In this document: one piece after another, positions 1 through 64,000 of the stretch
Numbering within the stretch: the stretch's first letter is position 1
How the letters are laid out: every line of letters begins with the position of its first letter
Source of the DNA: Lacimicrobium alkaliphilum
GTDB taxonomy: Bacteria > Pseudomonadota > Gammaproteobacteria > Enterobacterales > Alteromonadaceae
Length of the DNA: 64,000 bases
Direction: 5' to 3'
Assembly: GCF_001466725.1 (NCBI RefSeq)
Contig: NZ_CP013650.1
Coordinates: 3,782,001-3,846,000, forward strand
Made by a program: the position numbers and the translations under genes
Notes under the pieces: model-generated
Told to the model about the DNA's origin: nothing
Databases searched by the model: none
Seen by the model: the letters and a program-made list of their open reading frames with translations, nothing else

Positions 1-456
1 CGGATGACCGGCAATACGTTCACAGACGCTGACCATAGGTATCGAAGCGGCAAGATCTGCATCATTGTCAGAAAAAGGGAAAGAATGGTCTAGCTGGATC
101 AGACCGTCGGCCCGGTTGGTTAATACCATACTGGCGTATTCATGCTCCCGCTCAGCTTTACCCTGGGTATCACCCAACAACACCGAGAAGCCCTTTTCCT
201 GGGCGGCCTGCTCTATACCCTCGATAATTCGCATAAAGAAGGGATTCACCAGGTTCGGTACCAATACCACAATAGAATTAGACTTGCCGGTTTTAACGCT
301 GGTAGCCAGCCAGTTGGGCCGATAACCAGCTTGCTTGACCGCCTTCATCACCTTCTCGCGGGTCTGCGGCGTAACCAGATCCGGGCTTTTCAGCGTCCTC
401 GACACCGTCGCCGTCGATACCCCCGCCAACTGGCTTACTTTTTTAATATTGGTCAT
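1..456 (-). CDS. LacI-family transcriptional regulator (C-terminus cut by window edge)
   Basis: The minus-strand frame is open from ATG at 456 to base 1, giving the first 152 residues. Residues 1-50 form a typical LacI helix-turn-helix (NIKKVSQLAGVSTATVSRTL) and hinge (GYRPNWLA). The start of the periplasmic-binding-protein-like effector domain follows (VVLVPNLVNPFFMRIIEGIE). The gene is divergent from the alpha-mannosidase operon, and a perfect LacI-type palindrome lies between them, so it most likely represses that operon in response to a mannose-derived sugar. The effector is inferred. The recognition helix reads ST-ATVSR, unlike SL-ATVSR in the second LacI protein at 48100-49101, matching the different operators seen in the two loci. 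Confidence 0.93.
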   Translation of the reverse strand, partial: MTNIKKVSQLAGVSTATVSRTLKSPDLVTPQTREKVMKAVKQAGYRPNWLATSVKTGKSNSIVVLVPNLVNPFFMRIIEGIEQAAQEKGFSVLLGDTQGKAEREHEYASMVLTNRADGLIQLDHSFPFSDNDADLAASIPMVSVCERIAGHP

Positions 457-582
457 GGTGTTAAGCACTTTTATTGGACTAACGCTGTTAACAACCTCTG
501 CTCAGTACCCGAGCAGAGAATCACAGGCTAACAGCTACTGGTTGCATATAATTCCATTGCCGGGCCGTAATAGCAAGGGCGT

Positions 583-596
583 TGTAATCGATATCA
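583..596. promoter_or_regulatory. Imperfect second LacI operator TGTAATCGATATCA
   Basis: Ten of ten left-hand bases match the perfect operator at 689-702, while the right half is degenerate (ATCA instead of TACA). The centre-to-centre distance is about 106 bp, close to ten helical turns, which would suit a looped repression complex. Binding is inferred. Confidence 0.4.
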
Positions 597-688
597 TACA
601 AACCGGCAGCTACCAATCCTGGCATTTTTAAGTCAAGTTTATCAGGCTCCTCTGAAATTTAGCATCAAGGAGGGCTGGACGAGGCAAA

Positions 689-702
689 TGTAATCGATTA
701 CA
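689..702. promoter_or_regulatory. LacI-type operator TGTAATCGATTACA
   Basis: This is a perfect 14-bp palindrome with a central CG, the usual form of LacI/GalR-family operators. It lies 97 bases before the GH92 lipoprotein start and 233 bases before the divergent lacI start. A second, imperfect copy at 583-596 is nearer to lacI and could serve autoregulation or looping. Confidence 0.75.
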
Positions 703-798
703 GTTAACTTTTGTTAAAATTCGCTTCGGACCGGGTTACAGGCTTTTTACAATCCGTTGCTCACGAAGCTGAAATATCCTTTAACTCAGGGGAACAGT

Positions 799-3123
799 AT
801 GTACAGACTCTGTATTGCCACTCTTGTCGGCCTGTCACTAATGGCCTGTGAGAGTAATCCTTCGCACAATATCAACCCACAGCAGGTGAATCTGGTACAG
901 CAGGACCTGGTGCAGTATGTGAACCCGTTGATGGGCACAGATTCCAAATTCAGCCTCTCCAACGGCAATACTTACCCCGCCATTGCCAGGCCCTGGGGGA
1001 TGAACTTCTGGACGCCCATGACCGCACCTATGGGCGACGGCTGGACCTATAAATACCGGGATGACAAGATCCGCGGCATTAAACAAACTCATCAGCCCAG
1101 CCCCTGGTTAAATGACTATGGTGCCTTCTCCTTTATGGCGGTTACCGGCGAGCTTAAATTCGATCAGGACAGTCGCGCATCCTGGTTTTCCCATAAGGCA
1201 GAGCAGGTCAGCCCGGATTACTACAGCGTTTATCTGGCCGATCATGATGTCACCGCCGAAGTCACCCCGACAACAAGAGCTGCCCAGTTCCGCTTTACCT
1301 TCCCTGAGCGGAAAACCTCTTACCTTGTGTTGGATGCCTTCGACAAAGGCTCGATGGTTAAAATCCTTCCCGAACAACGTAAGATTATCGGCTATGCCCG
1401 TAATAACCATGGTGGAGTGCCGGACAACTTCCACAATTACTTTGTCGCCGAGTTCGACAAAGATTTTGAGATCACCCACACCTGGCAGGATGAGTGGCAG
1501 CTACAAACCAACAGTCTTGAAAGCAAAGGCGAACATGTGGGCGCCATTATCGGCTTTAAGACCGGGCGCGGCGAGCAGGTTAATGTCAAAGTGGCCTCGT
1601 CTTTTATCAGTCCGGAGCAGGCGCAGCTAAATCTTGAACGGGAAGTGGGCAATGACAGTTTTGAGGTCACCCGCCGAAAAGCCCGACAGGACTGGCAGCA
1701 GGAGCTGTCCCGTATCCGGGTAGAAAGCAGCGATCTGGACAAGGTACGTACCTTTTACTCCACGCTGTATCGGGTACTGCTATTCCCGCGCAAGTTTTAT
1801 GAATTTAATGCCGACAATGAGATGGTCCATTACAGCCCTTACAACGGTGAGGTGTTGCCGGGCTATATGTTTACCGATAACGGCTTCTGGGACACCTTTC
1901 GCGCGGTCTTCCCCTTCTTCACCCTGATGTACCCTGAGCAGGATGCCAGATTTATGCAGGGCCTGGTCAACACCTATAAGGAATCAGGCTGGCTGCCTGA
2001 GTGGGCCAGTCCCGGCCATCGCAATGTGATGATTGGTTCCAACTCGGCCATTAATATTGCCGATGCCTATATCAAAGGCATTCGCGGTTTTGATATTGAT
2101 ACACTGTATGAAGCCGCACTGAAAAACGCCGAGGTCGACGAGGGGCGTCCAATGACATCTGTGGGCCGTGAGGGCGTGGATTATTACAATGAGCTGGGAT
2201 ATGTGCCTTATGATGTGGGCATTCACGAAAGCGCCGCCCGCACCCTGGAGTATGCCTTTGCCGATTTTAACCTCTATCAACTGGCCAGCTTACTGGGCAA
2301 AGAGGAAGACGCCGAAAAATTCCGTCAGCGCTCACTGAATTACCGTCATCTGTTTGACCCGCAAAGCGGCTGGATGCGCGGTAAGAATGAGGATGGCAGC
2401 TTTCAGGCCCCCTTTAACCCCTTGAAATGGGGCGATGCTTTTACCGAAGGCAATGCCCTGCATTACACCTGGTCGGTATTCCATGACGTTGAAGGCCTGA
2501 AACAGCTTATGGGTGGGCAGCAAGCCTTTATTGATAAGCTCGATGAAGTGTTTGAGATGCCGCCGCTGTTTGACGACTCCTATTATGGTTTTACCATCCA
2601 TGAGATTCGTGAAATGCAGATTGTGAATATGGGTAACTACGCCCACGGCAATCAGCCTATTCAGCATATGATCTATCTGTACAACCATGCCGGGCAGCCG
2701 TGGAAGGCGCAGCAGAAAGTGCGCGAGGTAATGGACACACTCTACTTTGCCACGCCCGATGGTTACGCAGGAGATGAAGATAACGGCCAGACCTCGGCCT
2801 GGTATGTGTTCAGCGCACTGGGTTTCTACCCTGTTACCCCCGGCACCACAGAATATGTGATTGGCAGCCCGCTGTTTAACAAAGTCACCCTGACCATGGA
2901 AGATGGTAGTGAGTTTGTGATTGAAGCTGACCGCAATGGTCCTCAGGCGCCTTATATTCAACAGGCCTGGCTTAATGGTGAGCCCTATGACAAAACCTGG
3001 CTTGACCATCATGCTATCCAGGCCGGTGGCACATTGCGTTTTCAGATGGGCAGACAGCCTGATAAGGATTGGGGTACATCATCTGATGCCGTTCCCTATT
3101 CCCTGTCTTTGGCTGATAAGTAA
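799..3123 (+). CDS. GH92 exo-alpha-mannosidase, lipoprotein
   Basis: A 774-residue glycoside hydrolase family 92 protein, expected to release mannose from alpha-mannosides with inversion and calcium dependence. The N-terminus is a lipoprotein signal (VGLSLMAC), so the enzyme is probably membrane-anchored outside the cytoplasm. GH92 landmarks run in order: YVNPLMGTDS near residue 40, EGNALHY near 550 (expected catalytic acid Glu), HGNQP near 615 (acceptor-subsite stretch) and GDEDNGQTSAW near 657 (expected catalytic-base aspartates). The ATG at 799 follows AGGGGAA and begins the signal peptide, so I prefer it to an upstream TTG at 757. It is the first gene of the operon. It has HGNQP where the second GH92 has HGNEP, so its linkage preference may differ. 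Confidence 0.93.
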   Translation: MYRLCIATLVGLSLMACESNPSHNINPQQVNLVQQDLVQYVNPLMGTDSKFSLSNGNTYPAIARPWGMNFWTPMTAPMGDGWTYKYRDDKIRGIKQTHQPSPWLNDYGAFSFMAVTGELKFDQDSRASWFSHKAEQVSPDYYSVYLADHDVTAEVTPTTRAAQFRFTFPERKTSYLVLDAFDKGSMVKILPEQRKIIGYARNNHGGVPDNFHNYFVAEFDKDFEITHTWQDEWQLQTNSLESKGEHVGAIIGFKTGRGEQVNVKVASSFISPEQAQLNLEREVGNDSFEVTRRKARQDWQQELSRIRVESSDLDKVRTFYSTLYRVLLFPRKFYEFNADNEMVHYSPYNGEVLPGYMFTDNGFWDTFRAVFPFFTLMYPEQDARFMQGLVNTYKESGWLPEWASPGHRNVMIGSNSAINIADAYIKGIRGFDIDTLYEAALKNAEVDEGRPMTSVGREGVDYYNELGYVPYDVGIHESAARTLEYAFADFNLYQLASLLGKEEDAEKFRQRSLNYRHLFDPQSGWMRGKNEDGSFQAPFNPLKWGDAFTEGNALHYTWSVFHDVEGLKQLMGGQQAFIDKLDEVFEMPPLFDDSYYGFTIHEIREMQIVNMGNYAHGNQPIQHMIYLYNHAGQPWKAQQKVREVMDTLYFATPDGYAGDEDNGQTSAWYVFSALGFYPVTPGTTEYVIGSPLFNKVTLTMEDGSEFVIEADRNGPQAPYIQQAWLNGEPYDKTWLDHHAIQAGGTLRFQMGRQPDKDWGTSSDAVPYSLSLADK

Positions 3124-3141
3124 GGCAGGATAATCATCATC

Positions 3142-3166
3142 GGGCCTGCAGAGACATTGCAGGCCC
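3142..3166 (+). other. Intercistronic stem-loop
   Basis: A perfect 9-bp stem (GGGCCTGCA / TGCAGGCCC) with a 7-base loop lies between the GH92 gene and the permease gene. No T-run follows, so it is more likely an mRNA-processing or stability hairpin, or a partial attenuator, than a complete terminator. Confidence 0.5.
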
Positions 3167-3209
3167 CTGGCTTTATAAACCAACAGATTCATTAACCAGG
3201 ATATCCATC

Positions 3210-4463
3210 ATGGCAACCATTCCTCCACAGTCACCTGGCCGTCAGGGGCAACAAAGTCACACCCATTTCGCCTTTGCGGCGATGACCACCTTATTCTTTA
3301 TCTGGGGCTTTATCACCGCCCTCAATGACATATTGATCCCCCACCTGAAGGCGACCTTTTCACTCAGCTATACCCAGGCCATGCTGGTACAGTTCTGTTT
3401 CTTCGGCGCGTATTTTATTGTCTCTCCCGTGGCCGGAAAGCTGATCGAGCGCATCGGTTATATTCGCGGCATTATCGTCGGGTTGTGTACCATCGCCCTG
3501 GGTTGTGGTTTGTTTTATCCAGCAGCAGAAGTGGCAGTCTATGGCCTGTTTTTGCTGGGACTTTTTATCCTTGCTGCCGGTGTGACCATATTGCAGGTTT
3601 CGGCCAACCCCTATGTGTCTATCCTCGGGCCGGAGCGCACCGCCGCCAGCCGCCTGAATCTGGCTCAGGCCATCAATTCTCTGGGCCATACCCTGGCCCC
3701 ATTGTTCGGTGCAGCGCTGATTTTTGGCGCGGTGGAATCGGAGCAAATCACCGCCAAGTCTGTGCAGTTGCCCTATCTGTTGATAGCGGGCGTGATGCTG
3801 CTGACGGCTTTGAGTTTTAAGTTTCTTAAACTGCCGGTGATTGAGTCTCAGGATGAGCATACTGCACAGCAAGGCGACAGTATCTGGCAACAAAAAGCGC
3901 TGGTGTTCGGCACCCTGGCGATCTTTTTATACGTGGGCGCCGAGGTGACTATCGGCAGCTTTCTGGTCAACTATTTTGGTCAGCCTCATATCGGTGGCTT
4001 AAGTGAACACCAGGCCAGCCAGATGGTCTCCTACTACTGGGGCGGCGCCATGATTGGACGCTTTGTGGGGGCGGCGCTTACCCGCTTTGTTGCGCCTATT
4101 TATGTACTGGCGTTTAACAGCATCATGGCGATTGTGTTGTTGCTGGTATCCATTAACAGCAGTGGCGCGCTGGCGATGTGGTCAGTGATCGCTGTCGGCT
4201 TTTTTAACTCTATCATGTTTCCCACTATCTTTACCCTCGCCATTCGCGGGCTGGGGCCGCTTACCAGTCGTGGTTCCGGGCTGCTTTGCCAGGCCATTGT
4301 CGGCGGTGCCATTCTGCCCCTGATTCAGGGGTTGGTGGCTGATGGTACCTCGGTACAGTTCAGTTTTGTGGTACCCATGCTGGCTTACATTTATATCGGC
4401 TGGTATGCACTGGTCGGCTCCAAACGCCCTGCAGCACAACAGGAGGTACCGGTAAGCTTATGA
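3210..4463 (+). CDS. FHS-family sugar/H+ symporter (MFS), probable mannose permease
   Basis: A 417-residue inner-membrane transporter of the fucose-galactose-glucose symporter (FHS) branch of the major facilitator superfamily. The signature stretch [19 protein letters not shown] lies in the first membrane helix (about residues 28-46), followed by [15 protein letters not shown] and a run of hydrophobic segments totalling about 12. It lies between GH92 and the sugar kinase, and its stop overlaps the kinase start (ATGA), so it very likely imports the monosaccharide released by the GH92 enzymes. Mannose is inferred from context. A close paralogue occurs at 52055-53323 in the second sugar locus. 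Confidence 0.9.
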   Translation: MATIPPQSPGRQGQQSHTHFAFAAMTTLFFIWGFITALNDILIPHLKATFSLSYTQAMLVQFCFFGAYFIVSPVAGKLIERIGYIRGIIVGLCTIALGCGLFYPAAEVAVYGLFLLGLFILAAGVTILQVSANPYVSILGPERTAASRLNLAQAINSLGHTLAPLFGAALIFGAVESEQITAKSVQLPYLLIAGVMLLTALSFKFLKLPVIESQDEHTAQQGDSIWQQKALVFGTLAIFLYVGAEVTIGSFLVNYFGQPHIGGLSEHQASQMVSYYWGGAMIGRFVGAALTRFVAPIYVLAFNSIMAIVLLLVSINSSGALAMWSVIAVGFFNSIMFPTIFTLAIRGLGPLTSRGSGLLCQAIVGGAILPLIQGLVADGTSVQFSFVVPMLAYIYIGWYALVGSKRPAAQQEVPVSL

Positions 4464-5485
4464 AACCCAACCCCATGAAAGCCGTTATCTGCTTTGGCGA
4501 AGCGCTGATTGATTTTCTGAATTTTAACCAGTCTCAACAAGGGCCACTGACGTTACCGGAGTTTCGCCAGTATCCTGGCGGCGCACCGGCAAATGCCGCG
4601 GTGGCAGTAGCCAAACTGGGCGGCAATGCCCGCTTTGTTGGCCAGGTTGGCCAGGATGCCTTCGGTGACTTTCTGATTCAGGCCATGGCGGCCTACGGTG
4701 TAGACACCTCACTGGTTTTTCAACATGCCAGTGCCAGAACGGCTCTGGCCTTTGTGATGCTGGACGAACAGGGCGAACGCAGCTTCTCCTTCTACCGCGA
4801 TCAAACCGCCGATGTGCTGTTTAATCAGCAACAATGTGACCCTGACTGGTTTGATAACAACAGTATTTTGCATCTGTGCAGCAACACCCTGACCACAGAA
4901 GCCATAGCCGATTGCTCAGAACATCTGCTCAGACTGGCCAAACAGCAGGGCGCTCTGGTCAGCTTCGATGTTAATCTTCGCCATAATCTTTGGCCTGAAG
5001 GCGAGGCAGACCGCGAATCCGTAAATAAACTGGTGTATCAGGCCGATGTGGTGAAGTTCTCTAAAGAAGAGCTCGACTATCTCAGCGCTGGTGATAGTCC
5101 TACCTATATTCGTCACTGTCTGCAGCAGGGATGCCGTCTGTTGCTGGCGACCGACGGTGCCAACAGCATCCATTACCATACTGCCACCCACCAGGGTGAG
5201 ATTCAGCCACCACAAGTCAAAGCCGTGGATACCACCGCAGGGGGCGATGCCTTTATTGGAGGTTTTCTGTATGCCCTGAGTGTAATTGATAATGCCGGCG
5301 CACAGATTGGCCGACCAGAAACGCTGGAGCCTTTGCTGATCTTTGCCAGCCATTGTGGCGCCCACGCAGTGACACTGCCAGGGGCCTTTCCCGCTTTGCC
5401 AACACTGACCACCGTGTTTCAGGCATTGGCTGAGCAAGGCCATCAGCCAGAACAATTCAGAACCATATTCGGGAGTCCGGAATGA
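4460..5485 (+). CDS. PfkB-family sugar kinase, probable fructokinase
   Basis: A 341-residue ribokinase/PfkB-family kinase. It shows the N-terminal substrate motif GGAPANAAVAVAKLGG (about residues 37-52) and the C-terminal signature DTTAGGDAFIGGF, whose Asp in GGDAF is the expected catalytic base (about residue 262). Its start overlaps the permease stop and its stop overlaps the start of the isomerase gene, so the three are probably translationally coupled. Next to a mannose-isomerase-like protein, the simplest reading is phosphorylation of fructose to fructose 6-phosphate. Direct phosphorylation of mannose is an alternative. A second in-frame ATG six codons in (MKAVICFGEAL) could be the true start. 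Confidence 0.9.
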   Translation: MKPNPMKAVICFGEALIDFLNFNQSQQGPLTLPEFRQYPGGAPANAAVAVAKLGGNARFVGQVGQDAFGDFLIQAMAAYGVDTSLVFQHASARTALAFVMLDEQGERSFSFYRDQTADVLFNQQQCDPDWFDNNSILHLCSNTLTTEAIADCSEHLLRLAKQQGALVSFDVNLRHNLWPEGEADRESVNKLVYQADVVKFSKEELDYLSAGDSPTYIRHCLQQGCRLLLATDGANSIHYHTATHQGEIQPPQVKAVDTTAGGDAFIGGFLYALSVIDNAGAQIGRPETLEPLLIFASHCGAHAVTLPGAFPALPTLTTVFQALAEQGHQPEQFRTIFGSPE

Positions 5486-6669
5486 ACTTTTACGATCAGA
5501 ATTTTCTTATTCAGCATTGCCAGAGCATTGTGGATTTTTATACTCCCAGTGTTGTGGATAAAAGCGGCGGCTATCATCAGAACTATCTGGATGATGGCAG
5601 CCTGTTCGATACCCATTTCAAGCAACTGGTCAGCAGCACCCGAATCATCGTCAACTATGCCAGCGCTTATATGCTGTTTGAAAAAGAAGAATATAGAGAT
5701 ATTGCCTTACATGGACTTAATTATTTGGAGAATGTCCACTGGCAGCCGGACAGCCAGCGCTATGCCTGGACCCTGAACAACCATCAGCCACTGGATATGA
5801 CACAGCAGGCCTATGGTTATGCCTTTGTGCTGTTAGCCTATGCGGCTGTCCGAAAAGCCGGATTGATAGATAATGATCAACCCCTGCTGGACACCTATGC
5901 TCTGCTCGAATCGAGATTCTGGCAATCTGAATATGGTCTGTATGCCGATGAAATCAGCGCCGATGGGGTGCTCAGCCCTTATCGGGGTCAGAACGCCAAT
6001 ATGCATCTGTGTGAAGCCATGTTAGCGGCCTGGGAGGCCACAGAAAAGCCTCAGTTTTTACAACGGGCACAGCAGTTGGCAGAAAATATCGCACTGCGTC
6101 AGGCCGACCTCACCGATGGCCTGGTGTGGGAGCATTACACCGAGGACTTTAAGCCGGACTGGGAATATAACAAAGCGGATCCCAAGAACCTTTACCGCCC
6201 CTGGGGTTTTCAGCCCGGCCATCAGACCGAATGGAGCAAGCTGCTGCTGATATTACACCGCCATGCCCCACAGCCCTGGCTGTTGGAACGGGCCTGCAGC
6301 CTGTTTGATAGGGCCTGGGAAAAGGCCCTGGACAAAGAATATGGCGGGCTGGTGTATGGCTTCGACCCTCAGGGTAACTGGTGTGACGAGGACAAATATT
6401 TCTGGGTCCAGGCGGAAAGCTTCGCTGCGGCCGCACTGCTGTATAAAACCACTGATGAAAGTAAGTACTTACAACAATATGAATCTCTGTGGCAGTACAG
6501 CTGGCAGCATATGATCGATCATCAGTACGGTGCCTGGTTCAGATTACTCAACCGGGATAACAGTAAGACCAGTAATCAGAAAAGTGCCGCCGGGGCCAAA
6601 TGCGATTACCACTCGCTCGGTGCCTGCATAGAAGTATTGCGCAGCCTTGGGCACAGCAAGCTTAAATAA
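5482..6669 (+). CDS. AGE-family isomerase, probable D-mannose isomerase
   Basis: A 395-residue (alpha/alpha)6-barrel protein of the N-acylglucosamine 2-epimerase (AGE) superfamily. Three histidines fall where aldose-ketose isomerases of the YihS/mannose-isomerase type have their catalytic ones: NANMH near residue 174, PGHQTEW near 247 and CDYHSLG near 376. It would convert mannose to fructose in the cytoplasm. The ATG overlaps the kinase stop (ATGA). With the kinase it gives a two-step route, mannose to fructose to fructose 6-phosphate, that avoids mannose 6-phosphate. An N-acylglucosamine or cellobiose epimerase role is possible but fits the alpha-mannosidase context less well. Confidence 0.88.
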   Translation: MNFYDQNFLIQHCQSIVDFYTPSVVDKSGGYHQNYLDDGSLFDTHFKQLVSSTRIIVNYASAYMLFEKEEYRDIALHGLNYLENVHWQPDSQRYAWTLNNHQPLDMTQQAYGYAFVLLAYAAVRKAGLIDNDQPLLDTYALLESRFWQSEYGLYADEISADGVLSPYRGQNANMHLCEAMLAAWEATEKPQFLQRAQQLAENIALRQADLTDGLVWEHYTEDFKPDWEYNKADPKNLYRPWGFQPGHQTEWSKLLLILHRHAPQPWLLERACSLFDRAWEKALDKEYGGLVYGFDPQGNWCDEDKYFWVQAESFAAAALLYKTTDESKYLQQYESLWQYSWQHMIDHQYGAWFRLLNRDNSKTSNQKSAAGAKCDYHSLGACIEVLRSLGHSKLK

Positions 6670-6718
6670 TCCTGAGTAGAAGGCTGGACTGTGATAGCCA
6701 GCAAGAGAGTTGATAAAA

Positions 6719-8935
6719 ATGCCTGTGAAATTGCTAGTTCCCTTACTACTGGTTTTATCCGTATCAGCCTGTAGCCAGTCAGGCCTCAAGGTCACAGATT
6801 CTGACCACCAGAGCGATCCGCTGGATTATGTGGATCCCTTTATCGGCACAGATGGCAAGGGAAAGACCTTCCCCGGCGCCACCGTGCCACATGGTATGGT
6901 GCAACTGAGCCCGGATAACGGCAGAACCGGCTGGGACTGGATAGCCGGTTACTTTTACCCTGATAACATACTCGCCGGTTTCAGCCATAAACATCTTTCC
7001 GGCACCGGCGCCGGTGATCTTTATGATATCTCTTTTATGCCGCTAACCCGCCCCTTTAAGGGCCAGCAAACCGAAGGCGGGCCGCAAGGCGGCACCATCG
7101 TTTCTTCTTTCAGCCACGACAATGAGCGCGCCTCACCCGGCTATTATCAGGTTTTTCTTGAGGATTACGGGATCAATGTGGAGCTTACGGCTGGGCCGCG
7201 CAGTGGCCTGCAACGCTATACCTTCAGCCCGGATACCGATACGGCAGTAATACGGCTGGATCTGGGATACAGCCGTAACTGGGACAGCACCACAGCCACC
7301 CATATTGAGATTATCGACAATCAGACCATCGCCGGATACCGCAAATCCACTGGCTGGGCAGAAGATCAGCGAGTGTACTTCTACACCCGTTTCTCGGTGC
7401 CCTTTAACCAGCATCAGCTTGAACTGGATGGTAATACCCTCAGCACTAAAACCGCTTCCGGGATACAACTGGCTGCTGAGTTTGATTTTGCACCGCCTGG
7501 CTCAGGTGAAATTCTGGTGCATACGGCCATCAGTTCGGTGAGTAAGGCCAATGCGAAAGCCAATCTGCAAGCCGAAGGCCATGAACTGGATTTCAGCGCA
7601 GTGCATCAATCTGCCAGACAGGCCTGGCGTGAAGAACTCAGCAAGGTACAGGTTCAGGCCGACCCTGATACCCTTACCCAATTCTATACGGCCATGTATC
7701 ATGCGTCCCTGGCGCCAAGACTGTTTTCAGACAGTGATGGCCGCTATAAGGGCCCTGATGGCAATATCCATCACAGTGAGAAAGGGCCCAGGTACGAGTT
7801 TTTCTCGCTGTGGGACACCTTCCGTGCTCTGCACCCCTGGAAAACCCTGATCGATACCCGTCGTACAGGCGAGATGATGCGCAGCCTGATGGATCACTAC
7901 CAGGTCAGTGGCCGCCTGCCAGTATGGATTTTCGAGGGCAACGAGACCGATATGATGATGGGCTATCATTCAGTACCCGTACTGGTAGATGCCTATCTTA
8001 AAGGCCTGACAGATATCGACGGTGAACAGCTTCTCAATGCGGCGATCCACAGTGCCACTCAGGATGAATTTGGCATCAAAAGCTATCAGGAACTCGGTTA
8101 CGTACCTTACGACGAGCGCAAATGGAATGTATCGCTGACCCTGGAATACGCCTTCGATGACTGGGCTATTGCCAGGCTGGCCGACGCGCTGGGCAAACAG
8201 GAAATTGCCGATGAATTTGCACGCCGCGCACAAAACTATCGCCATCATTTTGATGCTCAAAGTGGTTTTATGCGTGCTAAAAATGCCGATGGTGAATTCC
8301 GTTCTCCTTTTGATGCCAATGCCTATTATCCTGAGGATTACTGTGAGGCCAATGCCTGGCAATACAGCTTTTTTGTGCCCCATGATGTGCCGGGCATGAT
8401 CGAAATGATGGGCGGCAAGCAACAGGTCAGTGCCAGACTGGATGCCATGTTCAGTACAGAACAAGCCGTAGAGGAGTTCCCGGAATGGATCTCAGGCTAT
8501 ATCGGCCAGTATGTGCATGGTAACGAGCCCAGCCATCATGTGCCCTACCTGTATCAGTATCTGGGTGAACCCCATAAAACCCAGCAACTGGTGCGCCGGA
8601 TAATGAGCGAGCTTTACACCACCGCGCCCGACGGTCTGGTCGGTAATGAAGATGCCGGCCAGATGTCTGCCTGGTACCTGTTCAGTGCGCTGGGCTTTTA
8701 TCCTGTGGACCCGGTTTCCGGCCAGTATGTGCTCGGCAGTCCGGCCATTGAACAGGCACAGATCAATCTGGAGAATGGCCGCACCTTTACCGTGACAGCG
8801 AAAAATCAGAGGCCGGATAATATTTATGTCAGTGACGTGACCCTTAATGGCGAACCCCTTGACGGCTTTATCCTCTCCCATCAGCAGATTATGGACGGCG
8901 GCGAGCTAATTTTTACCATGAGCAATACACCATGA
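6719..8935 (+). CDS. GH92 exo-alpha-mannosidase, lipoprotein
   Basis: A 738-residue GH92 enzyme with a clear lipoprotein signal (LVLSVSAC, Cys near residue 18). Motifs in order: YVDPFIGTDGKGKTFPGATVPHGM at the N-terminal domain start, EANAWQY near 542 (expected acid Glu), HGNEPSHH near 599 and GNEDAGQMSAW near 641 (expected base Asp). Length and spacing closely match characterised Bacteroides GH92 enzymes. HGNEP is, from memory, the acceptor-site motif associated with alpha-1,2-mannosidases, so this copy is the best alpha-1,2 candidate here. The ATG at 6719 follows AAGAGAG by about nine bases; an upstream TTG at 6710 is less likely. The stop overlaps the next start by four bases. Confidence 0.94.
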   Translation: MPVKLLVPLLLVLSVSACSQSGLKVTDSDHQSDPLDYVDPFIGTDGKGKTFPGATVPHGMVQLSPDNGRTGWDWIAGYFYPDNILAGFSHKHLSGTGAGDLYDISFMPLTRPFKGQQTEGGPQGGTIVSSFSHDNERASPGYYQVFLEDYGINVELTAGPRSGLQRYTFSPDTDTAVIRLDLGYSRNWDSTTATHIEIIDNQTIAGYRKSTGWAEDQRVYFYTRFSVPFNQHQLELDGNTLSTKTASGIQLAAEFDFAPPGSGEILVHTAISSVSKANAKANLQAEGHELDFSAVHQSARQAWREELSKVQVQADPDTLTQFYTAMYHASLAPRLFSDSDGRYKGPDGNIHHSEKGPRYEFFSLWDTFRALHPWKTLIDTRRTGEMMRSLMDHYQVSGRLPVWIFEGNETDMMMGYHSVPVLVDAYLKGLTDIDGEQLLNAAIHSATQDEFGIKSYQELGYVPYDERKWNVSLTLEYAFDDWAIARLADALGKQEIADEFARRAQNYRHHFDAQSGFMRAKNADGEFRSPFDANAYYPEDYCEANAWQYSFFVPHDVPGMIEMMGGKQQVSARLDAMFSTEQAVEEFPEWISGYIGQYVHGNEPSHHVPYLYQYLGEPHKTQQLVRRIMSELYTTAPDGLVGNEDAGQMSAWYLFSALGFYPVDPVSGQYVLGSPAIEQAQINLENGRTFTVTAKNQRPDNIYVSDVTLNGEPLDGFILSHQQIMDGGELIFTMSNTP

Positions 8936-11160
8936 ACAGATTCCTGACTTTATTGGCTGGCGCCTTGTGCAGCGCAGCCATGGCAGCCGGCCCCGGCCAG
9001 TATGTCGACCCTTTTATTGGTACCTCCAATTTTGGTGCCACCCATCCCGGGGCCCAGTATCCCCATGGACTGGCCTCGGTTTCGCCCTTTAATGTGGCCT
9101 TCGGGCAGCCCGAGTTGAACCCTTTTGAGAAAGACGACGCCTGGAACTCCAGAGTCTATATTCATGAAAACCAGTTTCTCACCGGTTTCAGCCACCTTAA
9201 TCTCAGTGGTGTGGGCTGCCCCGAAGCCGGGGTAATGCTGCTGATGCCCACCCGCGGTGAGCTTAACCTTAACCCCGAAGAATACGGCAGCACCTATTCC
9301 GGCGAGCGGGCCAGCCCCGGTTACTATAGTGCCCGGTTAGACAAATACGATATTCAGGCCGAAGTCACCAGTACTCTGCGTACCGGCCTCAGCCGTTTTA
9401 CCTTTCCTGCAGGCCAGTCGCATATTCTGTTAAATCTTGGCCTGGGGCTGACCAATGAAACCGGTGGCAGCCTTGAGATTGTGTCCGAACGAGAAATTCA
9501 GGGCATGCGTAATATCGGCACCTTCTGTTATCATTCAGAAAATGTGCGGCCGGTGTACTTTGTTGCCCGCTTTAGCAGGGCGGCCGACGACTTCGGCGCC
9601 TGGAAGAAAATGCCACGTTATCGGAATGTTGAAGCCGACTGGGTTGGCTTTAATGACAAGATTAAACCCTATGCCGGTTATCGCCACCCCCTTAGCGGTG
9701 ATGATATCGGTGCCTGGTTCAGCTTTGATACTCAAAAGGATGAGCAGATCCAGGTGCAGCTGGGCATTTCATTTACCAGTATCGAAAATGCCCGCGCTAA
9801 TCTTAACGCTGAGCAACGAGGCTTTGATTTTGCCTCAGTCAGACAGAGTGCCGTTGACGCCTGGGATATGTTATTGGGTCGTGCAGAAATAGAAGGAACC
9901 CGGCAGCAAAAGACCATGTTCTACACGGCCCTGTACCATAGCCTGCTCCACCCCAACATTATTCAGGATGTCAACGGTGACTATCCGCTGATGGGCCAGC
10001 ATGGTACCGGCAATACAAAAGAAAACCGCTATTCGGTCTATTCGTTGTGGGATACTCATCGCAATGTTCACCCCTTGCTAAGTCTGCTCTACCCCGATAT
10101 CCAGACACAAATGGTGCGCTCGGCAGTGGCCATGGCCAAAGAGAGCGGCTGGTTGCCGAAATGGGAGCTGTACGGCATGGAAACACAAGTAATGGTAGGC
10201 GACCCCGGTACCGCTATGATTGCGGATTCATACTTAAGGGGGATCAGGGATTTCGATGTGGATGCGGCCTATGAGGCCATGCTCCGCGCCGCCAGTCAGA
10301 CAGAAAACAACCTGTTACGCCCGGAAATTGAGGAATATCTTAATCTGGGTTATGTGCCGGTAGATGACGAAGGCCCTTATGATGGCAGTGTGGCCACCAG
10401 CCTGGAATACTATGTGGCCGACTATAATATCGCGCAGCTGGCAAAGGCGTTGGGCAAAGAAGAGGATTATCAGACCTTTAGCCGTCGTGCCAACAATTAC
10501 CGCAAGCTGTATGACCCGGCTACCGGCATGCTCAGGCCAAAAAATCGCAACGGGCAGTGGCTGAGCCCCTTCGACCCTGAGTTAGGGCGTAACTTTGAGC
10601 CGGCTCCCGGCTATATCGAAGGCAATGCCTGGAATTATCGTTTCTATGTACCCCATGATACGCCGGGACTGATCCAGCTTTCAGGCGGTGATGAGGCATT
10701 TGTGGAGCAGTTAGACGCCACCTTTGATACCGGTAATTTCGATATGACTAACGAACCGGATATTACCTACCCGTTTCTCTACAACTTTGTTGAAGGCCAG
10801 GCCTGGCGAACCACGCAAAGGGTGCACCAGTTAATTGATCAGTACTTTGGCACCGGGCCCGATGGTTTACCGGGCAATGACGACACCGGCACCCTGTCGG
10901 CCTGGCTGGCATTCAGCATGATGGGGCTGTATCCCGTTACTCCTGGCAATACAGATTATGCTCTGTTTACGCCTTTGCTGGATAGCGTCACATTGCACTT
11001 AAATACCCAATATTACCCGGGGTCCAGGTTAGTGATTAACAAAGCAGACACCGGTAGTACTGAGCAACATAGTGATATCAGCTTTAACGAACGAAAACTC
11101 ATGAGACCGTTTTTAGATCATAAGGCTCTGGTTAAGGGCGGTGAAATCACATTTAAGTGA
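8932..11160 (+). CDS. GH92 exo-alpha-mannosidase, exported
   Basis: A 742-residue GH92 protein with a Sec signal peptide ending AAMAAG (cleavage near residue 19-20) and no lipobox cysteine, so it is probably periplasmic or secreted rather than lipid-anchored. Motifs: YVDPFIGTSNFGATHPGAQY near 23, EGNAWNY near 562 (acid Glu), TNEPD near 606 and GNDDTGTLSAW near 647. The last two deviate from the other copies (HGNEP/HGNQP and G-x-E-D-x-G-Q), which suggests a different linkage or acceptor. The start overlaps the preceding GH92 stop (ATGA), consistent with coupled translation. Confidence 0.93.
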   Translation: MNRFLTLLAGALCSAAMAAGPGQYVDPFIGTSNFGATHPGAQYPHGLASVSPFNVAFGQPELNPFEKDDAWNSRVYIHENQFLTGFSHLNLSGVGCPEAGVMLLMPTRGELNLNPEEYGSTYSGERASPGYYSARLDKYDIQAEVTSTLRTGLSRFTFPAGQSHILLNLGLGLTNETGGSLEIVSEREIQGMRNIGTFCYHSENVRPVYFVARFSRAADDFGAWKKMPRYRNVEADWVGFNDKIKPYAGYRHPLSGDDIGAWFSFDTQKDEQIQVQLGISFTSIENARANLNAEQRGFDFASVRQSAVDAWDMLLGRAEIEGTRQQKTMFYTALYHSLLHPNIIQDVNGDYPLMGQHGTGNTKENRYSVYSLWDTHRNVHPLLSLLYPDIQTQMVRSAVAMAKESGWLPKWELYGMETQVMVGDPGTAMIADSYLRGIRDFDVDAAYEAMLRAASQTENNLLRPEIEEYLNLGYVPVDDEGPYDGSVATSLEYYVADYNIAQLAKALGKEEDYQTFSRRANNYRKLYDPATGMLRPKNRNGQWLSPFDPELGRNFEPAPGYIEGNAWNYRFYVPHDTPGLIQLSGGDEAFVEQLDATFDTGNFDMTNEPDITYPFLYNFVEGQAWRTTQRVHQLIDQYFGTGPDGLPGNDDTGTLSAWLAFSMMGLYPVTPGNTDYALFTPLLDSVTLHLNTQYYPGSRLVINKADTGSTEQHSDISFNERKLMRPFLDHKALVKGGEITFK

Positions 11161-11263
11161 AGGTTCATCGCTACCACGCACAATCGGAGGAGATTATGGG
11201 CTGAAGCGTAACGTCAACCGCATCTCAAGCGAACGCAAGACCAAACCGACAGGAAAAATTGGT

Positions 11264-12088
11264 ATGAACAGAGCCGTATTTATCTTACTTCTTGTGCTAC
11301 CAGTGGTCGCTGGCGCTGACACGCTTAAAGTAGAGAGTTTTAACCTGCGCTACGATAATCCGGATGACGGTATCAATGCCTGGCCAAAACGGCGCGAAAT
11401 GGTCATAACCCATATCCAGAGTGTTAAGCCCGATATCCTGACGTTACAGGAAGCGCTTGCTCATCAACTGGACTGGCTTTCAGCACAATTAACAGATTAT
11501 CGATGCGTAGGCGTTGGCCGTGATAACGGCAAACGTGAAGGAGAGTTTGTGCCAATCTGTTATCGCACAGACAAGCTGGAAGCATTGGATAGCGGCCATT
11601 TCTGGCTCTCTGATACGCCAAACCAGGCCGGCAGCATTGGTCGGGGTGCCCATCTGCCAAGAGTAACCAGCTGGATCAAGCTGAAACACCACCCTTCGCT
11701 CAAAACCCTGACTGCTTTTAACACCCACTTCAGCCATGTCAGCGCTGAGGCAAGAAACAAGAGTGCAGAAATACTGCTTGAACAGGCGCGCAAAATATCA
11801 GGTCAGTTGCCCATTATTATCAGCGGCGATTTTAATGCACTTCCTGCCGAATTGAGCTACCGGCATCTGCTTCAGAACACCATGTTGCCGCTGCAGGATG
11901 CCGCTTCAGCCATAGCCCCACAACCAACACTCAATGGCTTTGGCACAGCAGATCCTCCCGTTCGAATCGACTATATTCTTACCAGCAAAGGTTTCAGAGT
12001 ATTCGACTTTGATACTTTCCAGATTAACATTGAAGGCAGGTATATTTCCGATCACTATCCCATTATGGCAACTGTCGGGTTGCCCTGA
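11264..12088 (+). CDS. Exported endonuclease/exonuclease/phosphatase-fold hydrolase
   Basis: A 274-residue protein of the EEP superfamily (the DNase I/nocturnin/inositol-phosphatase fold). Family residues are visible: ESFNLRYDN near the start, TLQEAL (metal-binding Glu), NTHFSH, SGDFNA (catalytic Asp/Asn) and the C-terminal SDHYP (catalytic His). The start is placed at ATG 11264 because it begins a signal peptide (RAVFILLLVLPVVAGA) and follows AGGAA; the longer reading frame from 11141 overlaps the GH92 gene and lacks these. As the last gene of a mannosidase operon it is more likely to remove phosphate from mannan or mannose phosphate than to cut DNA. I recall an EEP protein described as a mannose-6-phosphatase in a Bacteroides mannan locus. 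The substrate is an inference. Confidence 0.85.
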   Translation: MNRAVFILLLVLPVVAGADTLKVESFNLRYDNPDDGINAWPKRREMVITHIQSVKPDILTLQEALAHQLDWLSAQLTDYRCVGVGRDNGKREGEFVPICYRTDKLEALDSGHFWLSDTPNQAGSIGRGAHLPRVTSWIKLKHHPSLKTLTAFNTHFSHVSAEARNKSAEILLEQARKISGQLPIIISGDFNALPAELSYRHLLQNTMLPLQDAASAIAPQPTLNGFGTADPPVRIDYILTSKGFRVFDFDTFQINIEGRYISDHYPIMATVGLP

Positions 12089-12221
12089 GTATCAGCCACT
12101 TGCATTACAAGCATTGTTCAACCGGGTAGCTGAAAAGGTTACATCTCATCGGAACAAGGCCCGGGCAGTGCATTGCCAGAGCAAATGCTATCGCATAGCG
12201 TCGGAGATCTGAGAGCCGGTT

Positions 12222-12977
12222 TCAATCCGGCTGTGAATCATTGTCCATATGCAGATGTGAAACAAATACATACTTGTCACCCCGGTAAACCGAATGGGTA
12301 TATTCCACGGGTGTTCCGTCGGCGAGAAAGGTTCGGCGCTCGATTCTTAAAACTTCGGCCCGCTCCCGGATATTCAGCAAGCCAGCTTCTATGGGGGAAG
12401 CCTTAGAAGCTCTGATCTTCTGCGTTCCTTGTTGTGGATGCTTACTATTTTGCTTCAATGTCTGATAGAGAGAGTCCTTCACCACTTCAGGATCACCAAC
12501 AAACTCAGCGGGAACCACAGCGTGCTCAATTGCAAGCGGTTCACCGTTGGCCAGGCGCAGTCGTCCAAAACGAGCTACCATGGCCCCTTCCGGTAAATTC
12601 AGCAGACGCGACTCATCTTCTGAGGCAGGAGCCAGACTGCGCACCAGCCATACCGAACTTGGCGACTCGCCCCGGTTTTTTGCATCAACCGTGAAACTGC
12701 TTAAATGGTCACCTGACTGTTCTCTGGGCGGAGCAATATAGGTACCAGAGCCCTGTCGGCGCAGCAACAGACCTTCTTCCAACAGTAACCCTAATGCTTT
12801 TCTGATCGTCACTCGTGAAGTGCCGGTAATCTCCATCAACTCCCGTTCAGAAGGAAGCGCCTGGCCCGCACTGACTGCCTGCTCTTTAATCAGACCACGA
12901 ATCTGTTCTGCAAGTTGCTGATAAAGGGGGGTCGCATTGTGTTGATCTGTAACGATGGTTTTAGGGAATGATGCCAT
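12222..12977 (-). CDS. GntR-family regulator, HutC/UTRA type
   Basis: A 251-residue repressor. The N-terminal winged helix spans about residues 15-80 (PLYQQLAEQIRGLI, PSERELMEITGTSRVTIRKAL). The C-terminal UTRA ligand-binding domain spans about 100-245 (FGRLRLANGEPLAIEHAVVP, RRTFLADGTPVEYTHSVYRGDKYVF). The last part resembles UTRA regulators of amino-sugar genes (DasR/NagR group). It lies downstream of a TonB receptor on the same strand, beyond a terminator, and convergent with the mannosidase operon. The repeated TTGGTATT/AATACCA elements at 15849-16016 are its likely binding sites. An amino-sugar phosphate effector is inferred from the neighbouring anmK. Confidence 0.9.
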   Translation of the reverse strand: MASFPKTIVTDQHNATPLYQQLAEQIRGLIKEQAVSAGQALPSERELMEITGTSRVTIRKALGLLLEEGLLLRRQGSGTYIAPPREQSGDHLSSFTVDAKNRGESPSSVWLVRSLAPASEDESRLLNLPEGAMVARFGRLRLANGEPLAIEHAVVPAEFVGDPEVVKDSLYQTLKQNSKHPQQGTQKIRASKASPIEAGLLNIRERAEVLRIERRTFLADGTPVEYTHSVYRGDKYVFVSHLHMDNDSQPD

Positions 12978-13030
12978 GGTAACTAAGTAGACCTCTGAGT
13001 ACTGATTATTTAAACAGATTTAAACGCAAC

Positions 13031-13075
13031 AAAAAACACCCCGGCGTAAAGCCTGCGACTTTTCACCGGGGTGTT
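13031..13075 (-). terminator. Rho-independent terminator of the 13.1-15.8 kb TonB receptor gene
   Basis: A perfect 10-bp stem (AACACCCCGG at 13035-13044 and CCGGGGTGTT at 13066-13075) reads on the minus strand as a GC-rich hairpin followed by six Ts (13036-13031). It lies 16 bases after the receptor stop codon and before the downstream GntR gene, so the regulator is probably transcribed separately. Confidence 0.85.
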
Positions 13076-13090
13076 CGTCAACGGCCTGAA

Positions 13091-15823
13091 TTAAGGACGA
13101 TAGCGCAAAGACAAACCGATTGTTCTTCCAACTGCATCATAATCGCTGACACTGCCATACAAATTCCCACCGGCGAGTGGTTTAGGCGGGGCTTTATCAA
13201 ACAGATTATCAACCCCTGCGGTCACTTGCAGGGAATCGGTTACCTGCCATGAGGCCGCAAGATCAATATAATTCTGTGCCGACAAGGTATCTGATTCATC
13301 CAGGGCATTCGCGACACTCCCGATACGCCGCCAGCTCAGTTGCACATTAATATTATCTATCAGCATATCCACCACTGCTCGATGGCGATAGTCAGCCTGC
13401 AAAATACTGGCGAAATCACCGGTACAGGACGTGCCGAAGGTACCTTTACAATCCAGAGCGGGCACGGTCGCATTGTTTTGACGACTCTGCGAGGTTACTA
13501 CATTGCCCTGATAACTGAATTGTACGGTTTCTCCCATATCCAGCAGGCCGTCAACCTGATAACGCATACCCAGGTCAAAACCCGCCTGCTCCAGCGTAGC
13601 CAGATTGAAATCATTCACCAATGCCTGGCTTATCAGGCCGGTATCAGGATCTCGCAGTACTGCATCACACAGTGGATTGCCCTCGACAGGATCATCAATA
13701 TAACAACTGGTGAGTGCCGAAATGGGCTGAATCTGACTAACCGCATCGGTAATTTCAATATCATAGTAATCCAGTGTGACATCAAAACCGTCCAGATAAG
13801 CAGGCGTATAAACCATACCAAGGGTATAAGTCAGAGCCTGCTCTGGTTTAATATCCGGATTGCCACCAAAAGAGTAGGTCGCCTGGCTTGAATCGAAAGC
13901 TGTACCCGGTTGTGCAGCACCATAACGGGCGCATTGTTCTGCATCACCGCGACCATCAAGGCAAGGGTCACCATCAAAACGCCCCCCGAGCCGAGGCACA
14001 AAGTCAGCGCTGGTCTCATCGAACAAAGACAGGGACAACAACGTTTCCGGACCGGCAAACTCACCTAAGTTTGGCGCCCTGATCGCGGTCTGGCGGGTAG
14101 CCCGGAAACGTAAGTCATCATTTACTGCCCAGCTAAGACCCAGTTTATTAGTGTTCGCCGAATCCGTATTGGAGTAATTAGACGTGCGGTACGCGCCTTC
14201 GATATTCAGTTCTTTAACAAAAGACATATCGGCCAGCAGGGGCACTAACAGCTCAGCATAAAACTCTCTAGAGTCAAAACTGGCATCCATATCGAAAATA
14301 CCACCCAATCCATAAGCAGTACCATTTCTTAACGCACTGCCAGCTGTCTGGATACCATGCTCTTTGCGATACTCATAACCCACTGCGTAGCTCACTGGTC
14401 CGGCTGGCAACTCCAGAATATCGAAGGTATCCCCGGAGAAAGTTAGTGCCATGACACTTTGCTCTCGCTGACGATCAGAGTGCAAGATAGGTGAGCTCAG
14501 GCTGCTGAGATCCGTTTCAGGATTGAATATATCCACCGAATTGGCGATATTAGCGAACTGGCTGTTGCCAGCGGCGTCGTTACGGATGCCATTGTTATAA
14601 ACGGTTGCTTTACCGTCGGTTCGACCATATTGCCCGTAAAGGTCCCAGGCAATATTATCGTTAATATCCCCCCGCAAACCAAACTGAACCTGCAGCGTAT
14701 TACGAGTCATTTTGGTTTCCTGTAAGCCCAAACCGAGATTACGCTCAACATTAACCCGGGCCAGGCCGTCATCACCGAAGGTGAGTAAATCGCGAATACG
14801 TTCACTCAGAAATGGATTGTCGGAACTGATGCTAACTGGCTGATTAACGGAAACCGGTGTTTGTCCGGTTGACCCCGCACCGGTTACCCTCACCTGAGTA
14901 AACAGGGCTCGCCCATAGGCCTCGGCTTTGCCTTCTATCAGATCGTAATTGAAGAACACGCCGCCCGTGAGGCGCTTCATCGGCTGAACAAGATAACGCT
15001 CAGAGGTCACGTTAGTGGTTTGTCTTTCGGTGCTGAAATTACCGTTATTATCAAAGGCAAAGAAATTACCACTGGCAATATCAGTAAAGTTGCCACCAGT
15101 ACTCGGCACTATTGTTGCCGTATCAGCCGTAAAATCACGTTCGCCAGCCAACAGATCCTGGCGCTCAGCATAACCTACATAGCCACTGACATGGCCGCGG
15201 CCATCGTTAATATTGCCACCAAAGGTGGCATCAAAATTAAACTGTTCAGCGCCACCTTGCGGCATCTCGTAACTGCTCGATAATTCAAAACCATCAAACT
15301 GATCATCAAGAATGAAATTCACCACTCCAGACACCGCATCGGCACCATAAATAGCTGCAGCGCCTCCGGTCAGGATATCGACCCGTTTAATTAACCCCGC
15401 CGGAATCGAATTTACATCTACAGAATTGCGGAAACTGAAAGGCACTGCCCGGGTGCCATTTATTAGCACCAAAGTACGATTCTGGCCCAAACCACGCAAA
15501 TCAATTGTGGATGAACCCAGAGAATCACCCACCGTCGCACCGGTACTGTTAGCGCCACCAGCAGCCTGCGGCAACTTCATAGCGATATCTTCAACCGTTA
15601 CCGCTCTGTCGAGCTGAATCTGAGCTTTGTCCACCGATGTCACCGGGCTTGTTGCCGTTAGCTCAGTGCGGGCTATGCGGGAGCCTGTCACTCTAATCAC
15701 TTCAGTCTCCGACACTGCCGGCTCGCTTTGCTGTGCCATCGATTGACCGACAACCAGTGATTGGGTAAGCAGAGACGTGGCTGCAGCTCCTGTAAGGATT
15801 CTGGTAATTCTGTTCTTCTTCAT
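13091..15823 (-). CDS. TonB-dependent outer-membrane receptor
   Basis: A 910-residue receptor: signal peptide about 1-30 (ending SMAQQ), plug domain about 45-165 (VTGSRIARTE, LPQAAGG, IDLRGLGQNRTLVLINGTR, VDILTGGAAAIYGADAVSGVVNFI), then a 22-strand barrel ending in aromatic LSLRYRP. The start is well placed: CAGGAGAG precedes the ATG. It imports a substrate too large or scarce for porins, using TonB energy. The substrate cannot be read from sequence. The gene is divergent from anmK and shares with it a control region with TTGGTATT/AATACCA repeats, which hints at an amino-sugar or cell-wall fragment. Receptors with this VTGSRI-type plug also occur beside peptidases, so peptide uptake remains possible. 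Confidence 0.93.
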   Translation of the reverse strand: MKKNRITRILTGAAATSLLTQSLVVGQSMAQQSEPAVSETEVIRVTGSRIARTELTATSPVTSVDKAQIQLDRAVTVEDIAMKLPQAAGGANSTGATVGDSLGSSTIDLRGLGQNRTLVLINGTRAVPFSFRNSVDVNSIPAGLIKRVDILTGGAAAIYGADAVSGVVNFILDDQFDGFELSSSYEMPQGGAEQFNFDATFGGNINDGRGHVSGYVGYAERQDLLAGERDFTADTATIVPSTGGNFTDIASGNFFAFDNNGNFSTERQTTNVTSERYLVQPMKRLTGGVFFNYDLIEGKAEAYGRALFTQVRVTGAGSTGQTPVSVNQPVSISSDNPFLSERIRDLLTFGDDGLARVNVERNLGLGLQETKMTRNTLQVQFGLRGDINDNIAWDLYGQYGRTDGKATVYNNGIRNDAAGNSQFANIANSVDIFNPETDLSSLSSPILHSDRQREQSVMALTFSGDTFDILELPAGPVSYAVGYEYRKEHGIQTAGSALRNGTAYGLGGIFDMDASFDSREFYAELLVPLLADMSFVKELNIEGAYRTSNYSNTDSANTNKLGLSWAVNDDLRFRATRQTAIRAPNLGEFAGPETLLSLSLFDETSADFVPRLGGRFDGDPCLDGRGDAEQCARYGAAQPGTAFDSSQATYSFGGNPDIKPEQALTYTLGMVYTPAYLDGFDVTLDYYDIEITDAVSQIQPISALTSCYIDDPVEGNPLCDAVLRDPDTGLISQALVNDFNLATLEQAGFDLGMRYQVDGLLDMGETVQFSYQGNVVTSQSRQNNATVPALDCKGTFGTSCTGDFASILQADYRHRAVVDMLIDNINVQLSWRRIGSVANALDESDTLSAQNYIDLAASWQVTDSLQVTAGVDNLFDKAPPKPLAGGNLYGSVSDYDAVGRTIGLSLRYRP

Positions 15824-15848
15824 ATTGCTCTCCTGTTGAGATGAATAA

Positions 15849-16017
15849 TTGGTATTCTATTGGTATTGTTATTATCAATACATTTAATACCAGAAAAACA
15901 AAATGATCCAGTTTTAGTCATAAGCGCAGTATCGTAACCACTATTAAACAAAGGGGATAATAAAGATTTTGACGTGTAAAGATTAGCTGAGTTGAACTAT
16001 GATACAGTAATACCAAT
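15849..16017. promoter_or_regulatory. Divergent control region with TTGGTATT/AATACCA repeats
   Basis: Between the TonB receptor and anmK lie TTGGTATT at 15849-15856, TTGGTATT at 15860-15867, the inverted AATACCAG at 15886-15893 and AATACCAAT at 16009-16017. The first two are 11 bp apart, one helical turn. One group lies close to the receptor start and the single site lies close to the anmK start, just after a possible -10 (TATGAT, 15999-16004). The layout fits co-repression of both genes by a dimeric regulator, most plausibly the UTRA-type GntR at 12222-12977. Confidence 0.6.
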
Positions 16018-16052
16018 TAACGTCAGTTGTCAGAAAAACAGGATCAAGCACC

Positions 16053-17252
16053 ATGCACAGCCATATTCACCGACTCCACCAGATTGCCGCCAAACCACAG
16101 CGCCTGATTATCGGGCTGATGAGCGGCACCTCGCTGGATGGGCTGGATGTGGCGTTATGCAGGATCAGTGATGCGGGTCTGAACAGCAAAATAGAGCTGC
16201 TCGAATTTACTACCGTTGATTATGATGAAACCTACCGGCAGCGGATAAAGTCGGTGTTCTCCAAACGTCAGGTTGATCTGCAGCAGCTATGCCTGCTGAA
16301 TCCATGGATTGGCACACTGCATGGCCAAATGGTAAATCAATGTCTGCAGGCCTGGCAGGTGGATGCCACAGAGGTGGACCTGATTGCCAGCCACGGCCAG
16401 ACCGTCTATCACGCCCCCAAATCGGAACATAGGCTGGAGGGTTACCCTAACGCCACACTGCAGATTGGCGATGGTGATCACCTCGCCTGTGAAGCTGGCA
16501 TTATTACACTCAGTGACTTTCGTCAGAAACATATTGCCGCAGGCGGAGAGGGTGCACCGCTGGCGGTATACGGGGACTATCTGATCTTTGCCAGTGAAGA
16601 GCAGAACAGAGTCATGCTGAATATGGGCGGCATTGCCAATCTGACTTATCTGCCTGCCAGTATGGACGCCAGTGCGGTGTTCAGCACCGATGTTGGCCCG
16701 GGCAATACGCTGATGGACGCCTATATGCAGCAGTACTTTAATCAGAGTTATGATGCCGACGCGGCTGTCGCCCGGGCGGGGAAGGTATCTGAGTCACTAC
16801 TCAAGGCCTTGCAGCAACATAATTTCTTCGCCCAGCCATTTCCCAAAACCACCGGCCCCGAGCTGTTTAATCTGGAGTACCTGGCCCGGGCACAGGCTGC
16901 CAGTCAGACCGGCGATCTTTGTCATGAAGATGTGATGGCAACCCTTAACCGGTTCTCCGCCAATATGATTGTACTGGCCCTGAAACGCTGCGGCGAAAAA
17001 CTCGGCGACTACCATCTTTATGCCAGTGGTGGCGGTTTTCATAACCCTGTTCTGATGGAGAATATTGCCCGCCAGTTACCAACCGTACAGATTCACTCGA
17101 CGGCAGAGCTGGCAGTAGATCCGGATGCCAAGGAAGCGGTACTGTTTGCCGTATTGGCCAACGAATGTGTGGCGGGCGGTAAAGACAAATTCAGCAACCT
17201 TAAAGAAGGGATCCCCGATATCACCATGGGCAAAATCAGCTTCTATGATTAG
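16053..17252 (+). CDS. anmK: Anhydro-N-acetylmuramic acid kinase
   Basis: A 399-residue sugar kinase of the ASKHA fold that hydrolyses the 1,6-anhydro ring and phosphorylates anhydro-N-acetylmuramic acid to MurNAc 6-phosphate in peptidoglycan recycling. Diagnostic stretches are GLMSGTSLDGLDVAL near residue 25, LNMGGIANLTYLP near 190, STDVGPGNTLMDAYM near 212 and YASGGGFHNPVLM near 327. Length is close to the 360-400 usual for the family. It is divergent from a TonB receptor rather than beside other recycling genes (no murQ or nagZ is seen in this window), which ties it to the receptor and the GntR-type sites between them. A UspA gene follows 89 bases downstream. Confidence 0.96.
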   Translation: MHSHIHRLHQIAAKPQRLIIGLMSGTSLDGLDVALCRISDAGLNSKIELLEFTTVDYDETYRQRIKSVFSKRQVDLQQLCLLNPWIGTLHGQMVNQCLQAWQVDATEVDLIASHGQTVYHAPKSEHRLEGYPNATLQIGDGDHLACEAGIITLSDFRQKHIAAGGEGAPLAVYGDYLIFASEEQNRVMLNMGGIANLTYLPASMDASAVFSTDVGPGNTLMDAYMQQYFNQSYDADAAVARAGKVSESLLKALQQHNFFAQPFPKTTGPELFNLEYLARAQAASQTGDLCHEDVMATLNRFSANMIVLALKRCGEKLGDYHLYASGGGFHNPVLMENIARQLPTVQIHSTAELAVDPDAKEAVLFAVLANECVAGGKDKFSNLKEGIPDITMGKISFYD

Positions 17253-17341
17253 GGCGTGTAAAAGTACAAAGTTTGACCTGCCTCAAAACAAACGCTGCGA
17301 TTTTTACTACAGTATATGCAGAACCTAAAAAGGAGACGCGT

Positions 17342-17770
17342 ATGTACAAGAAGGTATTAATCGCCATCGATACCACCCCTGAAGCGAAGCAGGTACTGGA
17401 CGTTGCACTGAATAATGAAGCGGTCAAGGGAGCAACCTTTCAATTGTTGCACGCCACTGAGTTGCCCGGCCCGGCCATGAGTGCTTATACAGGCTACGAC
17501 TTTAATTTTGATTTCGAACGAATTCATACCGCAGCCCGGGAAAAAATCGTCGAGTTAACCAAAGGCTCAGCCATTGAAGATAGCGCCATTCATGTAAAAA
17601 CCGGCATGGCCGCCGATCTGATTGTGGACATGGCCAAGGAGATGGGCGCTGATTTGATTGTCGTCGGCAGTCACGGCCGCCATGGTATCCGTCTGCTGCT
17701 GGGTTCCACCGCTAACAGCGTATTACACCATGCGCCCTGTGATGTGCTGGCAGTAAGGATAAAAGACTAA
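17342..17770 (+). CDS. Universal stress protein, UspA family
   Basis: A 142-residue cytoplasmic Usp domain. The ATP-binding G-x2-G-x9-G-S pattern is present (GSHGRHGIRLLLGSTANS, about residues 112-129), as are the N-terminal strand KKVLIAID and the C-terminal strand CDVLAVRI. The ATG at 17342 is preferred because AAAAAGGAG lies eight bases upstream; the longer reading frame from 17273 has no comparable site. It is single-domain, like E. coli UspF/UspA. Its function under stress is known only in general terms for the family, and nothing nearby specifies it. Confidence 0.92.
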   Translation: MYKKVLIAIDTTPEAKQVLDVALNNEAVKGATFQLLHATELPGPAMSAYTGYDFNFDFERIHTAAREKIVELTKGSAIEDSAIHVKTGMAADLIVDMAKEMGADLIVVGSHGRHGIRLLLGSTANSVLHHAPCDVLAVRIKD

Positions 17771-17800
17771 GAAAAAAGGCGCCCTGGTGGCGCCTCTTTT
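17771..17800. terminator. Bidirectional terminator between usp and the metallophosphoesterase gene
   Basis: A 7-bp GC-rich stem (AGGCGCC at 17777-17783 and GGCGCCT at 17789-17795) has an A-run on its left and CTTTT on its right. It can therefore terminate the plus-strand usp transcript and the minus-strand phosphoesterase transcript. Its right edge touches the phosphoesterase stop codon. Confidence 0.8.
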
Positions 17801-18848
17801 ATAACGCGCCCCTTGTGCCATCAAGCAGGCCCCGATACAGCTGCTGTTGCTCTACCAGTAACATCTCACCTGACTCACCCCGTTTGATACCGGCATCAAC
17901 AGCAATCACCTTATTATCGTAAAAACCGGTTACTGAATTGTGAGTGGTGTGCCCAACAACAATATGCCGCACATCAAAGTGCTCCAACAGACCGTTTATT
18001 TGCGCTTCGCTTGCCTGAGGCTGCCGGAAATAGCCTCTGTACCAAACCGGCCCGTCATCTTTGTGCAGATAACGGGCAAATCCCTGTCGCTCCTGCTCGC
18101 CCTCGATCAGGTTCTGCGTGAATCCCTGATTAATCTCGCTAAGTGTCTTTGACTGCGTGACCAGATCAGGATGCAGCCCACCGTGGGTAAACAACATGTC
18201 ATTGATCTTCACCAGTACGTTGCGGCTTTGCAGCCACTGGCCCAGAACGGTGTCCGAAGCATAGAGCTGTGACATATTTCTGGCCAGAATGTGCTCTACC
18301 CTGAGGTATTTATCATTGAGGTACTTTCTGCGGCCATTGAGCACCATCACCTCGTGATTGCCAAGCAGAAAATGCAATCGGCCACCCGCTTCTCTGGCCT
18401 GAAAATCCAGTTGGTAAAGCAACCACAGGCTCTCAGTCTGTTGCGGGCCCCGATCAAACACATCTCCCACCACGACCAGGTGACCATCAGAGAAATTCCA
18501 GTTTCCCTGACTATCCGTTATCCCCTGGGCTACGAGCAGCGACTTAAGGATTCCTGCCTGCCCATGAATATCACTGATTACGGCCAGTTCAGATACATTG
18601 CTGTATTCCAGTTCCGGACGCTCTGCTTGGTGTGGGTAAAGCGTTGCTCTTTGATCGCACTTTTCAATTTTTTTAGGCTCATTAATCGGCTCAAACCCCA
18701 GCCGTTGTTCAATGCCACCACACACCCAAAGAGCCTGCCAGTGTGACGGTTGTTTTAGTACATAAGGTCCATCATTGATCTCTTCTTCATTGACCGCCGA
18801 GCAGGCAGCCAACAAACACAGGATAATGAGTAAAAGGTAATATCGCAT
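17799..18848 (-). CDS. Lipoprotein metallophosphoesterase (Ser/Thr phosphatase-like)
   Basis: A 349-residue calcineurin-like phosphoesterase. All five metal-site blocks are visible: ISDIHG (D-x-H), GDVFDRG, GNHE, HGGLHP and VVGHTTHN. The N-terminus (MRYYLLLIILCLLAAC) is a lipoprotein signal. The start at 18848 has GGGAG five bases upstream; an ATG seven codons earlier (18869) lacks this. Substrates of such exported Alteromonadales phosphatases are not clear: phosphoprotein, nucleotide or phosphosugar are all open. It lies downstream of a TonB receptor on the same strand, separated by 80 bases containing two hairpins. Confidence 0.9.
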   Translation of the reverse strand: MRYYLLLIILCLLAACSAVNEEEINDGPYVLKQPSHWQALWVCGGIEQRLGFEPINEPKKIEKCDQRATLYPHQAERPELEYSNVSELAVISDIHGQAGILKSLLVAQGITDSQGNWNFSDGHLVVVGDVFDRGPQQTESLWLLYQLDFQAREAGGRLHFLLGNHEVMVLNGRRKYLNDKYLRVEHILARNMSQLYASDTVLGQWLQSRNVLVKINDMLFTHGGLHPDLVTQSKTLSEINQGFTQNLIEGEQERQGFARYLHKDDGPVWYRGYFRQPQASEAQINGLLEHFDVRHIVVGHTTHNSVTGFYDNKVIAVDAGIKRGESGEMLLVEQQQLYRGLLDGTRGAL

Positions 18849-18871
18849 TCTGACTCCCGATAATTTCATTT

Positions 18872-18921
18872 GGCCTCATACCGATGAGGCCGCCAGACCC
18901 GGGGAGAACCGGCTCCCCGGG
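18872..18921 (-). other. Tandem hairpins between TonB receptor and phosphoesterase genes
   Basis: There are two perfect inverted repeats. GGCCTCAT/ATGAGGCC occupies 18872-18879 and 18884-18891; CCCGGGGAG/CTCCCCGGG occupies 18898-18906 and 18913-18921. The second begins just after the receptor stop codon. Neither is followed by a T-run on the minus strand, so they may stabilise the receptor mRNA end or act as a weak terminator. Confidence 0.5.
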
Positions 18922-18928
18922 ACAGAGG

Positions 18929-21900
18929 TCAGAAACGGATTTCAGCACCCGCATAAACAAAGCGGCCTATACCACCGCCATAAGCACTGTTAAAGTTGCC
19001 ACGGCCACTTTCTACGTTATCACCGGTGTTAGGCACGAAGGGGCCTTTGTCATTAAACACATTGCGCACACCACCATAGAGTTTGAGATCCATATCCCCT
19101 TCCATATCCAGTCGATAAGATGCCGACAAATCATGGGTCGTATAGGAGGGGTAGTACAAATACAGTGGCACTTCCGGGTTGGCTACGGCGTCAGGATCAC
19201 CGGCATCTAACAGCGCCTGGTTTTCAGCCTGCAGTTCGAGCCAGTCGTCCACCCGCTCATGGTCATCAACCACAGCACTCTTGTACTTGGTTTTCCAGCG
19301 CACACGCAAATTGTCGTAGCGCCAGGCGATGGATGCACTGATTCTGTCAGTGAATATCCCGCTGCTTAACTCTCCCTCATAGACATTGGTTTCCAGACCG
19401 TCATTGCCCTCAAACGTAGTGGAGCGTTCGATAACATGTGTCATGTCTGCTTTGAAGGTAAGGCTGCCATAGCTGTTCAGCTCATATTCGTAGGCCACTG
19501 AGACATCGTAACCGCGTGCCTTCTCTTCATTCAGATTGGCCTGACGTTGGATAATCTGAGTGATCTGCCCTTCAGAGTCACGGGTGATATCGGCACAGAA
19601 TGGATTGTCATCACCAAAAGGAAGAGATGAGGCATAACACTGGCGGATAATATCGTTGTTGCCAACTGACGTAATGGCATCGTCGATGGTAATATCATAG
19701 TAGTCTACGGCAACGCGCAGGTCTTCCAGCCACTCGGGAGCGGCAGTAAATCCTAAGGTATAGGTATCCGCCGTTTCCTCTTTTAACAATTTGTTGCCGG
19801 CATTGGGTGAGTACCCGGTATTCTGGTCAATAAACTCGCCATCTTCTGATAAGGCAATCGCATCCAGAATTGCAGGAACCTGACGACAGGCATCATGGCC
19901 CGGATCCGTTGATGTCAGTGTTACACCGTCACAAATATCATTGAAGCTGTCGTAGTCTCCCCGTGGCGGAGAAATCAGCTCAGTGATACTGGGCGCGCGC
20001 TGGGCCCTTGCATAATTGGCCCTGAAAGCATAACCCGATACCGGCTCCCAGATAAAACCTGCACGATAACTGGTCATCAAATCGATGTTTTCATGGCTGT
20101 AGTCTGCAAGCCTTAAGGACAGGTCAAGACTCAGATTTTTGGCCATAGGTGCATTCCGCAGCAGGGGCAGCGTGACCTCGCCAAAGGCCTCCCAAACTGA
20201 AACGTCCCCTTTAATATCAGGTACATCATTAAAGGTAATCGCCAGTGCCCTCAGCTCGTCGGCAACGTTGACTTCCTGTTTATCTTTACGGTACTCAAAA
20301 CCAAACGCCGATGATACGGCTCCGGCCGGTAATTCAAATAGTTCACCGGTCATATAGCCACTGATATTGAGCTGACTGATATCTGTGTTTATCACCGGAT
20401 TGGCACGAATATAATCGGCCGCCTCGGGGGTTATACTGCCGTAGCCAAATAAGTTGATCGGAACACAACCGCCTGCCCGGGCCTGCTCATCAGCACACTG
20501 CACCGTAACGCCGTCTTCTGCATATTCGGCGTTCAGAGCATCCCTGAGCTTCACAATACTGATTTCATTCAGCCGCAGCTGACGTTGTTCAAATTCCCCA
20601 TAGCTTAGGCCCAGATCCCAGTCCCATTCGCCATCGAATACTGTGCCCTGCAATCCGGCAAAGGTACGCACCGTTTCACGTTTATTATCGGTAACAATAT
20701 TGCCGACTTCTACAAACGCCCGATCCCAGGAAACGCTGCTGCCTGCCGTTTCACGAATCGCCTCTGGTATAAAAGGATTGTCGGGATCAATCGCTCCGGC
20801 GATAACCAGCTCTGGCTGACCGGTAACGGGATCAATTCTGAGTTCATCATCATTGTAGTCCTGCCCTTCCGGCGACTTATAGTTAACCGAGTGATTATCA
20901 CTGTACTGCAGATGAAACCTGGCGCGAATATCATCAGTCAGGTCATAGTCAATCTTAATGGCCGCAGACAACTTGTCATTGGGCACTTTGAGCATATCAA
21001 AAGGCTCAAAGTTAAATCCGTCACGCTCTTCTACAAACCCTGCTGTCAGGCCATCCGTTGGATGGTAGAACCAGTCATTTCCTTCAAAGGTACCTCCTGG
21101 TGTGTTGTCACTGCGTTCGCGCCAATCATCCATGGTGATATCGCGCATACACTGATCACCTTCGATGGTGTTCATCTCATTACACAGCAATGTGGTGTTA
21201 TAGTCGTAACTTGCCTCATACTGAGCTCGCTTCCGATCCGCCTGGTATAAACCAAACTCCCGATCCCAGGATGCGGCAACATAGAGATGCCCCCGATCAT
21301 TGTCGAAGCCGGTGCCAAAACCGGTATCCAGGGTAAATTCGCGGGCGCCGCCGTCAGTGCTCTCGCCACCTCGCACATCAATTTCAAAACCGGTTTTGCC
21401 ACTTTCGGTAATAATATTGACCACGCCCGCCACAGCGTCAGAGCCGTAAATGGCTGATGCGCCGCCACTGATAATCTCAACCCTGTCGACCATAGCGGAG
21501 GGAATAGTACTTAAACTGATATAGTTGCCGCTATAACTGTTGGAAACCACCCGACGGCCATCAATCAGCGTCAACGTACGATCAGTGCCAAGGTCACGTA
21601 AATCGATAGTCGACAACCCGGTGTTCTGGACACTGGACTGAGAATTGGTGTTACTGACTCCGGCGCTGATGGAAGGAATCTCATCGACCAGAATATCGGC
21701 CAGCTCACCGATCCCGCTATCAACCAGCTCATCTTTACCTATTGTCATCATAGGAGTCGCCATGGAAAAGCTGTCCCGCTTTATACGGCTGCCGGTTACG
21801 GTGATGCGCTCTTCATCCTTTGCCTTTTCAGATGCGGTGTTATTCTGTGTTGTCAGGGTACGTTCGACCGCCTGCTGCGCGTGACTCACGCCACTTGAGA

Positions 21901-21955
21901 GTAATAAGCCGGTCAGCGCTAACTGCACTGCTGTGGTCAACTTGCTTGGTTTCAT
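18929..21955 (-). CDS. TonB-dependent outer-membrane receptor
   Basis: A 1008-residue receptor: signal peptide to about residue 27 (SGVSHAQQ), plug about 50-170 (VTGSRIKRDSFSMATPM, LRDLGTDRTLTLIDGRRV, VEIISGGASAIYGSDAVAGVVNII), then a long barrel ending YAGAEIRF with a terminal aromatic residue. The ATG at 21955 is preferred because AGGA lies nine bases upstream; for the ATG at 21964 it would abut the codon. It is divergent from a winged-helix/PD40 membrane regulator that is followed by a convergent M16 peptidase lipoprotein, so peptide uptake is a reasonable guess. The substrate is not readable from the sequence. It shares the plug style of the 13.1-15.8 kb receptor but is about 100 residues longer. 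Confidence 0.92.
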   Translation of the reverse strand: MKPSKLTTAVQLALTGLLLSSGVSHAQQAVERTLTTQNNTASEKAKDEERITVTGSRIKRDSFSMATPMMTIGKDELVDSGIGELADILVDEIPSISAGVSNTNSQSSVQNTGLSTIDLRDLGTDRTLTLIDGRRVVSNSYSGNYISLSTIPSAMVDRVEIISGGASAIYGSDAVAGVVNIITESGKTGFEIDVRGGESTDGGAREFTLDTGFGTGFDNDRGHLYVAASWDREFGLYQADRKRAQYEASYDYNTTLLCNEMNTIEGDQCMRDITMDDWRERSDNTPGGTFEGNDWFYHPTDGLTAGFVEERDGFNFEPFDMLKVPNDKLSAAIKIDYDLTDDIRARFHLQYSDNHSVNYKSPEGQDYNDDELRIDPVTGQPELVIAGAIDPDNPFIPEAIRETAGSSVSWDRAFVEVGNIVTDNKRETVRTFAGLQGTVFDGEWDWDLGLSYGEFEQRQLRLNEISIVKLRDALNAEYAEDGVTVQCADEQARAGGCVPINLFGYGSITPEAADYIRANPVINTDISQLNISGYMTGELFELPAGAVSSAFGFEYRKDKQEVNVADELRALAITFNDVPDIKGDVSVWEAFGEVTLPLLRNAPMAKNLSLDLSLRLADYSHENIDLMTSYRAGFIWEPVSGYAFRANYARAQRAPSITELISPPRGDYDSFNDICDGVTLTSTDPGHDACRQVPAILDAIALSEDGEFIDQNTGYSPNAGNKLLKEETADTYTLGFTAAPEWLEDLRVAVDYYDITIDDAITSVGNNDIIRQCYASSLPFGDDNPFCADITRDSEGQITQIIQRQANLNEEKARGYDVSVAYEYELNSYGSLTFKADMTHVIERSTTFEGNDGLETNVYEGELSSGIFTDRISASIAWRYDNLRVRWKTKYKSAVVDDHERVDDWLELQAENQALLDAGDPDAVANPEVPLYLYYPSYTTHDLSASYRLDMEGDMDLKLYGGVRNVFNDKGPFVPNTGDNVESGRGNFNSAYGGGIGRFVYAGAEIRF

Positions 21956-22271
21956 TATCTGCATTCCTGTTTTGTGCTGCTGTGCTTGTTGTTTTGCCGC
22001 GGCAAGCTTATGTCATATAGATTCTCAAACGGCCGCAATCTACTATTAGGCGGTTCGGTAACAGACCACAACAGAGGCAGGGTCTTGTTTACCTCACTTC
22101 TATATCTATTTACTCTCTATTCTATTTTTACCCTTTTATTTCAATAATTTAACAATAGTCTCATTGCTTACTGAATGTCACCAGAAATAGCACTATTGAT
22201 GTTAAGCTAGGTTGCATATAATCAACGATAAACAGCACACTACACACCATAGGTATAGCCAGAGCAGCAGG
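21956..22271. other. Divergent intergenic region, TonB receptor / winged-helix regulator
   Basis: About 315 bases, AT-rich in the middle (22090-22160), with no credible gene. It must hold the promoters of both flanking genes. I saw no strong palindrome and no TTGGTATT or LacI-type site, so control here appears separate from the neighbouring sugar regulons. Confidence 0.5.
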
Positions 22272-24365
22272 ATGGGGAAATCTTTCAGGTTAGGTCAGTA
22301 TCAGATAGAGCCGGTTGAACGGGCGGTCTATCTGGACAACGGTGAAAAGCAGAATCTGCAACCCAAATTTGTTGACGTGTTGCTGTATCTGGTAGCGGAA
22401 TATCCGCGCATTGTTTCACGCCAGGAACTGATAGATAAAGTCTGGCAAGGCAACGAATACGTTGGCGAGAAGGCACTGACCAATGCCATCTGGCATCTAA
22501 GGCAATCTCTCAGTCATAATCAGGATTCTGAGGTCATAGAAACCATCCGTAAAACCGGATACAGATTGGTGGTCGCTCCGGAGGCGCAGCTTCAGGACGA
22601 CGGCGAACCCGCTTCCGCCGCCGGGTCGCAATCCTCCAGGACGACAAGGTTCAAATGGCTGACGCTGTTCGCTCTTGTGATTGCCCTGGCGATACTATGG
22701 CTTAGTCTGTCGACGTCACAACCCCCTCCGCGACAAATACGCACTGTCACCACAGAACCTGGACTGGAACTTTTTCCGGCGCCCTCACCGGATGGGCGCT
22801 TTCTGGTTTACAAATGGGTGGCACCTGATGGGCAGGTCGACCTGTTCCGCCGGGATCTTGAACAGCCCCAACTCAAAGCCACCAGGCTCACCTACGACAG
22901 TGCTTCTGAAGGACACTCAGTATGGAGTGTCGACGGTCGCTTTCTCTATTTCAGCCGCAAGGACCGTGACGCTGAGCGCTGTGATATTGTCAGGATGGAT
23001 ATGCAGAGCTTTGAGGAGGTCAACATTACAAACTGTCCGGTGGTGGGAGGTTATCACTATATTGATATTTCGCCCGACAATGCCACACTGGCTTTTTACA
23101 GTGATGACGATGAATCAGACTTATCCGGCATTTACCTGCTGGATATCAACAAAGAGAACGCCAGTCCAAGACGCTTTTCCTGCGCTACAGATTGCGGATA
23201 CAAGGAGCGGGACATGGCGTTCTCACCGGATGGAAACTATCTGGCGACAACCCGCAGGGTCAACCAGTTTAACGAAAATATTTATCTCTACGATCTACGC
23301 CATCATCAGGTCCGTCAGTTAACCTCCGGTGAAGAAGATATCGTTGGCCTGAGCTGGCACCCCGAAGGCAATAAGCTTGCTTATGGTGTACAACGTTCAG
23401 ATACACGCTCAGGTTTTATACTGGATATCAAAACCAACAATATCCAGTCTCTGGATATTGAGGGCATGAGCTACCCGCACTTTGCCCGTAACAAGCCATG
23501 GATTTTCTTCCAGCACCGTAGCGAGGAATATCAGATCGCCGCTATTCCACTGAACACCCGGGTTAACAACAGTCCCTTCCCGGTACTGAACTCCGGTTAC
23601 AATCACAATTATCCGGACTATTCCCATCGCAACAAGAAGATCGCCTACTTGTCGAATGAGTCGGGTCACTATGAAGTATGGATTGCCGATGCGGATGGCA
23701 ATAATCGCAATCAGCTTACCCATCTTGGCCGCTCAGCACGTTACCCAAAGTGGTCACATGACGGCAAACGCATTGCTTTCCTGGCACCCGATGAAGACGA
23801 AACAGGCGACCATATCTACATTGTCGAGGTTGCCACTAAGCGTATTCAGACAGTACCCAGTCCATTTAAGGGGCACAATCGTCCCATGTGGTCAGCGGAT
23901 GATAAACGCATACTGACAACGGTATTTACAAAAGAACATGCCGATATCTATGCCTTGAGTCTGGAGACCGAAGAAGTGCAGCGGCTGACCTTTAATAATG
24001 GCCGTTATGGTGTGATGACAGATCAAAATACCCTGATTTACAGTACCTACCGCAACGGACTATGGCAGTTAAACCTCAACACGGGTGAGCGGCAGCAACT
24101 GATAGATGAGCAGCAATTCCGTGTCCGGTATACCTGGACCCTCGAAGATGACGCCATTTATTATATTGAGGAGGAAAGTGACCATCAGCGCCTGCTGCGA
24201 TACGACTTAGTCACAAAAACGCATCAAACACTGTTGAAAACCCCACGGTCCACCTTTGAAACGGACAGCGCCCTGCGCCTGGACCGTGATCAGCAACGTA
24301 TTCTGTTTACCAAGACTGAGTTCCCTCAGTCTGACATCAAGCTGCTTATTGATCCTGCGCTGTAG
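22272..24365 (+). CDS. Membrane-bound winged-helix regulator with PD40/TolB-like propeller (CadC-like layout)
   Basis: A 697-residue one-component sensor. Residues about 1-105 form an OmpR/PhoB-type winged helix (FRLGQYQIEPVERAVYL, FVDVLLYLVAEYPRIVSRQELIDKVW, NAIWHLRQSL, IETIRKTGYRLV). A single membrane helix follows at about 126-148 (WLTLFALVIALAILWLSL). The rest is a periplasmic beta-propeller with PD40/WD40-like repeats (FPAPSPDGRFLVY, MAFSPDGNYLATT, PKWSHDGKRIAFL, PMWSADDKRILTT). It would bind DNA from the membrane in response to a periplasmic signal. Being divergent from a TonB receptor, it probably controls that gene. The start is uncertain because no good ribosome site is seen; a TTG at 22212 is the alternative. 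Confidence 0.88.
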   Translation: MGKSFRLGQYQIEPVERAVYLDNGEKQNLQPKFVDVLLYLVAEYPRIVSRQELIDKVWQGNEYVGEKALTNAIWHLRQSLSHNQDSEVIETIRKTGYRLVVAPEAQLQDDGEPASAAGSQSSRTTRFKWLTLFALVIALAILWLSLSTSQPPPRQIRTVTTEPGLELFPAPSPDGRFLVYKWVAPDGQVDLFRRDLEQPQLKATRLTYDSASEGHSVWSVDGRFLYFSRKDRDAERCDIVRMDMQSFEEVNITNCPVVGGYHYIDISPDNATLAFYSDDDESDLSGIYLLDINKENASPRRFSCATDCGYKERDMAFSPDGNYLATTRRVNQFNENIYLYDLRHHQVRQLTSGEEDIVGLSWHPEGNKLAYGVQRSDTRSGFILDIKTNNIQSLDIEGMSYPHFARNKPWIFFQHRSEEYQIAAIPLNTRVNNSPFPVLNSGYNHNYPDYSHRNKKIAYLSNESGHYEVWIADADGNNRNQLTHLGRSARYPKWSHDGKRIAFLAPDEDETGDHIYIVEVATKRIQTVPSPFKGHNRPMWSADDKRILTTVFTKEHADIYALSLETEEVQRLTFNNGRYGVMTDQNTLIYSTYRNGLWQLNLNTGERQQLIDEQQFRVRYTWTLEDDAIYYIEEESDHQRLLRYDLVTKTHQTLLKTPRSTFETDSALRLDRDQQRILFTKTEFPQSDIKLLIDPAL

Positions 24366-27081
24366 CTCCTTTGGCCAGCACCCCGATTAATGGTTTACTA
24401 AGCAATGAAGAAACATGAGCACGGAATTCGTCCAGTGACATCAACAATATCTGTTGTTGCAATTGTTTTAAGTGGTTCTCTGCCCAGCCGTAACGCAAAT
24501 GAGCGCGTCTGGCATCCGCTTCACTGTCAGCGTTGGTATAAGTTTGTTGCAGGGAATCAGCCAGACTATGTTTTACCGTATTGAACTGAGACGCCGTTAA
24601 TGAATCAAGATAGGTTATAAACCACTGATTAAAAAGGATAACCCGAGCCATCAACTGTTCCGGCTCTGTGTCTACAGACTGCACATAGTAGCCAAGATAA
24701 GGATAACCAAATTTCGAATAGGCCTTTGCAGAAACTGAATAACCCAGTTGCTCTTCAGTACGCAATTGATGGAAAAAGGGTGCTGTCATCATCGCTCCCA
24801 CTAATTCGGTTATGGCATGCTCCTCAATCTTACCCGTGTCTGGAAGTATCATAAGACGCACCGCGTTATCCGGGCCCTCCAGGCTAATCCGATGCAAGCC
24901 CATGGTCGTCGTTCCATCCCAGCGGTGGGACTGTGAGCGAAGCGCAATCTCAATATTGCCACTGAATGTTGCAAATAATGAATCCAAAGACACTTTTTCC
25001 TGTTCAGAAACATGACCAAAATACGTGGCTGTCAGCCTGGCGCGCTTAAAATAGCCCTGAACAAAAGCCTGATAACGCTTTTCAGAAAAATTCTCAAGGT
25101 AACGCAGCGCATCGTGAGTCGGGATATCAAGGCCCAGTTCGGTGTTCAGTATCTGTAGTGTTTGCGTCCGTAGTCTCTGGTGTTTGCGCTGCGACAATTG
25201 TGAACGGTAGCTCTCCAGTGTCAACGATACAGCACTGTCATCCAATGCAGGTGAAGATACCATTGCCAGAATGTCCCGATACAGCGCCACCCGATCCCCT
25301 GAGTAACCCGATATGCTGATTCTCCATCCGCGTTGGGTTTCAGCCAGTTCCACGTCGAGACCGGCACTGTCGGCCTCTGCAATCATGGGCGTTAATCGGT
25401 GCTTAAGGCGACGTAAATATAGTGGGTTAAGGACAAAGCGTTCTGTCGATTGAATGTCTGTATCCAGATACAGGTTAATCGAGGCGTAGCGGCTGTCACG
25501 TTCCTGAGTGGGCAGCACGCAGCTTTCAAACGCCGTGGCCAACTGCCTGCAACCGGTCTTTAGTTCTTCTGGTGGCTCAGAATGCTCAGCAAAATAACGC
25601 GGTAAGTCGGGCAGACTGAAGTCGGTTTCGACGCTTTTGGGGGCAGATAGCATAAACGGATGCTGCACCCCAAAGCGGGTCTGATAGTAAGGTTCCAGTT
25701 GCCCGACAGGCAGAGCAGGATGTTCCCTTATCAGCAAGGTGTTTGCTGGTGTCAGGGCATTCAGCCAGATTTGCATTGACTGCGCGTCATAGTTGCCGGG
25801 AATCTGATTAATTACAAGCGCTTCACTGACCGGATAGAACAGCACCTGATCGGCAAGTTCACGAATCTCTGCAGAGGATTTATGCCTGGCGTCCTGATTA
25901 AATTCAGCATGACGAAGACTGGCGAATGTGTCATTGAAATGCGTTGCGGACACCTGCTGTTTAATAACATCCAGATACTGCCAGGTTATCTGCAATGCTT
26001 CGGCCTGCTGTTTCCAGCCTCGCGCCGTAAAACGCAGTGTCAGGTTAAAAAAGCGGTGTTGATCATCCAGCACCGGCTGAGAGACAGACAACCCTTTAAT
26101 CCAGCCCTTATCTTTAAGATGCTGCTCCAGCCCCTTCGGATTGTGACCTTCTACCAGCCAGGATATATAGTCGCCAATCATTGCACGACGGATACGCAAA
26201 TTATCCGGCACAACAAAACTCAGTGTAATGCGAGAACGTTTTCTCAGTGTCTGGATATTAATCAGCTTGCCATCCGGAACTTCCACATAAGGCGCTACCG
26301 TTTGCGCCAGTGTTTTTCCGCACATGGAGGGAACCGCTGAGAAATATTTGTCGGCCATTACTTTAAGCTGCTCCAGTGGTAAAGGCGCCGCCATCACCAG
26401 GGCCATTCTGGGTGCACAATAATAATCATGGCCAAAATCTCTCAGTGCCTGTGACAGGGATATCTCTGGCTTATCCACCAGCGTCGACAAATTACCGGTG
26501 GAGAATTTTCGATAGGGATGTTCCGGGGCAAATGCTGTGCGCCACACCTCACGTTTACGTCGGTAAGCATCGTGAAACTTCATGCGGAATTCAGCTTCTA
26601 CCGCATGACGCTCTTTATAGACCAGAGATTGTGGAATCAGAGGTTGGATAAATTGCCAGGCGAAGCGCGCTAAAGCCTCTTCAAAACTGGTACCCGCCAC
26701 CTGGAAATAATAGTTGGTGCGCAGCGCCGACGTACTGGCATTGGAGCGCCCACCATGATCTGCCAGAAACTGTTTGTACTCAGCCGGATCAGGGTATTTT
26801 TGTGTACCTTTTGAGAGCATATGTTCGTACAGGTGGGCCAGGCCGGGAATGCTATCAGGATCCTGAAAATACCCGGCCCTGACAGACATAGAGCCATAGG
26901 CCTTGGTCAGCGCCGAGTCGCTGACCAACAATACCCGCATACCATTTTCCAGTTCCAGAGAACCATATTCAGCGGGATCACTGACACCCTTAGTCGGACT
27001 GGAATACTTCGTACTCTGTGCCTGGCAACCTGCAAGAGAAACGAAAATAACAACAGCAAAAATATGGATAAACGATCGCAT
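24346..27081 (-). CDS. M16-family zinc metallopeptidase, lipoprotein (pitrilysin/insulinase type)
   Basis: A 911-residue inverzincin. The inverted zinc motif HLYEH (H83, E86, H87) is intact and a distal glutamate region follows (ERHAVEAEFRMK). The full-length two-half architecture matches pitrilysin/protease III, including the C-terminal EEQLGYSVSAKAY. The N-terminus (IFAVVIFVSLAGC) is a lipoprotein signal. The start at 27081 follows AAGGA by seven bases; the longer frame from 27216 adds 45 residues without a signal. It would degrade small peptides in the periplasm. Its 3' end overlaps the convergent regulator gene by 20 bp. With the TonB receptor two genes away it could supply amino acids from imported peptides. 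Confidence 0.92.
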   Translation of the reverse strand: MRSFIHIFAVVIFVSLAGCQAQSTKYSSPTKGVSDPAEYGSLELENGMRVLLVSDSALTKAYGSMSVRAGYFQDPDSIPGLAHLYEHMLSKGTQKYPDPAEYKQFLADHGGRSNASTSALRTNYYFQVAGTSFEEALARFAWQFIQPLIPQSLVYKERHAVEAEFRMKFHDAYRRKREVWRTAFAPEHPYRKFSTGNLSTLVDKPEISLSQALRDFGHDYYCAPRMALVMAAPLPLEQLKVMADKYFSAVPSMCGKTLAQTVAPYVEVPDGKLINIQTLRKRSRITLSFVVPDNLRIRRAMIGDYISWLVEGHNPKGLEQHLKDKGWIKGLSVSQPVLDDQHRFFNLTLRFTARGWKQQAEALQITWQYLDVIKQQVSATHFNDTFASLRHAEFNQDARHKSSAEIRELADQVLFYPVSEALVINQIPGNYDAQSMQIWLNALTPANTLLIREHPALPVGQLEPYYQTRFGVQHPFMLSAPKSVETDFSLPDLPRYFAEHSEPPEELKTGCRQLATAFESCVLPTQERDSRYASINLYLDTDIQSTERFVLNPLYLRRLKHRLTPMIAEADSAGLDVELAETQRGWRISISGYSGDRVALYRDILAMVSSPALDDSAVSLTLESYRSQLSQRKHQRLRTQTLQILNTELGLDIPTHDALRYLENFSEKRYQAFVQGYFKRARLTATYFGHVSEQEKVSLDSLFATFSGNIEIALRSQSHRWDGTTTMGLHRISLEGPDNAVRLMILPDTGKIEEHAITELVGAMMTAPFFHQLRTEEQLGYSVSAKAYSKFGYPYLGYYVQSVDTEPEQLMARVILFNQWFITYLDSLTASQFNTVKHSLADSLQQTYTNADSEADARRAHLRYGWAENHLKQLQQQILLMSLDEFRAHVSSLLSKPLIGVLAKGATAQDQ

Positions 27082-27270
27082 GGCCTGGTCCTTACTGGAA
27101 AGCAGCGACCACTTTAAGAGAATCTTCAAAACGAACAATCTATATGCTATCCATTTTTCCTCGATTTTCTCTCTATCTGTCAATGATGACTCAACAGATC
27201 TGCTCCGTTGCACCAAACGGCTTGCTTATTCTCTTTCTTAAAAAAATCGGGCTGCCAGTTCAGAAAGAAC

Positions 27271-27308
27271 TTGCATTTCATCACCAGTGTATTATACAAA
27301 TAATACAC
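27271..27308 (+). promoter_or_regulatory. Promoter and palindromic operator of the YtrA-type operon
   Basis: TTGCAT (27271-27276) and TATACA (27293-27298) form a sigma70-like pair with a 16-base spacer. A perfect inverted repeat, GTGTATTA-N6-TAATACAC (27287-27308), covers the -10 element. This is the expected autoregulatory site for the GntR protein whose TTG start lies 23 bases beyond the repeat. Confidence 0.75.
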
Positions 27309-27330
27309 CAATACAGTAAAGGGCGATTCC

Positions 27331-27726
27331 TTGTCAGATAACCAATGGCTCTTCTCGGTAAATCCTTCTTCCGGTGAGCCCATTTACAGACAAATCATGG
27401 GGCAAATAAAACGTCTGATTGCCAGTGGTCAGTTGCATCAGGGGGAGGCCCTGCCCTCGGTGAGACAACTGGCCGGCGAACTTGATATTAACCCCATGAC
27501 CATCTCCAAGGCCTATGGCCTGCTTGAAGCTCAGGAGCTGATTGAGAGAGTGCGGGGCATTGGTATGCGGGTTAAAAGCAGCACTTCACAAATGCCGCTG
27601 CAACAGCGCCTGCAACTGCTTACTCCGATTGCAGAGCAGCTTAGCGCCCTGTGCGGGCAACTGGATATTGAACAACACCAAGCCATTCAATGGCTGACTG
27701 AACAACTGAAAAAGGATGTGTCATGA
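27331..27726 (+). CDS. GntR-family regulator, YtrA subfamily
   Basis: A 131-residue repressor: winged helix about residues 10-75 (PIYRQIMGQIKRLIASGQL, LPSVRQLAGELDINPMTISKAY, GLLEAQELIERVRGIGM) plus a short C-terminal dimerisation helix region, the size typical for YtrA proteins. It begins with TTG, supported by AAGGG seven bases upstream and by the position of the promoter. The stop overlaps the ABC ATPase start. YtrA-type regulators usually sit first in ABC-transporter operons that respond to envelope-active compounds, which fits here; the inducer is unknown. Confidence 0.93.
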   Translation: MSDNQWLFSVNPSSGEPIYRQIMGQIKRLIASGQLHQGEALPSVRQLAGELDINPMTISKAYGLLEAQELIERVRGIGMRVKSSTSQMPLQQRLQLLTPIAEQLSALCGQLDIEQHQAIQWLTEQLKKDVS

Positions 27727-28595
27727 ATATGATTGAGATGGAACAGGTCAGCAAAAGTTACCAACAGTATCAGGTGCTGAACAAAATCACCCTGAATCTG
27801 CCACAGGGGCATATCATGGGATTACTTGGGCAAAACGGTGCCGGTAAGACCACCTTGCTGAAACTTTGCCTGGGGTTGCTTAAGGCTGATAGGGGTGAGA
27901 TCCGGGTCATGGAAGCTCCAGGTTGGGATATGCCACCAAAAGTCAAAGAGCAGGTAGGTTATGTTGCCCAGAAGTCCGACACCCTGCACTGGATGAACGT
28001 CAGCCAATTACTCGACTATACCGGTGCCTTCTATCAGAACTGGGATGCAGCTAAAGTCACTGCGCTGATGCAACGCTGGCAATTGGATCCTAAGTCCAGG
28101 GTATCGGACCTGTCTGAAGGGCAGAAACAGCGGGTGGCAATTATCCAGGCCATAGGCCATAACCCGAAGTTGCTGATTCTGGATGAGCCGGTAGCGAGTC
28201 TGGATCCGATGCTTCGTCGGGAATTTATTCGCGAACTGATTGATATCAATCTTGAAAACGGCACTTCAGTGCTGTTCTCAACCCATATCCTCTCTGATCT
28301 CGAACGGGTTGCCAGTGATATTGCCATATTGCGACGGGGGGAAATCTGTTTCCAGGGCAGTCTTGATGAGCTCAAAGAGCGCTATGTGCGTCTGCATCTT
28401 AGCAGTCACAGCCCCCTGCCAAAGGCACTACAGATTCAGGGCCTGCTGCATATTGAACACAGCCCTAACCATATCCGTGCTCTGGTAGAAAACCCTGACA
28501 GAGCTGTCGTCTCAGCACTGGAAAAGCAATTGAATGCTACGGCTCAGATTGAAGCCCTCGGCCTCGATGATATTTTCCTGGAGCTGCACAAATGA
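27723..28595 (+). CDS. ABC transporter ATP-binding protein
   Basis: A 290-residue ATPase. Walker A GQNGAGKTT (about residue 37), Q-loop region YVAQKSD, signature LSEGQKQRVA (about 137), Walker B LLILDEPVASLDP and the switch histidine in STHILSD are all intact. The domain order and C-terminal extension are those of CcmA-type exporters or drug/antimicrobial-peptide ABC systems. It overlaps both neighbours by ATGA, so regulator, ATPase and membrane subunit are probably made in fixed ratio. The transported compound is unknown. Confidence 0.94.
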   Translation: MNMIEMEQVSKSYQQYQVLNKITLNLPQGHIMGLLGQNGAGKTTLLKLCLGLLKADRGEIRVMEAPGWDMPPKVKEQVGYVAQKSDTLHWMNVSQLLDYTGAFYQNWDAAKVTALMQRWQLDPKSRVSDLSEGQKQRVAIIQAIGHNPKLLILDEPVASLDPMLRREFIRELIDINLENGTSVLFSTHILSDLERVASDIAILRRGEICFQGSLDELKERYVRLHLSSHSPLPKALQIQGLLHIEHSPNHIRALVENPDRAVVSALEKQLNATAQIEALGLDDIFLELHK

Positions 28596-30013
28596 ACGCC
28601 TATATTGCCATTCTAAAACGAGACCTGCGAATCAATGGTACGGCTTATTTGTTGCTGCCTTTGTTCATAGCGATTGTGTTATCCACCGAACAACAATTAC
28701 ACAGCCTGTACGAAAATGTCACCATAGCAGTGTTGCTACCAGCTGTACTTGGCTGGCAGCACGCCAACAGCCTTAAGGCCATGATCGCTAACCCTGCATC
28801 ATTGCTATCCCCCAATGGACGAATACAGCAATTTAACTACTCCACCGCACTCAGTATCGTCTTTTTGGTTTTGGTACCACTGCTGACTGGCATTGCTCCT
28901 GCTAGCATTCTAACTACCTGGCTAATACTGAGTCTCTCTGTTGTGGTGCTGCTTATCAGCTTCTCTGCTGCTCTGCCTGAAACTGCTAACCTGGCCGGGT
29001 TCTTTATGTCGCTAGTGTTTGTATGGTGGGCAAGTGATCTCCTCGGGGTGGTGTATATCGCCGATATCAGTCAGTTCGTCTCGCTGATGGCGCTGCCAGA
29101 GCCGGTTAGAATAAGTATCGCATCCGCGGCGACAATATGGTCAGTACTGATGTTCCGACTATTTCAGAGGGCATACTTTGCGCCCAAAGAGCTGGACGAA
29201 TCGCGTCTACCCCATAGCTGGCTCAGTCGCACCAATGAAAAAGTCACACTTTGGAAAAGTATAGGATTCTCCTCACCTCACTGGCTCAGTGCATTGGTAC
29301 AGAACTGGCAGCGCCGTTGCTTTCTGGTTAATCCCCGCAGTCTGCTTGAAAAGGGGCTGTATGGCGGGGAAAGAAGCACCAATGCCGTGACCGTAGTATT
29401 GATATGCAGTTGTTTAGTGATACTGGTGATGACATTGCTAAGTATACCGGCGCGCGCTCAGGGTGCGCTCAATTCGGAAGGCTGGCTGATGGTCGTCGGT
29501 ATGTTTTTTACCCTGGCAGCTTTTATTCTCAGCTTTAACCTGATGCTGGAATTTATCTCTTTGCAGCCCACGGTGGTTGAACTCTGGCTGCTGGATAAAA
29601 GCCCTGATCGCAAAACGTATATGGCCCGTGTGGGCAGAAGTTTCTGCCTGAGAGTACTGCGTTTTTATGCCTTCTTTGCGCTCATTTTCTTACTTATCGG
29701 TATTGCTGTGGCGGGTTCTTTTAGCGGAATACGTATCTATTTTATAATCATCAGTTTCAGCGCAATGATATTGCCATTGCAGATTGCTCTGGCTTTTTAC
29801 TGCGCGCCACGATTCAGATACCGCCCTCTTCTGATTAACAGCCTGCTGGCCATCACTGTCGGCATTTATGCAGCTACAATGGTGTTTTCTAAGGTGATTA
29901 TTCCGGTCGGTGGCCTGATGGCCTCCCTGACAGTGCTCGGTGGCGTCGGGCTGGCGCTGACTGCTCTGCAATATGACCGTTGGTGTAAAACTGCATTAGA
30001 GCTGGCCGACTAG
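28592..30013 (+). CDS. ABC transporter membrane subunit
   Basis: A 473-residue polytopic membrane protein with roughly 10-12 hydrophobic segments (for example AYLLLPLFIAIVL, IVFLVLVPLLTGIA, AVTVVLICSCLVILVMTLL, FFALIFLLIGIAVAG, GLMASLTVLGGVGLALTAL). A soluble loop lies in the middle, at about 205-265. It has no recognised enzymatic motif. Its place after the ATPase, with a four-base overlap, makes it the permease of this system. It is longer than a standard ABC-2 half-permease and could serve as both halves. I do not recognise a named family. Confidence 0.82.
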   Translation: MNAYIAILKRDLRINGTAYLLLPLFIAIVLSTEQQLHSLYENVTIAVLLPAVLGWQHANSLKAMIANPASLLSPNGRIQQFNYSTALSIVFLVLVPLLTGIAPASILTTWLILSLSVVVLLISFSAALPETANLAGFFMSLVFVWWASDLLGVVYIADISQFVSLMALPEPVRISIASAATIWSVLMFRLFQRAYFAPKELDESRLPHSWLSRTNEKVTLWKSIGFSSPHWLSALVQNWQRRCFLVNPRSLLEKGLYGGERSTNAVTVVLICSCLVILVMTLLSIPARAQGALNSEGWLMVVGMFFTLAAFILSFNLMLEFISLQPTVVELWLLDKSPDRKTYMARVGRSFCLRVLRFYAFFALIFLLIGIAVAGSFSGIRIYFIIISFSAMILPLQIALAFYCAPRFRYRPLLINSLLAITVGIYAATMVFSKVIIPVGGLMASLTVLGGVGLALTALQYDRWCKTALELAD

Positions 30014-30048
30014 ATCATACCAATCGAAAACAGACCGGTAATTTTGAA

Positions 30049-30786
30049 CTATTCCGTGTAATTCTGATAAAGCAGATCGTATAAACCGCTGGCTTTTATT
30101 TCTGCCAGCCCCTCTGCGAAGTCGCGGGCCATACCGGCATCACGGAAATAGACGCCGTACCAGGTTTTTCCCGGAAAGATATCGTGGTAGCTGACCGGCT
30201 CGTCAGTATGTAACTGCATATCCATGCGCTGGCGATACCAGTCAAACACAGTCCGGTCGGCCACTACCACTTCGGCTTTGCCGGTCCAGAACATGGCCAT
30301 TTGCCGACGTTGACTGGCAATTTCCTGATAGTGCCTTGTATGGCTTCCGTCCCTGGCAAACAAGCGCCGGAAGTCGGGACCCAGAAACTGCCCAGCTCCT
30401 TCAAAAGCAATCACCTTGTAGTTGGTCAGATCGCTTATCTGCTCAATCTGTAAATGATCAGTCTGCCTGGAAATGGCAAAATTATGATAGTAGGTAAATT
30501 CATCCACAAAGTGCCAGGGTGAGTCCGGCAAGGGTTTTTGTGTGGTTACCGCATCCAGTTGTGGTACGGCCTCCAGTGCCCGTTGCAACTTGTTATTGCT
30601 GAGGTGCACCACCAACAGATCATGGCCCCTGACGGCCAGTGCCTCCCGGAAAATATCAATCTCCAGACCGGTACGGGTCTGACCCATCACAAAAGGGGGT
30701 TTGTCGATACCGAAGGCGACGGTAAGACGCTCTGATTGGGAAAAAGTGCTGAACAGTAAAAGGCTAAGCAGTAAAACACGTAACAT
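30049..30786 (-). CDS. Periplasmic substrate-binding protein, family 3 type
   Basis: A 245-residue exported protein with a signal peptide (MLRVLLLSLLLFSTFS) followed by a type-II periplasmic binding fold of the amino-acid (SBP_bac_3) class: VAFGIDKPPFVMGQTRTGLEIDIFREAL, then ISDLTNYKVIAFEGA and a C-terminal GLAEIKASGLYDLLYQNY. The ATG at 30786 starts the signal; the ORF could extend to 30819 but without benefit. No permease or ATPase is adjacent that would make a full uptake system. Such orphan binding proteins are common in Alteromonadales, and their role (sensing or shared transport) is unclear. Confidence 0.85.
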   Translation of the reverse strand: MLRVLLLSLLLFSTFSQSERLTVAFGIDKPPFVMGQTRTGLEIDIFREALAVRGHDLLVVHLSNNKLQRALEAVPQLDAVTTQKPLPDSPWHFVDEFTYYHNFAISRQTDHLQIEQISDLTNYKVIAFEGAGQFLGPDFRRLFARDGSHTRHYQEIASQRRQMAMFWTGKAEVVVADRTVFDWYRQRMDMQLHTDEPVSYHDIFPGKTWYGVYFRDAGMARDFAEGLAEIKASGLYDLLYQNYTE

Positions 30787-30937
30787 AGTTTTCTCTGTAT
30801 CCCTCTGATCCGGGTTCAAACTAAGGCACTTTTTAGTGCGCTAAATCCATCCAGGATCATTAATCGGAGAATTTATTTTATCCATGGCCGATGAGTATAG
30901 CTGCTGTAATCCACAGCACCTGTAACAGAATGTCTTT

Positions 30938-32047
30938 TTATTCATTATGTTGCCGCAGCCAGAATGCCTCAACTTCGGACGCCTGGCCTGAAAACAAACA
31001 GTGGCGGGCTTTTTTTCCCAGTTGATAGTCATACATGGGGTCATAGTAGTCACTGAGTAGCTTTGATATCCATTCCCGGTGCGCCTGAGCATCGCCCTGC
31101 CGATGTCTGATAAAGGCCTTTTCAAGCAACTTTGCCAGTGCCTGATACCCTTCCATCCCTAAACGACGGCGGATCCGGTAAAGACTCTGACGCAGATATT
31201 CACTGAACTGTTCAAATCCCTGTTCAGCATAGTGGCTAACCGAATCGGCGAGCCGCTGCACAATATATTCATTAAATATATTCTCTACCCGCTGTTCAAA
31301 AGGCGTTTCCAGAATCACTACAGGGGCGGCGGCCATCTTTTCGCGCAGAGATTGAGGCAGCATCACTGAGCCTATATGACCGGACTCATCTTCCAGCATT
31401 ATCCCTTCTGGCTCACCGCGATTTTGCTTTATCCATAACTCAGCCAGTGCATTTTCAAAGGCTATCTGGGTGGGCTGAGGCTGGATCTGGCCACCGAAGC
31501 TGGAACCACGATGATTAGCCAGCCCCTCGAGATCCACAGTACCCGGCAATCTCTGCAATAATTCAGTCTTACCGCAACCGGTGCGACCGGCCAGCAACAC
31601 CAGAGGGGTCGTTGCAATCAACCGCTCAAGCTCATCAATAAGAAACCGACGCAGCGCTTTGTAGCCACCGGCAATGCGGGGATAATCAATACCGGCGTCG
31701 GCGAGCCATTGTTGGGTGATCTGTGAGCGTAAACCGCCGCGCCAGCAAAACAGCGCCCCCTTGGGATGAGTACGGGCAAATTCTGCCCAGGCTGCAATTC
31801 TGTCGGCTTTCAGCTGCCCGCTCACCAGTTTATGTCCCAGGTTAATGGCCGCCTGCTGGCCATAGTGTTTATAGCAGGTGCCCACTTTCGCCCGCTCTTC
31901 GTCGCTCATCAGCGGCAAACTGACTGCCTGTGAAAAGGATCCCCTGGCAAATTCAGCCGGGGCGCGCAAATCCACCAGTGGCCGATCCTCAATAAACAGC
32001 TGCCGATAATCCGTAATCAGCTGATGGGAAATATCAGACACCGACAA
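30938..32047 (-). CDS. mnmH: tRNA 2-selenouridine synthase
   Basis: A 369-residue enzyme with an N-terminal rhodanese domain ([15 protein letters not shown]; catalytic Cys in [13 protein letters not shown], about residue 96) and a C-terminal P-loop domain ([15 protein letters not shown], about 153). It replaces sulfur by selenium at the wobble uridine of certain tRNAs by way of a geranylated intermediate, using selenophosphate. It overlaps the 3' end of selD by 14 bases, so supplier and user of selenophosphate are probably co-translated. Length matches the E. coli enzyme. Confidence 0.96.
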
Positions 32048-33083
32048 TTACCTGATGCTCCTGGTCGCTATTGACTATGCTGCCAATGGGCGACAAATCC
32101 AGTTGATGCTGTTGAAACAATCTATGCACTTTCTCCAGCGCCTGCGGGTCGTCACGGATCGCCACCAGCAGGCCGCCGCTGGTTTGCGGATCGCACAGCA
32201 AAGCTTTTTGTTCAGCGTTGAGGGACGACACCTTATGCCCATAACTGGCAAAATTGCGCTCTGTACCGCCTGGCACACAGCCCATGGCAATATACTCTGC
32301 TACTGCCGGTAATGTCGGCACGGCTGAGGAGATTAAGCTGGCCGCCACCCCACTGCCTTCACAAATTTCCAGTAAATGCCCCAACAGACCGAAGCCGGTC
32401 ACATCGGTGAGCGCCGACACCTCCTTCATCGCCGCCAACTCGGTGCCAATGTGGTTTAAACGACACATACTGTCGCGGGCCAGATTGGCATGTTCGGCTC
32501 TGAGTTTGCCCTGCTTCTGCGCCGTGGTCAGCACTCCCACGCCCAGAGGTTTGGTCAGGAATAACAGATCTCCTGCCCTGGCTGTATTGTTCTGTTTGAG
32601 CTGATCAATCGCTACCTGACCGGTTACCGCCAGCCCGAAGATAGGCTCAGGAGAGTCAATACTATGGCCACCGGCAAGTATGATACCGGCCTCCATACAG
32701 GCCTGGCGACCACCATCGATCACTTGTCGGGCTATCTCTGACGCAAGCTTATTCACCGGCCAGCCGAGAATAGCGATAGCCATCAGGGGTTTGCCGCCCA
32801 TGGCATAGATATCACTGATGGCATTGGTGGCGGCAATACGGCCAAAATCGAAGGGGTCGTCGCAGATGGGCATAAAAAAATCGGTGGTACTGAGCACCGC
32901 CATACCATTGCCCAGATCATATGCGGCGGCATCGTCTTTACTGCTGTTACCCACCAACAGTTTCGGATCGGGTTTTATATCCAGCTGCGAGACCAGCATA
33001 CTGTCGAGGATCTTAGGTGAAATCTTGCAGCCACAACCTGCGCCATGACTGTACTGAGTGAGTTTGACTGGTGCTTTATTCAT
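32034..33083 (-). CDS. selD: Selenide, water dikinase
   Basis: A 349-residue SelD making selenophosphate from selenide and ATP. The N-terminal [16 protein letters not shown] carries the catalytic Cys and Lys. Both cysteines are encoded by TGT/TGC, so this is the cysteine form and not a selenoprotein. [37 protein letters not shown] and [12 protein letters not shown] match the E. coli protein closely. It is first in a two-gene unit with mnmH. No selA, selB or selC was seen in the window, so selenium use here is shown only for tRNA. Confidence 0.97.
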
Positions 33084-33122
33084 CTGCTGTTTTTACCCTT
33101 TTCGGGACTTTTATATCTGATG

Positions 33123-33779
33123 TTACATGGCTTTTTTCAGCATTGCCTTGATATCTTCCATTGCCTGCAGAATATGCTGACGTAAATAATCACAGGCCAG
33201 TTTACTGTCGCCCGCCTTACACAATTCCAGCAGCTGACGATGTTGCTCGGACGAAGTAACAATTTCGCCTTCCCGGATAATATACATCCGGGTATAGCGT
33301 TCTGAGTTCTGGCTCAACATCCGCACAAACTCCTCTGTTTGTGGGCGATTGGCACGGCTGTAAAGTTTCTGGTGGAACTGGCTGTTGAGGCGGCCGGTAA
33401 TATTGTTACTGTCACCATCTTCAGTGGCCGCTTCAAGCGCTGCGAGAATGCCTTCAGCGTCTTCAAAATCCTGCTCAGTCAGGCCTCTGACAGAATACTT
33501 TAATAACTCAGCTTCAAGCATGGCGCGCAACTCGAACAATTCATCGATCTGCTCAATGGAAATCTCCGCCGCTGTTGCTCCTTTGTGCGCTTCAAGGTTA
33601 ACCAGTCCTTCGGCCTCCAGTTGCATCAAGGCCTCCCGGACAGGAATGCGGCTGACCCGCATTTCTTCGGCCAGAGCCGCCTGTCGCAACGGCTCCCCGG
33701 CCTTGATCTGCCCGCTGACAATCTTTTCTCTTATGGCCTCTGTCACCAGTTGCGTGCGTGTTTTATGTTCAATGGCCAT
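33123..33779 (-). CDS. GntR-family regulator, FadR/FCD type
   Basis: A 218-residue repressor: N-terminal winged helix about 5-70 (TQLVTEAIREKIVSGQIKAGEPL, AALAEEMRVSRIPVREALMQLEAEGL) and a C-terminal all-helical FCD ligand domain (IDELFELRAMLEAELLK, NSQFHQKLYSRANRP, EHRQLLELC). The start at 33779 (MAIEHKTRTQ) is preferred to the longer frame from 33851. It is divergent from the M24 peptidase gene with an 80-110 base gap that includes TATAAT-like elements on both strands (33790-33815), so it probably controls the peptidase-deaminase unit. The ligand is unknown, likely a small carboxylate. Confidence 0.9.
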   Translation of the reverse strand: MAIEHKTRTQLVTEAIREKIVSGQIKAGEPLRQAALAEEMRVSRIPVREALMQLEAEGLVNLEAHKGATAAEISIEQIDELFELRAMLEAELLKYSVRGLTEQDFEDAEGILAALEAATEDGDSNNITGRLNSQFHQKLYSRANRPQTEEFVRMLSQNSERYTRMYIIREGEIVTSSEQHRQLLELCKAGDSKLACDYLRQHILQAMEDIKAMLKKAM

Positions 33780-33892
33780 ATCTTTCTCTTTATAATTGCA
33801 TACCAAATACATTATACGGATCTGCAAAACAGGCGCCATAGAATACGGCAACAGGTGATATTATGGATGTCATAAAACAACAGGAGAATGTT

Positions 33893-35125
33893 ATGCAACA
33901 CAACGGTATTGGTGGCAGCACAGCAGAACAGGCGCTGGCCAGACTTGAAGATATGACCGGCGATCTGTCACCTGTCGGCATTACGGAATACCGGCAACGT
34001 ATTACCAAAGCGCAGGCATGGATGCAACAGCAAGGGGTAGATGCGTTATATCTGAATGCCGGAACGAATCTGAGCTATTTTACCGGGCTGCACTGGTATG
34101 CCAGTGAGCGTATGGTGGGCGCGATTTTACCGGCACAGGGGCCACTGAAATATATCGCGCCGGAATTTGAAATAGGCAGTCTTAAAGATCATATGCAGCT
34201 TGATGGCGAGATCCTGGCCTGGCTGGAACATGAAAATCCCTACCAGTTACTTGTTTATGCCCTGCAAAAAATGGGCATTGCCAGCTCGGGCACCCTGGCT
34301 ATCGATGAAAGCACGGCATTTTTCATCTTTGATGGTATCCGTCAGGCGGCACCCGCTTTAAACCTGGTCAATGGCAGTCTTATTACCGCCCATTGTCGCA
34401 TGCACAAATCCGCCGCAGAGCTTGCCCTGATACAGCGCGCCATGGACATGACCCTTGCCGTGCATCAGGCTGCCGCCAGTATTTTGCATGAAGGCATCAG
34501 CACCAAAGACGTTGAAGCCTTTATCCATCAGGCCCACCGCAAGGTCGGTGCGCCCGGCTCCTGGTTCTGCATTGTCTTATTTGGTCAGGCCACGTCATTC
34601 CCTCATGGTGTCAAAGATCCTCAGTTTCTTAAAAGCGGCGACATGGTACTCATCGATACCGGTTGCAAGGTGCATGACTATTTGTCCGATATTACCCGCA
34701 CCTATGTCTATGGCGAACCCAGCGCCCGCCAGCGACAATTCTGGCAGTACGAAAAGCAGGCTCAGGCTGAAGCTTTTGCTGCCGCACACCCGGGTGCCAC
34801 CTGTGGCGATGTGGATAAGGCAGCCCGTGACTATCTTGTAGCTCAGGGCCTGGGACCCGACTATCAGTTACCTGGCCTGCCCCACCGCACCGGCCATGGC
34901 ATCGGTATGGATATTCATGAATGGCCCTATCTGGTCAAAGACAATCCACAGGTACTCGCGCCTGGCATGTGTTTCAGTAATGAGCCTATGCTGGTAGTAC
35001 CCGGCGAGTTTGGCATTCGGCTTGAGGATCATTTCTATATTACCGAACAGGGCGCCAGGTGGTTTACCCGGCCTAGTCACGCTATCGATGATCCCTTTGG
35101 TTATCAGGCTGGCTATTCCAACTAA
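33893..35125 (+). CDS. M24-family metallopeptidase (Xaa-Pro peptidase-like)
   Basis: A 410-residue pita-bread-fold hydrolase with a creatinase-like N-terminal domain (ALYLNAGTNLSYFTGLHWY) and an M24 catalytic domain. All five expected metal ligands are present: Asp in IDTG, Asp in SDITRT, His in GLPHRTGHGIGMD, Glu in NEPM and Glu in RLEDHFY. It is therefore more likely a dimetal aminopeptidase or prolidase than a metal-free creatinase. ATG 33893 has AGGAG six bases upstream; ATG 33863 with AGGTGA is the alternative and would add ten residues. It is divergent from an FCD-type GntR and upstream of the cytosine deaminase. Confidence 0.9.
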   Translation: MQHNGIGGSTAEQALARLEDMTGDLSPVGITEYRQRITKAQAWMQQQGVDALYLNAGTNLSYFTGLHWYASERMVGAILPAQGPLKYIAPEFEIGSLKDHMQLDGEILAWLEHENPYQLLVYALQKMGIASSGTLAIDESTAFFIFDGIRQAAPALNLVNGSLITAHCRMHKSAAELALIQRAMDMTLAVHQAAASILHEGISTKDVEAFIHQAHRKVGAPGSWFCIVLFGQATSFPHGVKDPQFLKSGDMVLIDTGCKVHDYLSDITRTYVYGEPSARQRQFWQYEKQAQAEAFAAAHPGATCGDVDKAARDYLVAQGLGPDYQLPGLPHRTGHGIGMDIHEWPYLVKDNPQVLAPGMCFSNEPMLVVPGEFGIRLEDHFYITEQGARWFTRPSHAIDDPFGYQAGYSN

Positions 35126-35175
35126 ACAGAAACTGGTTTATGCTGAAATCCGGCATATGGTGCAGAGGTTTGAGT

Positions 35176-35613
35176 ATGGATGTATTTCTTGAAGCCGCAA
35201 TAGAACAGGCCAGGCTGGGGTTAGCCGAAGGAGGTATTCCTATTGGTTCGGTACTGGTTCATGACGGCAAAATACTCGGAGCCGGCCATAATCGCCGGGT
35301 ACAGCAGGGCAGCGCCATACTCCATGGTGAGATGGATGCCCTGGAGCAGGCTGGCCGTCATCCGGCCAGTGTCTACCGCGAATCGACTCTTTATACGACC
35401 TTGTCACCCTGCAGTATGTGCACTGGTGCCATATTGTTATACGGCATTCCAAAAGTAGTAATAGGTGAGAATCAGACCTTTATGGGTGAAGAAGAACTGT
35501 TGCAGTCCAGAGGCGTCAAACTCCAGGTCGTGCAGGACAAAACCTGTATCGCATTAATGGAAGAGTTTATTCAACGTAACCCGGATTTATGGTTTGAAGA
35601 TATCGGCGAGTAA
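35176..35613 (+). CDS. Fungal-type cytosine deaminase
   Basis: A 145-residue zinc deaminase. The zinc and catalytic residues are in LHGEMDAL (His, Glu) and SPCSMCTGA (two Cys). The protein is strikingly like yeast Fcy1 as I recall it: GG-PIG at the start, GSA-LHGE, LYTTLSPC-MCTGAI and the C-terminal WFEDIGE are shared. This is the small, homodimeric cytosine deaminase class, unrelated to E. coli CodA. It would convert cytosine to uracil in the cytoplasm. ATG 35176 has GAGG eight bases upstream; the frame could be extended to 35140. The stop overlaps the next gene by 20 bases. Confidence 0.88.
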   Translation: MDVFLEAAIEQARLGLAEGGIPIGSVLVHDGKILGAGHNRRVQQGSAILHGEMDALEQAGRHPASVYRESTLYTTLSPCSMCTGAILLYGIPKVVIGENQTFMGEEELLQSRGVKLQVVQDKTCIALMEEFIQRNPDLWFEDIGE

Positions 35614-36367
35614 GTTAACGGCCATAGCCCTTTGGCTATGGCTGCCATTTTCGGTGCTGGCTGCGCAAAAAGTCACAGTGGGTGTGTATGATTACCCACC
35701 GTTTTACATTGCATCAGCCGAAAGCCATGGCGGCGTCACACCTGACATCATCAGGCTCCTGAACCAGGCACAGCAGGAATTCGAGTTCGAACTGGTCACC
35801 ACGACATCAAGACGTCGCTACCAGGACTTCGAAGCCGGCTTGTTCGATCTGATGTTATTCGAAAGCGCCGAATGGGGCTGGCAGAATTACGATGTGGTTG
35901 CCACTGAGCCTTTTTTCTCTGGCGGTGAAGTGTGGATAGCCTACGCGATGCCGGACAGGGATCAGCGCTATTTCGAAACCATCGGTAAGAAACGTTTGCT
36001 TGGTGTACTGGGTTATCACTATGGATTTGCGGCACTGAATTCAGATCCGGACTATTTAAAGGACAATTTTTCCATCCACCTGCTGGATAATCAGGAAAAA
36101 ATCATTAACCTGATTGCCGAACAACGCGCCGATATGGGCATAGTGGCGCTGTCTTTTCTGAACAATTATCTGCACCAACATCCGGAAATGCGTGAAAAAC
36201 TGCTGATTTCGGAAGAGTTTGATCAGACCTATGAACATGGCGCCCTGCTCAGAAAAGGCGCTCCTCTCAGTGTCGATTGGCTGAACAGGCTATTCAGTCA
36301 ATTGCAGGATAAAGGAGAGCTGGATCGCCTGTGGTACAAGCACCATTTACGTGAAAAGGAAGAGTAA
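35594..36367 (+). CDS. Periplasmic substrate-binding protein, family 3 type
   Basis: A 257-residue exported binding protein: signal peptide (LTAIALWLWLPFSVLAA), then VTVGVYDYPPFYIASAES and the two-lobed SBP_bac_3 pattern (FDLMLFESAEWGW, LLGVLGYHYGF, ADMGIVALSFL). The only start that retains the signal peptide is TTG at 35594, inside the end of the deaminase gene, so expression probably depends on coupled translation. There is no adjacent permease or ATPase. It is unlike the other orphan binding protein at 30049-30786 outside the fold motifs. The ligand is unknown; a pyrimidine link is only suggested by position. Confidence 0.8.
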   Translation: MKISASKLTAIALWLWLPFSVLAAQKVTVGVYDYPPFYIASAESHGGVTPDIIRLLNQAQQEFEFELVTTTSRRRYQDFEAGLFDLMLFESAEWGWQNYDVVATEPFFSGGEVWIAYAMPDRDQRYFETIGKKRLLGVLGYHYGFAALNSDPDYLKDNFSIHLLDNQEKIINLIAEQRADMGIVALSFLNNYLHQHPEMREKLLISEEFDQTYEHGALLRKGAPLSVDWLNRLFSQLQDKGELDRLWYKHHLREKEE

Positions 36368-36457
36368 TATCCATCCCAGTAAAATTCAGGTTTTAGCATC
36401 CCCGCCCCTATGCCATCATCTCTTAACGCCTTAACTTTCAAGTCAAAAACAGGTTTC

Positions 36458-39400
36458 ATGCATTCCATCAAAGCGCTTCAGAGTGTGTTCCGCCACCGCG
36501 ACTGGGAAAAGGGCCGCAGTATGTACCAGTCGGGCCATGTAGTGGATATCACTTATGATGAAGATTTAAATATGCTCAGCGGTGAAATCGAGAGTGAGCG
36601 TGGCGTCGGCATCTATGAGAGCTTTCTGGACTGGGGAATGAAGGATATCCTGTCAGACTGCAGTTGCCCGGTAGGCAGTTTTTGCAAGCATACTGCAGCC
36701 ATGGTACATGCGCTGCTGGCGCAACGACAGCAAAGTAAGGGCGCATCAGAGCGGGATATCTGCCACTGGCTGCAACAGCTTGAAGCCCCCCATAAAAAAT
36801 CGGCAGAGAATGAGGAAATCCTGCTGTATTTCCTCAATAACAGACAGGCCGGTGAGCTCAAAGGGGTGCAGGTAAGTGTAAAGAGCAGCCGCCGACTCAA
36901 ATCCGGCCAGCTCAGTAAGAGTCTGCGCGGGCAATATATCTCTGAGCATTTTCTGCGTTCAGCGTCACTGAGTGAACAGGACAGGCATCTGTGCACCGAT
37001 CTGCTGGCCGCCAAAAACCCCTTCGATATGGTGGAATCTTATACCTTGCTGGAGAAACTGGTGCAGACCGGCCGCTGTTACTGGCAAGGTATGGATAATC
37101 CTCCCCTGACGCTGGATAGAAACCGGCAAGCCCGCCTGCAATGGCAACACAAAGATAATTGCTACGCCCTTAAAGTAACAATCGACGGCAGTCCGCCTGC
37201 TCAGATGCTGCAATGTCTGCCTCAGGCCTATGTGGATACAGAGAAAATGCACCTCGGGAAGCTGGAATTTACCCTGCCGCCACAGAAAATCAAAGCCCTG
37301 TTAGCAGCACCATCGATGTCTGGCGAGCAACTCTCCCATGTCTGGCCTCAGGTGGAACAGCTGCTGGATACCGGGGAAGAACTTCCACTGCCAGAGGGCA
37401 TAAAGGCAACCCGGCCCCTGGCGCCGAAACCCAGGCTGGTTTTTATCTCACCGCCGAATAATCCGGACTCATCCAGAGTCGTACTCAGCTTTGACTATCA
37501 GGGTAAAATTATCAGCCCCCATAGTCGGGACACCCAACTTACCAGCAAGACGGGCGATCCCCTCTATCGCCATCAGGCCTTTGAACAACAGACCATAGAA
37601 AGGCTTACCGAAGCAGGATTTAAGCCAGTGGCCGCATATCAGCAGCATTGGAGAGCGCCGGATTTCGAACTCAGATTAAAAAAACAACAATGGTATCCGA
37701 TACTGCATCAACTGGTACCTGAGCTAAAAGCCGATGGCTGGCAAATTGAGTTTTCCCCTGACTTTCATTTTCAGTTGCTTGCATCTGAGGGCCATATCGA
37801 GGCTGAGTTTGAACAACAGGATAGTGACTATCTGTCACTGGCAATGAATATCGATGTTGATGGCCATAAGATGCCATTATTTCCCATATTGCACAGCGCT
37901 ATTGAGCAACTGCCGGCTGACCACTGGCAACAGGATCAAAGCCACAATGGGGAAGGTGAAAAAAGAATTGTCTATGTTGAACTGCAGCCCGGACAATGTC
38001 TGCCTCTGACGTTCGAGACCATTAAACCTCTGCTGGCACAATTTATTGAGCTGTTTATGCCGGGCCGGCTGAATAAAGACGGCAGTCTTACGCTGTCTAA
38101 GCATGTCAGCCACCACACTCTTAGCGTGCTGGATAGCCAGGGCATTGTCAGTCGCGGCGAGCAGGCATTGCGTAAAATGGCAGAGCGATTGCGTCATTTT
38201 GATGGTATCCGGCCCGTGCCATGCCCGGAAACCCTGAATGCCGAATTGCGCGAGTATCAGCAGACCGGGCTCAACTGGCTGCAGTTTTTACGTGAATACG
38301 AACTCGCCGGTATTCTTGCGGATGATATGGGGCTGGGGAAGACACTTCAGGCGCTGGCCAACCTCTGTATAGAGAAACAACAGGGCAGATTAACCACCCC
38401 GGCCATGGTACTGGCGCCCACCAGTGTCATTTTTAACTGGCAGGCGGAGGCGAAGCGCTTTGCACCAGAGCTCACAACCCGGGTAATCTGCGGCAATCAA
38501 CGTCAGCCTCTGTTGCAGGGCTTAGAGGCTGTGGATCTGCTGATCACCAGCTATGCATTGCTACCCAGAGATATTGGTAATTATCAGGATATCACTTTCC
38601 ACTACCTGATTCTGGACGAAGCCCAGTATATAAAGAATCCCAAAACCAAACTCTACACTGAATTACTCAGCCTCAGAGCCAGACATAAGCTGTGCCTGAC
38701 CGGTACACCAATGGAAAATCACCTGGGGGAACTCTGGTCACAGTTTAACTTTCTGCTGCCAGGACTACTTGGCAACCAGCAGCAGTTCAATCGCCTGTTC
38801 AGGAACCCGATTGAAAAACAACGGGACCACCAGCGTTTGCAGTTGTTAAGTGAACGTATTGCGCCTTTTATTTTGCGCCGCACTAAAGACAAAATTGCTA
38901 AAGAGCTACCCGCCAAAACGGAGATCATTCGCTACGTACAGATTGAGGGCAAGCAAGCGCAACTGTACGAGAATGTGCGGCTGGCGGTAGATGACAAACT
39001 GCGACAGGTGATTGCTGCCAAAGGTATGGCCAGGAGCCAGATAGAGCTCCTCGAGGCCATGCTCAAGTTACGCCAGGTGTGCTGCCATCCGTTGTTATTA
39101 CCTCAAAGCATGCACAAGAATGCTATCCAGTCAGCCAAGCTTGAATTACTGATGCAGATGCTGCCTGAACTGATTGAAGAGGGTCGGCGAATACTGGTGT
39201 TTTCACAATTTACGTCCATGCTGGCACTGATTGAACAGGCGCTGGAAAAAGCCGCCATCCCTTATGCAAAACTGACCGGCGCCAACCGTAACCGAGAGAA
39301 GATCATTAACAGCTTTAAGCGGGGTGAGGTGCCACTATTTTTAATCAGCCTGAAAGCCGGTGGCACCGGACTCAATCTTACTGAAGCGGATACGGTGATT

Positions 39401-39655
39401 CACTATGACCCCTGGTGGAACCCGGCGGTGGAGAATCAGGCCACGGATCGTATTCATCGTATTGGTCAGGACAAACCGGTATTTGTCTACAAACTGATTG
39501 TGGAAGGCTCCATAGAAGAAAAAATCCAGCAACTTCAGCAACAGAAGAGTCAGCTGGCGCAAGCCATATTGTCGGACAAACTTTCTGAGCGCAGTGAAAA
39601 ACTGGATCAGGATAACCTGCAAGCCTTGTTGCAACCATTGAGTCAGGGGCTCTGA
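36458..39655 (+). CDS. SWIM-domain SNF2-family helicase/ATPase
   Basis: A protein of about 1065 residues. A SWIM zinc finger lies at about 67-80 (CSCPVGSFCKH). A long middle region of unknown function follows. The C-terminal SNF2 motor (about 590-1050) has LADDMGLGKTLQALA (Walker A), LILDEAQYIKNP (DEAQ box), LTGTPMENHLGELWS, VFSQFTSMLALIE, SLKAGGTGLNLTEAD and DRIHRIGQDKPVFVYKL. Bacterial SWIM-SNF2 proteins are thought to remodel protein-DNA or RNA polymerase complexes; the actual target is unknown. ATG 36458 has ACAGG upstream; ATG 36410 would add 16 residues but has no ribosome site. It stands alone, with no defence genes beside it. Confidence 0.9.
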   Translation: MHSIKALQSVFRHRDWEKGRSMYQSGHVVDITYDEDLNMLSGEIESERGVGIYESFLDWGMKDILSDCSCPVGSFCKHTAAMVHALLAQRQQSKGASERDICHWLQQLEAPHKKSAENEEILLYFLNNRQAGELKGVQVSVKSSRRLKSGQLSKSLRGQYISEHFLRSASLSEQDRHLCTDLLAAKNPFDMVESYTLLEKLVQTGRCYWQGMDNPPLTLDRNRQARLQWQHKDNCYALKVTIDGSPPAQMLQCLPQAYVDTEKMHLGKLEFTLPPQKIKALLAAPSMSGEQLSHVWPQVEQLLDTGEELPLPEGIKATRPLAPKPRLVFISPPNNPDSSRVVLSFDYQGKIISPHSRDTQLTSKTGDPLYRHQAFEQQTIERLTEAGFKPVAAYQQHWRAPDFELRLKKQQWYPILHQLVPELKADGWQIEFSPDFHFQLLASEGHIEAEFEQQDSDYLSLAMNIDVDGHKMPLFPILHSAIEQLPADHWQQDQSHNGEGEKRIVYVELQPGQCLPLTFETIKPLLAQFIELFMPGRLNKDGSLTLSKHVSHHTLSVLDSQGIVSRGEQALRKMAERLRHFDGIRPVPCPETLNAELREYQQTGLNWLQFLREYELAGILADDMGLGKTLQALANLCIEKQQGRLTTPAMVLAPTSVIFNWQAEAKRFAPELTTRVICGNQRQPLLQGLEAVDLLITSYALLPRDIGNYQDITFHYLILDEAQYIKNPKTKLYTELLSLRARHKLCLTGTPMENHLGELWSQFNFLLPGLLGNQQQFNRLFRNPIEKQRDHQRLQLLSERIAPFILRRTKDKIAKELPAKTEIIRYVQIEGKQAQLYENVRLAVDDKLRQVIAAKGMARSQIELLEAMLKLRQVCCHPLLLPQSMHKNAIQSAKLELLMQMLPELIEEGRRILVFSQFTSMLALIEQALEKAAIPYAKLTGANRNREKIINSFKRGEVPLFLISLKAGGTGLNLTEADTVIHYDPWWNPAVENQATDRIHRIGQDKPVFVYKLIVEGSIEEKIQQLQQQKSQLAQAILSDKLSERSEKLDQDNLQALLQPLSQGL

Positions 39656-40015
39656 TCTGACACCGCAACCCATTAACAATTTAAAAACACTTGCATTACA
39701 AAAAGAAAAGCGCTAATTTTACATGAAAGCGCTTACATTTTGATTCTGTGAAGTTGATGGTTTTTACAGGGTAGCGCTGAATTCTGAGTAAAGTCTATTT
39801 AAAACAATATGTTGTGGATACGACTTAAGAGATAAAGCCATTTAAGCAGGGATTAAGGATTTGTCAGCTCAGAGCAAATTCCTGTAGCAAAATTTTTACA
39901 CAAGCTACAAACGGGATAATCAGGCTTGCAAGTATTGATCTTTTTTTTGACATACACTTGTAAGCGCTTACAAAACAAAACCAAAGAGCACGATGTATAC
40001 ACATCGGAGGGACAC
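39656..40015. other. Control region with multiple LacI-type sites upstream of the TonB receptor
   Basis: 360 AT-rich bases without a gene. The AGCGCT core occurs in GAAAAGCGCTAATT (39705-39718), TGAAAGCGCTTACA (39724-39737), a weak GGTAGCGCTGAA near 39770-39781 and the perfect TGTAAGCGCTTACA (39959-39972). A TTGACA (39947-39952) just precedes the last one, without an obvious -10. The first pair and the last site are about 235 bp apart, suitable for DNA looping by a tetrameric or paired LacI-type repressor. Confidence 0.65.
39959..39972. promoter_or_regulatory. LacI-type operator TGTAAGCGCTTACA (TonB receptor/halogenase locus)
   Basis: A perfect 14-bp palindrome (16 bp with flanking T and A) 43 bases before the receptor start. 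The same core occurs at 39724-39737, 51950-51963 and 58838-58851, all upstream of carbohydrate-linked genes. The LacI protein at 48100-49101, encoded in the GH1 operon, is its most likely binder. Confidence 0.78.
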
Positions 40016-42973
40016 ATGAAGCAAAACAGATTTAAAAGAACCCAACTGGCCAGTTGCCTGTCATTGATACTGGGCACCGGCATGGGCTCAGCCTATGCGC
40101 AGGAAAATCAGCCGGAAGCAAACAATGATGTGGTTGAGGTTATCGAGGTCTCAGGGATCCGCAGCAGTTTAATTCGCGCCATGGATGTCAAACGCGAAGG
40201 CAATGGCGTAGTAGATGCCATTTCTGCCGAAGACATCGGCAAGTTCCCGGATACTAACCTTGCGGAATCACTTCAGCGTATTACCGGTGTCTCCATTGAT
40301 CGTCAGAATGGTGAAGGCGCGCGGGTTACCGTTCGCGGCTTTGGTCCGGATTATAATCTGGTGACCCTGAACGGACGCCAGATGCCCACCTCCTCCATCG
40401 AAGCCACAACGGCATCGTCGTCACGCTCCTTTGATTTCGGTAATCTCGCCTCCGAGGGTGTTTCAGCCGTCGAAGTCTATAAAACCGGTCGTGCAGATAT
40501 CTCCACCGGCGGTATTGGTTCAACCATTAACATATTAACGACCCGCCCGCTGAATGCGCCGGGTATGCAGGCCACCTTCGGCGTCAAAGGAGTACATGAC
40601 ACCTCCAGCGAAGACGGCAGTGCACTGACACCGGAGCTTTCCGGTCTGTACAGCAACACCTTTGCTGACGATACGTTCGGTGTTTCTATCAGTGGTAGTT
40701 ACCAGAAACGTGAAAGCGGCAACCAACAAGCTAATACCGGTGGCTGGCATTCATTTTCTGGTGTCGCTGATCAGGATTGGGGTGCGGGTACGGCAGAGTG
40801 GGGTGGTATCCCTGACGGACCGGATTCAGGTCATATAAACCGCCCCAGTGAAGACTCTATTTACTCTGTACCTCAGAGCTTAGGTTATGCCTTTAATGAG
40901 GTTGAGCGCACTCGTACTAACGGTCAACTGGTGCTGCAATACCGCCCTGTTGACGATGTGACCGCAACTCTGGATTATACCTATTCAAAAAATGAGGTAG
41001 CGACCCAATTCCGGGATCTGTCTGGCTGGTTTAACTTCGGTCCTTCCACAGGTGAGTGGACCGATGGTCCCATTGCCTCGCCACTGGTTTACGCCGAACA
41101 AACGCCGGGGCTGTCCGATCTTGCCATGGGTGCGGGCGATTTTGCCTCTGCCAATGAGAACAAGTCTCTTGGCTTCAATCTTGAGTGGCAGGCCACTGAC
41201 AATCTGGAACTCGAGCTCGACGCTCATAGTTCATCTGCCGAATCCGGTCCCGACAGCCCCTGGGGCAGCAACAATGTATTAGGTACCGCAGCTTTTGTCC
41301 GTGCCGAGACCATTGGTCACTTTGATCAGGACTTCCCGGTACTGGAAATCGTCTATCCTGAAGGCTATACCGCACTGGATCCACAGGACATTCGCATTGC
41401 CGGTAGCTCCTTCAGAAACAGCTATATGCGCAGTGAAATCGACCAGTACCAGATCAAAGGCCGTTATACCTTTGATGAAGGCGTGCTCAGCAGCATAGAT
41501 TTCGGAGTGGGCAGCACAGATGTCGATAACCGCTCTGCCTTTTCTAACGTTCAGCGTGATACCTGGGGTGGTGTTGGCGAAGCCGGTGATTTCGACAGTT
41601 CATTCTGGCCAATTTCGTCCGTCGCCGACAGATTTGATATTCCCGGCAGTGGCAGCCCGAATCTGCAGAATGAATTTGCCGTGTTTGATTTTGAGACCGT
41701 CAGAGCCCGTGCAGCCGAGCTTTATCCTGTTGCCGGTGCCGGTGACTGTGGCAACGGTTTCTGCCCGTCTTCTGAGTACACTACCGACAGACGGACTCAG
41801 GAAGAGAATACCTACGCCTATTTCCAGGCCCATACTATGTTTGATATCGGCGATATGCCCGCCAATCTCTCTGCCGGTATCCGCTATGAAAAAACCGATG
41901 TGGCTTCTCAGGCGCTGGTCCCGACCTACACCAATATTGGCTGGGTAGCTGCCAATGAGTTTACACTGATTGGTAATGGTGAACAGGAGTTCACGGATCT
42001 CAAAGGTGATTATGATTACTACCTGCCCAACCTGAACTTTGATGTTGAGCTGACCATGGACATAAAAGCCAGGTTCTCTTACAGCAAAACCATTGGTCGT
42101 CCCAGCTATGGTGATATCCAGGGTGGTCTGACGGTTAATCAGTTGGTTCGTATCGATGGTGGTACGGGCTCCCGCGGTAACCCCAATCTGTTACCCCTTG
42201 AGTCAAATAACTACGACCTGTCACTGGAGTGGTACTACGATGAGGGCAGCTATGCGTCTATTGGTTATTACCGTAAAGACGTAAAGAACTTTATCGGTAC
42301 CTCCATTATTGAAGAACCGGTGTATAACCTGCCTCACCCGGCTCAGGGTTCCCGCTACGCTGAAGCCGTTGATGCGTTGGGCAGTATGGATGCAAATCTG
42401 ATTCGTGATTACATCATCGAGAACTATCCGGATTCCGTGGACGGTGACATGATTTTGGGTATCGCAGGTGATGATGCGCCGGCAAACTTTGATATCACCA
42501 TTCCGGTCAATGACAAAGAAGCGGAACTGGATGGCTGGGAAGTGGCCGTTCAGCACCTGTTTGGTGACAGCGGCTACGGCATCATTGCCAACGCGACTAT
42601 TGTTGACGGTGATATCAGTTACGATGACTTCAGCCTGGAGCAGCAGTTTGCCCTGATAGGCTTGAGTGACTCGGCTAACCTGATTGGTTTCTACGACAAA
42701 GATGGTTTCCAGATTCGTCTGGCCTATAACTGGCGCGACAAATTCCTGTCTGCTACCGGGCAGGCCACAGGTGCACACCCAGCCTACGTGGAGGAATACG
42801 GTCAGTGGGATATGAATGCCAGCTATGAGGTGAATGAAAACCTGACGCTCTTTGTCGAGGCGATTAACATCACCGACGAGTACGGCCGTTCCCATGGTCG
42901 AGCCGAAGAGCAGGTGCTGAATGTAACCCAGACAGGCCCGCGTTATAACATCGGCGCACGCTACAAGTTCTGA
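40016..42973 (+). CDS. TonB-dependent receptor, carbohydrate-locus type
   Basis: A 985-residue receptor. Signal peptide to about residue 28 (GMGSAYAQE); plug with VIEVSGIRSSLIRAMDVKR, VVDAISAEDIGKFPDTNLAESLQRITGVSIDR and ARVTVRGFGPDYNLVTLNGRQMP, the pattern of the large proteobacterial family linked to oligosaccharide uptake; the barrel ends GPRYNIGARYKF. ATG 40016 has GGAGGG seven bases upstream. LacI operators precede it and a strong terminator follows. It is probably the outer-membrane port of the second sugar regulon, importing beta-glucan fragments for the GH3/GH1 enzymes, though no binding data can be read from sequence. Confidence 0.93.
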   Translation: MKQNRFKRTQLASCLSLILGTGMGSAYAQENQPEANNDVVEVIEVSGIRSSLIRAMDVKREGNGVVDAISAEDIGKFPDTNLAESLQRITGVSIDRQNGEGARVTVRGFGPDYNLVTLNGRQMPTSSIEATTASSSRSFDFGNLASEGVSAVEVYKTGRADISTGGIGSTINILTTRPLNAPGMQATFGVKGVHDTSSEDGSALTPELSGLYSNTFADDTFGVSISGSYQKRESGNQQANTGGWHSFSGVADQDWGAGTAEWGGIPDGPDSGHINRPSEDSIYSVPQSLGYAFNEVERTRTNGQLVLQYRPVDDVTATLDYTYSKNEVATQFRDLSGWFNFGPSTGEWTDGPIASPLVYAEQTPGLSDLAMGAGDFASANENKSLGFNLEWQATDNLELELDAHSSSAESGPDSPWGSNNVLGTAAFVRAETIGHFDQDFPVLEIVYPEGYTALDPQDIRIAGSSFRNSYMRSEIDQYQIKGRYTFDEGVLSSIDFGVGSTDVDNRSAFSNVQRDTWGGVGEAGDFDSSFWPISSVADRFDIPGSGSPNLQNEFAVFDFETVRARAAELYPVAGAGDCGNGFCPSSEYTTDRRTQEENTYAYFQAHTMFDIGDMPANLSAGIRYEKTDVASQALVPTYTNIGWVAANEFTLIGNGEQEFTDLKGDYDYYLPNLNFDVELTMDIKARFSYSKTIGRPSYGDIQGGLTVNQLVRIDGGTGSRGNPNLLPLESNNYDLSLEWYYDEGSYASIGYYRKDVKNFIGTSIIEEPVYNLPHPAQGSRYAEAVDALGSMDANLIRDYIIENYPDSVDGDMILGIAGDDAPANFDITIPVNDKEAELDGWEVAVQHLFGDSGYGIIANATIVDGDISYDDFSLEQQFALIGLSDSANLIGFYDKDGFQIRLAYNWRDKFLSATGQATGAHPAYVEEYGQWDMNASYEVNENLTLFVEAINITDEYGRSHGRAEEQVLNVTQTGPRYNIGARYKF

Positions 42974-42991
42974 TAGTCAGCGTCCAATAAT

Positions 42992-43018
42992 AAAGAGCCG
43001 CTTTTGCGGCTCTTTTAT
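42992..43018 (+). terminator. Rho-independent terminator after the TonB receptor
   Basis: A perfect 10-bp stem (AAAGAGCCGC at 42992-43001 and GCGGCTCTTT at 43006-43015) with a TTTT loop, ending in a T-rich tract. It lies 19 bases after the receptor stop and before the halogenase cassette, so the cassette is either expressed by read-through or from its own promoter in 43019-43140. Confidence 0.85.
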
Positions 43019-43143
43019 TCTCGTACAGCAAGATCCATCAGATTAGCGTATTCCGGTCTGAGTAACTTAATCTGATTTGGATTTTCAACAGTAAAGGCTT
43101 CAGGTCGTATTGACCCCGGCGCAAAAGCGGGTAAGTTGTCACT

Positions 43144-44712
43144 ATGCAAAATAGTAAAATTCGCGTTGTAGTGATCGGTGGGGGCACAGCAGGCTGGTTA
43201 ACTGCTAACCTGCTGGCAGCCGATCATGACACCGGGGAAAATGGCAACCTGGACATTACTCTGGTCGAATCTCCCGATATCAAAACCATCGGCGTGGGTG
43301 AAGGCACCTGGCCCTCCATGCGCACAACATTGGAGCGTATCGGCCTGTCTGAAACCGACCTGATTTGTGAGTGTGATGCCAGCTTTAAACAAGGTTCTTT
43401 GTTTAAAAACTGGTATAGCGCCGATGACAGCGATCACTACTACCATCCCTTCAGCCTGCCAGCTGGTTATCAGCAACTGGAGTTCAGCCGCTTCTGGCAG
43501 CAACACCGTAAAAATGTTGATTTTGCCAGTGCTGCAACGCCGCAGGCCAGTATCTGTCGCCGGGGGCTGGCCCCGAAACAGCTGTCTACGCCGGAATATG
43601 CCTTCATACTTAACTATGGGTATCACCTGAATGCTGAGAAATTTGTTGAACTTCTGACCCGTCATGGCAAAAAAAAGCTGGGCATTCGTCATATGCAGGA
43701 CAAGGTAACAGACATTCTCTGGCCTGAGCATTGCGACAAACAACAGAGTCCCATCAAAGCGGTCAGGACAGAGAAACAGGGGTTGCTGGAAGCCGATCTT
43801 TTTATTGATTGCAGTGGCTTTAGCGGCCTGCTGATAGGTAAACATTATCAGATACCCATGCGCAGTGTGCAGGATGTGCTGTTTAATGACCGGGCGCTGG
43901 TGTTACAGGTTCCGTACCAGGATGAGCAGGCACCCATCCAGTCCTGCACGCTTTCAACCGCGCAGCAAAATGGCTGGATCTGGGATATTGGTCTGTCTTC
44001 GCGTCGTGGTGTTGGCTACGTGTATGCCAGCGCCTACGAGCCACAGGCTGATGCTGAAAAGCGCTTACGGGACTATGTTGCCCGGGATAGGGGCGAACAG
44101 GCCGCCAGCAAGGCTGAACCCCGTGAGTTGAGGTTCAATTCAGGGTATCGCCAGCAATTCTGGAAACATAACACCGTAGCAGTTGGCCTCAGTGCCGGTT
44201 TTATCGAACCCCTGGAAGCCTCGGCGCTGGCGTTAATAGAAATGTCAGCACGCTTTATCAGTGATAATTTAAACGCCCTTGAGCAACATATGCCCCTTGT
44301 CAGTGAGCGCTTTAATCATCGTTTTTCTTACCACTGGCAGGGCATCGTTGAGTTTCTTAAGCTGCATTATTGTCTGTCGGCACGTGAAGATAGCGCATAC
44401 TGGCGTGATAACCGTAAAAACCTTAGCGACTCCCTGGAGCAGAAGCTGATGCTGTGGCAGCACCAGTCACCCTCTGTCTATGACAAGCCTCTGGCTGAAG
44501 AGTTGTTCCCTGCAGCGAGCTTTCAATATGTCTACTATGGTATGCAGGGCGCAACAACCTTCGCGCCGCAACGCAGGCAGTCACAACAGGCTGACCAGGC
44601 CGAACAACTGCTGCAGGAGAATCAGCATAAGATCCAGAGAATGACTCAGGCTCTGCCTACCAACAGAGCTTTGATTAATGACATAAAACAACAGGGGCTT
44701 CGCCGCCTGTAA
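43144..44712 (+). CDS. Flavin-dependent tryptophan-halogenase-family protein (first copy)
   Basis: A 522-residue protein of the PrnA/RebH superfamily. The FAD-binding VVIGGGTAGW is at about 9-18, GVGEGTWPSM at about 50, a lysine in the position expected for the catalytic Lys (SFKQGSLFKNW, about 81) and FIEPLEASAL with the expected catalytic Glu at about 354. The flavin-halogenase motif W-x-W-x-I-P is altered to WIWDIG (about 278). No flavin reductase is nearby. Members of this group beside TonB receptors in Alteromonadales, Caulobacter and Xanthomonas mostly have unknown substrates; one or two act on small indoles in vitro. It starts the four-gene cassette with SapC, cupin and the second copy. 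Confidence 0.88.
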   Translation: MQNSKIRVVVIGGGTAGWLTANLLAADHDTGENGNLDITLVESPDIKTIGVGEGTWPSMRTTLERIGLSETDLICECDASFKQGSLFKNWYSADDSDHYYHPFSLPAGYQQLEFSRFWQQHRKNVDFASAATPQASICRRGLAPKQLSTPEYAFILNYGYHLNAEKFVELLTRHGKKKLGIRHMQDKVTDILWPEHCDKQQSPIKAVRTEKQGLLEADLFIDCSGFSGLLIGKHYQIPMRSVQDVLFNDRALVLQVPYQDEQAPIQSCTLSTAQQNGWIWDIGLSSRRGVGYVYASAYEPQADAEKRLRDYVARDRGEQAASKAEPRELRFNSGYRQQFWKHNTVAVGLSAGFIEPLEASALALIEMSARFISDNLNALEQHMPLVSERFNHRFSYHWQGIVEFLKLHYCLSAREDSAYWRDNRKNLSDSLEQKLMLWQHQSPSVYDKPLAEELFPAASFQYVYYGMQGATTFAPQRRQSQQADQAEQLLQENQHKIQRMTQALPTNRALINDIKQQGLRRL

Positions 44713-44728
44713 CTGTTTCGGAGCATCC

Positions 44729-45448
44729 ATGAGCCAACACGTATTACTCAACAGTGAAAATCATCGAAACATCCGTGTTCGAACGCAGCGCAGAGCCGAA
44801 CTGGGTGATAATCAGATGTTTGCCGTCACCTTTGTCGAAGAACTGCGCACCATCCAGGCCCACTACCCTGTATTTTTCCAGAAAGATCCACAAAGTGGAG
44901 AGTTTCAGTGTGTTGCTCTGTTAGGATTTGAGCAGGGTGAGAACCTGTTTCTGACGGAACAGGGCTGGGATGCCCCCCATATACCTGTGCTCATCGAGCG
45001 CCTGCCTTTCTTAATCGGTATGCAGAACAAAGGTGGCGAGCAGGAACGGGTAGTGCATATTGATATGGACAATCCCAGAGTCAATGAAGAAGAAGGCGAA
45101 GCCCTGTTTAATCAGTTCGGCAGTCCCACCGAATACCTTCAGCGTATCTCTGCCCTGTTGGAAGCCACCCACCTGGGTTTGCAGGAGAACAAATCCTTTA
45201 TTGGCATGCTCAATGAGCTGACCTTGATTGAGTCATTCAGCCTGGATGTGGAGCTTAACAATGGCAGTCAGCATCAGCTGCTGGGTTTTTACACCATCAA
45301 CGAGGATAAACTGGCACAATTGTCGGGGGCTCAGTTACAGATGTTGCACGAAAAAGGCTATCTGCAGGCGTTGTATATGATTCTGGCCTCCCATTCTCAT
45401 CTCAAAGACCTGATCGCCCGTAAAAACCAACGGCTCGAACAAGTTTAA
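44729..45448 (+). CDS. SapC-family protein
   Basis: A 239-residue soluble protein of the SapC family (named after a Campylobacter S-layer locus, not the Sap ABC permease). Recognisable stretches are VTFVEELRTIQAHYPVFFQKD, VALLGFEQGENLF, IPVLIERLPFLIGM and MLNELTLIESFSLDVEL. There is no signal peptide or membrane segment, so it is cytoplasmic. It has no known catalytic residues and no established function. It starts 16 bases after the first halogenase and 12 bases precede the cupin gene, the arrangement repeatedly seen with TonB receptors in marine gammaproteobacteria. Confidence 0.88.
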   Translation: MSQHVLLNSENHRNIRVRTQRRAELGDNQMFAVTFVEELRTIQAHYPVFFQKDPQSGEFQCVALLGFEQGENLFLTEQGWDAPHIPVLIERLPFLIGMQNKGGEQERVVHIDMDNPRVNEEEGEALFNQFGSPTEYLQRISALLEATHLGLQENKSFIGMLNELTLIESFSLDVELNNGSQHQLLGFYTINEDKLAQLSGAQLQMLHEKGYLQALYMILASHSHLKDLIARKNQRLEQV

Positions 45449-45460
45449 CGGGCACCAAAG

Positions 45461-46471
45461 ATGCGCCCGTTGAATAGCCTGACCATCACGTCAATGACAG
45501 AACTCGATGAGTTGCTAAGCTCATCAGAGCAGCCTGTGCATATCAGAGGGCTATGTCAGCACTGGCCGGCGGTCACCGCAGGTAAAGCGTCGGATCAGTC
45601 GCTTGTCAGCTATTTAAAACAGTTTGATCAGGGTCAGCCTGTGACAACCTATCGTTATCCGGCGGGTTCGGCGGGACGGATTTTTTATAATGAAACGCTA
45701 ACTGGCTTTAATTTCGAAGCACAGCAACTGCCTTTCTCGGCGTTTGCCGAGCAGTTGCTTAACTATAAAGGTGATGCAGGCGGCGGGTTATACCTGGGTT
45801 CAACCCTATTGGATAAGTGGTTTAGCGGTTTTACCGAGGCCAATTGTCTGGATGTGTCGACCCCCTCGGAGCATATGACGCCGCTTGTAAGCCTGTGGAT
45901 GGGCAACCCCAGTCGTGTCGCGGCACACTTTGATTTTCCTGATAACCTGGCCTGCTGTATTAGTGGTCGCCGTCATGTAACGCTTTTTCCTCCTGAGCAA
46001 ATCGACAATCTTTACATTGGTCCGCTGGACTTTAATCCGGGTGGCCAGCCTATCAGTATGGTTGATCTGGAAGCGCCTGATTATGATCGTTTTCCGAAAT
46101 TCAGGCAGGCACTCGAACAGGCGCTGACAACAGAACTAGAGCCTGGTGATGCGTTATTTATTCCCAGTATGTGGTGGCATGCCATCGATGGCCGGGAACG
46201 GGTCAACACATTGGTCAACTATTGGTGGCGTAACACGCCAGCTTATCTTGGTGCCCCCATGGATGTACTGTTGCATGCCATAATGAGCCTGAAGGAGCTG
46301 CCTAAACGCCAGCGTGAAGGCTGGAAACACCTGTTGGATCACTATGTGTTTAATCACGAGCAACAGGACAGTGAGCATATTCCATCGCAACGACTGGGCC
46401 CCCAGACCCGCATTGATGCCGGCGCGGCACAACGACTCAGAACCATGCTGCTGAACAAACTTGGCCGCTAA
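45461..46471 (+). CDS. Cupin-like (JmjC-fold) iron/2-oxoglutarate oxygenase-type protein
   Basis: A 336-residue protein with a cupin_8/JmjC-like core. The iron-binding H-x-D lies in AAHFDFPDNLACC (about residue 155) and the distal His in SMWWHAIDG (about 240). VTLFPPEQIDNLY and EPGDALFIPSMWWH are typical of FIH-like hydroxylases. It is cytoplasmic, with no signal peptide. FIH-type enzymes hydroxylate amino-acid side chains, so a protein or peptide target is thinkable. It lies between SapC and the second halogenase, with 12- and 31-base gaps, and is probably co-transcribed. Confidence 0.87.
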   Translation: MRPLNSLTITSMTELDELLSSSEQPVHIRGLCQHWPAVTAGKASDQSLVSYLKQFDQGQPVTTYRYPAGSAGRIFYNETLTGFNFEAQQLPFSAFAEQLLNYKGDAGGGLYLGSTLLDKWFSGFTEANCLDVSTPSEHMTPLVSLWMGNPSRVAAHFDFPDNLACCISGRRHVTLFPPEQIDNLYIGPLDFNPGGQPISMVDLEAPDYDRFPKFRQALEQALTTELEPGDALFIPSMWWHAIDGRERVNTLVNYWWRNTPAYLGAPMDVLLHAIMSLKELPKRQREGWKHLLDHYVFNHEQQDSEHIPSQRLGPQTRIDAGAAQRLRTMLLNKLGR

Positions 46472-46502
46472 TTTAATGATACTGCTATAAGAGAGATTAA
46501 CG

Positions 46503-47987
46503 TTGAACAGGGTAAAGAAAGTCATAATCGCAGGGGGCGGCACAGCCGGTTGGATGGCTGCTGCTGCCATCTCGAAACTACTGGGGAAGAACCTGGAAAT
46601 ATGCCTGGTCGAATCTGATCAGATTGCCACCGTCGGCGTAGGTGAAGCGACCATCCCTCCCCTGTTGACCCTGCATAAATTGCTGGAAATCAAGGAGCAG
46701 GATTTTATGGTGGCCACTCAGGCGACCTTTAAACTGGGGATCAGCTTCGAAAACTGGCGCGACGTCAATGAAGACTATATTCACTCTTTTGGCACCACAG
46801 GCCAGGATTGCTGGGCCGCAGGCTTCCAGCATTTCTGGCTGAAAGGAAAACAGCAGGGCATTGCCTCAGATTACGGTGACTACTGTCCGGAGCTGCTGGC
46901 CTCACTGGCAGGGAAATTCGCCGTACAACCAAAGTCAGGTCTGAACTATGCCTACCATTTCGACGCCGGGCTCTACGCACAGTTTTTGCGTAAAATGGCT
47001 GAAAAACACGGCACCCGGCGGGTTGAAGGCAAGATCAGTGAAGTGCAGTGCTGCAACCAGACCGGCATGATCGATAGACTCATTCTTGAAAGCGGTGAAC
47101 AACTCGAAGGCGATCTTTTTATTGATTGCACAGGGTTTCGTGGGCTGCTGATCGAGCAAACCCTGCACACAGGCTATCTGGACTGGACCCATTGGCTGCC
47201 CTGCGACTCAGCGCTGGCAGTGCAGACCGAAAATACCAAACCGCCCATCCCTTATACCCGCTCCATTGCCCGCGAATCAGGCTGGCAATGGCGAATCCCG
47301 CTGCAACATCGTACCGGCAACGGCCTGGTCTACTGCAGCCGCTATATGAGCGATGAGCAGGCGGAACAAACCCTGCTCGATAACCTCGAAGGTGACCCCA
47401 TCACTCAGCCACGTCAGATTCGCTTCAGAACCGGTCAGCGCCGTTTGCACTGGAATAAAAACTGTGTGGCGCTGGGTCTGGCCAGTGGCTTTATTGAGCC
47501 ACTGGAATCCACCAGCATTCATCTGATCCAGCGGGGCATTGTGCGCCTGATGCAGATGTTTCCTCACACGGGCATTGTGCAGAGCGATATTGATGAATTT
47601 AATGGGCAGATGTTCTCAGAAGTGGAGAATATCCGCGACTTCATCATACTCCACTACCACGTAACCAATCGCCGTGACTCGGCTTTCTGGCGTCATTGTG
47701 CCGGCATGGATATTCCCGATTCGCTGGCCCATCGCATTGAGCTGTTCAGGGAAACCGGCAAGGTGTTTAAAGTGCCCAATGAATTGTTCGGTGAGAACTC
47801 CTGGACTCAGGTTATGTTAGGCCAGGGCATCATGCCACAACAGTATCATCCCATCGTGGATCAGATGAGCGATGAGGAACTGTCCCATTTTCTCAACCAG
47901 ATCCGCACTCAGTCGAGACGCATGGTGGATCAGCTTCCCAGTCATCAGGACTTTTTGCGTCATTATTGCCCGGCAGCAATGCCTTAA
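46503..47987 (+). CDS. Flavin-dependent tryptophan-halogenase-family protein (second copy)
   Basis: A 494-residue halogenase-family protein with the complete motif set: KVIIAGGGTAGWMAAAA at about 5-21, VGVGEATIPPL near 43, the putative catalytic Lys in TFKLGISFENW (about 76), W-x-W-x-I-P intact as WQWRIP (about 260) and FIEPLESTSIHLI with the expected Glu at about 331. It starts with TTG, preceded by AAGAGAG about eight bases upstream. Compared with the first copy, its halogenase motif is canonical, so if the cassette halogenates anything this copy is the better candidate. The substrate is unknown. It ends just before a perfect 22-bp inverted repeat. Confidence 0.9.
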   Translation: MNRVKKVIIAGGGTAGWMAAAAISKLLGKNLEICLVESDQIATVGVGEATIPPLLTLHKLLEIKEQDFMVATQATFKLGISFENWRDVNEDYIHSFGTTGQDCWAAGFQHFWLKGKQQGIASDYGDYCPELLASLAGKFAVQPKSGLNYAYHFDAGLYAQFLRKMAEKHGTRRVEGKISEVQCCNQTGMIDRLILESGEQLEGDLFIDCTGFRGLLIEQTLHTGYLDWTHWLPCDSALAVQTENTKPPIPYTRSIARESGWQWRIPLQHRTGNGLVYCSRYMSDEQAEQTLLDNLEGDPITQPRQIRFRTGQRRLHWNKNCVALGLASGFIEPLESTSIHLIQRGIVRLMQMFPHTGIVQSDIDEFNGQMFSEVENIRDFIILHYHVTNRRDSAFWRHCAGMDIPDSLAHRIELFRETGKVFKVPNELFGENSWTQVMLGQGIMPQQYHPIVDQMSDEELSHFLNQIRTQSRRMVDQLPSHQDFLRHYCPAAMP

Positions 47988-47991
47988 TGGT

Positions 47992-48064
47992 GTCAGTTAA
48001 AGATATCTGACTAGTGCAAATTGAGTTAAATGAGACTTTTAATAGTCAGATATCTTTAACTGAC
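47992..48064. repeat. Perfect 22-bp inverted repeat with a 29-base spacer
   Basis: The arm at 47992-48013 (beginning GTCAGTTAAAG and ending CTGACTA) is the exact reverse complement of 48043-48064. Both arms contain GATATC. It lies between the convergent second halogenase and lacI genes. It is AT-rich with no T-run, so it is unlike a standard terminator, but it could form a long hairpin that stops transcription in both directions. It could also be a small mobile repeat; copies elsewhere cannot be checked here. Confidence 0.85.
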
Positions 48065-48099
48065 TGGCATTGGGCCATCCCTCAGGAATTGTAAAGGTA

Positions 48100-49101
48100 T
48101 TAAGCTAAACGCCTGACCGAGTCACGCATCACCACAGTAGGCTCAAACAGGTTATGCAGTGGCTTTTTCTTGTCCTGGTAGATATGGTGGCGCACCCAGT
48201 TGGCCGCCATGCTGCCCATTTCTCCGGAAGGAAAATCAATAGTCGTCAGGTGCGGGAAGGTATAGCGCGACATGATGACGTTATCAAAACCCATCACCGA
48301 GATATCACCAGGCACATCCAGGTTATTGTCGCGGGCACAGTTCATTACCCCGCAGGCCATTTCATCATTGGCACACACCACCGCGGTGAAGGATTCTGAC
48401 TGCTGCAGAAGCTGCTGCAAGGCCAGCACACCACCTTCTTCGTGAAAATCACCTTCAATAAACAGTGACTCCGGCATAGCGCAGCCAAACTCCTGCAAGG
48501 CACGACGATGACCGGCAAGACGATCGCGCACGTCGGTTTTCCATGTGGGGCCGGAAACATAGGCTATCTGACGATGGCCCATTTCCAGCATAGTCTTGGT
48601 GGCCAGATAGCCACCCAATTCATTGTTCAGACAAATGCAGTTTTCCATCAGCCCAGGAATACTGCGGTTGATCACCACCACTGGTATGCCACTCTGATTG
48701 AGCTCCAGCAGATACTGATCGGATACTGCATCCACATGCAAAATCAGGGCGTCACATTTACGGCTGATAAGAAATTCGATGGCGTCTTTTTCACTGGCCT
48801 CATCACTGTGGCCGGCAGCCACGATAACGTGCTTGCCGGCTGCGCGCAGCTCACCCTCAACCCCGCTCATCATTTCGCCGAAAAAGGGTCCATAGAGCTC
48901 GGAAACCAATAAGCCGACGCTGTTGGTGCAATTAGAAGCCAACGACTGGGCAATAGAATTGGGCCGGTAGTTGAGCTCCTTCATTGCCTCCAGAACTTTG
49001 GCCCGCTTCGCTTCACTGACCCGGGTATTACCATTCATCACCCGCGACACCGTTGCCAGTGACACGCCCGCCAGTTCTGAGACCTGATATATGGTTGCCA
49101 T
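48100..49101 (-). CDS. LacI-family transcriptional regulator of the second sugar locus
   Basis: A complete 333-residue LacI protein: helix-turn-helix at 1-25 (TIYQVSELAGVSLATVSRVMNG), hinge (YRPNSIAQSLA) and a periplasmic-binding-like sensor domain (VGLLVSELYGPFFGEMMSGVE, VVVINRSIPGL, YVSGPTWKTDVRDRLAGHRRAL, VPGDISVMGFDN). It is the last gene after GH1 and the GPH permease on the same strand, so it is probably autoregulated through the operator at 51950-51963. The same operator elsewhere suggests it also controls the TonB receptor, FHS permease/GH3 and deacetylase genes. The effector is probably a beta-glucoside or glucose derivative (inferred). Confidence 0.94.
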   Translation of the reverse strand: MATIYQVSELAGVSLATVSRVMNGNTRVSEAKRAKVLEAMKELNYRPNSIAQSLASNCTNSVGLLVSELYGPFFGEMMSGVEGELRAAGKHVIVAAGHSDEASEKDAIEFLISRKCDALILHVDAVSDQYLLELNQSGIPVVVINRSIPGLMENCICLNNELGGYLATKTMLEMGHRQIAYVSGPTWKTDVRDRLAGHRRALQEFGCAMPESLFIEGDFHEEGGVLALQQLLQQSESFTAVVCANDEMACGVMNCARDNNLDVPGDISVMGFDNVIMSRYTFPHLTTIDFPSGEMGSMAANWVRHHIYQDKKKPLHNLFEPTVVMRDSVRRLA

Positions 49102-49135
49102 TTTTCCTTTGCTATCCTGTTATTCTTGTTGCAGC

Positions 49136-50467
49136 CTAAGTACCAATCCTTTCCAGTTCTTGTCGAACCTGTACTACTTTGGCGTCATTAAGCTTATAGA
49201 ATTTCATTACTGCAGCCACCAGCACAAAGGTAACGGCGGGTAACAGAGTAAATGAAAGCAGAATGCCCTGTCGGGTCTGTTCAGATTGTACCTGATTTGG
49301 CGCATATCCATAATAGGCCAGCAACCAGCCAGCCACAGCACCGCCTAAGGCCAGTCCCAGCTTGATAAAAAACACAATAGAGGAATAGGTCATGCCGGTA
49401 ATCCGCAGCCCGGTGCGCCACTGACCATAATCAACAATATCCGCCATCTTCGCCCACAACAGCGGTGTGCCCATCTGCAACACAAAACACCAGGCAATAT
49501 AGATCATAAAGGCCAGCACCAGTTGCTCAGAGTCCACAAAGAACGCGGCAACACAAAGTACAGCAGCAATGAGCTGAATCAGTATGTACGCCTTTACTTT
49601 ACACAGCCTTTTCGCCAGCCACTGAGCCAGGGCACAACCAAGAATATTACCCACCATACCCAATGTGACAAACAAGGTAATCAAATCCTCACGTCCCAGA
49701 TAGTACTTCACATAATAAATCGCCAGGGTATTGCGGATGACCATGCCAAATAGCACCAGAATCGCTGCAATACAGAGTATTCTCCACTGGTCATTTTGCC
49801 ACAAAGAGGCCATATCCTGTCTGAAAGAGGAGTTCTGGGTCGCAGGCGGAAAGATACGTTCTTTAGTGCCGGCAAAACACAGCCAGAAAAATATCACACC
49901 AACAGCGCTCATGGCGGCAATGGTGAGCTGATAGCCAAGGGCCTTGTCTCCCTGGCCGAACCAGTCCACCAGCGGCAGGGTAAAGGCCGTCACCAACAAT
50001 CCACCGAGCATACCGAATACAAAGCGGTAGGACTGCACCGATACCCTCTCACCGGGATCGGCTGTCAGCACACCACCCAGCGCCGAATAGGGAATATTGA
50101 TGGCAGTATAGGCCAGCATCAGCAGGCCATAAGTCACAAAGGCATAAACTACTTTACCGTCGGGGGACAGGTCCGGCGTGGTAAAGGCGAGAACACTGAT
50201 CAGGCCAAAGGGCACGGCCAGCCACAACAAATAGGGCCGGAATTTCCCATGACGGCTGTTGGTTCTGTCGTTGATGGCACCCATCAGGGGGTCTGTGACG
50301 GCGTCGAAGATGCGCACAACAAGAAATAACGTACCGACAATGGCCGGGGAAATCCCAAACACATCGGTATAAAAGAATGACAGGAACAGCATGACCGACT
50401 GAAAGACGATATTGCTGGCCGTATCTCCCAGACCATAAGCGACTTTTTCTTTTACCGACAAGGCCAT
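49136..50467 (-). CDS. GPH-family glycoside:cation symporter (MelB-like)
   Basis: A 443-residue inner-membrane transporter of the glycoside-pentoside-hexuronide family. Typical features are KVAYGLGDTASNIVFQSV at the N-terminus, RIFDAVTDPLMGAINDRTNSRHGKFRPYLLW (Asp residues of the cation/sugar site), AYTAINIPYSALGGVLT and MADIVDYGQWRTGLRITGMTYS, plus about 12 membrane helices. It starts directly after the GH1 stop codon. The likely cargo is a disaccharide or oligosaccharide (cellobiose-like) that GH1 then splits in the cytoplasm. Confidence 0.92.
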   Translation of the reverse strand: MALSVKEKVAYGLGDTASNIVFQSVMLFLSFFYTDVFGISPAIVGTLFLVVRIFDAVTDPLMGAINDRTNSRHGKFRPYLLWLAVPFGLISVLAFTTPDLSPDGKVVYAFVTYGLLMLAYTAINIPYSALGGVLTADPGERVSVQSYRFVFGMLGGLLVTAFTLPLVDWFGQGDKALGYQLTIAAMSAVGVIFFWLCFAGTKERIFPPATQNSSFRQDMASLWQNDQWRILCIAAILVLFGMVIRNTLAIYYVKYYLGREDLITLFVTLGMVGNILGCALAQWLAKRLCKVKAYILIQLIAAVLCVAAFFVDSEQLVLAFMIYIAWCFVLQMGTPLLWAKMADIVDYGQWRTGLRITGMTYSSIVFFIKLGLALGGAVAGWLLAYYGYAPNQVQSEQTRQGILLSFTLLPAVTFVLVAAVMKFYKLNDAKVVQVRQELERIGT

Positions 50468-51844
50468 TTACTTCGCTCCACCTTGTTGTTTAACATTACC
50501 GGACTGTGCTTTTTGCAACAGAAAATCCCGGTATGCATAACCACTGGATTTGATAATACGCTGTTGGCTGTGGTAGTCCACATAGACAATGCCAAAGCGC
50601 TTCAGGTACCCCTCCGCCCACTCAAAATTATCCATCAGACTCCAGGCAAAATAGCCCCTGACATCCACACCTTTTATGGCTGCATCATGTACCGCACGCA
50701 AATGGCTTTGCAGATAAGCCAGACGTTCAGGATCATCCACCTTGCCATCAACCAGTTTATCGACCATGGCGGCACCATTTTCTGTGATGTATACGGCAGG
50801 CAACTGGTAGCGTTGATGATAATCCAGCAGTAAATCTGTCAGGCCCTGAGGAAACACTTCCCAGCCCATATCCGTCAAGGGCTGCTGCTCATGTTCGAGC
50901 TTTTCAAACAGCTCTGTAGATGAGGCCTGATAGCGCTCGCGGGTGTAATAGTTAATGCCAATATAATCCAGTTTGTGGCCAATGATGGCCAGATCACCAG
51001 CCTGTACCGGCGGATGTTCATCTTCCGGCAATTTATCCAGTACATCGGGATAGCGCTGTTCCAGTAACGGCTGTAGATACCAGTGATTAAAGTATTCGTC
51101 AGCCATTTTTGCCGCCTCAATATCCTCCGCGGAATCTGATTCCGGATAACAGGGGCTGAAATTCAGTACGATGCCATTCAGGGCCTCCGGCGCATTGTCG
51201 TCCAGCACCTGCATCGCCAGGCCATGGGCTAACAAAAGATGGTGGGCCGCCTGCTTACCGTAAGCACGGCTCTTGTGCCCGGGAGCATGAATACCCGCCT
51301 CATAGCCCAGATAAGCACTGCAAAAGGGCTCATTCAGAGTGGCATAGGAATACACCCTGTCGCCAAAAGCACGGGACACCAACTGCGCATAATCACGAAA
51401 TTTGAAAGCGGTTTCCCGGTTCAGCCAGCCGCCCTTATCTTCCAGATGCTGGGGCAAATCCCAGTGATACAGGGTAACAAATGCCTTAATGCCGTATTCA
51501 TTGAGGCGATCCAGTAAGGCAATATAAAAGTCCAGTCCCTGCTGATTGACACTCCCATCGGCGTGCATAACCCTCGCCCAGGAGACCGAAAACCGATAGG
51601 CATCCACGCCCAAAGATCTGATCAGTCTGAGATCTTCCTCCCAGTGATGCACATGATCACAGGCCCTTTTACCATCTGAACCGTCACGGATTTTGCCCGG
51701 TGTGGCACAAAAGGTATCCCAGATCGTATCCAGCCTGGACTCTGCGGCACCTTCAATCTGAAAAGAAGCGGTTGCTACACCAAAAATAAATTCCTTGCTC
51801 AGCAAAGGGGACGTGAGGGGTAATGAAATTGCCTTGTTATTCAA
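50468..51844 (-). CDS. GH1 beta-glucosidase
   Basis: A 458-residue family 1 glycoside hydrolase without a signal peptide, therefore cytoplasmic. FIFGVATASFQIEGA is the family N-terminal signature; the acid/base Glu is in TLNEPFCSAYLGY (about residue 169) and the nucleophile Glu in YITENGAAM (about 352); FAWSLMDNFEWAEGY is near the C-terminus. It would hydrolyse cellobiose-like beta-glucosides to glucose. It starts with TTG, supported by AGGA seven bases upstream. It is the first gene of the GH1-permease-LacI unit and divergent from the FHS permease, with a shared LacI-type operator in between. Confidence 0.95.
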   Translation of the reverse strand: MNNKAISLPLTSPLLSKEFIFGVATASFQIEGAAESRLDTIWDTFCATPGKIRDGSDGKRACDHVHHWEEDLRLIRSLGVDAYRFSVSWARVMHADGSVNQQGLDFYIALLDRLNEYGIKAFVTLYHWDLPQHLEDKGGWLNRETAFKFRDYAQLVSRAFGDRVYSYATLNEPFCSAYLGYEAGIHAPGHKSRAYGKQAAHHLLLAHGLAMQVLDDNAPEALNGIVLNFSPCYPESDSAEDIEAAKMADEYFNHWYLQPLLEQRYPDVLDKLPEDEHPPVQAGDLAIIGHKLDYIGINYYTRERYQASSTELFEKLEHEQQPLTDMGWEVFPQGLTDLLLDYHQRYQLPAVYITENGAAMVDKLVDGKVDDPERLAYLQSHLRAVHDAAIKGVDVRGYFAWSLMDNFEWAEGYLKRFGIVYVDYHSQQRIIKSSGYAYRDFLLQKAQSGNVKQQGGAK

Positions 51845-51949
51845 TGTTCTGTCCTGTTGATGCCGGAGTTACCGCTGGCGATTATGTGCCTCTATCCGAA
51901 AAGCAGATGTTGATAATTTGTTGCACAACGGATTTCATGATGCTACAAA

Positions 51950-51963
51950 TGTAAGCGCTTTCA
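51950..51963. promoter_or_regulatory. LacI-type operator TGTAAGCGCTTTCA in divergent promoter region
   Basis: This 14-bp near-palindrome with the AGCGCT core lies 106 bases from the GH1 start and 92 bases from the FHS permease start, so one site can control both operons. It differs from the perfect operator at 39959-39972 in one half (TTTCA for TTACA), and the same TTTC variant recurs at 58838-58851. Confidence 0.75.
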
Positions 51964-52054
51964 CAAAGTGTAAACCTAATGTTAGCCAATGGTCAATGTG
52001 TAGATGCACAGGCTGACATAAATGGCGTAACCCGGATTCGGAAAAGGCACCTCT

Positions 52055-53323
52055 ATGACAACTTCAATACCACCTCAACAGCCTGTGCGCGGCAATAGCC
52101 TGCCGATGGCAATGATTTCACTCACCGCATTATTTTTCATGTGGGGGTTTATCACGGCACTGAACGATATTCTGATCCCTCACCTGAAAAGCGTATTCAG
52201 CCTCAGCTACACCCAGGCCATGCTGGTACAGTTTTGCTTTTTTATGGCTTACTTTCTGGTTTCCATACCCGCCGGACGTATTGTCGATAAAATTGGCTTT
52301 CAGAAAGGTATCAGTCTGGGTTTGCTGACCGCGGCCGCAGGTTGTTTGTTATTTGTGCCTTCGGCCCTGTATACCACTTACTGGATGTTTCTGGGGGCAC
52401 TGTTTATTCTCGCTGCCGGTGTCACCATATTGCAGGTAGCCGCCAATCCTCTGGTGACCCTGCTGGGCAATCCTGATACTGCGGAATCCAGACTGACCAT
52501 GACCCAGGCCTTCAACTCGCTGGGCACCACCGTGGCACCGGTGATAGGCGGCATTCTGATCTTTTCTCATATTGAAGGCAGCGAGCAATCCGCCGATTCG
52601 GTGATTGTGCCTTATATCGGTCTGGCATTGGTTCTGATTGGTCTGGCTGCCTTTTTCGTCAGAATGCGCCTGCCGGAAACCGGCAACCATATTCCCAGCG
52701 CTGCGGATTTACTTGATTCCAACGCCAAAACGCCACTGAAAGACTATCCACACCTTATTCTCGGGGCCCTGGGTATTTTTTTATATGTCGGTGCTGAGGT
52801 TTCCATCGGCAGCTTTCTGGTCAATTACCTGGGCGAAGACACCGTAATGGGCATGAGTGAAGGTCAGGCGTCCAAATATATAGCCTACTACTGGGGTGGT
52901 GCCATGGTGGGACGCTTTATCGGTGCCCTGCTGATGCAGAGAATCGCCCCGGGCAAACTGCTGGGCTTTAACAGCGCCGCCTCTATAGCCTTGTTGTTGC
53001 TGACTATTTTCAGTACCGGACAACTGGCCATGTGGAGCGTATTGCTGGTAGGTCTGTGTAACTCGATCATGTTCCCCACTATTTTCAGTCTGGCCTTAAA
53101 AGGGCTGGGTAAAGACACCAGTCGCGGTTCTGGTCTGCTCTGTCTGGCCATCGTTGGTGGTGCTGTGGTGCCTTTACTGCAAGGAGTGCTGGCCGACAGT
53201 ATCGGGCTACAATTGTCCTTCCTGCTGCCTTTGGTGTGCTATCTGTATATCGGTTTCTATGGTCTGGCTGGTGCCACAGTGCGCGCTAAATCCTTTTCCA
53301 ACACCGAGCAGGAGGTTGTCTGA
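52055..53323 (+). CDS. FHS-family sugar/H+ symporter (MFS), probable glucose permease
   Basis: A 422-residue major-facilitator transporter of the FHS branch. [25 protein letters not shown] is nearly identical to the same stretch of the permease at 3210-4463, and similarity continues ([56 protein letters not shown]). The two are clear paralogues serving two different sugar operons. Here the partner is an exported GH3 enzyme whose start overlaps the permease stop by one base (TGATG), so glucose released by GH3 is the likely substrate. Confidence 0.92.
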
Positions 53324-55860
53324 TGAGGTCTCATCATAAAATTTCGGCCCTGCTGGCTGCCCTTAGTCTGAGCTTTGTAACGGCATGCAGTGGACCGGCA
53401 GAACCGGATACGCATCAACAGCTGAGCAACAAAGCCGTACCCGATTACTGGCCCCGTATTCAGTCTGAGGTCAAAACCGACCCATCCATAGAAGCGCAGG
53501 TCAAAGAGATACTGGCCGGAATGACTGTTGAACAAAAGGTGGCACAGCTCATTCAGCCCGAAATCCGTGATATCAGTGTTGAAGACATGCGCCGCTATGG
53601 TTTTGGCTCCTACCTTAATGGTGGCGGTGCCTTTCCCGACAATAACAAACATGCCTCGGTACAGGACTGGGTAGATCTGGCCGAAAAGCTTTATCAGGCT
53701 TCAGTGGATGACTCACTGGATGGCAGCAGCATTCCCACCATGTGGGGAACTGACGCCGTACATGGGCATAACAATGTGATCGGTGCCACCTTGTTTCCGC
53801 ATAATATCGGTCTGGGCGCCGCCAATAATCCAGAGTTGATAGAACAGATTGCCGGTGCTACTGCCAAAGAAGTGGCCGCCACCGGCATTGACTGGATATT
53901 CGCACCTACGGTGGCGGTTACCCGCGATGATCGCTGGGGCCGCACCTATGAAGCCTATTCAGAAGATCCGAAAATAGTACGTGACTATTCCTATGCCATC
54001 GTCAAAGGCCTGCAAGGGCGTGATGAAAACTTTCTCTCACAGCAACAGGTGCTCAGTACCGTCAAACACTTTGTCGGCGACGGCGGCACTGAAGGTGGCG
54101 ATGATCAGGGCAATAACCTGGCAACCGAGAAAGAACTTTATGAAATTCATGCCCAGGGTTATGTGGGCGGCCTAACGGCTGGTGCGCAGTCGGTGATGGC
54201 CTCATTTAACAGCTGGCATGGTGAGAAAGTACATGGCAGTGAGTACCTGCTTACCAAAGTACTCAAAGAGCGCATGGGCTTTGATGGATTTGTTGTCGGT
54301 GACTGGAACGGCCATGGCCAGATCCCTGGCTGCAGCAATGACAACTGTCCTGATGCCATAAATGCCGGTCTGGACGTGTTTATGGTACCGACCGGTGCCT
54401 GGAAGCCGCTGCTTGAAAACACCATCAGCCAGGTAAAAGAGGGCATTATTCCCATGCCAAGGCTGGATGATGCCGTTAGCCGGGTGCTCAGGGTCAAGTT
54501 ACGGGCCGGGCTCTTTGCAAAGCCATCGCCGGCAAACCGCCCCCTTGCCGGAAATACCGATCTTATCGGTCATCCGGAGCATCGGGAAATTGCCCGTCAG
54601 GCCGTGCGTGAATCACTGGTGCTGCTGAAAAATAGTGAGCAGTTACTACCCTTAAAACCGTATCAAAAAGTCCTTGTGGCCGGAGATGGCGCCGATAATA
54701 TCGGCAAACAATCCGGTGGCTGGACTATCACCTGGCAGGGTACCGGCAACGAAAATGCCGACTTCCCCGGTGGCACTTCAATCTATGGGGGTATCCGTGA
54801 AATCGTTGAGGCCGGAGGCGGTAAAGCTGAACTCTCTGCAGAGGGTAACTTTAGCCAGAAACCCGATGTGGCCATTGTGGTATTTGGTGAGGAGCCTTAT
54901 GCCGAAGGTAACGGCGACCTGGCAAATCTGGAATACCAGCGCGGCAATAAACAGGATCTGGCGTTGTTACGAAAACTAAAAGCGCAGAATATTCCTGTGG
55001 TGTCAGTATTTTTAAGCGGTCGCCCGTTGTGGGTAAATCCGGAACTGAACGCCTCTGATGCATTTGTGGCTGCCTGGCTGCCCGGATCAGAAGGTCAGGG
55101 CGTGGCCGAGGTGCTGTTTACCGATAAAGACGGCAATATCCGCTACGATTTCAGCGGTAAGCTGTCATTTTCCTGGCCCGCGACTCCGGAACAAACCACT
55201 GTCAATGTCGGCGATACGGACTATCAACCCTTGCTACCCTACGGTTTTGGTTTGCGCTATGGCGATAACGATGTGCTTGGCGACAACCTTAATGAGCGTG
55301 TTAACTCCTCCTCCACGGAGCTGGTGCCCCTGGCACTGCTGGAAAATGCCATCCGTGCACCCTGGTCCATGAGCATCGGCACTGCAAACAAGCAAACACC
55401 CGTTACCAGTGCCGTGATGACTTCCGGTCCGGTGCAGATGCGTACCATGGACAGATTTGTTCAGGAAGATGCCCGGACCCTGCACTTTGACGGCTCAGCA
55501 CCGGGTCAGGTCCGCATTGGTGCGCCCTTTCCTCAGGATCTGCGCTCCTATCTGGAACGCAATGGAGCCCTGAGCATGGATGTTCTTATACAGCAAAAGC
55601 CTGTGGCTGCTGTGACCCTCAGCATGGACTGTGGCCCCGATTGCGGCGCAGGTGTGGATATTACAGAGCAGTTACAATCCATGCCCTCAGATAAATGGCA
55701 GACTCTGAGTGTGGATCTGGCCTGTTTTCGCGACGCTCAGAATCTAGCCGGGGTGTTTAACCCACTGATCCTAACCAGCGAAGGCCAGACCGGGTTAAGT
55801 CTGTCAAAAATCTACATCAAGCCGGACATCGGACAGCCACTTATTCGTTGCAACGATTGA
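53323..55860 (+). CDS. GH3 beta-glucosidase/glucan glucohydrolase, lipoprotein (ExoP-like)
   Basis: An 845-residue exported enzyme with a lipoprotein signal (LAALSLSFVTAC, Cys about 22). The GH3 N-terminal barrel has MTVEQKVAQLIQPEI, MWGTDAVHGHNNVIGATLFPHNIGLGA and VKHFVGDGGT, with the nucleophile Asp in FVVGDWNGHGQ (about residue 327). The C-terminal alpha/beta-sandwich domain has SLVLLKNSEQLLPLKP. An extra C-terminal region of about 170 residues beyond LPYGFGLRYG matches the layout of marine exo-1,3/1,4-beta-glucanases such as ExoP of Pseudoalteromonas. It would release glucose from beta-glucan chains outside the cytoplasm for the upstream permease. Confidence 0.94.
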   Translation: MRSHHKISALLAALSLSFVTACSGPAEPDTHQQLSNKAVPDYWPRIQSEVKTDPSIEAQVKEILAGMTVEQKVAQLIQPEIRDISVEDMRRYGFGSYLNGGGAFPDNNKHASVQDWVDLAEKLYQASVDDSLDGSSIPTMWGTDAVHGHNNVIGATLFPHNIGLGAANNPELIEQIAGATAKEVAATGIDWIFAPTVAVTRDDRWGRTYEAYSEDPKIVRDYSYAIVKGLQGRDENFLSQQQVLSTVKHFVGDGGTEGGDDQGNNLATEKELYEIHAQGYVGGLTAGAQSVMASFNSWHGEKVHGSEYLLTKVLKERMGFDGFVVGDWNGHGQIPGCSNDNCPDAINAGLDVFMVPTGAWKPLLENTISQVKEGIIPMPRLDDAVSRVLRVKLRAGLFAKPSPANRPLAGNTDLIGHPEHREIARQAVRESLVLLKNSEQLLPLKPYQKVLVAGDGADNIGKQSGGWTITWQGTGNENADFPGGTSIYGGIREIVEAGGGKAELSAEGNFSQKPDVAIVVFGEEPYAEGNGDLANLEYQRGNKQDLALLRKLKAQNIPVVSVFLSGRPLWVNPELNASDAFVAAWLPGSEGQGVAEVLFTDKDGNIRYDFSGKLSFSWPATPEQTTVNVGDTDYQPLLPYGFGLRYGDNDVLGDNLNERVNSSSTELVPLALLENAIRAPWSMSIGTANKQTPVTSAVMTSGPVQMRTMDRFVQEDARTLHFDGSAPGQVRIGAPFPQDLRSYLERNGALSMDVLIQQKPVAAVTLSMDCGPDCGAGVDITEQLQSMPSDKWQTLSVDLACFRDAQNLAGVFNPLILTSEGQTGLSLSKIYIKPDIGQPLIRCND

Positions 55861-55869
55861 GCCAGGAAA

Positions 55870-55898
55870 CTGCGGCAATGGCACTGCTGTTGCCGCAG
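55870..55898. terminator. Hairpin between convergent GH3 and GH43 genes
   Basis: A perfect 9-bp GC-rich stem (CTGCGGCAA / TTGCCGCAG) with an 11-base loop fills the 42-base gap between the two stop codons. There is no T-run on either side, so termination is probable from position but not proved by sequence. Confidence 0.5.
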
Positions 55899-55902
55899 CG
55901 AG

Positions 55903-56892
55903 CTAGTTCTGAGAACGAGCGCTATCCGCCATCGGAGGAACATCCGCCAGGCCTTGCTCCGTTCTTTGTACAGGCCTGATTGTACCGTCCTGATTAAAAT
56001 GCAGGTACTCTGCGGCAACATGCCGCTGTCTCTTGTCACAGGCGGCGTCATCGATTTTTAGCCAGCGATGGTAGAACAGCAACCACTGTCCTTTATACTC
56101 CACCACAGAGTGATGGTTATTGCTGGCATGCTCCTGCTCCATAAACACGCCCTGATAAGTCCATGGTCCGGTCGGTTGTGTGGCGGTGTAATAGGTCAGC
56201 ACCCGGTTATTTCCCGGCATGGTAAAGTAATATAAGCCGTCGCGCTTGAATACCCAGGGACCTTCCATCTTCGGCTCATAGCCGCCCATATCCATTTTTA
56301 TAAAATCCCCTTTGACACTGAGCATATCATCGGCCATTTCGGCAACATAATAGTCAAAGCCCTTACCATGAAAATACAGATAAGCGCTGCCATCATCATC
56401 AATAAACAGCGCAGGATCATTGGCATAAGGCTCGCGCCATAGCGGCCCACCTATGGCATCTTTGAATGGGCCTGTTGGAGAATCACTTACCGCTACCCCT
56501 ATGCCCATCCATTTGGTGCTGTTTTGCGGGTTCTGCCTGTCTTTGACGCCGGTACCGGCAGGAAAGATCAGATAGTATTTACCGTTTTTGTATGCGGCAT
56601 CCGGTGCCCAGGCGTAATCATCGGCCCAGCTCAGATCATCCACAGATAGTACCGCCCCATGGGCGGTCCAGCTTTGCAGATCATCGGTGGAAAACAGGTG
56701 CCAGTCCTGCATATGAAAATCCCGCTGACACTCAATGTCATGGGAGGTATACAGGTACAAGCGCCCGTCTTCCCAAACGTGGGCTGAAGGATCCGCTGTC
56801 CTGATATTGCTGCCAAAATCTAATGGGTTTTGCGCAGCTACCAACACAGGGAATAAAACCAGAGCGGCGGTAAAGATAGTCAGTTTCAACAT
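55903..56892 (-). CDS. GH43-family glycoside hydrolase, exported
   Basis: A 329-residue protein with a signal peptide (FTAALVLFPVLVAAQ) and a five-bladed propeller. The three expected carboxylates are visible: base Asp in TADPSAHVWEDGRLYLY (about residue 34), pKa-modulating Asp in WAPDAAY (about 97) and acid Glu in KMEGPWVF (about 208). GH43 enzymes mostly remove arabinose, xylose or galactose residues; the subfamily cannot be assigned by eye. AGGTGA precedes the ATG. It is convergent with GH3, and I see no LacI-type site upstream, so it may not belong to the same regulon. Confidence 0.88.
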   Translation of the reverse strand: MLKLTIFTAALVLFPVLVAAQNPLDFGSNIRTADPSAHVWEDGRLYLYTSHDIECQRDFHMQDWHLFSTDDLQSWTAHGAVLSVDDLSWADDYAWAPDAAYKNGKYYLIFPAGTGVKDRQNPQNSTKWMGIGVAVSDSPTGPFKDAIGGPLWREPYANDPALFIDDDGSAYLYFHGKGFDYYVAEMADDMLSVKGDFIKMDMGGYEPKMEGPWVFKRDGLYYFTMPGNNRVLTYYTATQPTGPWTYQGVFMEQEHASNNHHSVVEYKGQWLLFYHRWLKIDDAACDKRQRHVAAEYLHFNQDGTIRPVQRTEQGLADVPPMADSARSQN

Positions 56893-57003
56893 AAGTTAAT
56901 CACCTGTTGCGATATAAAACAGCCACATAATGATTGAGACTCAGGCTGATTAGCCAGCGCCGGGATGATTTAGTTATGATTTTTTTCAGGTATGAAATTT
57001 TTA

Positions 57004-57939
57004 TCAGGTTTTAGGCAACAACCTGGCCATTAACGCAATGGTGATAACAGAAAAAGCCAGTCTGGCCCAGAGTATCGCCGACAAGTGCGCGCCCAGTAGC
57101 ATTACCAGCAGGGTATCCTCGATCAGGCTGTGACAAAGCCCCAGAAAGCTCACTGTCAGCAACACATCCCGTTTGCTCAGTTTGCCTTTGCCCACTTCGT
57201 TAAGCAGAATTCCGGCGCCAAAGCTCAGCCCCATAGTGATGCCGATGATAGTGATATTAGCCGCTTCGCGACCAATCCCCAACAGGCGCAGCAACGGAAA
57301 AAGCGCCCAGTGCAGGAGTTTTTCTATACCCAGTTTTCTCAGTAACCAGAGCAGACTGACCAGAGTCAGAATAATAAAAAAGATCGCGCCAATGGTGAGT
57401 AGCTGATCGGTTGCCCAGGTGATTAGCGATCCGTCAGTCGGCGATGCCTGCCAGGCCAGCTGATTAGTTTGTTGCAGCCACCCAAAGTGCTGATAAAAAA
57501 GGTGCACCACCGCCGCCAGGATGAACGCACCGCCAATACGCAGCAGCAAAGTAAACCACCAGGGCACCCCGGCTTTTTTCGCCACCGCGCCTTCAAAAGG
57601 CAGCGCATGGGCAACCAGCATCAGAGTACCCAATACGCTGACCTGAGCCACAGTCAGACTCTGCTGCTCTGCCAGTGACACAAATACTACCATGCCGGTA
57701 TAAATGTTTGTCAGCAGGGTGGTGGCCCAGACCAGCCCGGCCGATTCAGGCAAGCCTATCAATGCCATTAATGGCCCCAGCCAGGCGCCCAATAAGGCCG
57801 TTGCTCCCATGACTTCAAGCACTTTGACAATAATCAGGGTCGGCACCAGAATCTTCAGCAGGGTCAGATAAATGCTGAACGTTTCCCGCAATAGCTGTTC
57901 ACCGCTTGTGCACACAGTGCTGAAAGTCATTCGCCCCAT
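57004..57939 (-). CDS. Nucleoside-recognition (Gate-domain) membrane protein
   Basis: A protein of about 311 residues with some eight hydrophobic segments and the internal two-half symmetry of the nucleoside-recognition/SpmA-SpmB (Gate) family: ILVPTLIIVKVLEVMGAT, GLPESAGLVWATTLLTNIYTG in the first half and GREAANITIIGITMGLSFGAGIL, LGLCHSLIEDTLLVMLLGAHL in the second. It is predicted to be an inner-membrane protein. Transport substrates in this family are poorly known. The start is uncertain: ATG 57939 avoids overlap with the upstream VF530 gene; 57930 and 57969 are alternatives. Confidence 0.85.
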   Translation of the reverse strand: MGRMTFSTVCTSGEQLLRETFSIYLTLLKILVPTLIIVKVLEVMGATALLGAWLGPLMALIGLPESAGLVWATTLLTNIYTGMVVFVSLAEQQSLTVAQVSVLGTLMLVAHALPFEGAVAKKAGVPWWFTLLLRIGGAFILAAVVHLFYQHFGWLQQTNQLAWQASPTDGSLITWATDQLLTIGAIFFIILTLVSLLWLLRKLGIEKLLHWALFPLLRLLGIGREAANITIIGITMGLSFGAGILLNEVGKGKLSKRDVLLTVSFLGLCHSLIEDTLLVMLLGAHLSAILWARLAFSVITIALMARLLPKT

Positions 57940-57946
57940 AGTTCCA

Positions 57947-58183
57947 TCAGGAGCCTTGCCCCCATACATTGAACACGTTCAGATACAAGCGCTCGACTTT
58001 CTCCCTCGCCCAGGGAGTGCGACGCAGAAACTTAAGACTGGATTTCACCGAAGGGTCATGACTGAAGCAGCGGATATTGACAACTTTAGCCATCTCCTCC
58101 CAGCCCAGCTTTTGCTCCAGTTGCACGATCATCTGTTCAAGCGTCACTCCATGCAACGGGTTATTAGCCTGTGATCCGGCCAT
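57947..58183 (-). CDS. VF530-family (DUF2132) DNA-binding protein
   Basis: A 78-residue protein that matches the VF530 family nearly end to end: NNPLHGVTLEQMIVQLEQKLGWEEMAKVVNIRC, then a SHDPSVKSSLKFLRRTPWAREKVE stretch. The family is small, helical and reported as DNA-binding in Vibrio; its biological role is not known. The stop is eight bases from the start of the downstream nucleoside-recognition gene, so the two are probably co-transcribed. Confidence 0.93.
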   Translation of the reverse strand: MAGSQANNPLHGVTLEQMIVQLEQKLGWEEMAKVVNIRCFSHDPSVKSSLKFLRRTPWAREKVERLYLNVFNVWGQGS

Positions 58184-58993
58184 ATGTTTTTTCCGCAGTA
58201 GGTATTTGAAATCGAGGATTGACGGATCATAACAAAAACTGTCGCCAGAAAGAGCATCATTTGGTTGCGATTCGCGCGCCCAAAAGACGTGTTTGTATCA
58301 GCGCTTTTTATGTGCACGCGCCACTATCTAACCACCCTGCCTTACTCTTTCCATCGCGGATCAAACCCCTCAAGGCCTGAGGGCTATTCATTCAGCTGGT
58401 AGTGATAAGCATAGCTGCCGCTCTTTCAGCAATTTCTTTTGATTAATAGTTCACCAACATGAAAAAAGAATCTATACCTGTTTCCACAAAATGTTTAACC
58501 ACCAGAGGCCCCCTTCACTTCGAGCAGAAAAGGAATCGGATTCTCGCAGGAACCACAAAAGCAGCACCTGGACTTGCGAGAGACTGGCTGTCCGCTTTCA
58601 GATAGCTAACGATGCGCTTGGCCGCGTTCGCCTTTGTCGGTAACAGGGTCAAACACCTTTGCAAACACAACAACCATTCATGGATTGCATTGCTGTCATC
58701 AGTTTTCAAATTTCCGAACGCCCGAGACAATTTTCCAACCCTCGGATGCAAATGGTCATTCTTTATTCCTGTTCACCTGGATAAGAAGGCAACGATGTTA
58801 AGCATACCGGGGATATAGGAATATTTATTACGTTACATGTAAGCGCTTTCTTGTGCTAATGTCGAAAATACCGAATATCAACCTTATGTTGGTTGATTTT
58901 TAATATCTTGTTTACCACACCGTATGAGATCAGGCAGGGTTCCGGGTTGCCGCCGCTACGTCTCAGACAGGCATACTGAAAGGATCACCGTAA
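58184..58993. other. 810-base gap with a LacI-type operator and a long leader
   Basis: There is no credible gene. Two overlapping short frames (58515-58751 minus, 58612-58818 plus) have no family resemblance and no ribosome site. Structures seen are a small stem-loop CCCTCA/TGAGGG at 58367-58383, the LacI-type site at 58838-58851 within a promoter, and a weak AT-rich hairpin ATCAACC/GGTTGAT followed by TTTT (58877-58900) in the leader of the deacetylase gene. The region 58184-58800 is unexplained. Confidence 0.6.
58833..58862 (+). promoter_or_regulatory. Promoter with embedded LacI-type operator before the deacetylase
   Basis: TTACAT (58833-58838) and an extended -10, TGC-TAATGT (TAATGT at 58857-58862), are 18 bases apart. 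TGTAAGCGCTTTCT (58838-58851) fills the spacer. An operator in this place would block RNA polymerase directly. It is the fourth clear copy of the AGCGCT-core site in the window and links the deacetylase to the second LacI regulon. Confidence 0.65.
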
Positions 58994-59809
58994 ATGACAA
59001 ATGCCAGCCGATGTAAGCAGACCACTCATCCAGTTTGGATGTTGTTAATATTCTTCATTGCCTGTCCTCTTAAGGCAGAGTTTAACTGGCCAAAGAATGC
59101 AAAAGCAGCGGTCAGCCTGGCTTATGATGACGCGCTGGACAGTCAGTTAGACAACGCTCTGCCGGCACTCAACCGCTACGGATTTAACGCCACCTTTTAC
59201 CTCACCTTAAGTTCTCCCACCCTGAGCAGTCGCCTGCATGAATGGCGGCTGGCGGCCAGACAAGGGCATGAGCTTGGTAATCACAGTATTAACCACCCTT
59301 GCCGGGCATCACTGCCCGGGCGGGACTGGGTTGAACCGCACAATAATCTGGACAACTGGTCTGTTGCCGCTATCATTCAGGAGATTAACAATGCCAATGG
59401 GTTCTTGCTGGCCTTAGACGGTGAAACAGAGCGCACCTTCACCCCTCCCTGTGGCGACAGTCATGCAAAGGATGGTAACTATCTTGCCCGGGTCACCTCG
59501 CTTTTTGTCGCTATCAGGCGCCCCGGAGACCCCGTTGCGCAAATCCAGCAACTTGAGCTGCACAAGACTCCGACCTGGTTTCCGGTCAACCCGTCGCTCA
59601 AAGAACTGACAAATTATGTCGAGCAGGCTGGCAAAAATGGCACTCTTGCCAGTATCAACTTTCATGGTGTCGGTGGCGACTATCTGAGTGTTTCAGCAGA
59701 GGTCCATGAGCAGTTTCTGGCCTGGCTGGATGCCAATCGTGACCAATACTGGTTGGACAGCTTTATCAATCTGAGCAGATATATTCGCCAGCAACGAAAC
59801 AAGACCTGA
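58994..59809 (+). CDS. Exported polysaccharide deacetylase (CE4/NodB fold)
   Basis: A 271-residue protein with a signal peptide (VWMLLIFFIACPLKAE) and NodB-homology motifs: AVSLAYDDALDSQ (catalytic and metal Asp pair, about 43-45), GHELGNHSINH (the H-S/T-x3-H zinc motif, about 96-100) and, near the C-terminus, ASINFHGVGGDYLSV with a late His. It would remove acetyl groups from a carbohydrate outside the cytoplasm. AAGGA lies nine bases before the ATG. A LacI-type operator in its promoter suggests control with the GH1/GH3 locus, so an acetylated plant or algal glycan is more likely than chitin or peptidoglycan, but this is inference. Confidence 0.86.
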   Translation: MTNASRCKQTTHPVWMLLIFFIACPLKAEFNWPKNAKAAVSLAYDDALDSQLDNALPALNRYGFNATFYLTLSSPTLSSRLHEWRLAARQGHELGNHSINHPCRASLPGRDWVEPHNNLDNWSVAAIIQEINNANGFLLALDGETERTFTPPCGDSHAKDGNYLARVTSLFVAIRRPGDPVAQIQQLELHKTPTWFPVNPSLKELTNYVEQAGKNGTLASINFHGVGGDYLSVSAEVHEQFLAWLDANRDQYWLDSFINLSRYIRQQRNKT

Positions 59810-59878
59810 TGGCTATAATATTGCGCTCAGAGGCACTTCAGGGCTAACCTGTAGCGACCTCAGTTAAAGGTATCAGTT

Positions 59879-61255
59879 ATGCAAACCGCGATGATCGCAC
59901 CGGCTGTGCAACAGCTATATGAGTATTTCTCAGGCGGTACAACCCGCTCCATAGCCTGGCGCAAGCAACAGCTCAACAACCTGCAACAAATGATCGATGA
60001 CTCAGAACAGGCTATTTTTGAGGCCCTGCGGGAGGATCTAGGCAAAGCCGAACAGGAGAGCTGGTTGTCTGAAGTGGGGTATCTGCAAACGGACATCCGC
60101 CACAGCCTCAGACATCTGTCAAAGTGGAGCTCACCCAGAAAAGTATCAACACCCGTTGTTGCCCAGCCCGGTAAAAGTTACTTGCAACCCGAACCCTTAG
60201 GCACCGTATTGATTATCGGCGCCTGGAACTATCCTTTTCAGTTGTTACTGGCACCTCTGGTAGCAGCTATTTCGGCAGGAAACTGCGCCGTACTGAAACC
60301 CTCGGAGCTGGCGCCGGCTACCAGTAAATTACTTGCAACACTGCTACCCCGGTATCTTGATAGTAAAGCATTTCTGGTGGTTCAGGGGGCCGTTGAGGAA
60401 ACCACCGAACTGCTCAGGCAACCGTTTGATCATATTCTCTACACCGGCGGCGAGGCAGTTGGCAAAATTGTGATGCGTGCCGCCGCCGAGCACCTGACCC
60501 CGGTAACCCTGGAACTGGGTGGCAAAAGTCCCTGCATCGTTGCAGGTGATTGCGACCTGGATGTGGCTGCCGCCCGCATTGTTTGGAGTAAATGGATGAA
60601 TGCCGGGCAGACCTGCGTCGCCCCGGACTATATTCTTACTGAGAAGGGTTTCAGTGGCCCGCTGATGTCCGCATTGCAAAAGCAGTTAACCGCCTTTTAT
60701 GGAACAGATCCTGCCACCAGCCCTGACTATGGCCGCATCATCAATCAACGGCACTTTCAGCGCTTGCAGGAATGCCTGTCGGATCAGAGAGTAAGCTTTG
60801 GCGGCCAGACTAATCCCGCAGAGCGCTATATGGCACCGACACTGGTGCTGGATCCACCACTTAAGAGCAAGCTGATGCAGGAAGAGATATTCGGTCCCAT
60901 CCTGCCAGTCATAAGTCTTGAAAAAATTGATGATGCCATACCCTTTATCAATAACCGCCCAAAACCCCTGGCCCTGTATCTTTATACCGAAAACCAGGCA
61001 TTCGAACAGCAGGTCCTTACCCGGACAAGCGCCGGCAGTGTGTGTATTAATGACGGCATGATGTTTATGGCCAATCCACAGTTACCCTTTGGCGGCGTAG
61101 GCAACAGTGGCATGGGCCGTTATCATGGTCAGTGGGGCTTTGATACCTTCAGTCATCTTAAGGCGGTGATGAAACGTAGCAACTGGTTTGATATTAACTG
61201 GCGATATCCACCCTTTAGCGCTGCCAAACTGAAAAAACTTAAGTGGGTAAGCTAG
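59879..61255 (+). CDS. Aldehyde dehydrogenase, class-3/coniferyl-aldehyde-dehydrogenase type
   Basis: A 458-residue NAD(P)-dependent aldehyde dehydrogenase of the ALDH3 branch. GAWNYPFQLLLAPLVAAISAGN and VLKPSELAPATS (cofactor site, about 115-145), LELGGKSPCIV with the general-base Glu (about 210), NAGQTCVAPDYIL with the catalytic Cys (about 244) and EEIFGPILPV are all intact. It is shorter than ALDH1-type enzymes and has no signal peptide. It would oxidise fatty or aromatic aldehydes to acids. It stands 69 bases after the deacetylase on the same strand; no functional link is evident. Confidence 0.93.
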   Translation: MQTAMIAPAVQQLYEYFSGGTTRSIAWRKQQLNNLQQMIDDSEQAIFEALREDLGKAEQESWLSEVGYLQTDIRHSLRHLSKWSSPRKVSTPVVAQPGKSYLQPEPLGTVLIIGAWNYPFQLLLAPLVAAISAGNCAVLKPSELAPATSKLLATLLPRYLDSKAFLVVQGAVEETTELLRQPFDHILYTGGEAVGKIVMRAAAEHLTPVTLELGGKSPCIVAGDCDLDVAAARIVWSKWMNAGQTCVAPDYILTEKGFSGPLMSALQKQLTAFYGTDPATSPDYGRIINQRHFQRLQECLSDQRVSFGGQTNPAERYMAPTLVLDPPLKSKLMQEEIFGPILPVISLEKIDDAIPFINNRPKPLALYLYTENQAFEQQVLTRTSAGSVCINDGMMFMANPQLPFGGVGNSGMGRYHGQWGFDTFSHLKAVMKRSNWFDINWRYPPFSAAKLKKLKWVS

Positions 61256-61328
61256 GGCCTGTTCATCTTTATAGACGTGCTCTGCTGGAGGCCATTTTCA
61301 TCCAGCAAGACAGAAGGAGTGAAGTTTA

Positions 61329-61760
61329 GTGAGCCTGAATAAACGACTACAACCTTTTCATCTGGCCATACCGGTCACCGATCTCCATCAGGCAGAAGCC
61401 TTCTATGGCGGGCTGTTAGGCAGCGCCAAAGGCCGTTTTTCCAATCAATGGATAGACTGGGATTTTTTTGGTCACCAGCTGGTTACGCATCTGGTGGCAG
61501 CCATGCCGAGCCCACCGAGCCACAATAAGGTAGATAATCATGGCGTACCCGTGCCCCATTTTGGTGTAGTGCTTGAGTGGCAAGAGTGGCAGGCGCTGGC
61601 TGAGAAGCTTAAAAAAGCAGGCACCAATTTTATAATCGAACCTTATATCCGCTTTAAGGGTAAGCCAGGGGAGCAGGCGACCCTGTTTTTACTGGACCCC
61701 AGCGGTAACGCCCTTGAATTTAAAGCCTTTAAGGATATGGGTCAGTTATTTGTCCGCTGA
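61329..61760 (+). CDS. VOC-family (glyoxalase-fold) protein
   Basis: A 143-residue vicinal-oxygen-chelate protein: PFHLAIPVTDLHQAEAFYGGLLG at the N-terminus, GVPVPHFGVVLEWQEWQALAEKL in the middle and FLLDPSGNALEFKAF at the C-terminus. Possible metal ligands are H11-type His, His in PHFG and the Glu in ALEFKAF. It starts with GTG, preceded by AAGGAG. Enzymatic activity cannot be assigned; close relatives are annotated only as glyoxalase/dioxygenase-like. Confidence 0.9.
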   Translation: MSLNKRLQPFHLAIPVTDLHQAEAFYGGLLGSAKGRFSNQWIDWDFFGHQLVTHLVAAMPSPPSHNKVDNHGVPVPHFGVVLEWQEWQALAEKLKKAGTNFIIEPYIRFKGKPGEQATLFLLDPSGNALEFKAFKDMGQLFVR

Positions 61761-61767
61761 CTTAGCT

Positions 61768-62073
61768 TCAGAATTTGATTCTGCCGGTGAGCATATCCCG
61801 GAACATAACCCAGTCACCGAGCAAACTGTACCAGGGATGTTGGAAGGTGGCCGGGCGATTCTTTTCAAAGAAGAAATGACCAACCCAGGCAAAACCATAG
61901 CCTACCAATGGCATCAGCAACAGCCACCAGGGGTTCTGGCTGAGCATGCTCCAGCAGATGATCAATAACACCAGCAACGAACCAATAAAGTGCAGGCGTC
62001 TGCAAACCGGATTGCGGTGCTCTTTCAGATAATAGGGATAAAATTCACGAAAACTCTGAAAGTTGTGGCTCAT
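61768..62073 (-). CDS. Mpo1-like DUF962 membrane protein
   Basis: A 101-residue protein with the DUF962/YGL010w signature: EHRNPVCRRLHFIGS and GHFFFEKNRPATFQHPWYS, each flanking a hydrophobic segment (LLVLLIICWSML and WWLLLMPLVGYGFAWVG). Conserved histidines match those that bind iron in the yeast homologue Mpo1, a 2-hydroxy-fatty-acid dioxygenase. Bacterial members are short, as here, and their substrate is not established. It starts three bases after the stop of the c-di-GMP gene, so it is probably co-transcribed with it. Confidence 0.92.
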   Translation of the reverse strand: MSHNFQSFREFYPYYLKEHRNPVCRRLHFIGSLLVLLIICWSMLSQNPWWLLLMPLVGYGFAWVGHFFFEKNRPATFQHPWYSLLGDWVMFRDMLTGRIKF

Positions 62074-62076
62074 TCT

Positions 62077-64000
62077 CTAACCCTCTTCTGATAAATCTTT
62101 TGCGCCCTGTAGCTGCGGTATACTGCCCCAGTCTCTGTCCAGCATAGCAGGAATTTCACTGGCCGGTTGTGGCCGTGAGAACAGGAAACCCTGTAGCAAT
62201 CTGCATCCCTGCTGCCTGAAAAAGGCTACCTGTTGCGGTGTTTCAATGCCTTCCGCCACGCAGTTCATATTCAGGCTCTCTGCCATTAACAGGGTAGTTT
62301 TAATGATGGCTTCATCGTTGTGATCCACGCCGATATCCCGCACAAAACTCTGATCTATTTTGATGGTCTGGATGGGAAAATCTTTAAGATACTTAAGGGA
62401 CGAATACCCTGTGCCGAAGTCATCCAGAGAAAAGCGCAAACCGGCTTTATGCAGTTTTTGCATACAAGTTCTGGCCTTGTCGTAATCTTTCATCAGCACG
62501 CCTTCGGTGATCTCAAACCTGATGGCGGATACCGGCAACTGAAAACAATTCAGCCTGGATATGACTTCCTCAGGCCGCAAGCCGGCCTCAAAATGTTTAG
62601 CCGAGAGGTTTATCGCCAGATAAGGCTTGGTGCCGGTGGCGTGCCAGTGGGAAAGTGCCAGCATGCCTCTGTCCATAGCCTGCCAGGTCATGGGCACGAT
62701 TAACCCCAATTCCTCGGCAAGGGGAATAAATTCTCCGGGAGAGATCATTTCACCATCGCAGCGCCAGCGCAGCAGCAGTTCAAAACCCACGGTCCGGCCT
62801 GATTCAATGTCCACTATGGGTTGATAGTGATTTTCAAACTCACCTTTCTTGAAGGCTGCCTTAAGTCTGTTTTCCATCAACAGCCGGCTGTGAACCTGCT
62901 GATTCATCTTGCTGGTGAAGTACTGATGCCGGTTGCGGCCATTGGCTTTGGCCTGATACATGGCAATGTCCGCAGATTTGAGCAAATCAGGAGGCGTTTG
63001 CGCATCATCAGGATACAAAGCGATGCCAACACTGGCCGACACGCTGACCTTGTGGTTACCTATGGTGATAGGTTGATCGATCTCTGAAATAATCTTGCGC
63101 GCCAGGGTAGCAAGGCGTGACTTGTCTTTAATATCCTCAATAACCACCACAAACTCGTCACCACCAAGCCGGCCGACCGTATCATCCAGCCGCAAACTGC
63201 CTTTTAAGCGATCGGTGATCTCAAGCAACAATCCATCACCCGCCTCATGACCTAATGAATCATTCACCTGCTTAAACTTGTCAAGATCGATAAAAAGTAC
63301 GGCCAGTTGCTGCCTGGTGCGCCTGGCATGATCAATGCCGTGCTGAATACGATCCAGCAATAAGTTGCGATTGGGCAAATTGGTCAGGCTGTCGTAGTTG
63401 GCCAGCAAACGCAGCTCTTCCTGGGCGCTTTTCTGTTCACTGATATCCGTCATTACAACGATATAGTGGCTGATCTCATTTGATGATTCCGCTGAAACTG
63501 CATTAATACTGACCATCAGATTGTGCAGCCTTTTATCCTGTCCGGTTATATCCAGCTCTCCACGCCAATGCGCACCAGCATCGAGTCCGTCCATCACCCG
63601 CCGATAAAACAGTCGCTGCTCATTACTGATAAAACTTTGTAATTGCAGACCAATATCGGTCTCCGGGTCGATACCCAGCGCTTCGCAGAACGCCTGATTA
63701 GCGGCAATAGGTAATCGCTCGTTATTAAAGATTAATACCCAATCACGGGTATGGCGGAATGCCTCACCGAATAGCCGCAACTTCTCTTCACTGACTCTGG
63801 TATGAGTCACATCAGTGCAGGTGCCGCTGATACGCAATATGCTGTCATCCTTGTCCCGCTCAACAACGCGGCCAAGATCCCGGTACCAATGCCATTGATT
63901 ATCTTCGGCGCGAAGGCGGTAACTGAGATCGAAATGATCAGCCTCTCCCTGAATAAAACGGCTCCAGGTTTGTTCGAAAGCCGGTTTGTCGTGGGGGTGC
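62077..64000 (-). CDS. PAS-PAS-GGDEF-EAL cyclic-di-GMP protein (N-terminus beyond window)
   Basis: The minus-strand frame stays open to the window edge, so the protein is longer than the 641 residues seen; a TTG at 63837 is not its start. Order: partial PAS_3 domain (up to ISGTCTDVTHTRVSEEKL), a second PAS (about 63790-63440), GGDEF domain with GRLGGDEFVVVIED and an intact RxxD inhibitory site (RLDD, five residues before), then an EAL domain. The EAL motif itself reads ELLLRW, but DDFGTGYSSL, the Mg-binding region and EITEG are present, so phosphodiesterase activity remains plausible. Both domains may be active, with PAS domains sensing the signal. It is the first visible gene of a two-gene unit with DUF962. 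Confidence 0.94.
   Translation of the reverse strand, partial: HPHDKPAFEQTWSRFIQGEADHFDLSYRLRAEDNQWHWYRDLGRVVERDKDDSILRISGTCTDVTHTRVSEEKLRLFGEAFRHTRDWVLIFNNERLPIAANQAFCEALGIDPETDIGLQLQSFISNEQRLFYRRVMDGLDAGAHWRGELDITGQDKRLHNLMVSINAVSAESSNEISHYIVVMTDISEQKSAQEELRLLANYDSLTNLPNRNLLLDRIQHGIDHARRTRQQLAVLFIDLDKFKQVNDSLGHEAGDGLLLEITDRLKGSLRLDDTVGRLGGDEFVVVIEDIKDKSRLATLARKIISEIDQPITIGNHKVSVSASVGIALYPDDAQTPPDLLKSADIAMYQAKANGRNRHQYFTSKMNQQVHSRLLMENRLKAAFKKGEFENHYQPIVDIESGRTVGFELLLRWRCDGEMISPGEFIPLAEELGLIVPMTWQAMDRGMLALSHWHATGTKPYLAINLSAKHFEAGLRPEEVISRLNCFQLPVSAIRFEITEGVLMKDYDKARTCMQKLHKAGLRFSLDDFGTGYSSLKYLKDFPIQTIKIDQSFVRDIGVDHNDEAIIKTTLLMAESLNMNCVAEGIETPQQVAFFRQQGCRLLQGFLFSRPQPASEIPAMLDRDWGSIPQLQGAKDLSEEG

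What the first reader, a model, noticed from the sequence alone, without database searches (positions are those of the whole stretch)
39705..47987. LacI-controlled TonB receptor with a halogenase-SapC-cupin-halogenase cassette
Seen: a carbohydrate-type TonB receptor with LacI operators is followed by four tightly spaced genes encoding two flavin-halogenase-family proteins, a SapC-family protein and a JmjC-like cupin. None has a signal peptide, and no natural-product synthase, precursor peptide or flavin reductase is nearby. Known: similar sets recur near TonB receptors in several proteobacteria, and no pathway has been established for them to my knowledge. Inference: this is a cytoplasmic modification module working with oligosaccharide uptake. 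One hypothesis is that the halogenase-fold flavoenzymes and the FIH-like cupin modify an aromatic side chain of a peptide or protein (for example of the receptor or TonB machinery before export) rather than a free metabolite.
Basis: partly seen in the sequence, partly recalled or inferred. Interest (0 to 1): 0.75.

Follow-up and report, generated by a model that had tools for sequence, protein, structure and literature searches.

The report
Sugar receptor with dedicated halogenase cassette
Many water and soil bacteria place, directly behind the gene for an outer-membrane sugar receptor, a set of enzymes that look built to halogenate and hydroxylate something; the pairing is far too consistent to be chance, but what they modify is still unknown.

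Summary
A TIGR01782 TonB receptor (TBDR) with two LacI operators is followed by Hal1, SapC, an FIH-like cupin and Hal2; LacI, GPH-symporter and GH1 beta-glucosidase genes with a third operator are convergent. The finding is bigger than one locus. All 9 halogenase-family proteins over cut-off in this genome lie at such TBDRs, and 38 of 40 sampled halogenase stretches from the same family contain one (about 6% expected for a random position). The order TBDR-Hal-SapC-cupin-Hal recurs in 61 of 80 loci found through SapC (gamma- and betaproteobacteria); alphaproteobacteria show it without Hal1. Catalytic residues are invariant in 62 cassettes. Neighbouring genes point to different sugars, so the shared element is the receptor, not the sugar. 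DUF6445, a frequent extra gene, is predicted to be a second 2OG-oxygenase. A hairpin terminator separates receptor from enzymes in most gaps examined. Best reading: a receptor-dedicated cytoplasmic oxidative modification set, most likely acting on the nascent receptor; an imported aromatic ligand is the main rival. No aromatic receptor residue convincingly tracks the halogenases, so the target is unproven. No paper seen in ten open-licence searches describes the coupling.

The parts
39724..39737 (+). LacI-type operator 1 (TGAAAGCGCTTACA)
   Evidence: 1 mismatch to TGTAAGCGCTTACA
39959..39972 (+). LacI-type operator 2 (TGTAAGCGCTTACA), just downstream of a TTGACA and 43 nt before the TBDR start
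   Evidence: perfect palindrome
40016..42973 (+). TonB-dependent receptor, carbohydrate type (TIGR01782), with signal peptide by eye; ORF opens at 39926
42991..43016 (+). terminator-like hairpin (AGAGCCGC-TTTT-GCGGCTCT, T run) between receptor and enzyme genes
   Evidence: not listed by the generic scanner
43144..44712 (+). Hal1: flavin-dependent halogenase family protein (2PYX-like)
44729..45448 (+). SapC family protein (PF07277), no signal peptide by eye, confident model
45461..46471 (+). FIH-like JmjC/Cupin_8 2OG-Fe(II) oxygenase, HxD...H present
46503..47987 (+). Hal2: flavin-dependent halogenase family protein (Xcc4156/BrvH-like); TTG start in the ORF list, exact start not settled
48100..49101 (-). 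LacI-family regulator (nearest NCBIfam GalR/GalS/RbsR, all below cut-off), convergent
49136..50467 (-). GPH-family sugar:cation symporter (TIGR00792 over cut-off)
50468..51844 (-). GH1 beta-glucosidase (TIGR03356 over cut-off)
51950..51963 (+). LacI-type operator 3, upstream of the GH1-GPH-LacI genes

Best explanation
The locus is a carbohydrate-utilisation (CUT) locus for beta-glucosides whose receptor carries a dedicated cytoplasmic oxidative-modification set. Shown by sequence: receptor, LacI-type operators before both operons, symporter and beta-glucosidase; two halogenase-family proteins and an FIH-like oxygenase with intact catalytic residues; SapC; tight and widespread linkage of such sets to carbohydrate TBDRs whatever the sugar. 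Inferred: the enzymes act on their own receptor as a preprotein before Sec export. SapC would hold or present the unfolded segment, Hal1 and Hal2 would halogenate (or hydroxylate) aromatic side chains, and the FIH-like cupin, with DUF6445 where present, would hydroxylate others, tuning ligand binding or receptor life. The terminator between receptor and enzymes would keep enzymes substoichiometric to a highly expressed receptor.
For: All 9 PF04820 proteins over cut-off in the genome lie at TIGR01782 TBDRs, 5 of the 13 TBDRs over cut-off. 38 of 40 sampled halogenase stretches from the family contain a TBDR, against 5.8% for a random position in this genome and about 6.3% in six other family genomes. 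Halogenase genes recur receptor by receptor, up to 22 PF04820 matches in one genome, which is expected if the substrate differs with each receptor, not for one free metabolite. Similar sets lie beside GH1/GH3/GH16, GH10/43/115, GH13/97, GlcNAc and fucosidase genes. Distances among 63 receptors and among their halogenases correlate (Mantel r 0.56, largest of 2000 shuffles 0.12). The cupin's nearest solved relatives are FIH, JMJD5, JMJD7 and C2orf60, mostly protein hydroxylases (recalled). Precedent: Caulobacter CciO, a cytoplasmic 2OG oxygenase, is needed specifically by its neighbouring TBDR CciT (PMC11870441, passages). Terminator-like hairpin in 102 of 145 receptor-cassette gaps against 24 of 203 intragenic 150-nt controls.
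Against: No aromatic residue of the TBDR convincingly tracks halogenase presence: W547 goes with it in 2.8 and against it in 0.5 of 15 independent pairs, and a looser version (Trp within 8 residues) goes 2.9 with and 3.9 against; Y351 goes 5.7 to 1.0 but was picked from thousands of columns. For Hal1 presence the best column is 3.0 to 0.6 of 8 pairs. At larger distances (TBDR identity under 40%) the TBDR-halogenase correlation falls to 0.17, and linkage alone makes near relatives correlate. Eight of 13 TBDRs over cut-off in this genome have no halogenase, so the receptor class can work without one. A receptor bound for export gives enzymes little time. For the CciO/PiuC pair the printed idea is that the enzyme transforms the transported substrate. 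DUF6445's best fold matches include small-molecule oxygenases such as HygX as well as PHD2. No PF01613 flavin reductase in the genome. Two genomes with a strong halogenase match but no TIGR01782 receptor over cut-off (G034, G091) were not examined further.
Confidence: 0.4

Rival explanations
1. The enzymes act on a small aromatic ligand or aglycone that comes in through the receptor (aryl glycoside, phenolic ester, or a siderophore-like compound), modifying it in the cytoplasm, as proposed for PiuC and the substrate of PiuA.
For: Two printed accounts of the TBDR-2OG-oxygenase pair mention substrate transformation. Xcc4156-, BrvH- and related metagenomic halogenases act on free indole or phenols. 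This locus has a GH1 beta-glucosidase, a family that also cleaves aryl-beta-glucosides (recalled).
Against: Similar sets sit with starch, GlcNAc, xylan and fucose genes, where no common aromatic ligand is expected. No aromatic-catabolism family among the 25 commonest Pfam families of 115 of 146 neighbour proteins (only those 25 of 114 families were shown).
Confidence: 0.3
2. The cassette modifies another protein or peptide common to these loci (TonB/ExbD partner, lipoprotein, glycosidase or a distant precursor peptide) rather than the receptor itself.
For: Would explain why no receptor residue tracks the enzymes while the set still follows the receptor genes. Peptide halogenation suggested for Xcc4156.
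Against: No convincing precursor in the gaps: 16, 12 and 31 nt inside the cassette and one 23-aa TTG frame on the + strand in the 170-nt gap, overlapping the hairpin. Among the neighbour families shown, none recurs as the TBDR does.
Confidence: 0.13
3. Classic secondary metabolism: halogenation of free tryptophan or indole for a signalling or defensive product, with TBDR linkage incidental.
For: Fold and catalytic residues of flavin-dependent halogenases; annotation as tryptophan halogenase.
Against: 38 of 40 sampled stretches hold a TBDR; up to 22 PF04820 matches in one genome; transporter and glycosidase families head the neighbour tally; [quoted passage not shown]
Confidence: 0.07
4. The halogenase-fold proteins no longer halogenate but work as flavin-dependent redox or oxygen sensors, or hydroxylases, that regulate or modify the receptor.
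For: Hal1 has WxWxIG rather than WxWxIP; no PF01613 flavin reductase in the genome; QhpG and LodB, weak matches below cut-off, are relatives that modify proteins without halogenating (recalled).
Against: Catalytic Lys and Glu are invariant in both halogenases in 62 cassettes and Hal2 keeps WxWxIP; the nearest solved relative of Hal2, Xcc4156, is active on indole derivatives.
Confidence: 0.1

Closest known systems
Carbohydrate utilisation loci with TonB-dependent transporter (CUT loci; Blanvillain 2007, PMC1790865, passages)
   Same: TIGR01782-type receptor, LacI regulator, inner-membrane sugar transporter, glycosidase, LacI-type operators before both operons
   Different: The main text of that paper has 0 occurrences of 'halogen' and 'SapC'; the enzyme cassette is an extra layer
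Xcc4156, BrvH and other indole-type flavin-dependent halogenases (PMC7336383, PMC5945002, passages)
   Same: Hal2: 707 bits to 6y1w (Xcc4156 by recall) and 479 to 6frl (BrvH by recall); catalytic residues kept
   Different: Studied as isolated enzymes; native substrates unknown; 'TonB' and 'SapC' 0 times in both main texts
2PYX, solved halogenase (Shewanella frigidimarina by recall)
   Same: Very probably the Hal1 of this very cassette: Hal1 of the S. frigidimarina locus L094 is identical over a 52-residue stretch and 80 of 81 over another
   Different: Function unknown (recalled)
CciT-CciO / PiuA-PiuC / Fiu-YbiX (TBDR plus cytoplasmic 2OG-Fe oxygenase; PMC11870441, PMC12004943, passages)
   Same: Cytoplasmic oxygenase encoded beside, and for CciT strictly needed by, one particular TBDR
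   Different: Fur-regulated iron receptors; a single oxygenase of another family; no halogenase or SapC in the passages seen
FIH and JMJD5 (JmjC hydroxylases)
   Same: Cupin: best PDB match FIH over residues 147-262, HxD...H and FPPEQ region
   Different: FIH Lys214 (number recalled) aligns with an Arg that is invariant in 62 cassettes; substrate unknown

Membership tests
Flavin-dependent halogenase (PF04820) | FAD motif GxGxxG (here GGGTAGW/GGGSAGW) | tested here: met
   the glycines are 100% in Hal1 and Hal2 of 62 cassettes
Flavin-dependent halogenase (PF04820) | catalytic Lys and Glu (K79/E346 of PrnA, recalled) | tested here: met
   Lys 100% and Glu 100% in both; alignments
Flavin-dependent halogenase (PF04820) | WxWxIP motif (recalled) | tested here: inconclusive
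   Hal2 W-x-W-x-I-P 100%; Hal1 both W and I 100% but Gly (93%) in place of Pro
Flavin-dependent halogenase (PF04820) | halogenating activity | not testable with these tools
   needs assay
Flavin-dependent halogenase (PF04820) | partner flavin reductase (PF01613 type) in the genome | tested here: not met
   0 matches in the whole genome; Fre-type reductases not searched
Secondary-metabolite tryptophan halogenase (PrnA/RebH type) | biosynthetic cluster context | tested here: not met
   TBDR and sugar genes instead
RiPP peptide halogenase (MibH type) | precursor peptide gene next to the enzyme | tested here: not met
   inner gaps 16, 12, 31 nt; in the 170-nt gap one + strand frame of 20 aa or more, 23 aa, TTG start, overlapping the hairpin; distant precursors not excluded
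CUT locus / TBDR-based sugar locus | TIGR01782 receptor, LacI regulator, sugar transporter, glycosidase in one locus | tested here: met
CUT locus / TBDR-based sugar locus | common operators | tested here: met
   sites at 39724, 39959, 51950; binding not shown
FIH-like 2OG-Fe(II) oxygenase (Cupin_8/JmjC) | HxD...H metal triad | tested here: met
   H, D, H 100% in 62 cassettes
TBDR plus dedicated 2OG oxygenase pair (CciT-CciO) | oxygenase required for function of the adjacent receptor | not testable with these tools
   needs deletion and growth assay
TBDR plus dedicated 2OG oxygenase pair (CciT-CciO) | homologous oxygenase and Fur control | not tested
   the cupin is Cupin_8; the DUF6445 model matches 9qn0, titled pseudomonal iron uptake factor C, at fold level only; Fur boxes not searched
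Known fold for SapC | structural relative in PDB | tested here: inconclusive
   model pLDDT 94; searches, see Tried and rejected

The most novel reading that the evidence does not exclude
Bacterial carbohydrate TonB-dependent receptors are post-translationally halogenated and hydroxylated in the cytoplasm before export by receptor-specific enzyme sets (Hal, SapC, FIH-like cupin, DUF6445), a protein-modification system of outer-membrane transporters that also gives the orphan BrvH/Xcc-type halogenases their natural substrate.
Probability: 0.3. Interest if true: 0.93.

Novelty: new variant of a known kind. Interest (0 to 1): 0.74.

Why it matters
The natural substrates of the BrvH/Xcc4156-type halogenases are given as unknown in the two papers read in passages. 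The near-universal tie of this class to sugar TonB receptors in the sampled family narrows the search to one receptor and its cargo, and makes it testable by mass spectrometry of a single outer-membrane protein. If the receptor is the target, it would be a new kind of protein modification in sugar-foraging bacteria; if the cargo is, a new oxidative step in polysaccharide uptake. SapC and DUF6445 gain a context, and DUF6445 (Pfam: unknown function) a predicted chemistry.

Tried and rejected
Receptor Trp/Tyr/Phe/His tracking halogenase presence over a tree of 138 receptors (99 with, 39 without a cassette gene): none convincing. Y351 reached about 5.7 to 1.0 pairs (median p 0.125) and L86 (absent with halogenase) 0 to 5.4 (median p 0.06), each picked from thousands of columns (the printout was cut, so the results for several of the twelve extra columns tried there were not seen). 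Hal1 presence against receptor residues within the cassette type: none (68 receptors, 8 changes). W547 in the VQRxxWGG loop looked invariant in cassette receptors but failed the independent-pair test.
Full report
WHAT IS THERE. The window locus holds a TonB-dependent receptor (TBDR, TIGR01782 667 bits), then on the same strand Hal1, SapC, a Cupin_8 oxygenase and Hal2, then convergent LacI, GPH symporter and GH1 beta-glucosidase genes. Copies of the palindrome TGTAAGCGCTTACA lie at 39724 and 39959 before the TBDR and at 51950 before the GH1 gene; the window has 8 sites with up to 3 mismatches against 2.3 expected. The second lies just behind a TTGACA; the TBDR start is best put at 40016. Inner gaps of the enzyme genes are 16, 12 and 31 nt. 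A terminator-like hairpin (42991-43016) lies between TBDR and Hal1; the generic scanner did not list it.

THE REST OF THE GENOME. The window lies in a 4.38 Mb single-contig genome; the nearest named SapC in the scan is from Lacimicrobium alkaliphilum (97% identical). PF04820 gives 9 proteins over cut-off, all at TIGR01782 receptors, in four loci; a tenth match is below cut-off. One locus is a run of ten same-strand genes, TBDR-Hal-Hal(weak)-Hal-DUF6445-TBDR-SapC-cupin-Hal-DUF6445, beside GH9, GH10, GH43 and GH115 genes. Another is LacI, TBDR-Hal, an oppositely oriented Hal, SapC, then BadF-type kinase, SIS-domain, amidohydrolase and MFS genes, a GlcNAc pathway by content. A third is TBDR-Hal near a GH13 gene. 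Three of four SapC, two of three Cupin_8 and two of three DUF6445 genes are in these loci; the others lie elsewhere without a halogenase beside them. Five of the 13 receptors over cut-off have a halogenase, eight do not. A random position has a 5.8% chance of lying within 8 kb of one of the 13.

SURVEYS. (a) A SapC profile scan of GTDB contigs found 248 relatives and kept the best 80: Shewanella, Paraglaciecola, Colwellia, Microbulbifer, Ferrimonas, Massilia, Lysobacterales, Kordiimonas and others. 61 of the 80 have TBDR, Hal, SapC, cupin and Hal in that order on one strand, six Massilia loci (betaproteobacteria) among them; 13 have TBDR-SapC-cupin-Hal without Hal1, including the alphaproteobacterium Kordiimonas (L150); 2 have TBDR-SapC-cupin; the other 4 are two that begin with Hal1 near an end of the stretch, one with broken frames and one where SapC was not resolved. 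78 of 80 hold a TBDR. This set is biased by its bait. (b) Halogenase-first survey: 36 of 39 genomes of the family have a PF04820 match over cut-off, 1 to 22 matches each, weak ones included; in G133 and G142 only weak ones. 38 contain a TBDR by my profile. The lowest score among those of full length is 367 bits; in L240 only a 199-aa end is on the contig. The exceptions are L237 and L249; for L249 a receptor lies about 9.5 kb off. With receptors of at least 600 aa, 63 of 70 halogenase genes have one within 5 kb, 56 on the same strand and 7 on the other, and 7 have none. In six of these genomes 74 receptors over cut-off would put about 6.3% of random positions within 8 kb of one. (c) Of 118 distinct receptors in the own and family sets, the next same-strand gene is a halogenase in 53, SapC in 14, another receptor in 3, other or none in 48; this set was partly chosen by halogenases. 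(d) Alphaproteobacterial plasmids: 89 records match Hal2; ten of the 21 top-ranked hits were opened, annotated ones by preference, and all 10 have an annotated TonB-dependent receptor beside the halogenase genes; two are near-identical Asticcacaulis loci. Nine of the ten also have glycoside hydrolase genes in the stretch (GH3, GH13, GH16, GH43, GH68, GH95, GH97, fucosidase), one does not (L326). Sphingobium L325 and Sphingomonas L326 have TBDR-SapC-cupin-Hal, and L333 has TBDR-DUF6445-Hal. Streptomyces and Burkholderia hits were not opened. (e) Against: in 114 gammaproteobacteria, one per family, SapC occurs in 16, and 14 of these lack a halogenase match above 300 bits.

THE PROTEINS. Hal2 is closest in the PDB to 6y1w (Xcc4156; 707 bits), Hal1 to 2PYX (565 bits). 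2PYX is very probably the Hal1 of this cassette in Shewanella frigidimarina: L094 Hal1 is identical over 52 residues and 80 of 81 in a second stretch. In 62 cassettes (61 plus the window) the FAD-motif glycines, the Lys and the Glu are invariant in both; Hal2 keeps WxWxIP, Hal1 mostly has WxWxIG. The cupin keeps HxD...H in all 62; its best PDB matches are FIH, JMJD5, JMJD7 and C2orf60. SapC gives a confident model (pLDDT 94, pTM 0.86). DUF6445 has invariant HxD, H and R positions in five sequences and its model (pLDDT 82, five sequences) matches 2OG oxygenases, 64 chains at E 0.001 or better, among them HygX, PHD2 and PiuC, at moderate TM-scores of about 0.4 to 0.5.

WHAT COULD BE THE TARGET. 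The sugar genes change from locus to locus while the enzymes stay; the receptor is the constant partner. That favours the receptor, or something bound to it, over one free metabolite. The direct test did not help: on a tree of 138 receptors halogenase status changes at least 16 times (100 shuffles: 29 or more), but no aromatic column convincingly follows it, nor does any follow Hal1 within the cassette type. Trp content is slightly higher with halogenase (1.31 against 1.05 per 100 residues, not corrected for kinship). Distances of 63 adjacent receptor-halogenase pairs correlate (Mantel r 0.56), as linked genes would anyway, and little at long range (0.17). The hairpin recurs in 102 of 145 receptor-cassette gaps against 24 of 203 intragenic controls; the gaps searched were up to 200 nt and the controls 150 nt, and coding sequence is an imperfect control.

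LITERATURE. All seven papers were seen in passages only. The Xcc4156 paper suggests peptides as possible substrates because of the open site (PMC7336383). BrvH's natural substrate is unknown and a second halogenase lies upstream of it (PMC5945002). Three of four metagenomic halogenases act on indole and not on tryptophan (PMC8269204). CciO of Caulobacter is required specifically by its neighbour TBDR CciT; both Caulobacter papers mention the idea that PiuC-type enzymes transform the transported substrate, and the first also lists other options (PMC11870441, PMC12004943). The CUT-locus paper has no 'halogen' or 'SapC' in its main text (PMC1790865). One deep-sea oil paper reports halogenase transcripts in Colwellia and phages and proposes other roles (PMC11337851). 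Ten searches of the open-licence library listed no paper that by title or abstract describes the TBDR-halogenase-SapC coupling; some searches listed only part of their hits. Only 4 papers hold both 'tryptophan halogenase' and 'TonB' (one read in passages, three seen as listing). Subscription journals are not covered.

VERDICT. I file the locus as a CUT locus with a new kind of accessory module, and the halogenases as members of the indole-type flavin-dependent halogenase group by sequence, not by demonstrated activity.

Noticed in passing
G000:C1:3941166-3957061 (L047, L048): Ten same-strand genes in a row: TBDR-Hal-weak Hal-Hal-DUF6445-TBDR-SapC-cupin-Hal-DUF6445, next to GH10, GH43, GH115 and GH9 genes (xylan degradation by content).
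   Followed up: partly
L048:830-2248 (-): A divergent halogenase-fold protein (PF04820 126 bits, 472 aa) between two typical halogenases; possibly non-catalytic (motifs not checked).
   Followed up: no
L050:8468-9247 (-): A SapC paralogue next to mraZ and the rsmH/mraW gene, without halogenase or TBDR in the 18-kb stretch, so SapC also has a role outside the receptor loci.
   Followed up: partly
L335:8553-9182 (-) and L051:8673-9707 (+): A DUF6445 gene and an FIH-like cupin gene of the same genome that stand without a halogenase beside them.
   Followed up: partly
whole genome G000: No PF01613 flavin reductase although there are 9 halogenase-family genes; 13 of 14 control genomes have one.
   Followed up: no
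G000:C1:3778225-3780974, just upstream of the window: A TIGR01782 receptor match lies in two different reading frames, possibly an interrupted gene.
   Followed up: no
PF20043 (DUF6445) family, e.g. L047:13640-14308: Pfam lists it as unknown function; the HxD/H/R pattern and the model mark it as a likely 2OG-Fe(II) oxygenase.
   Followed up: yes
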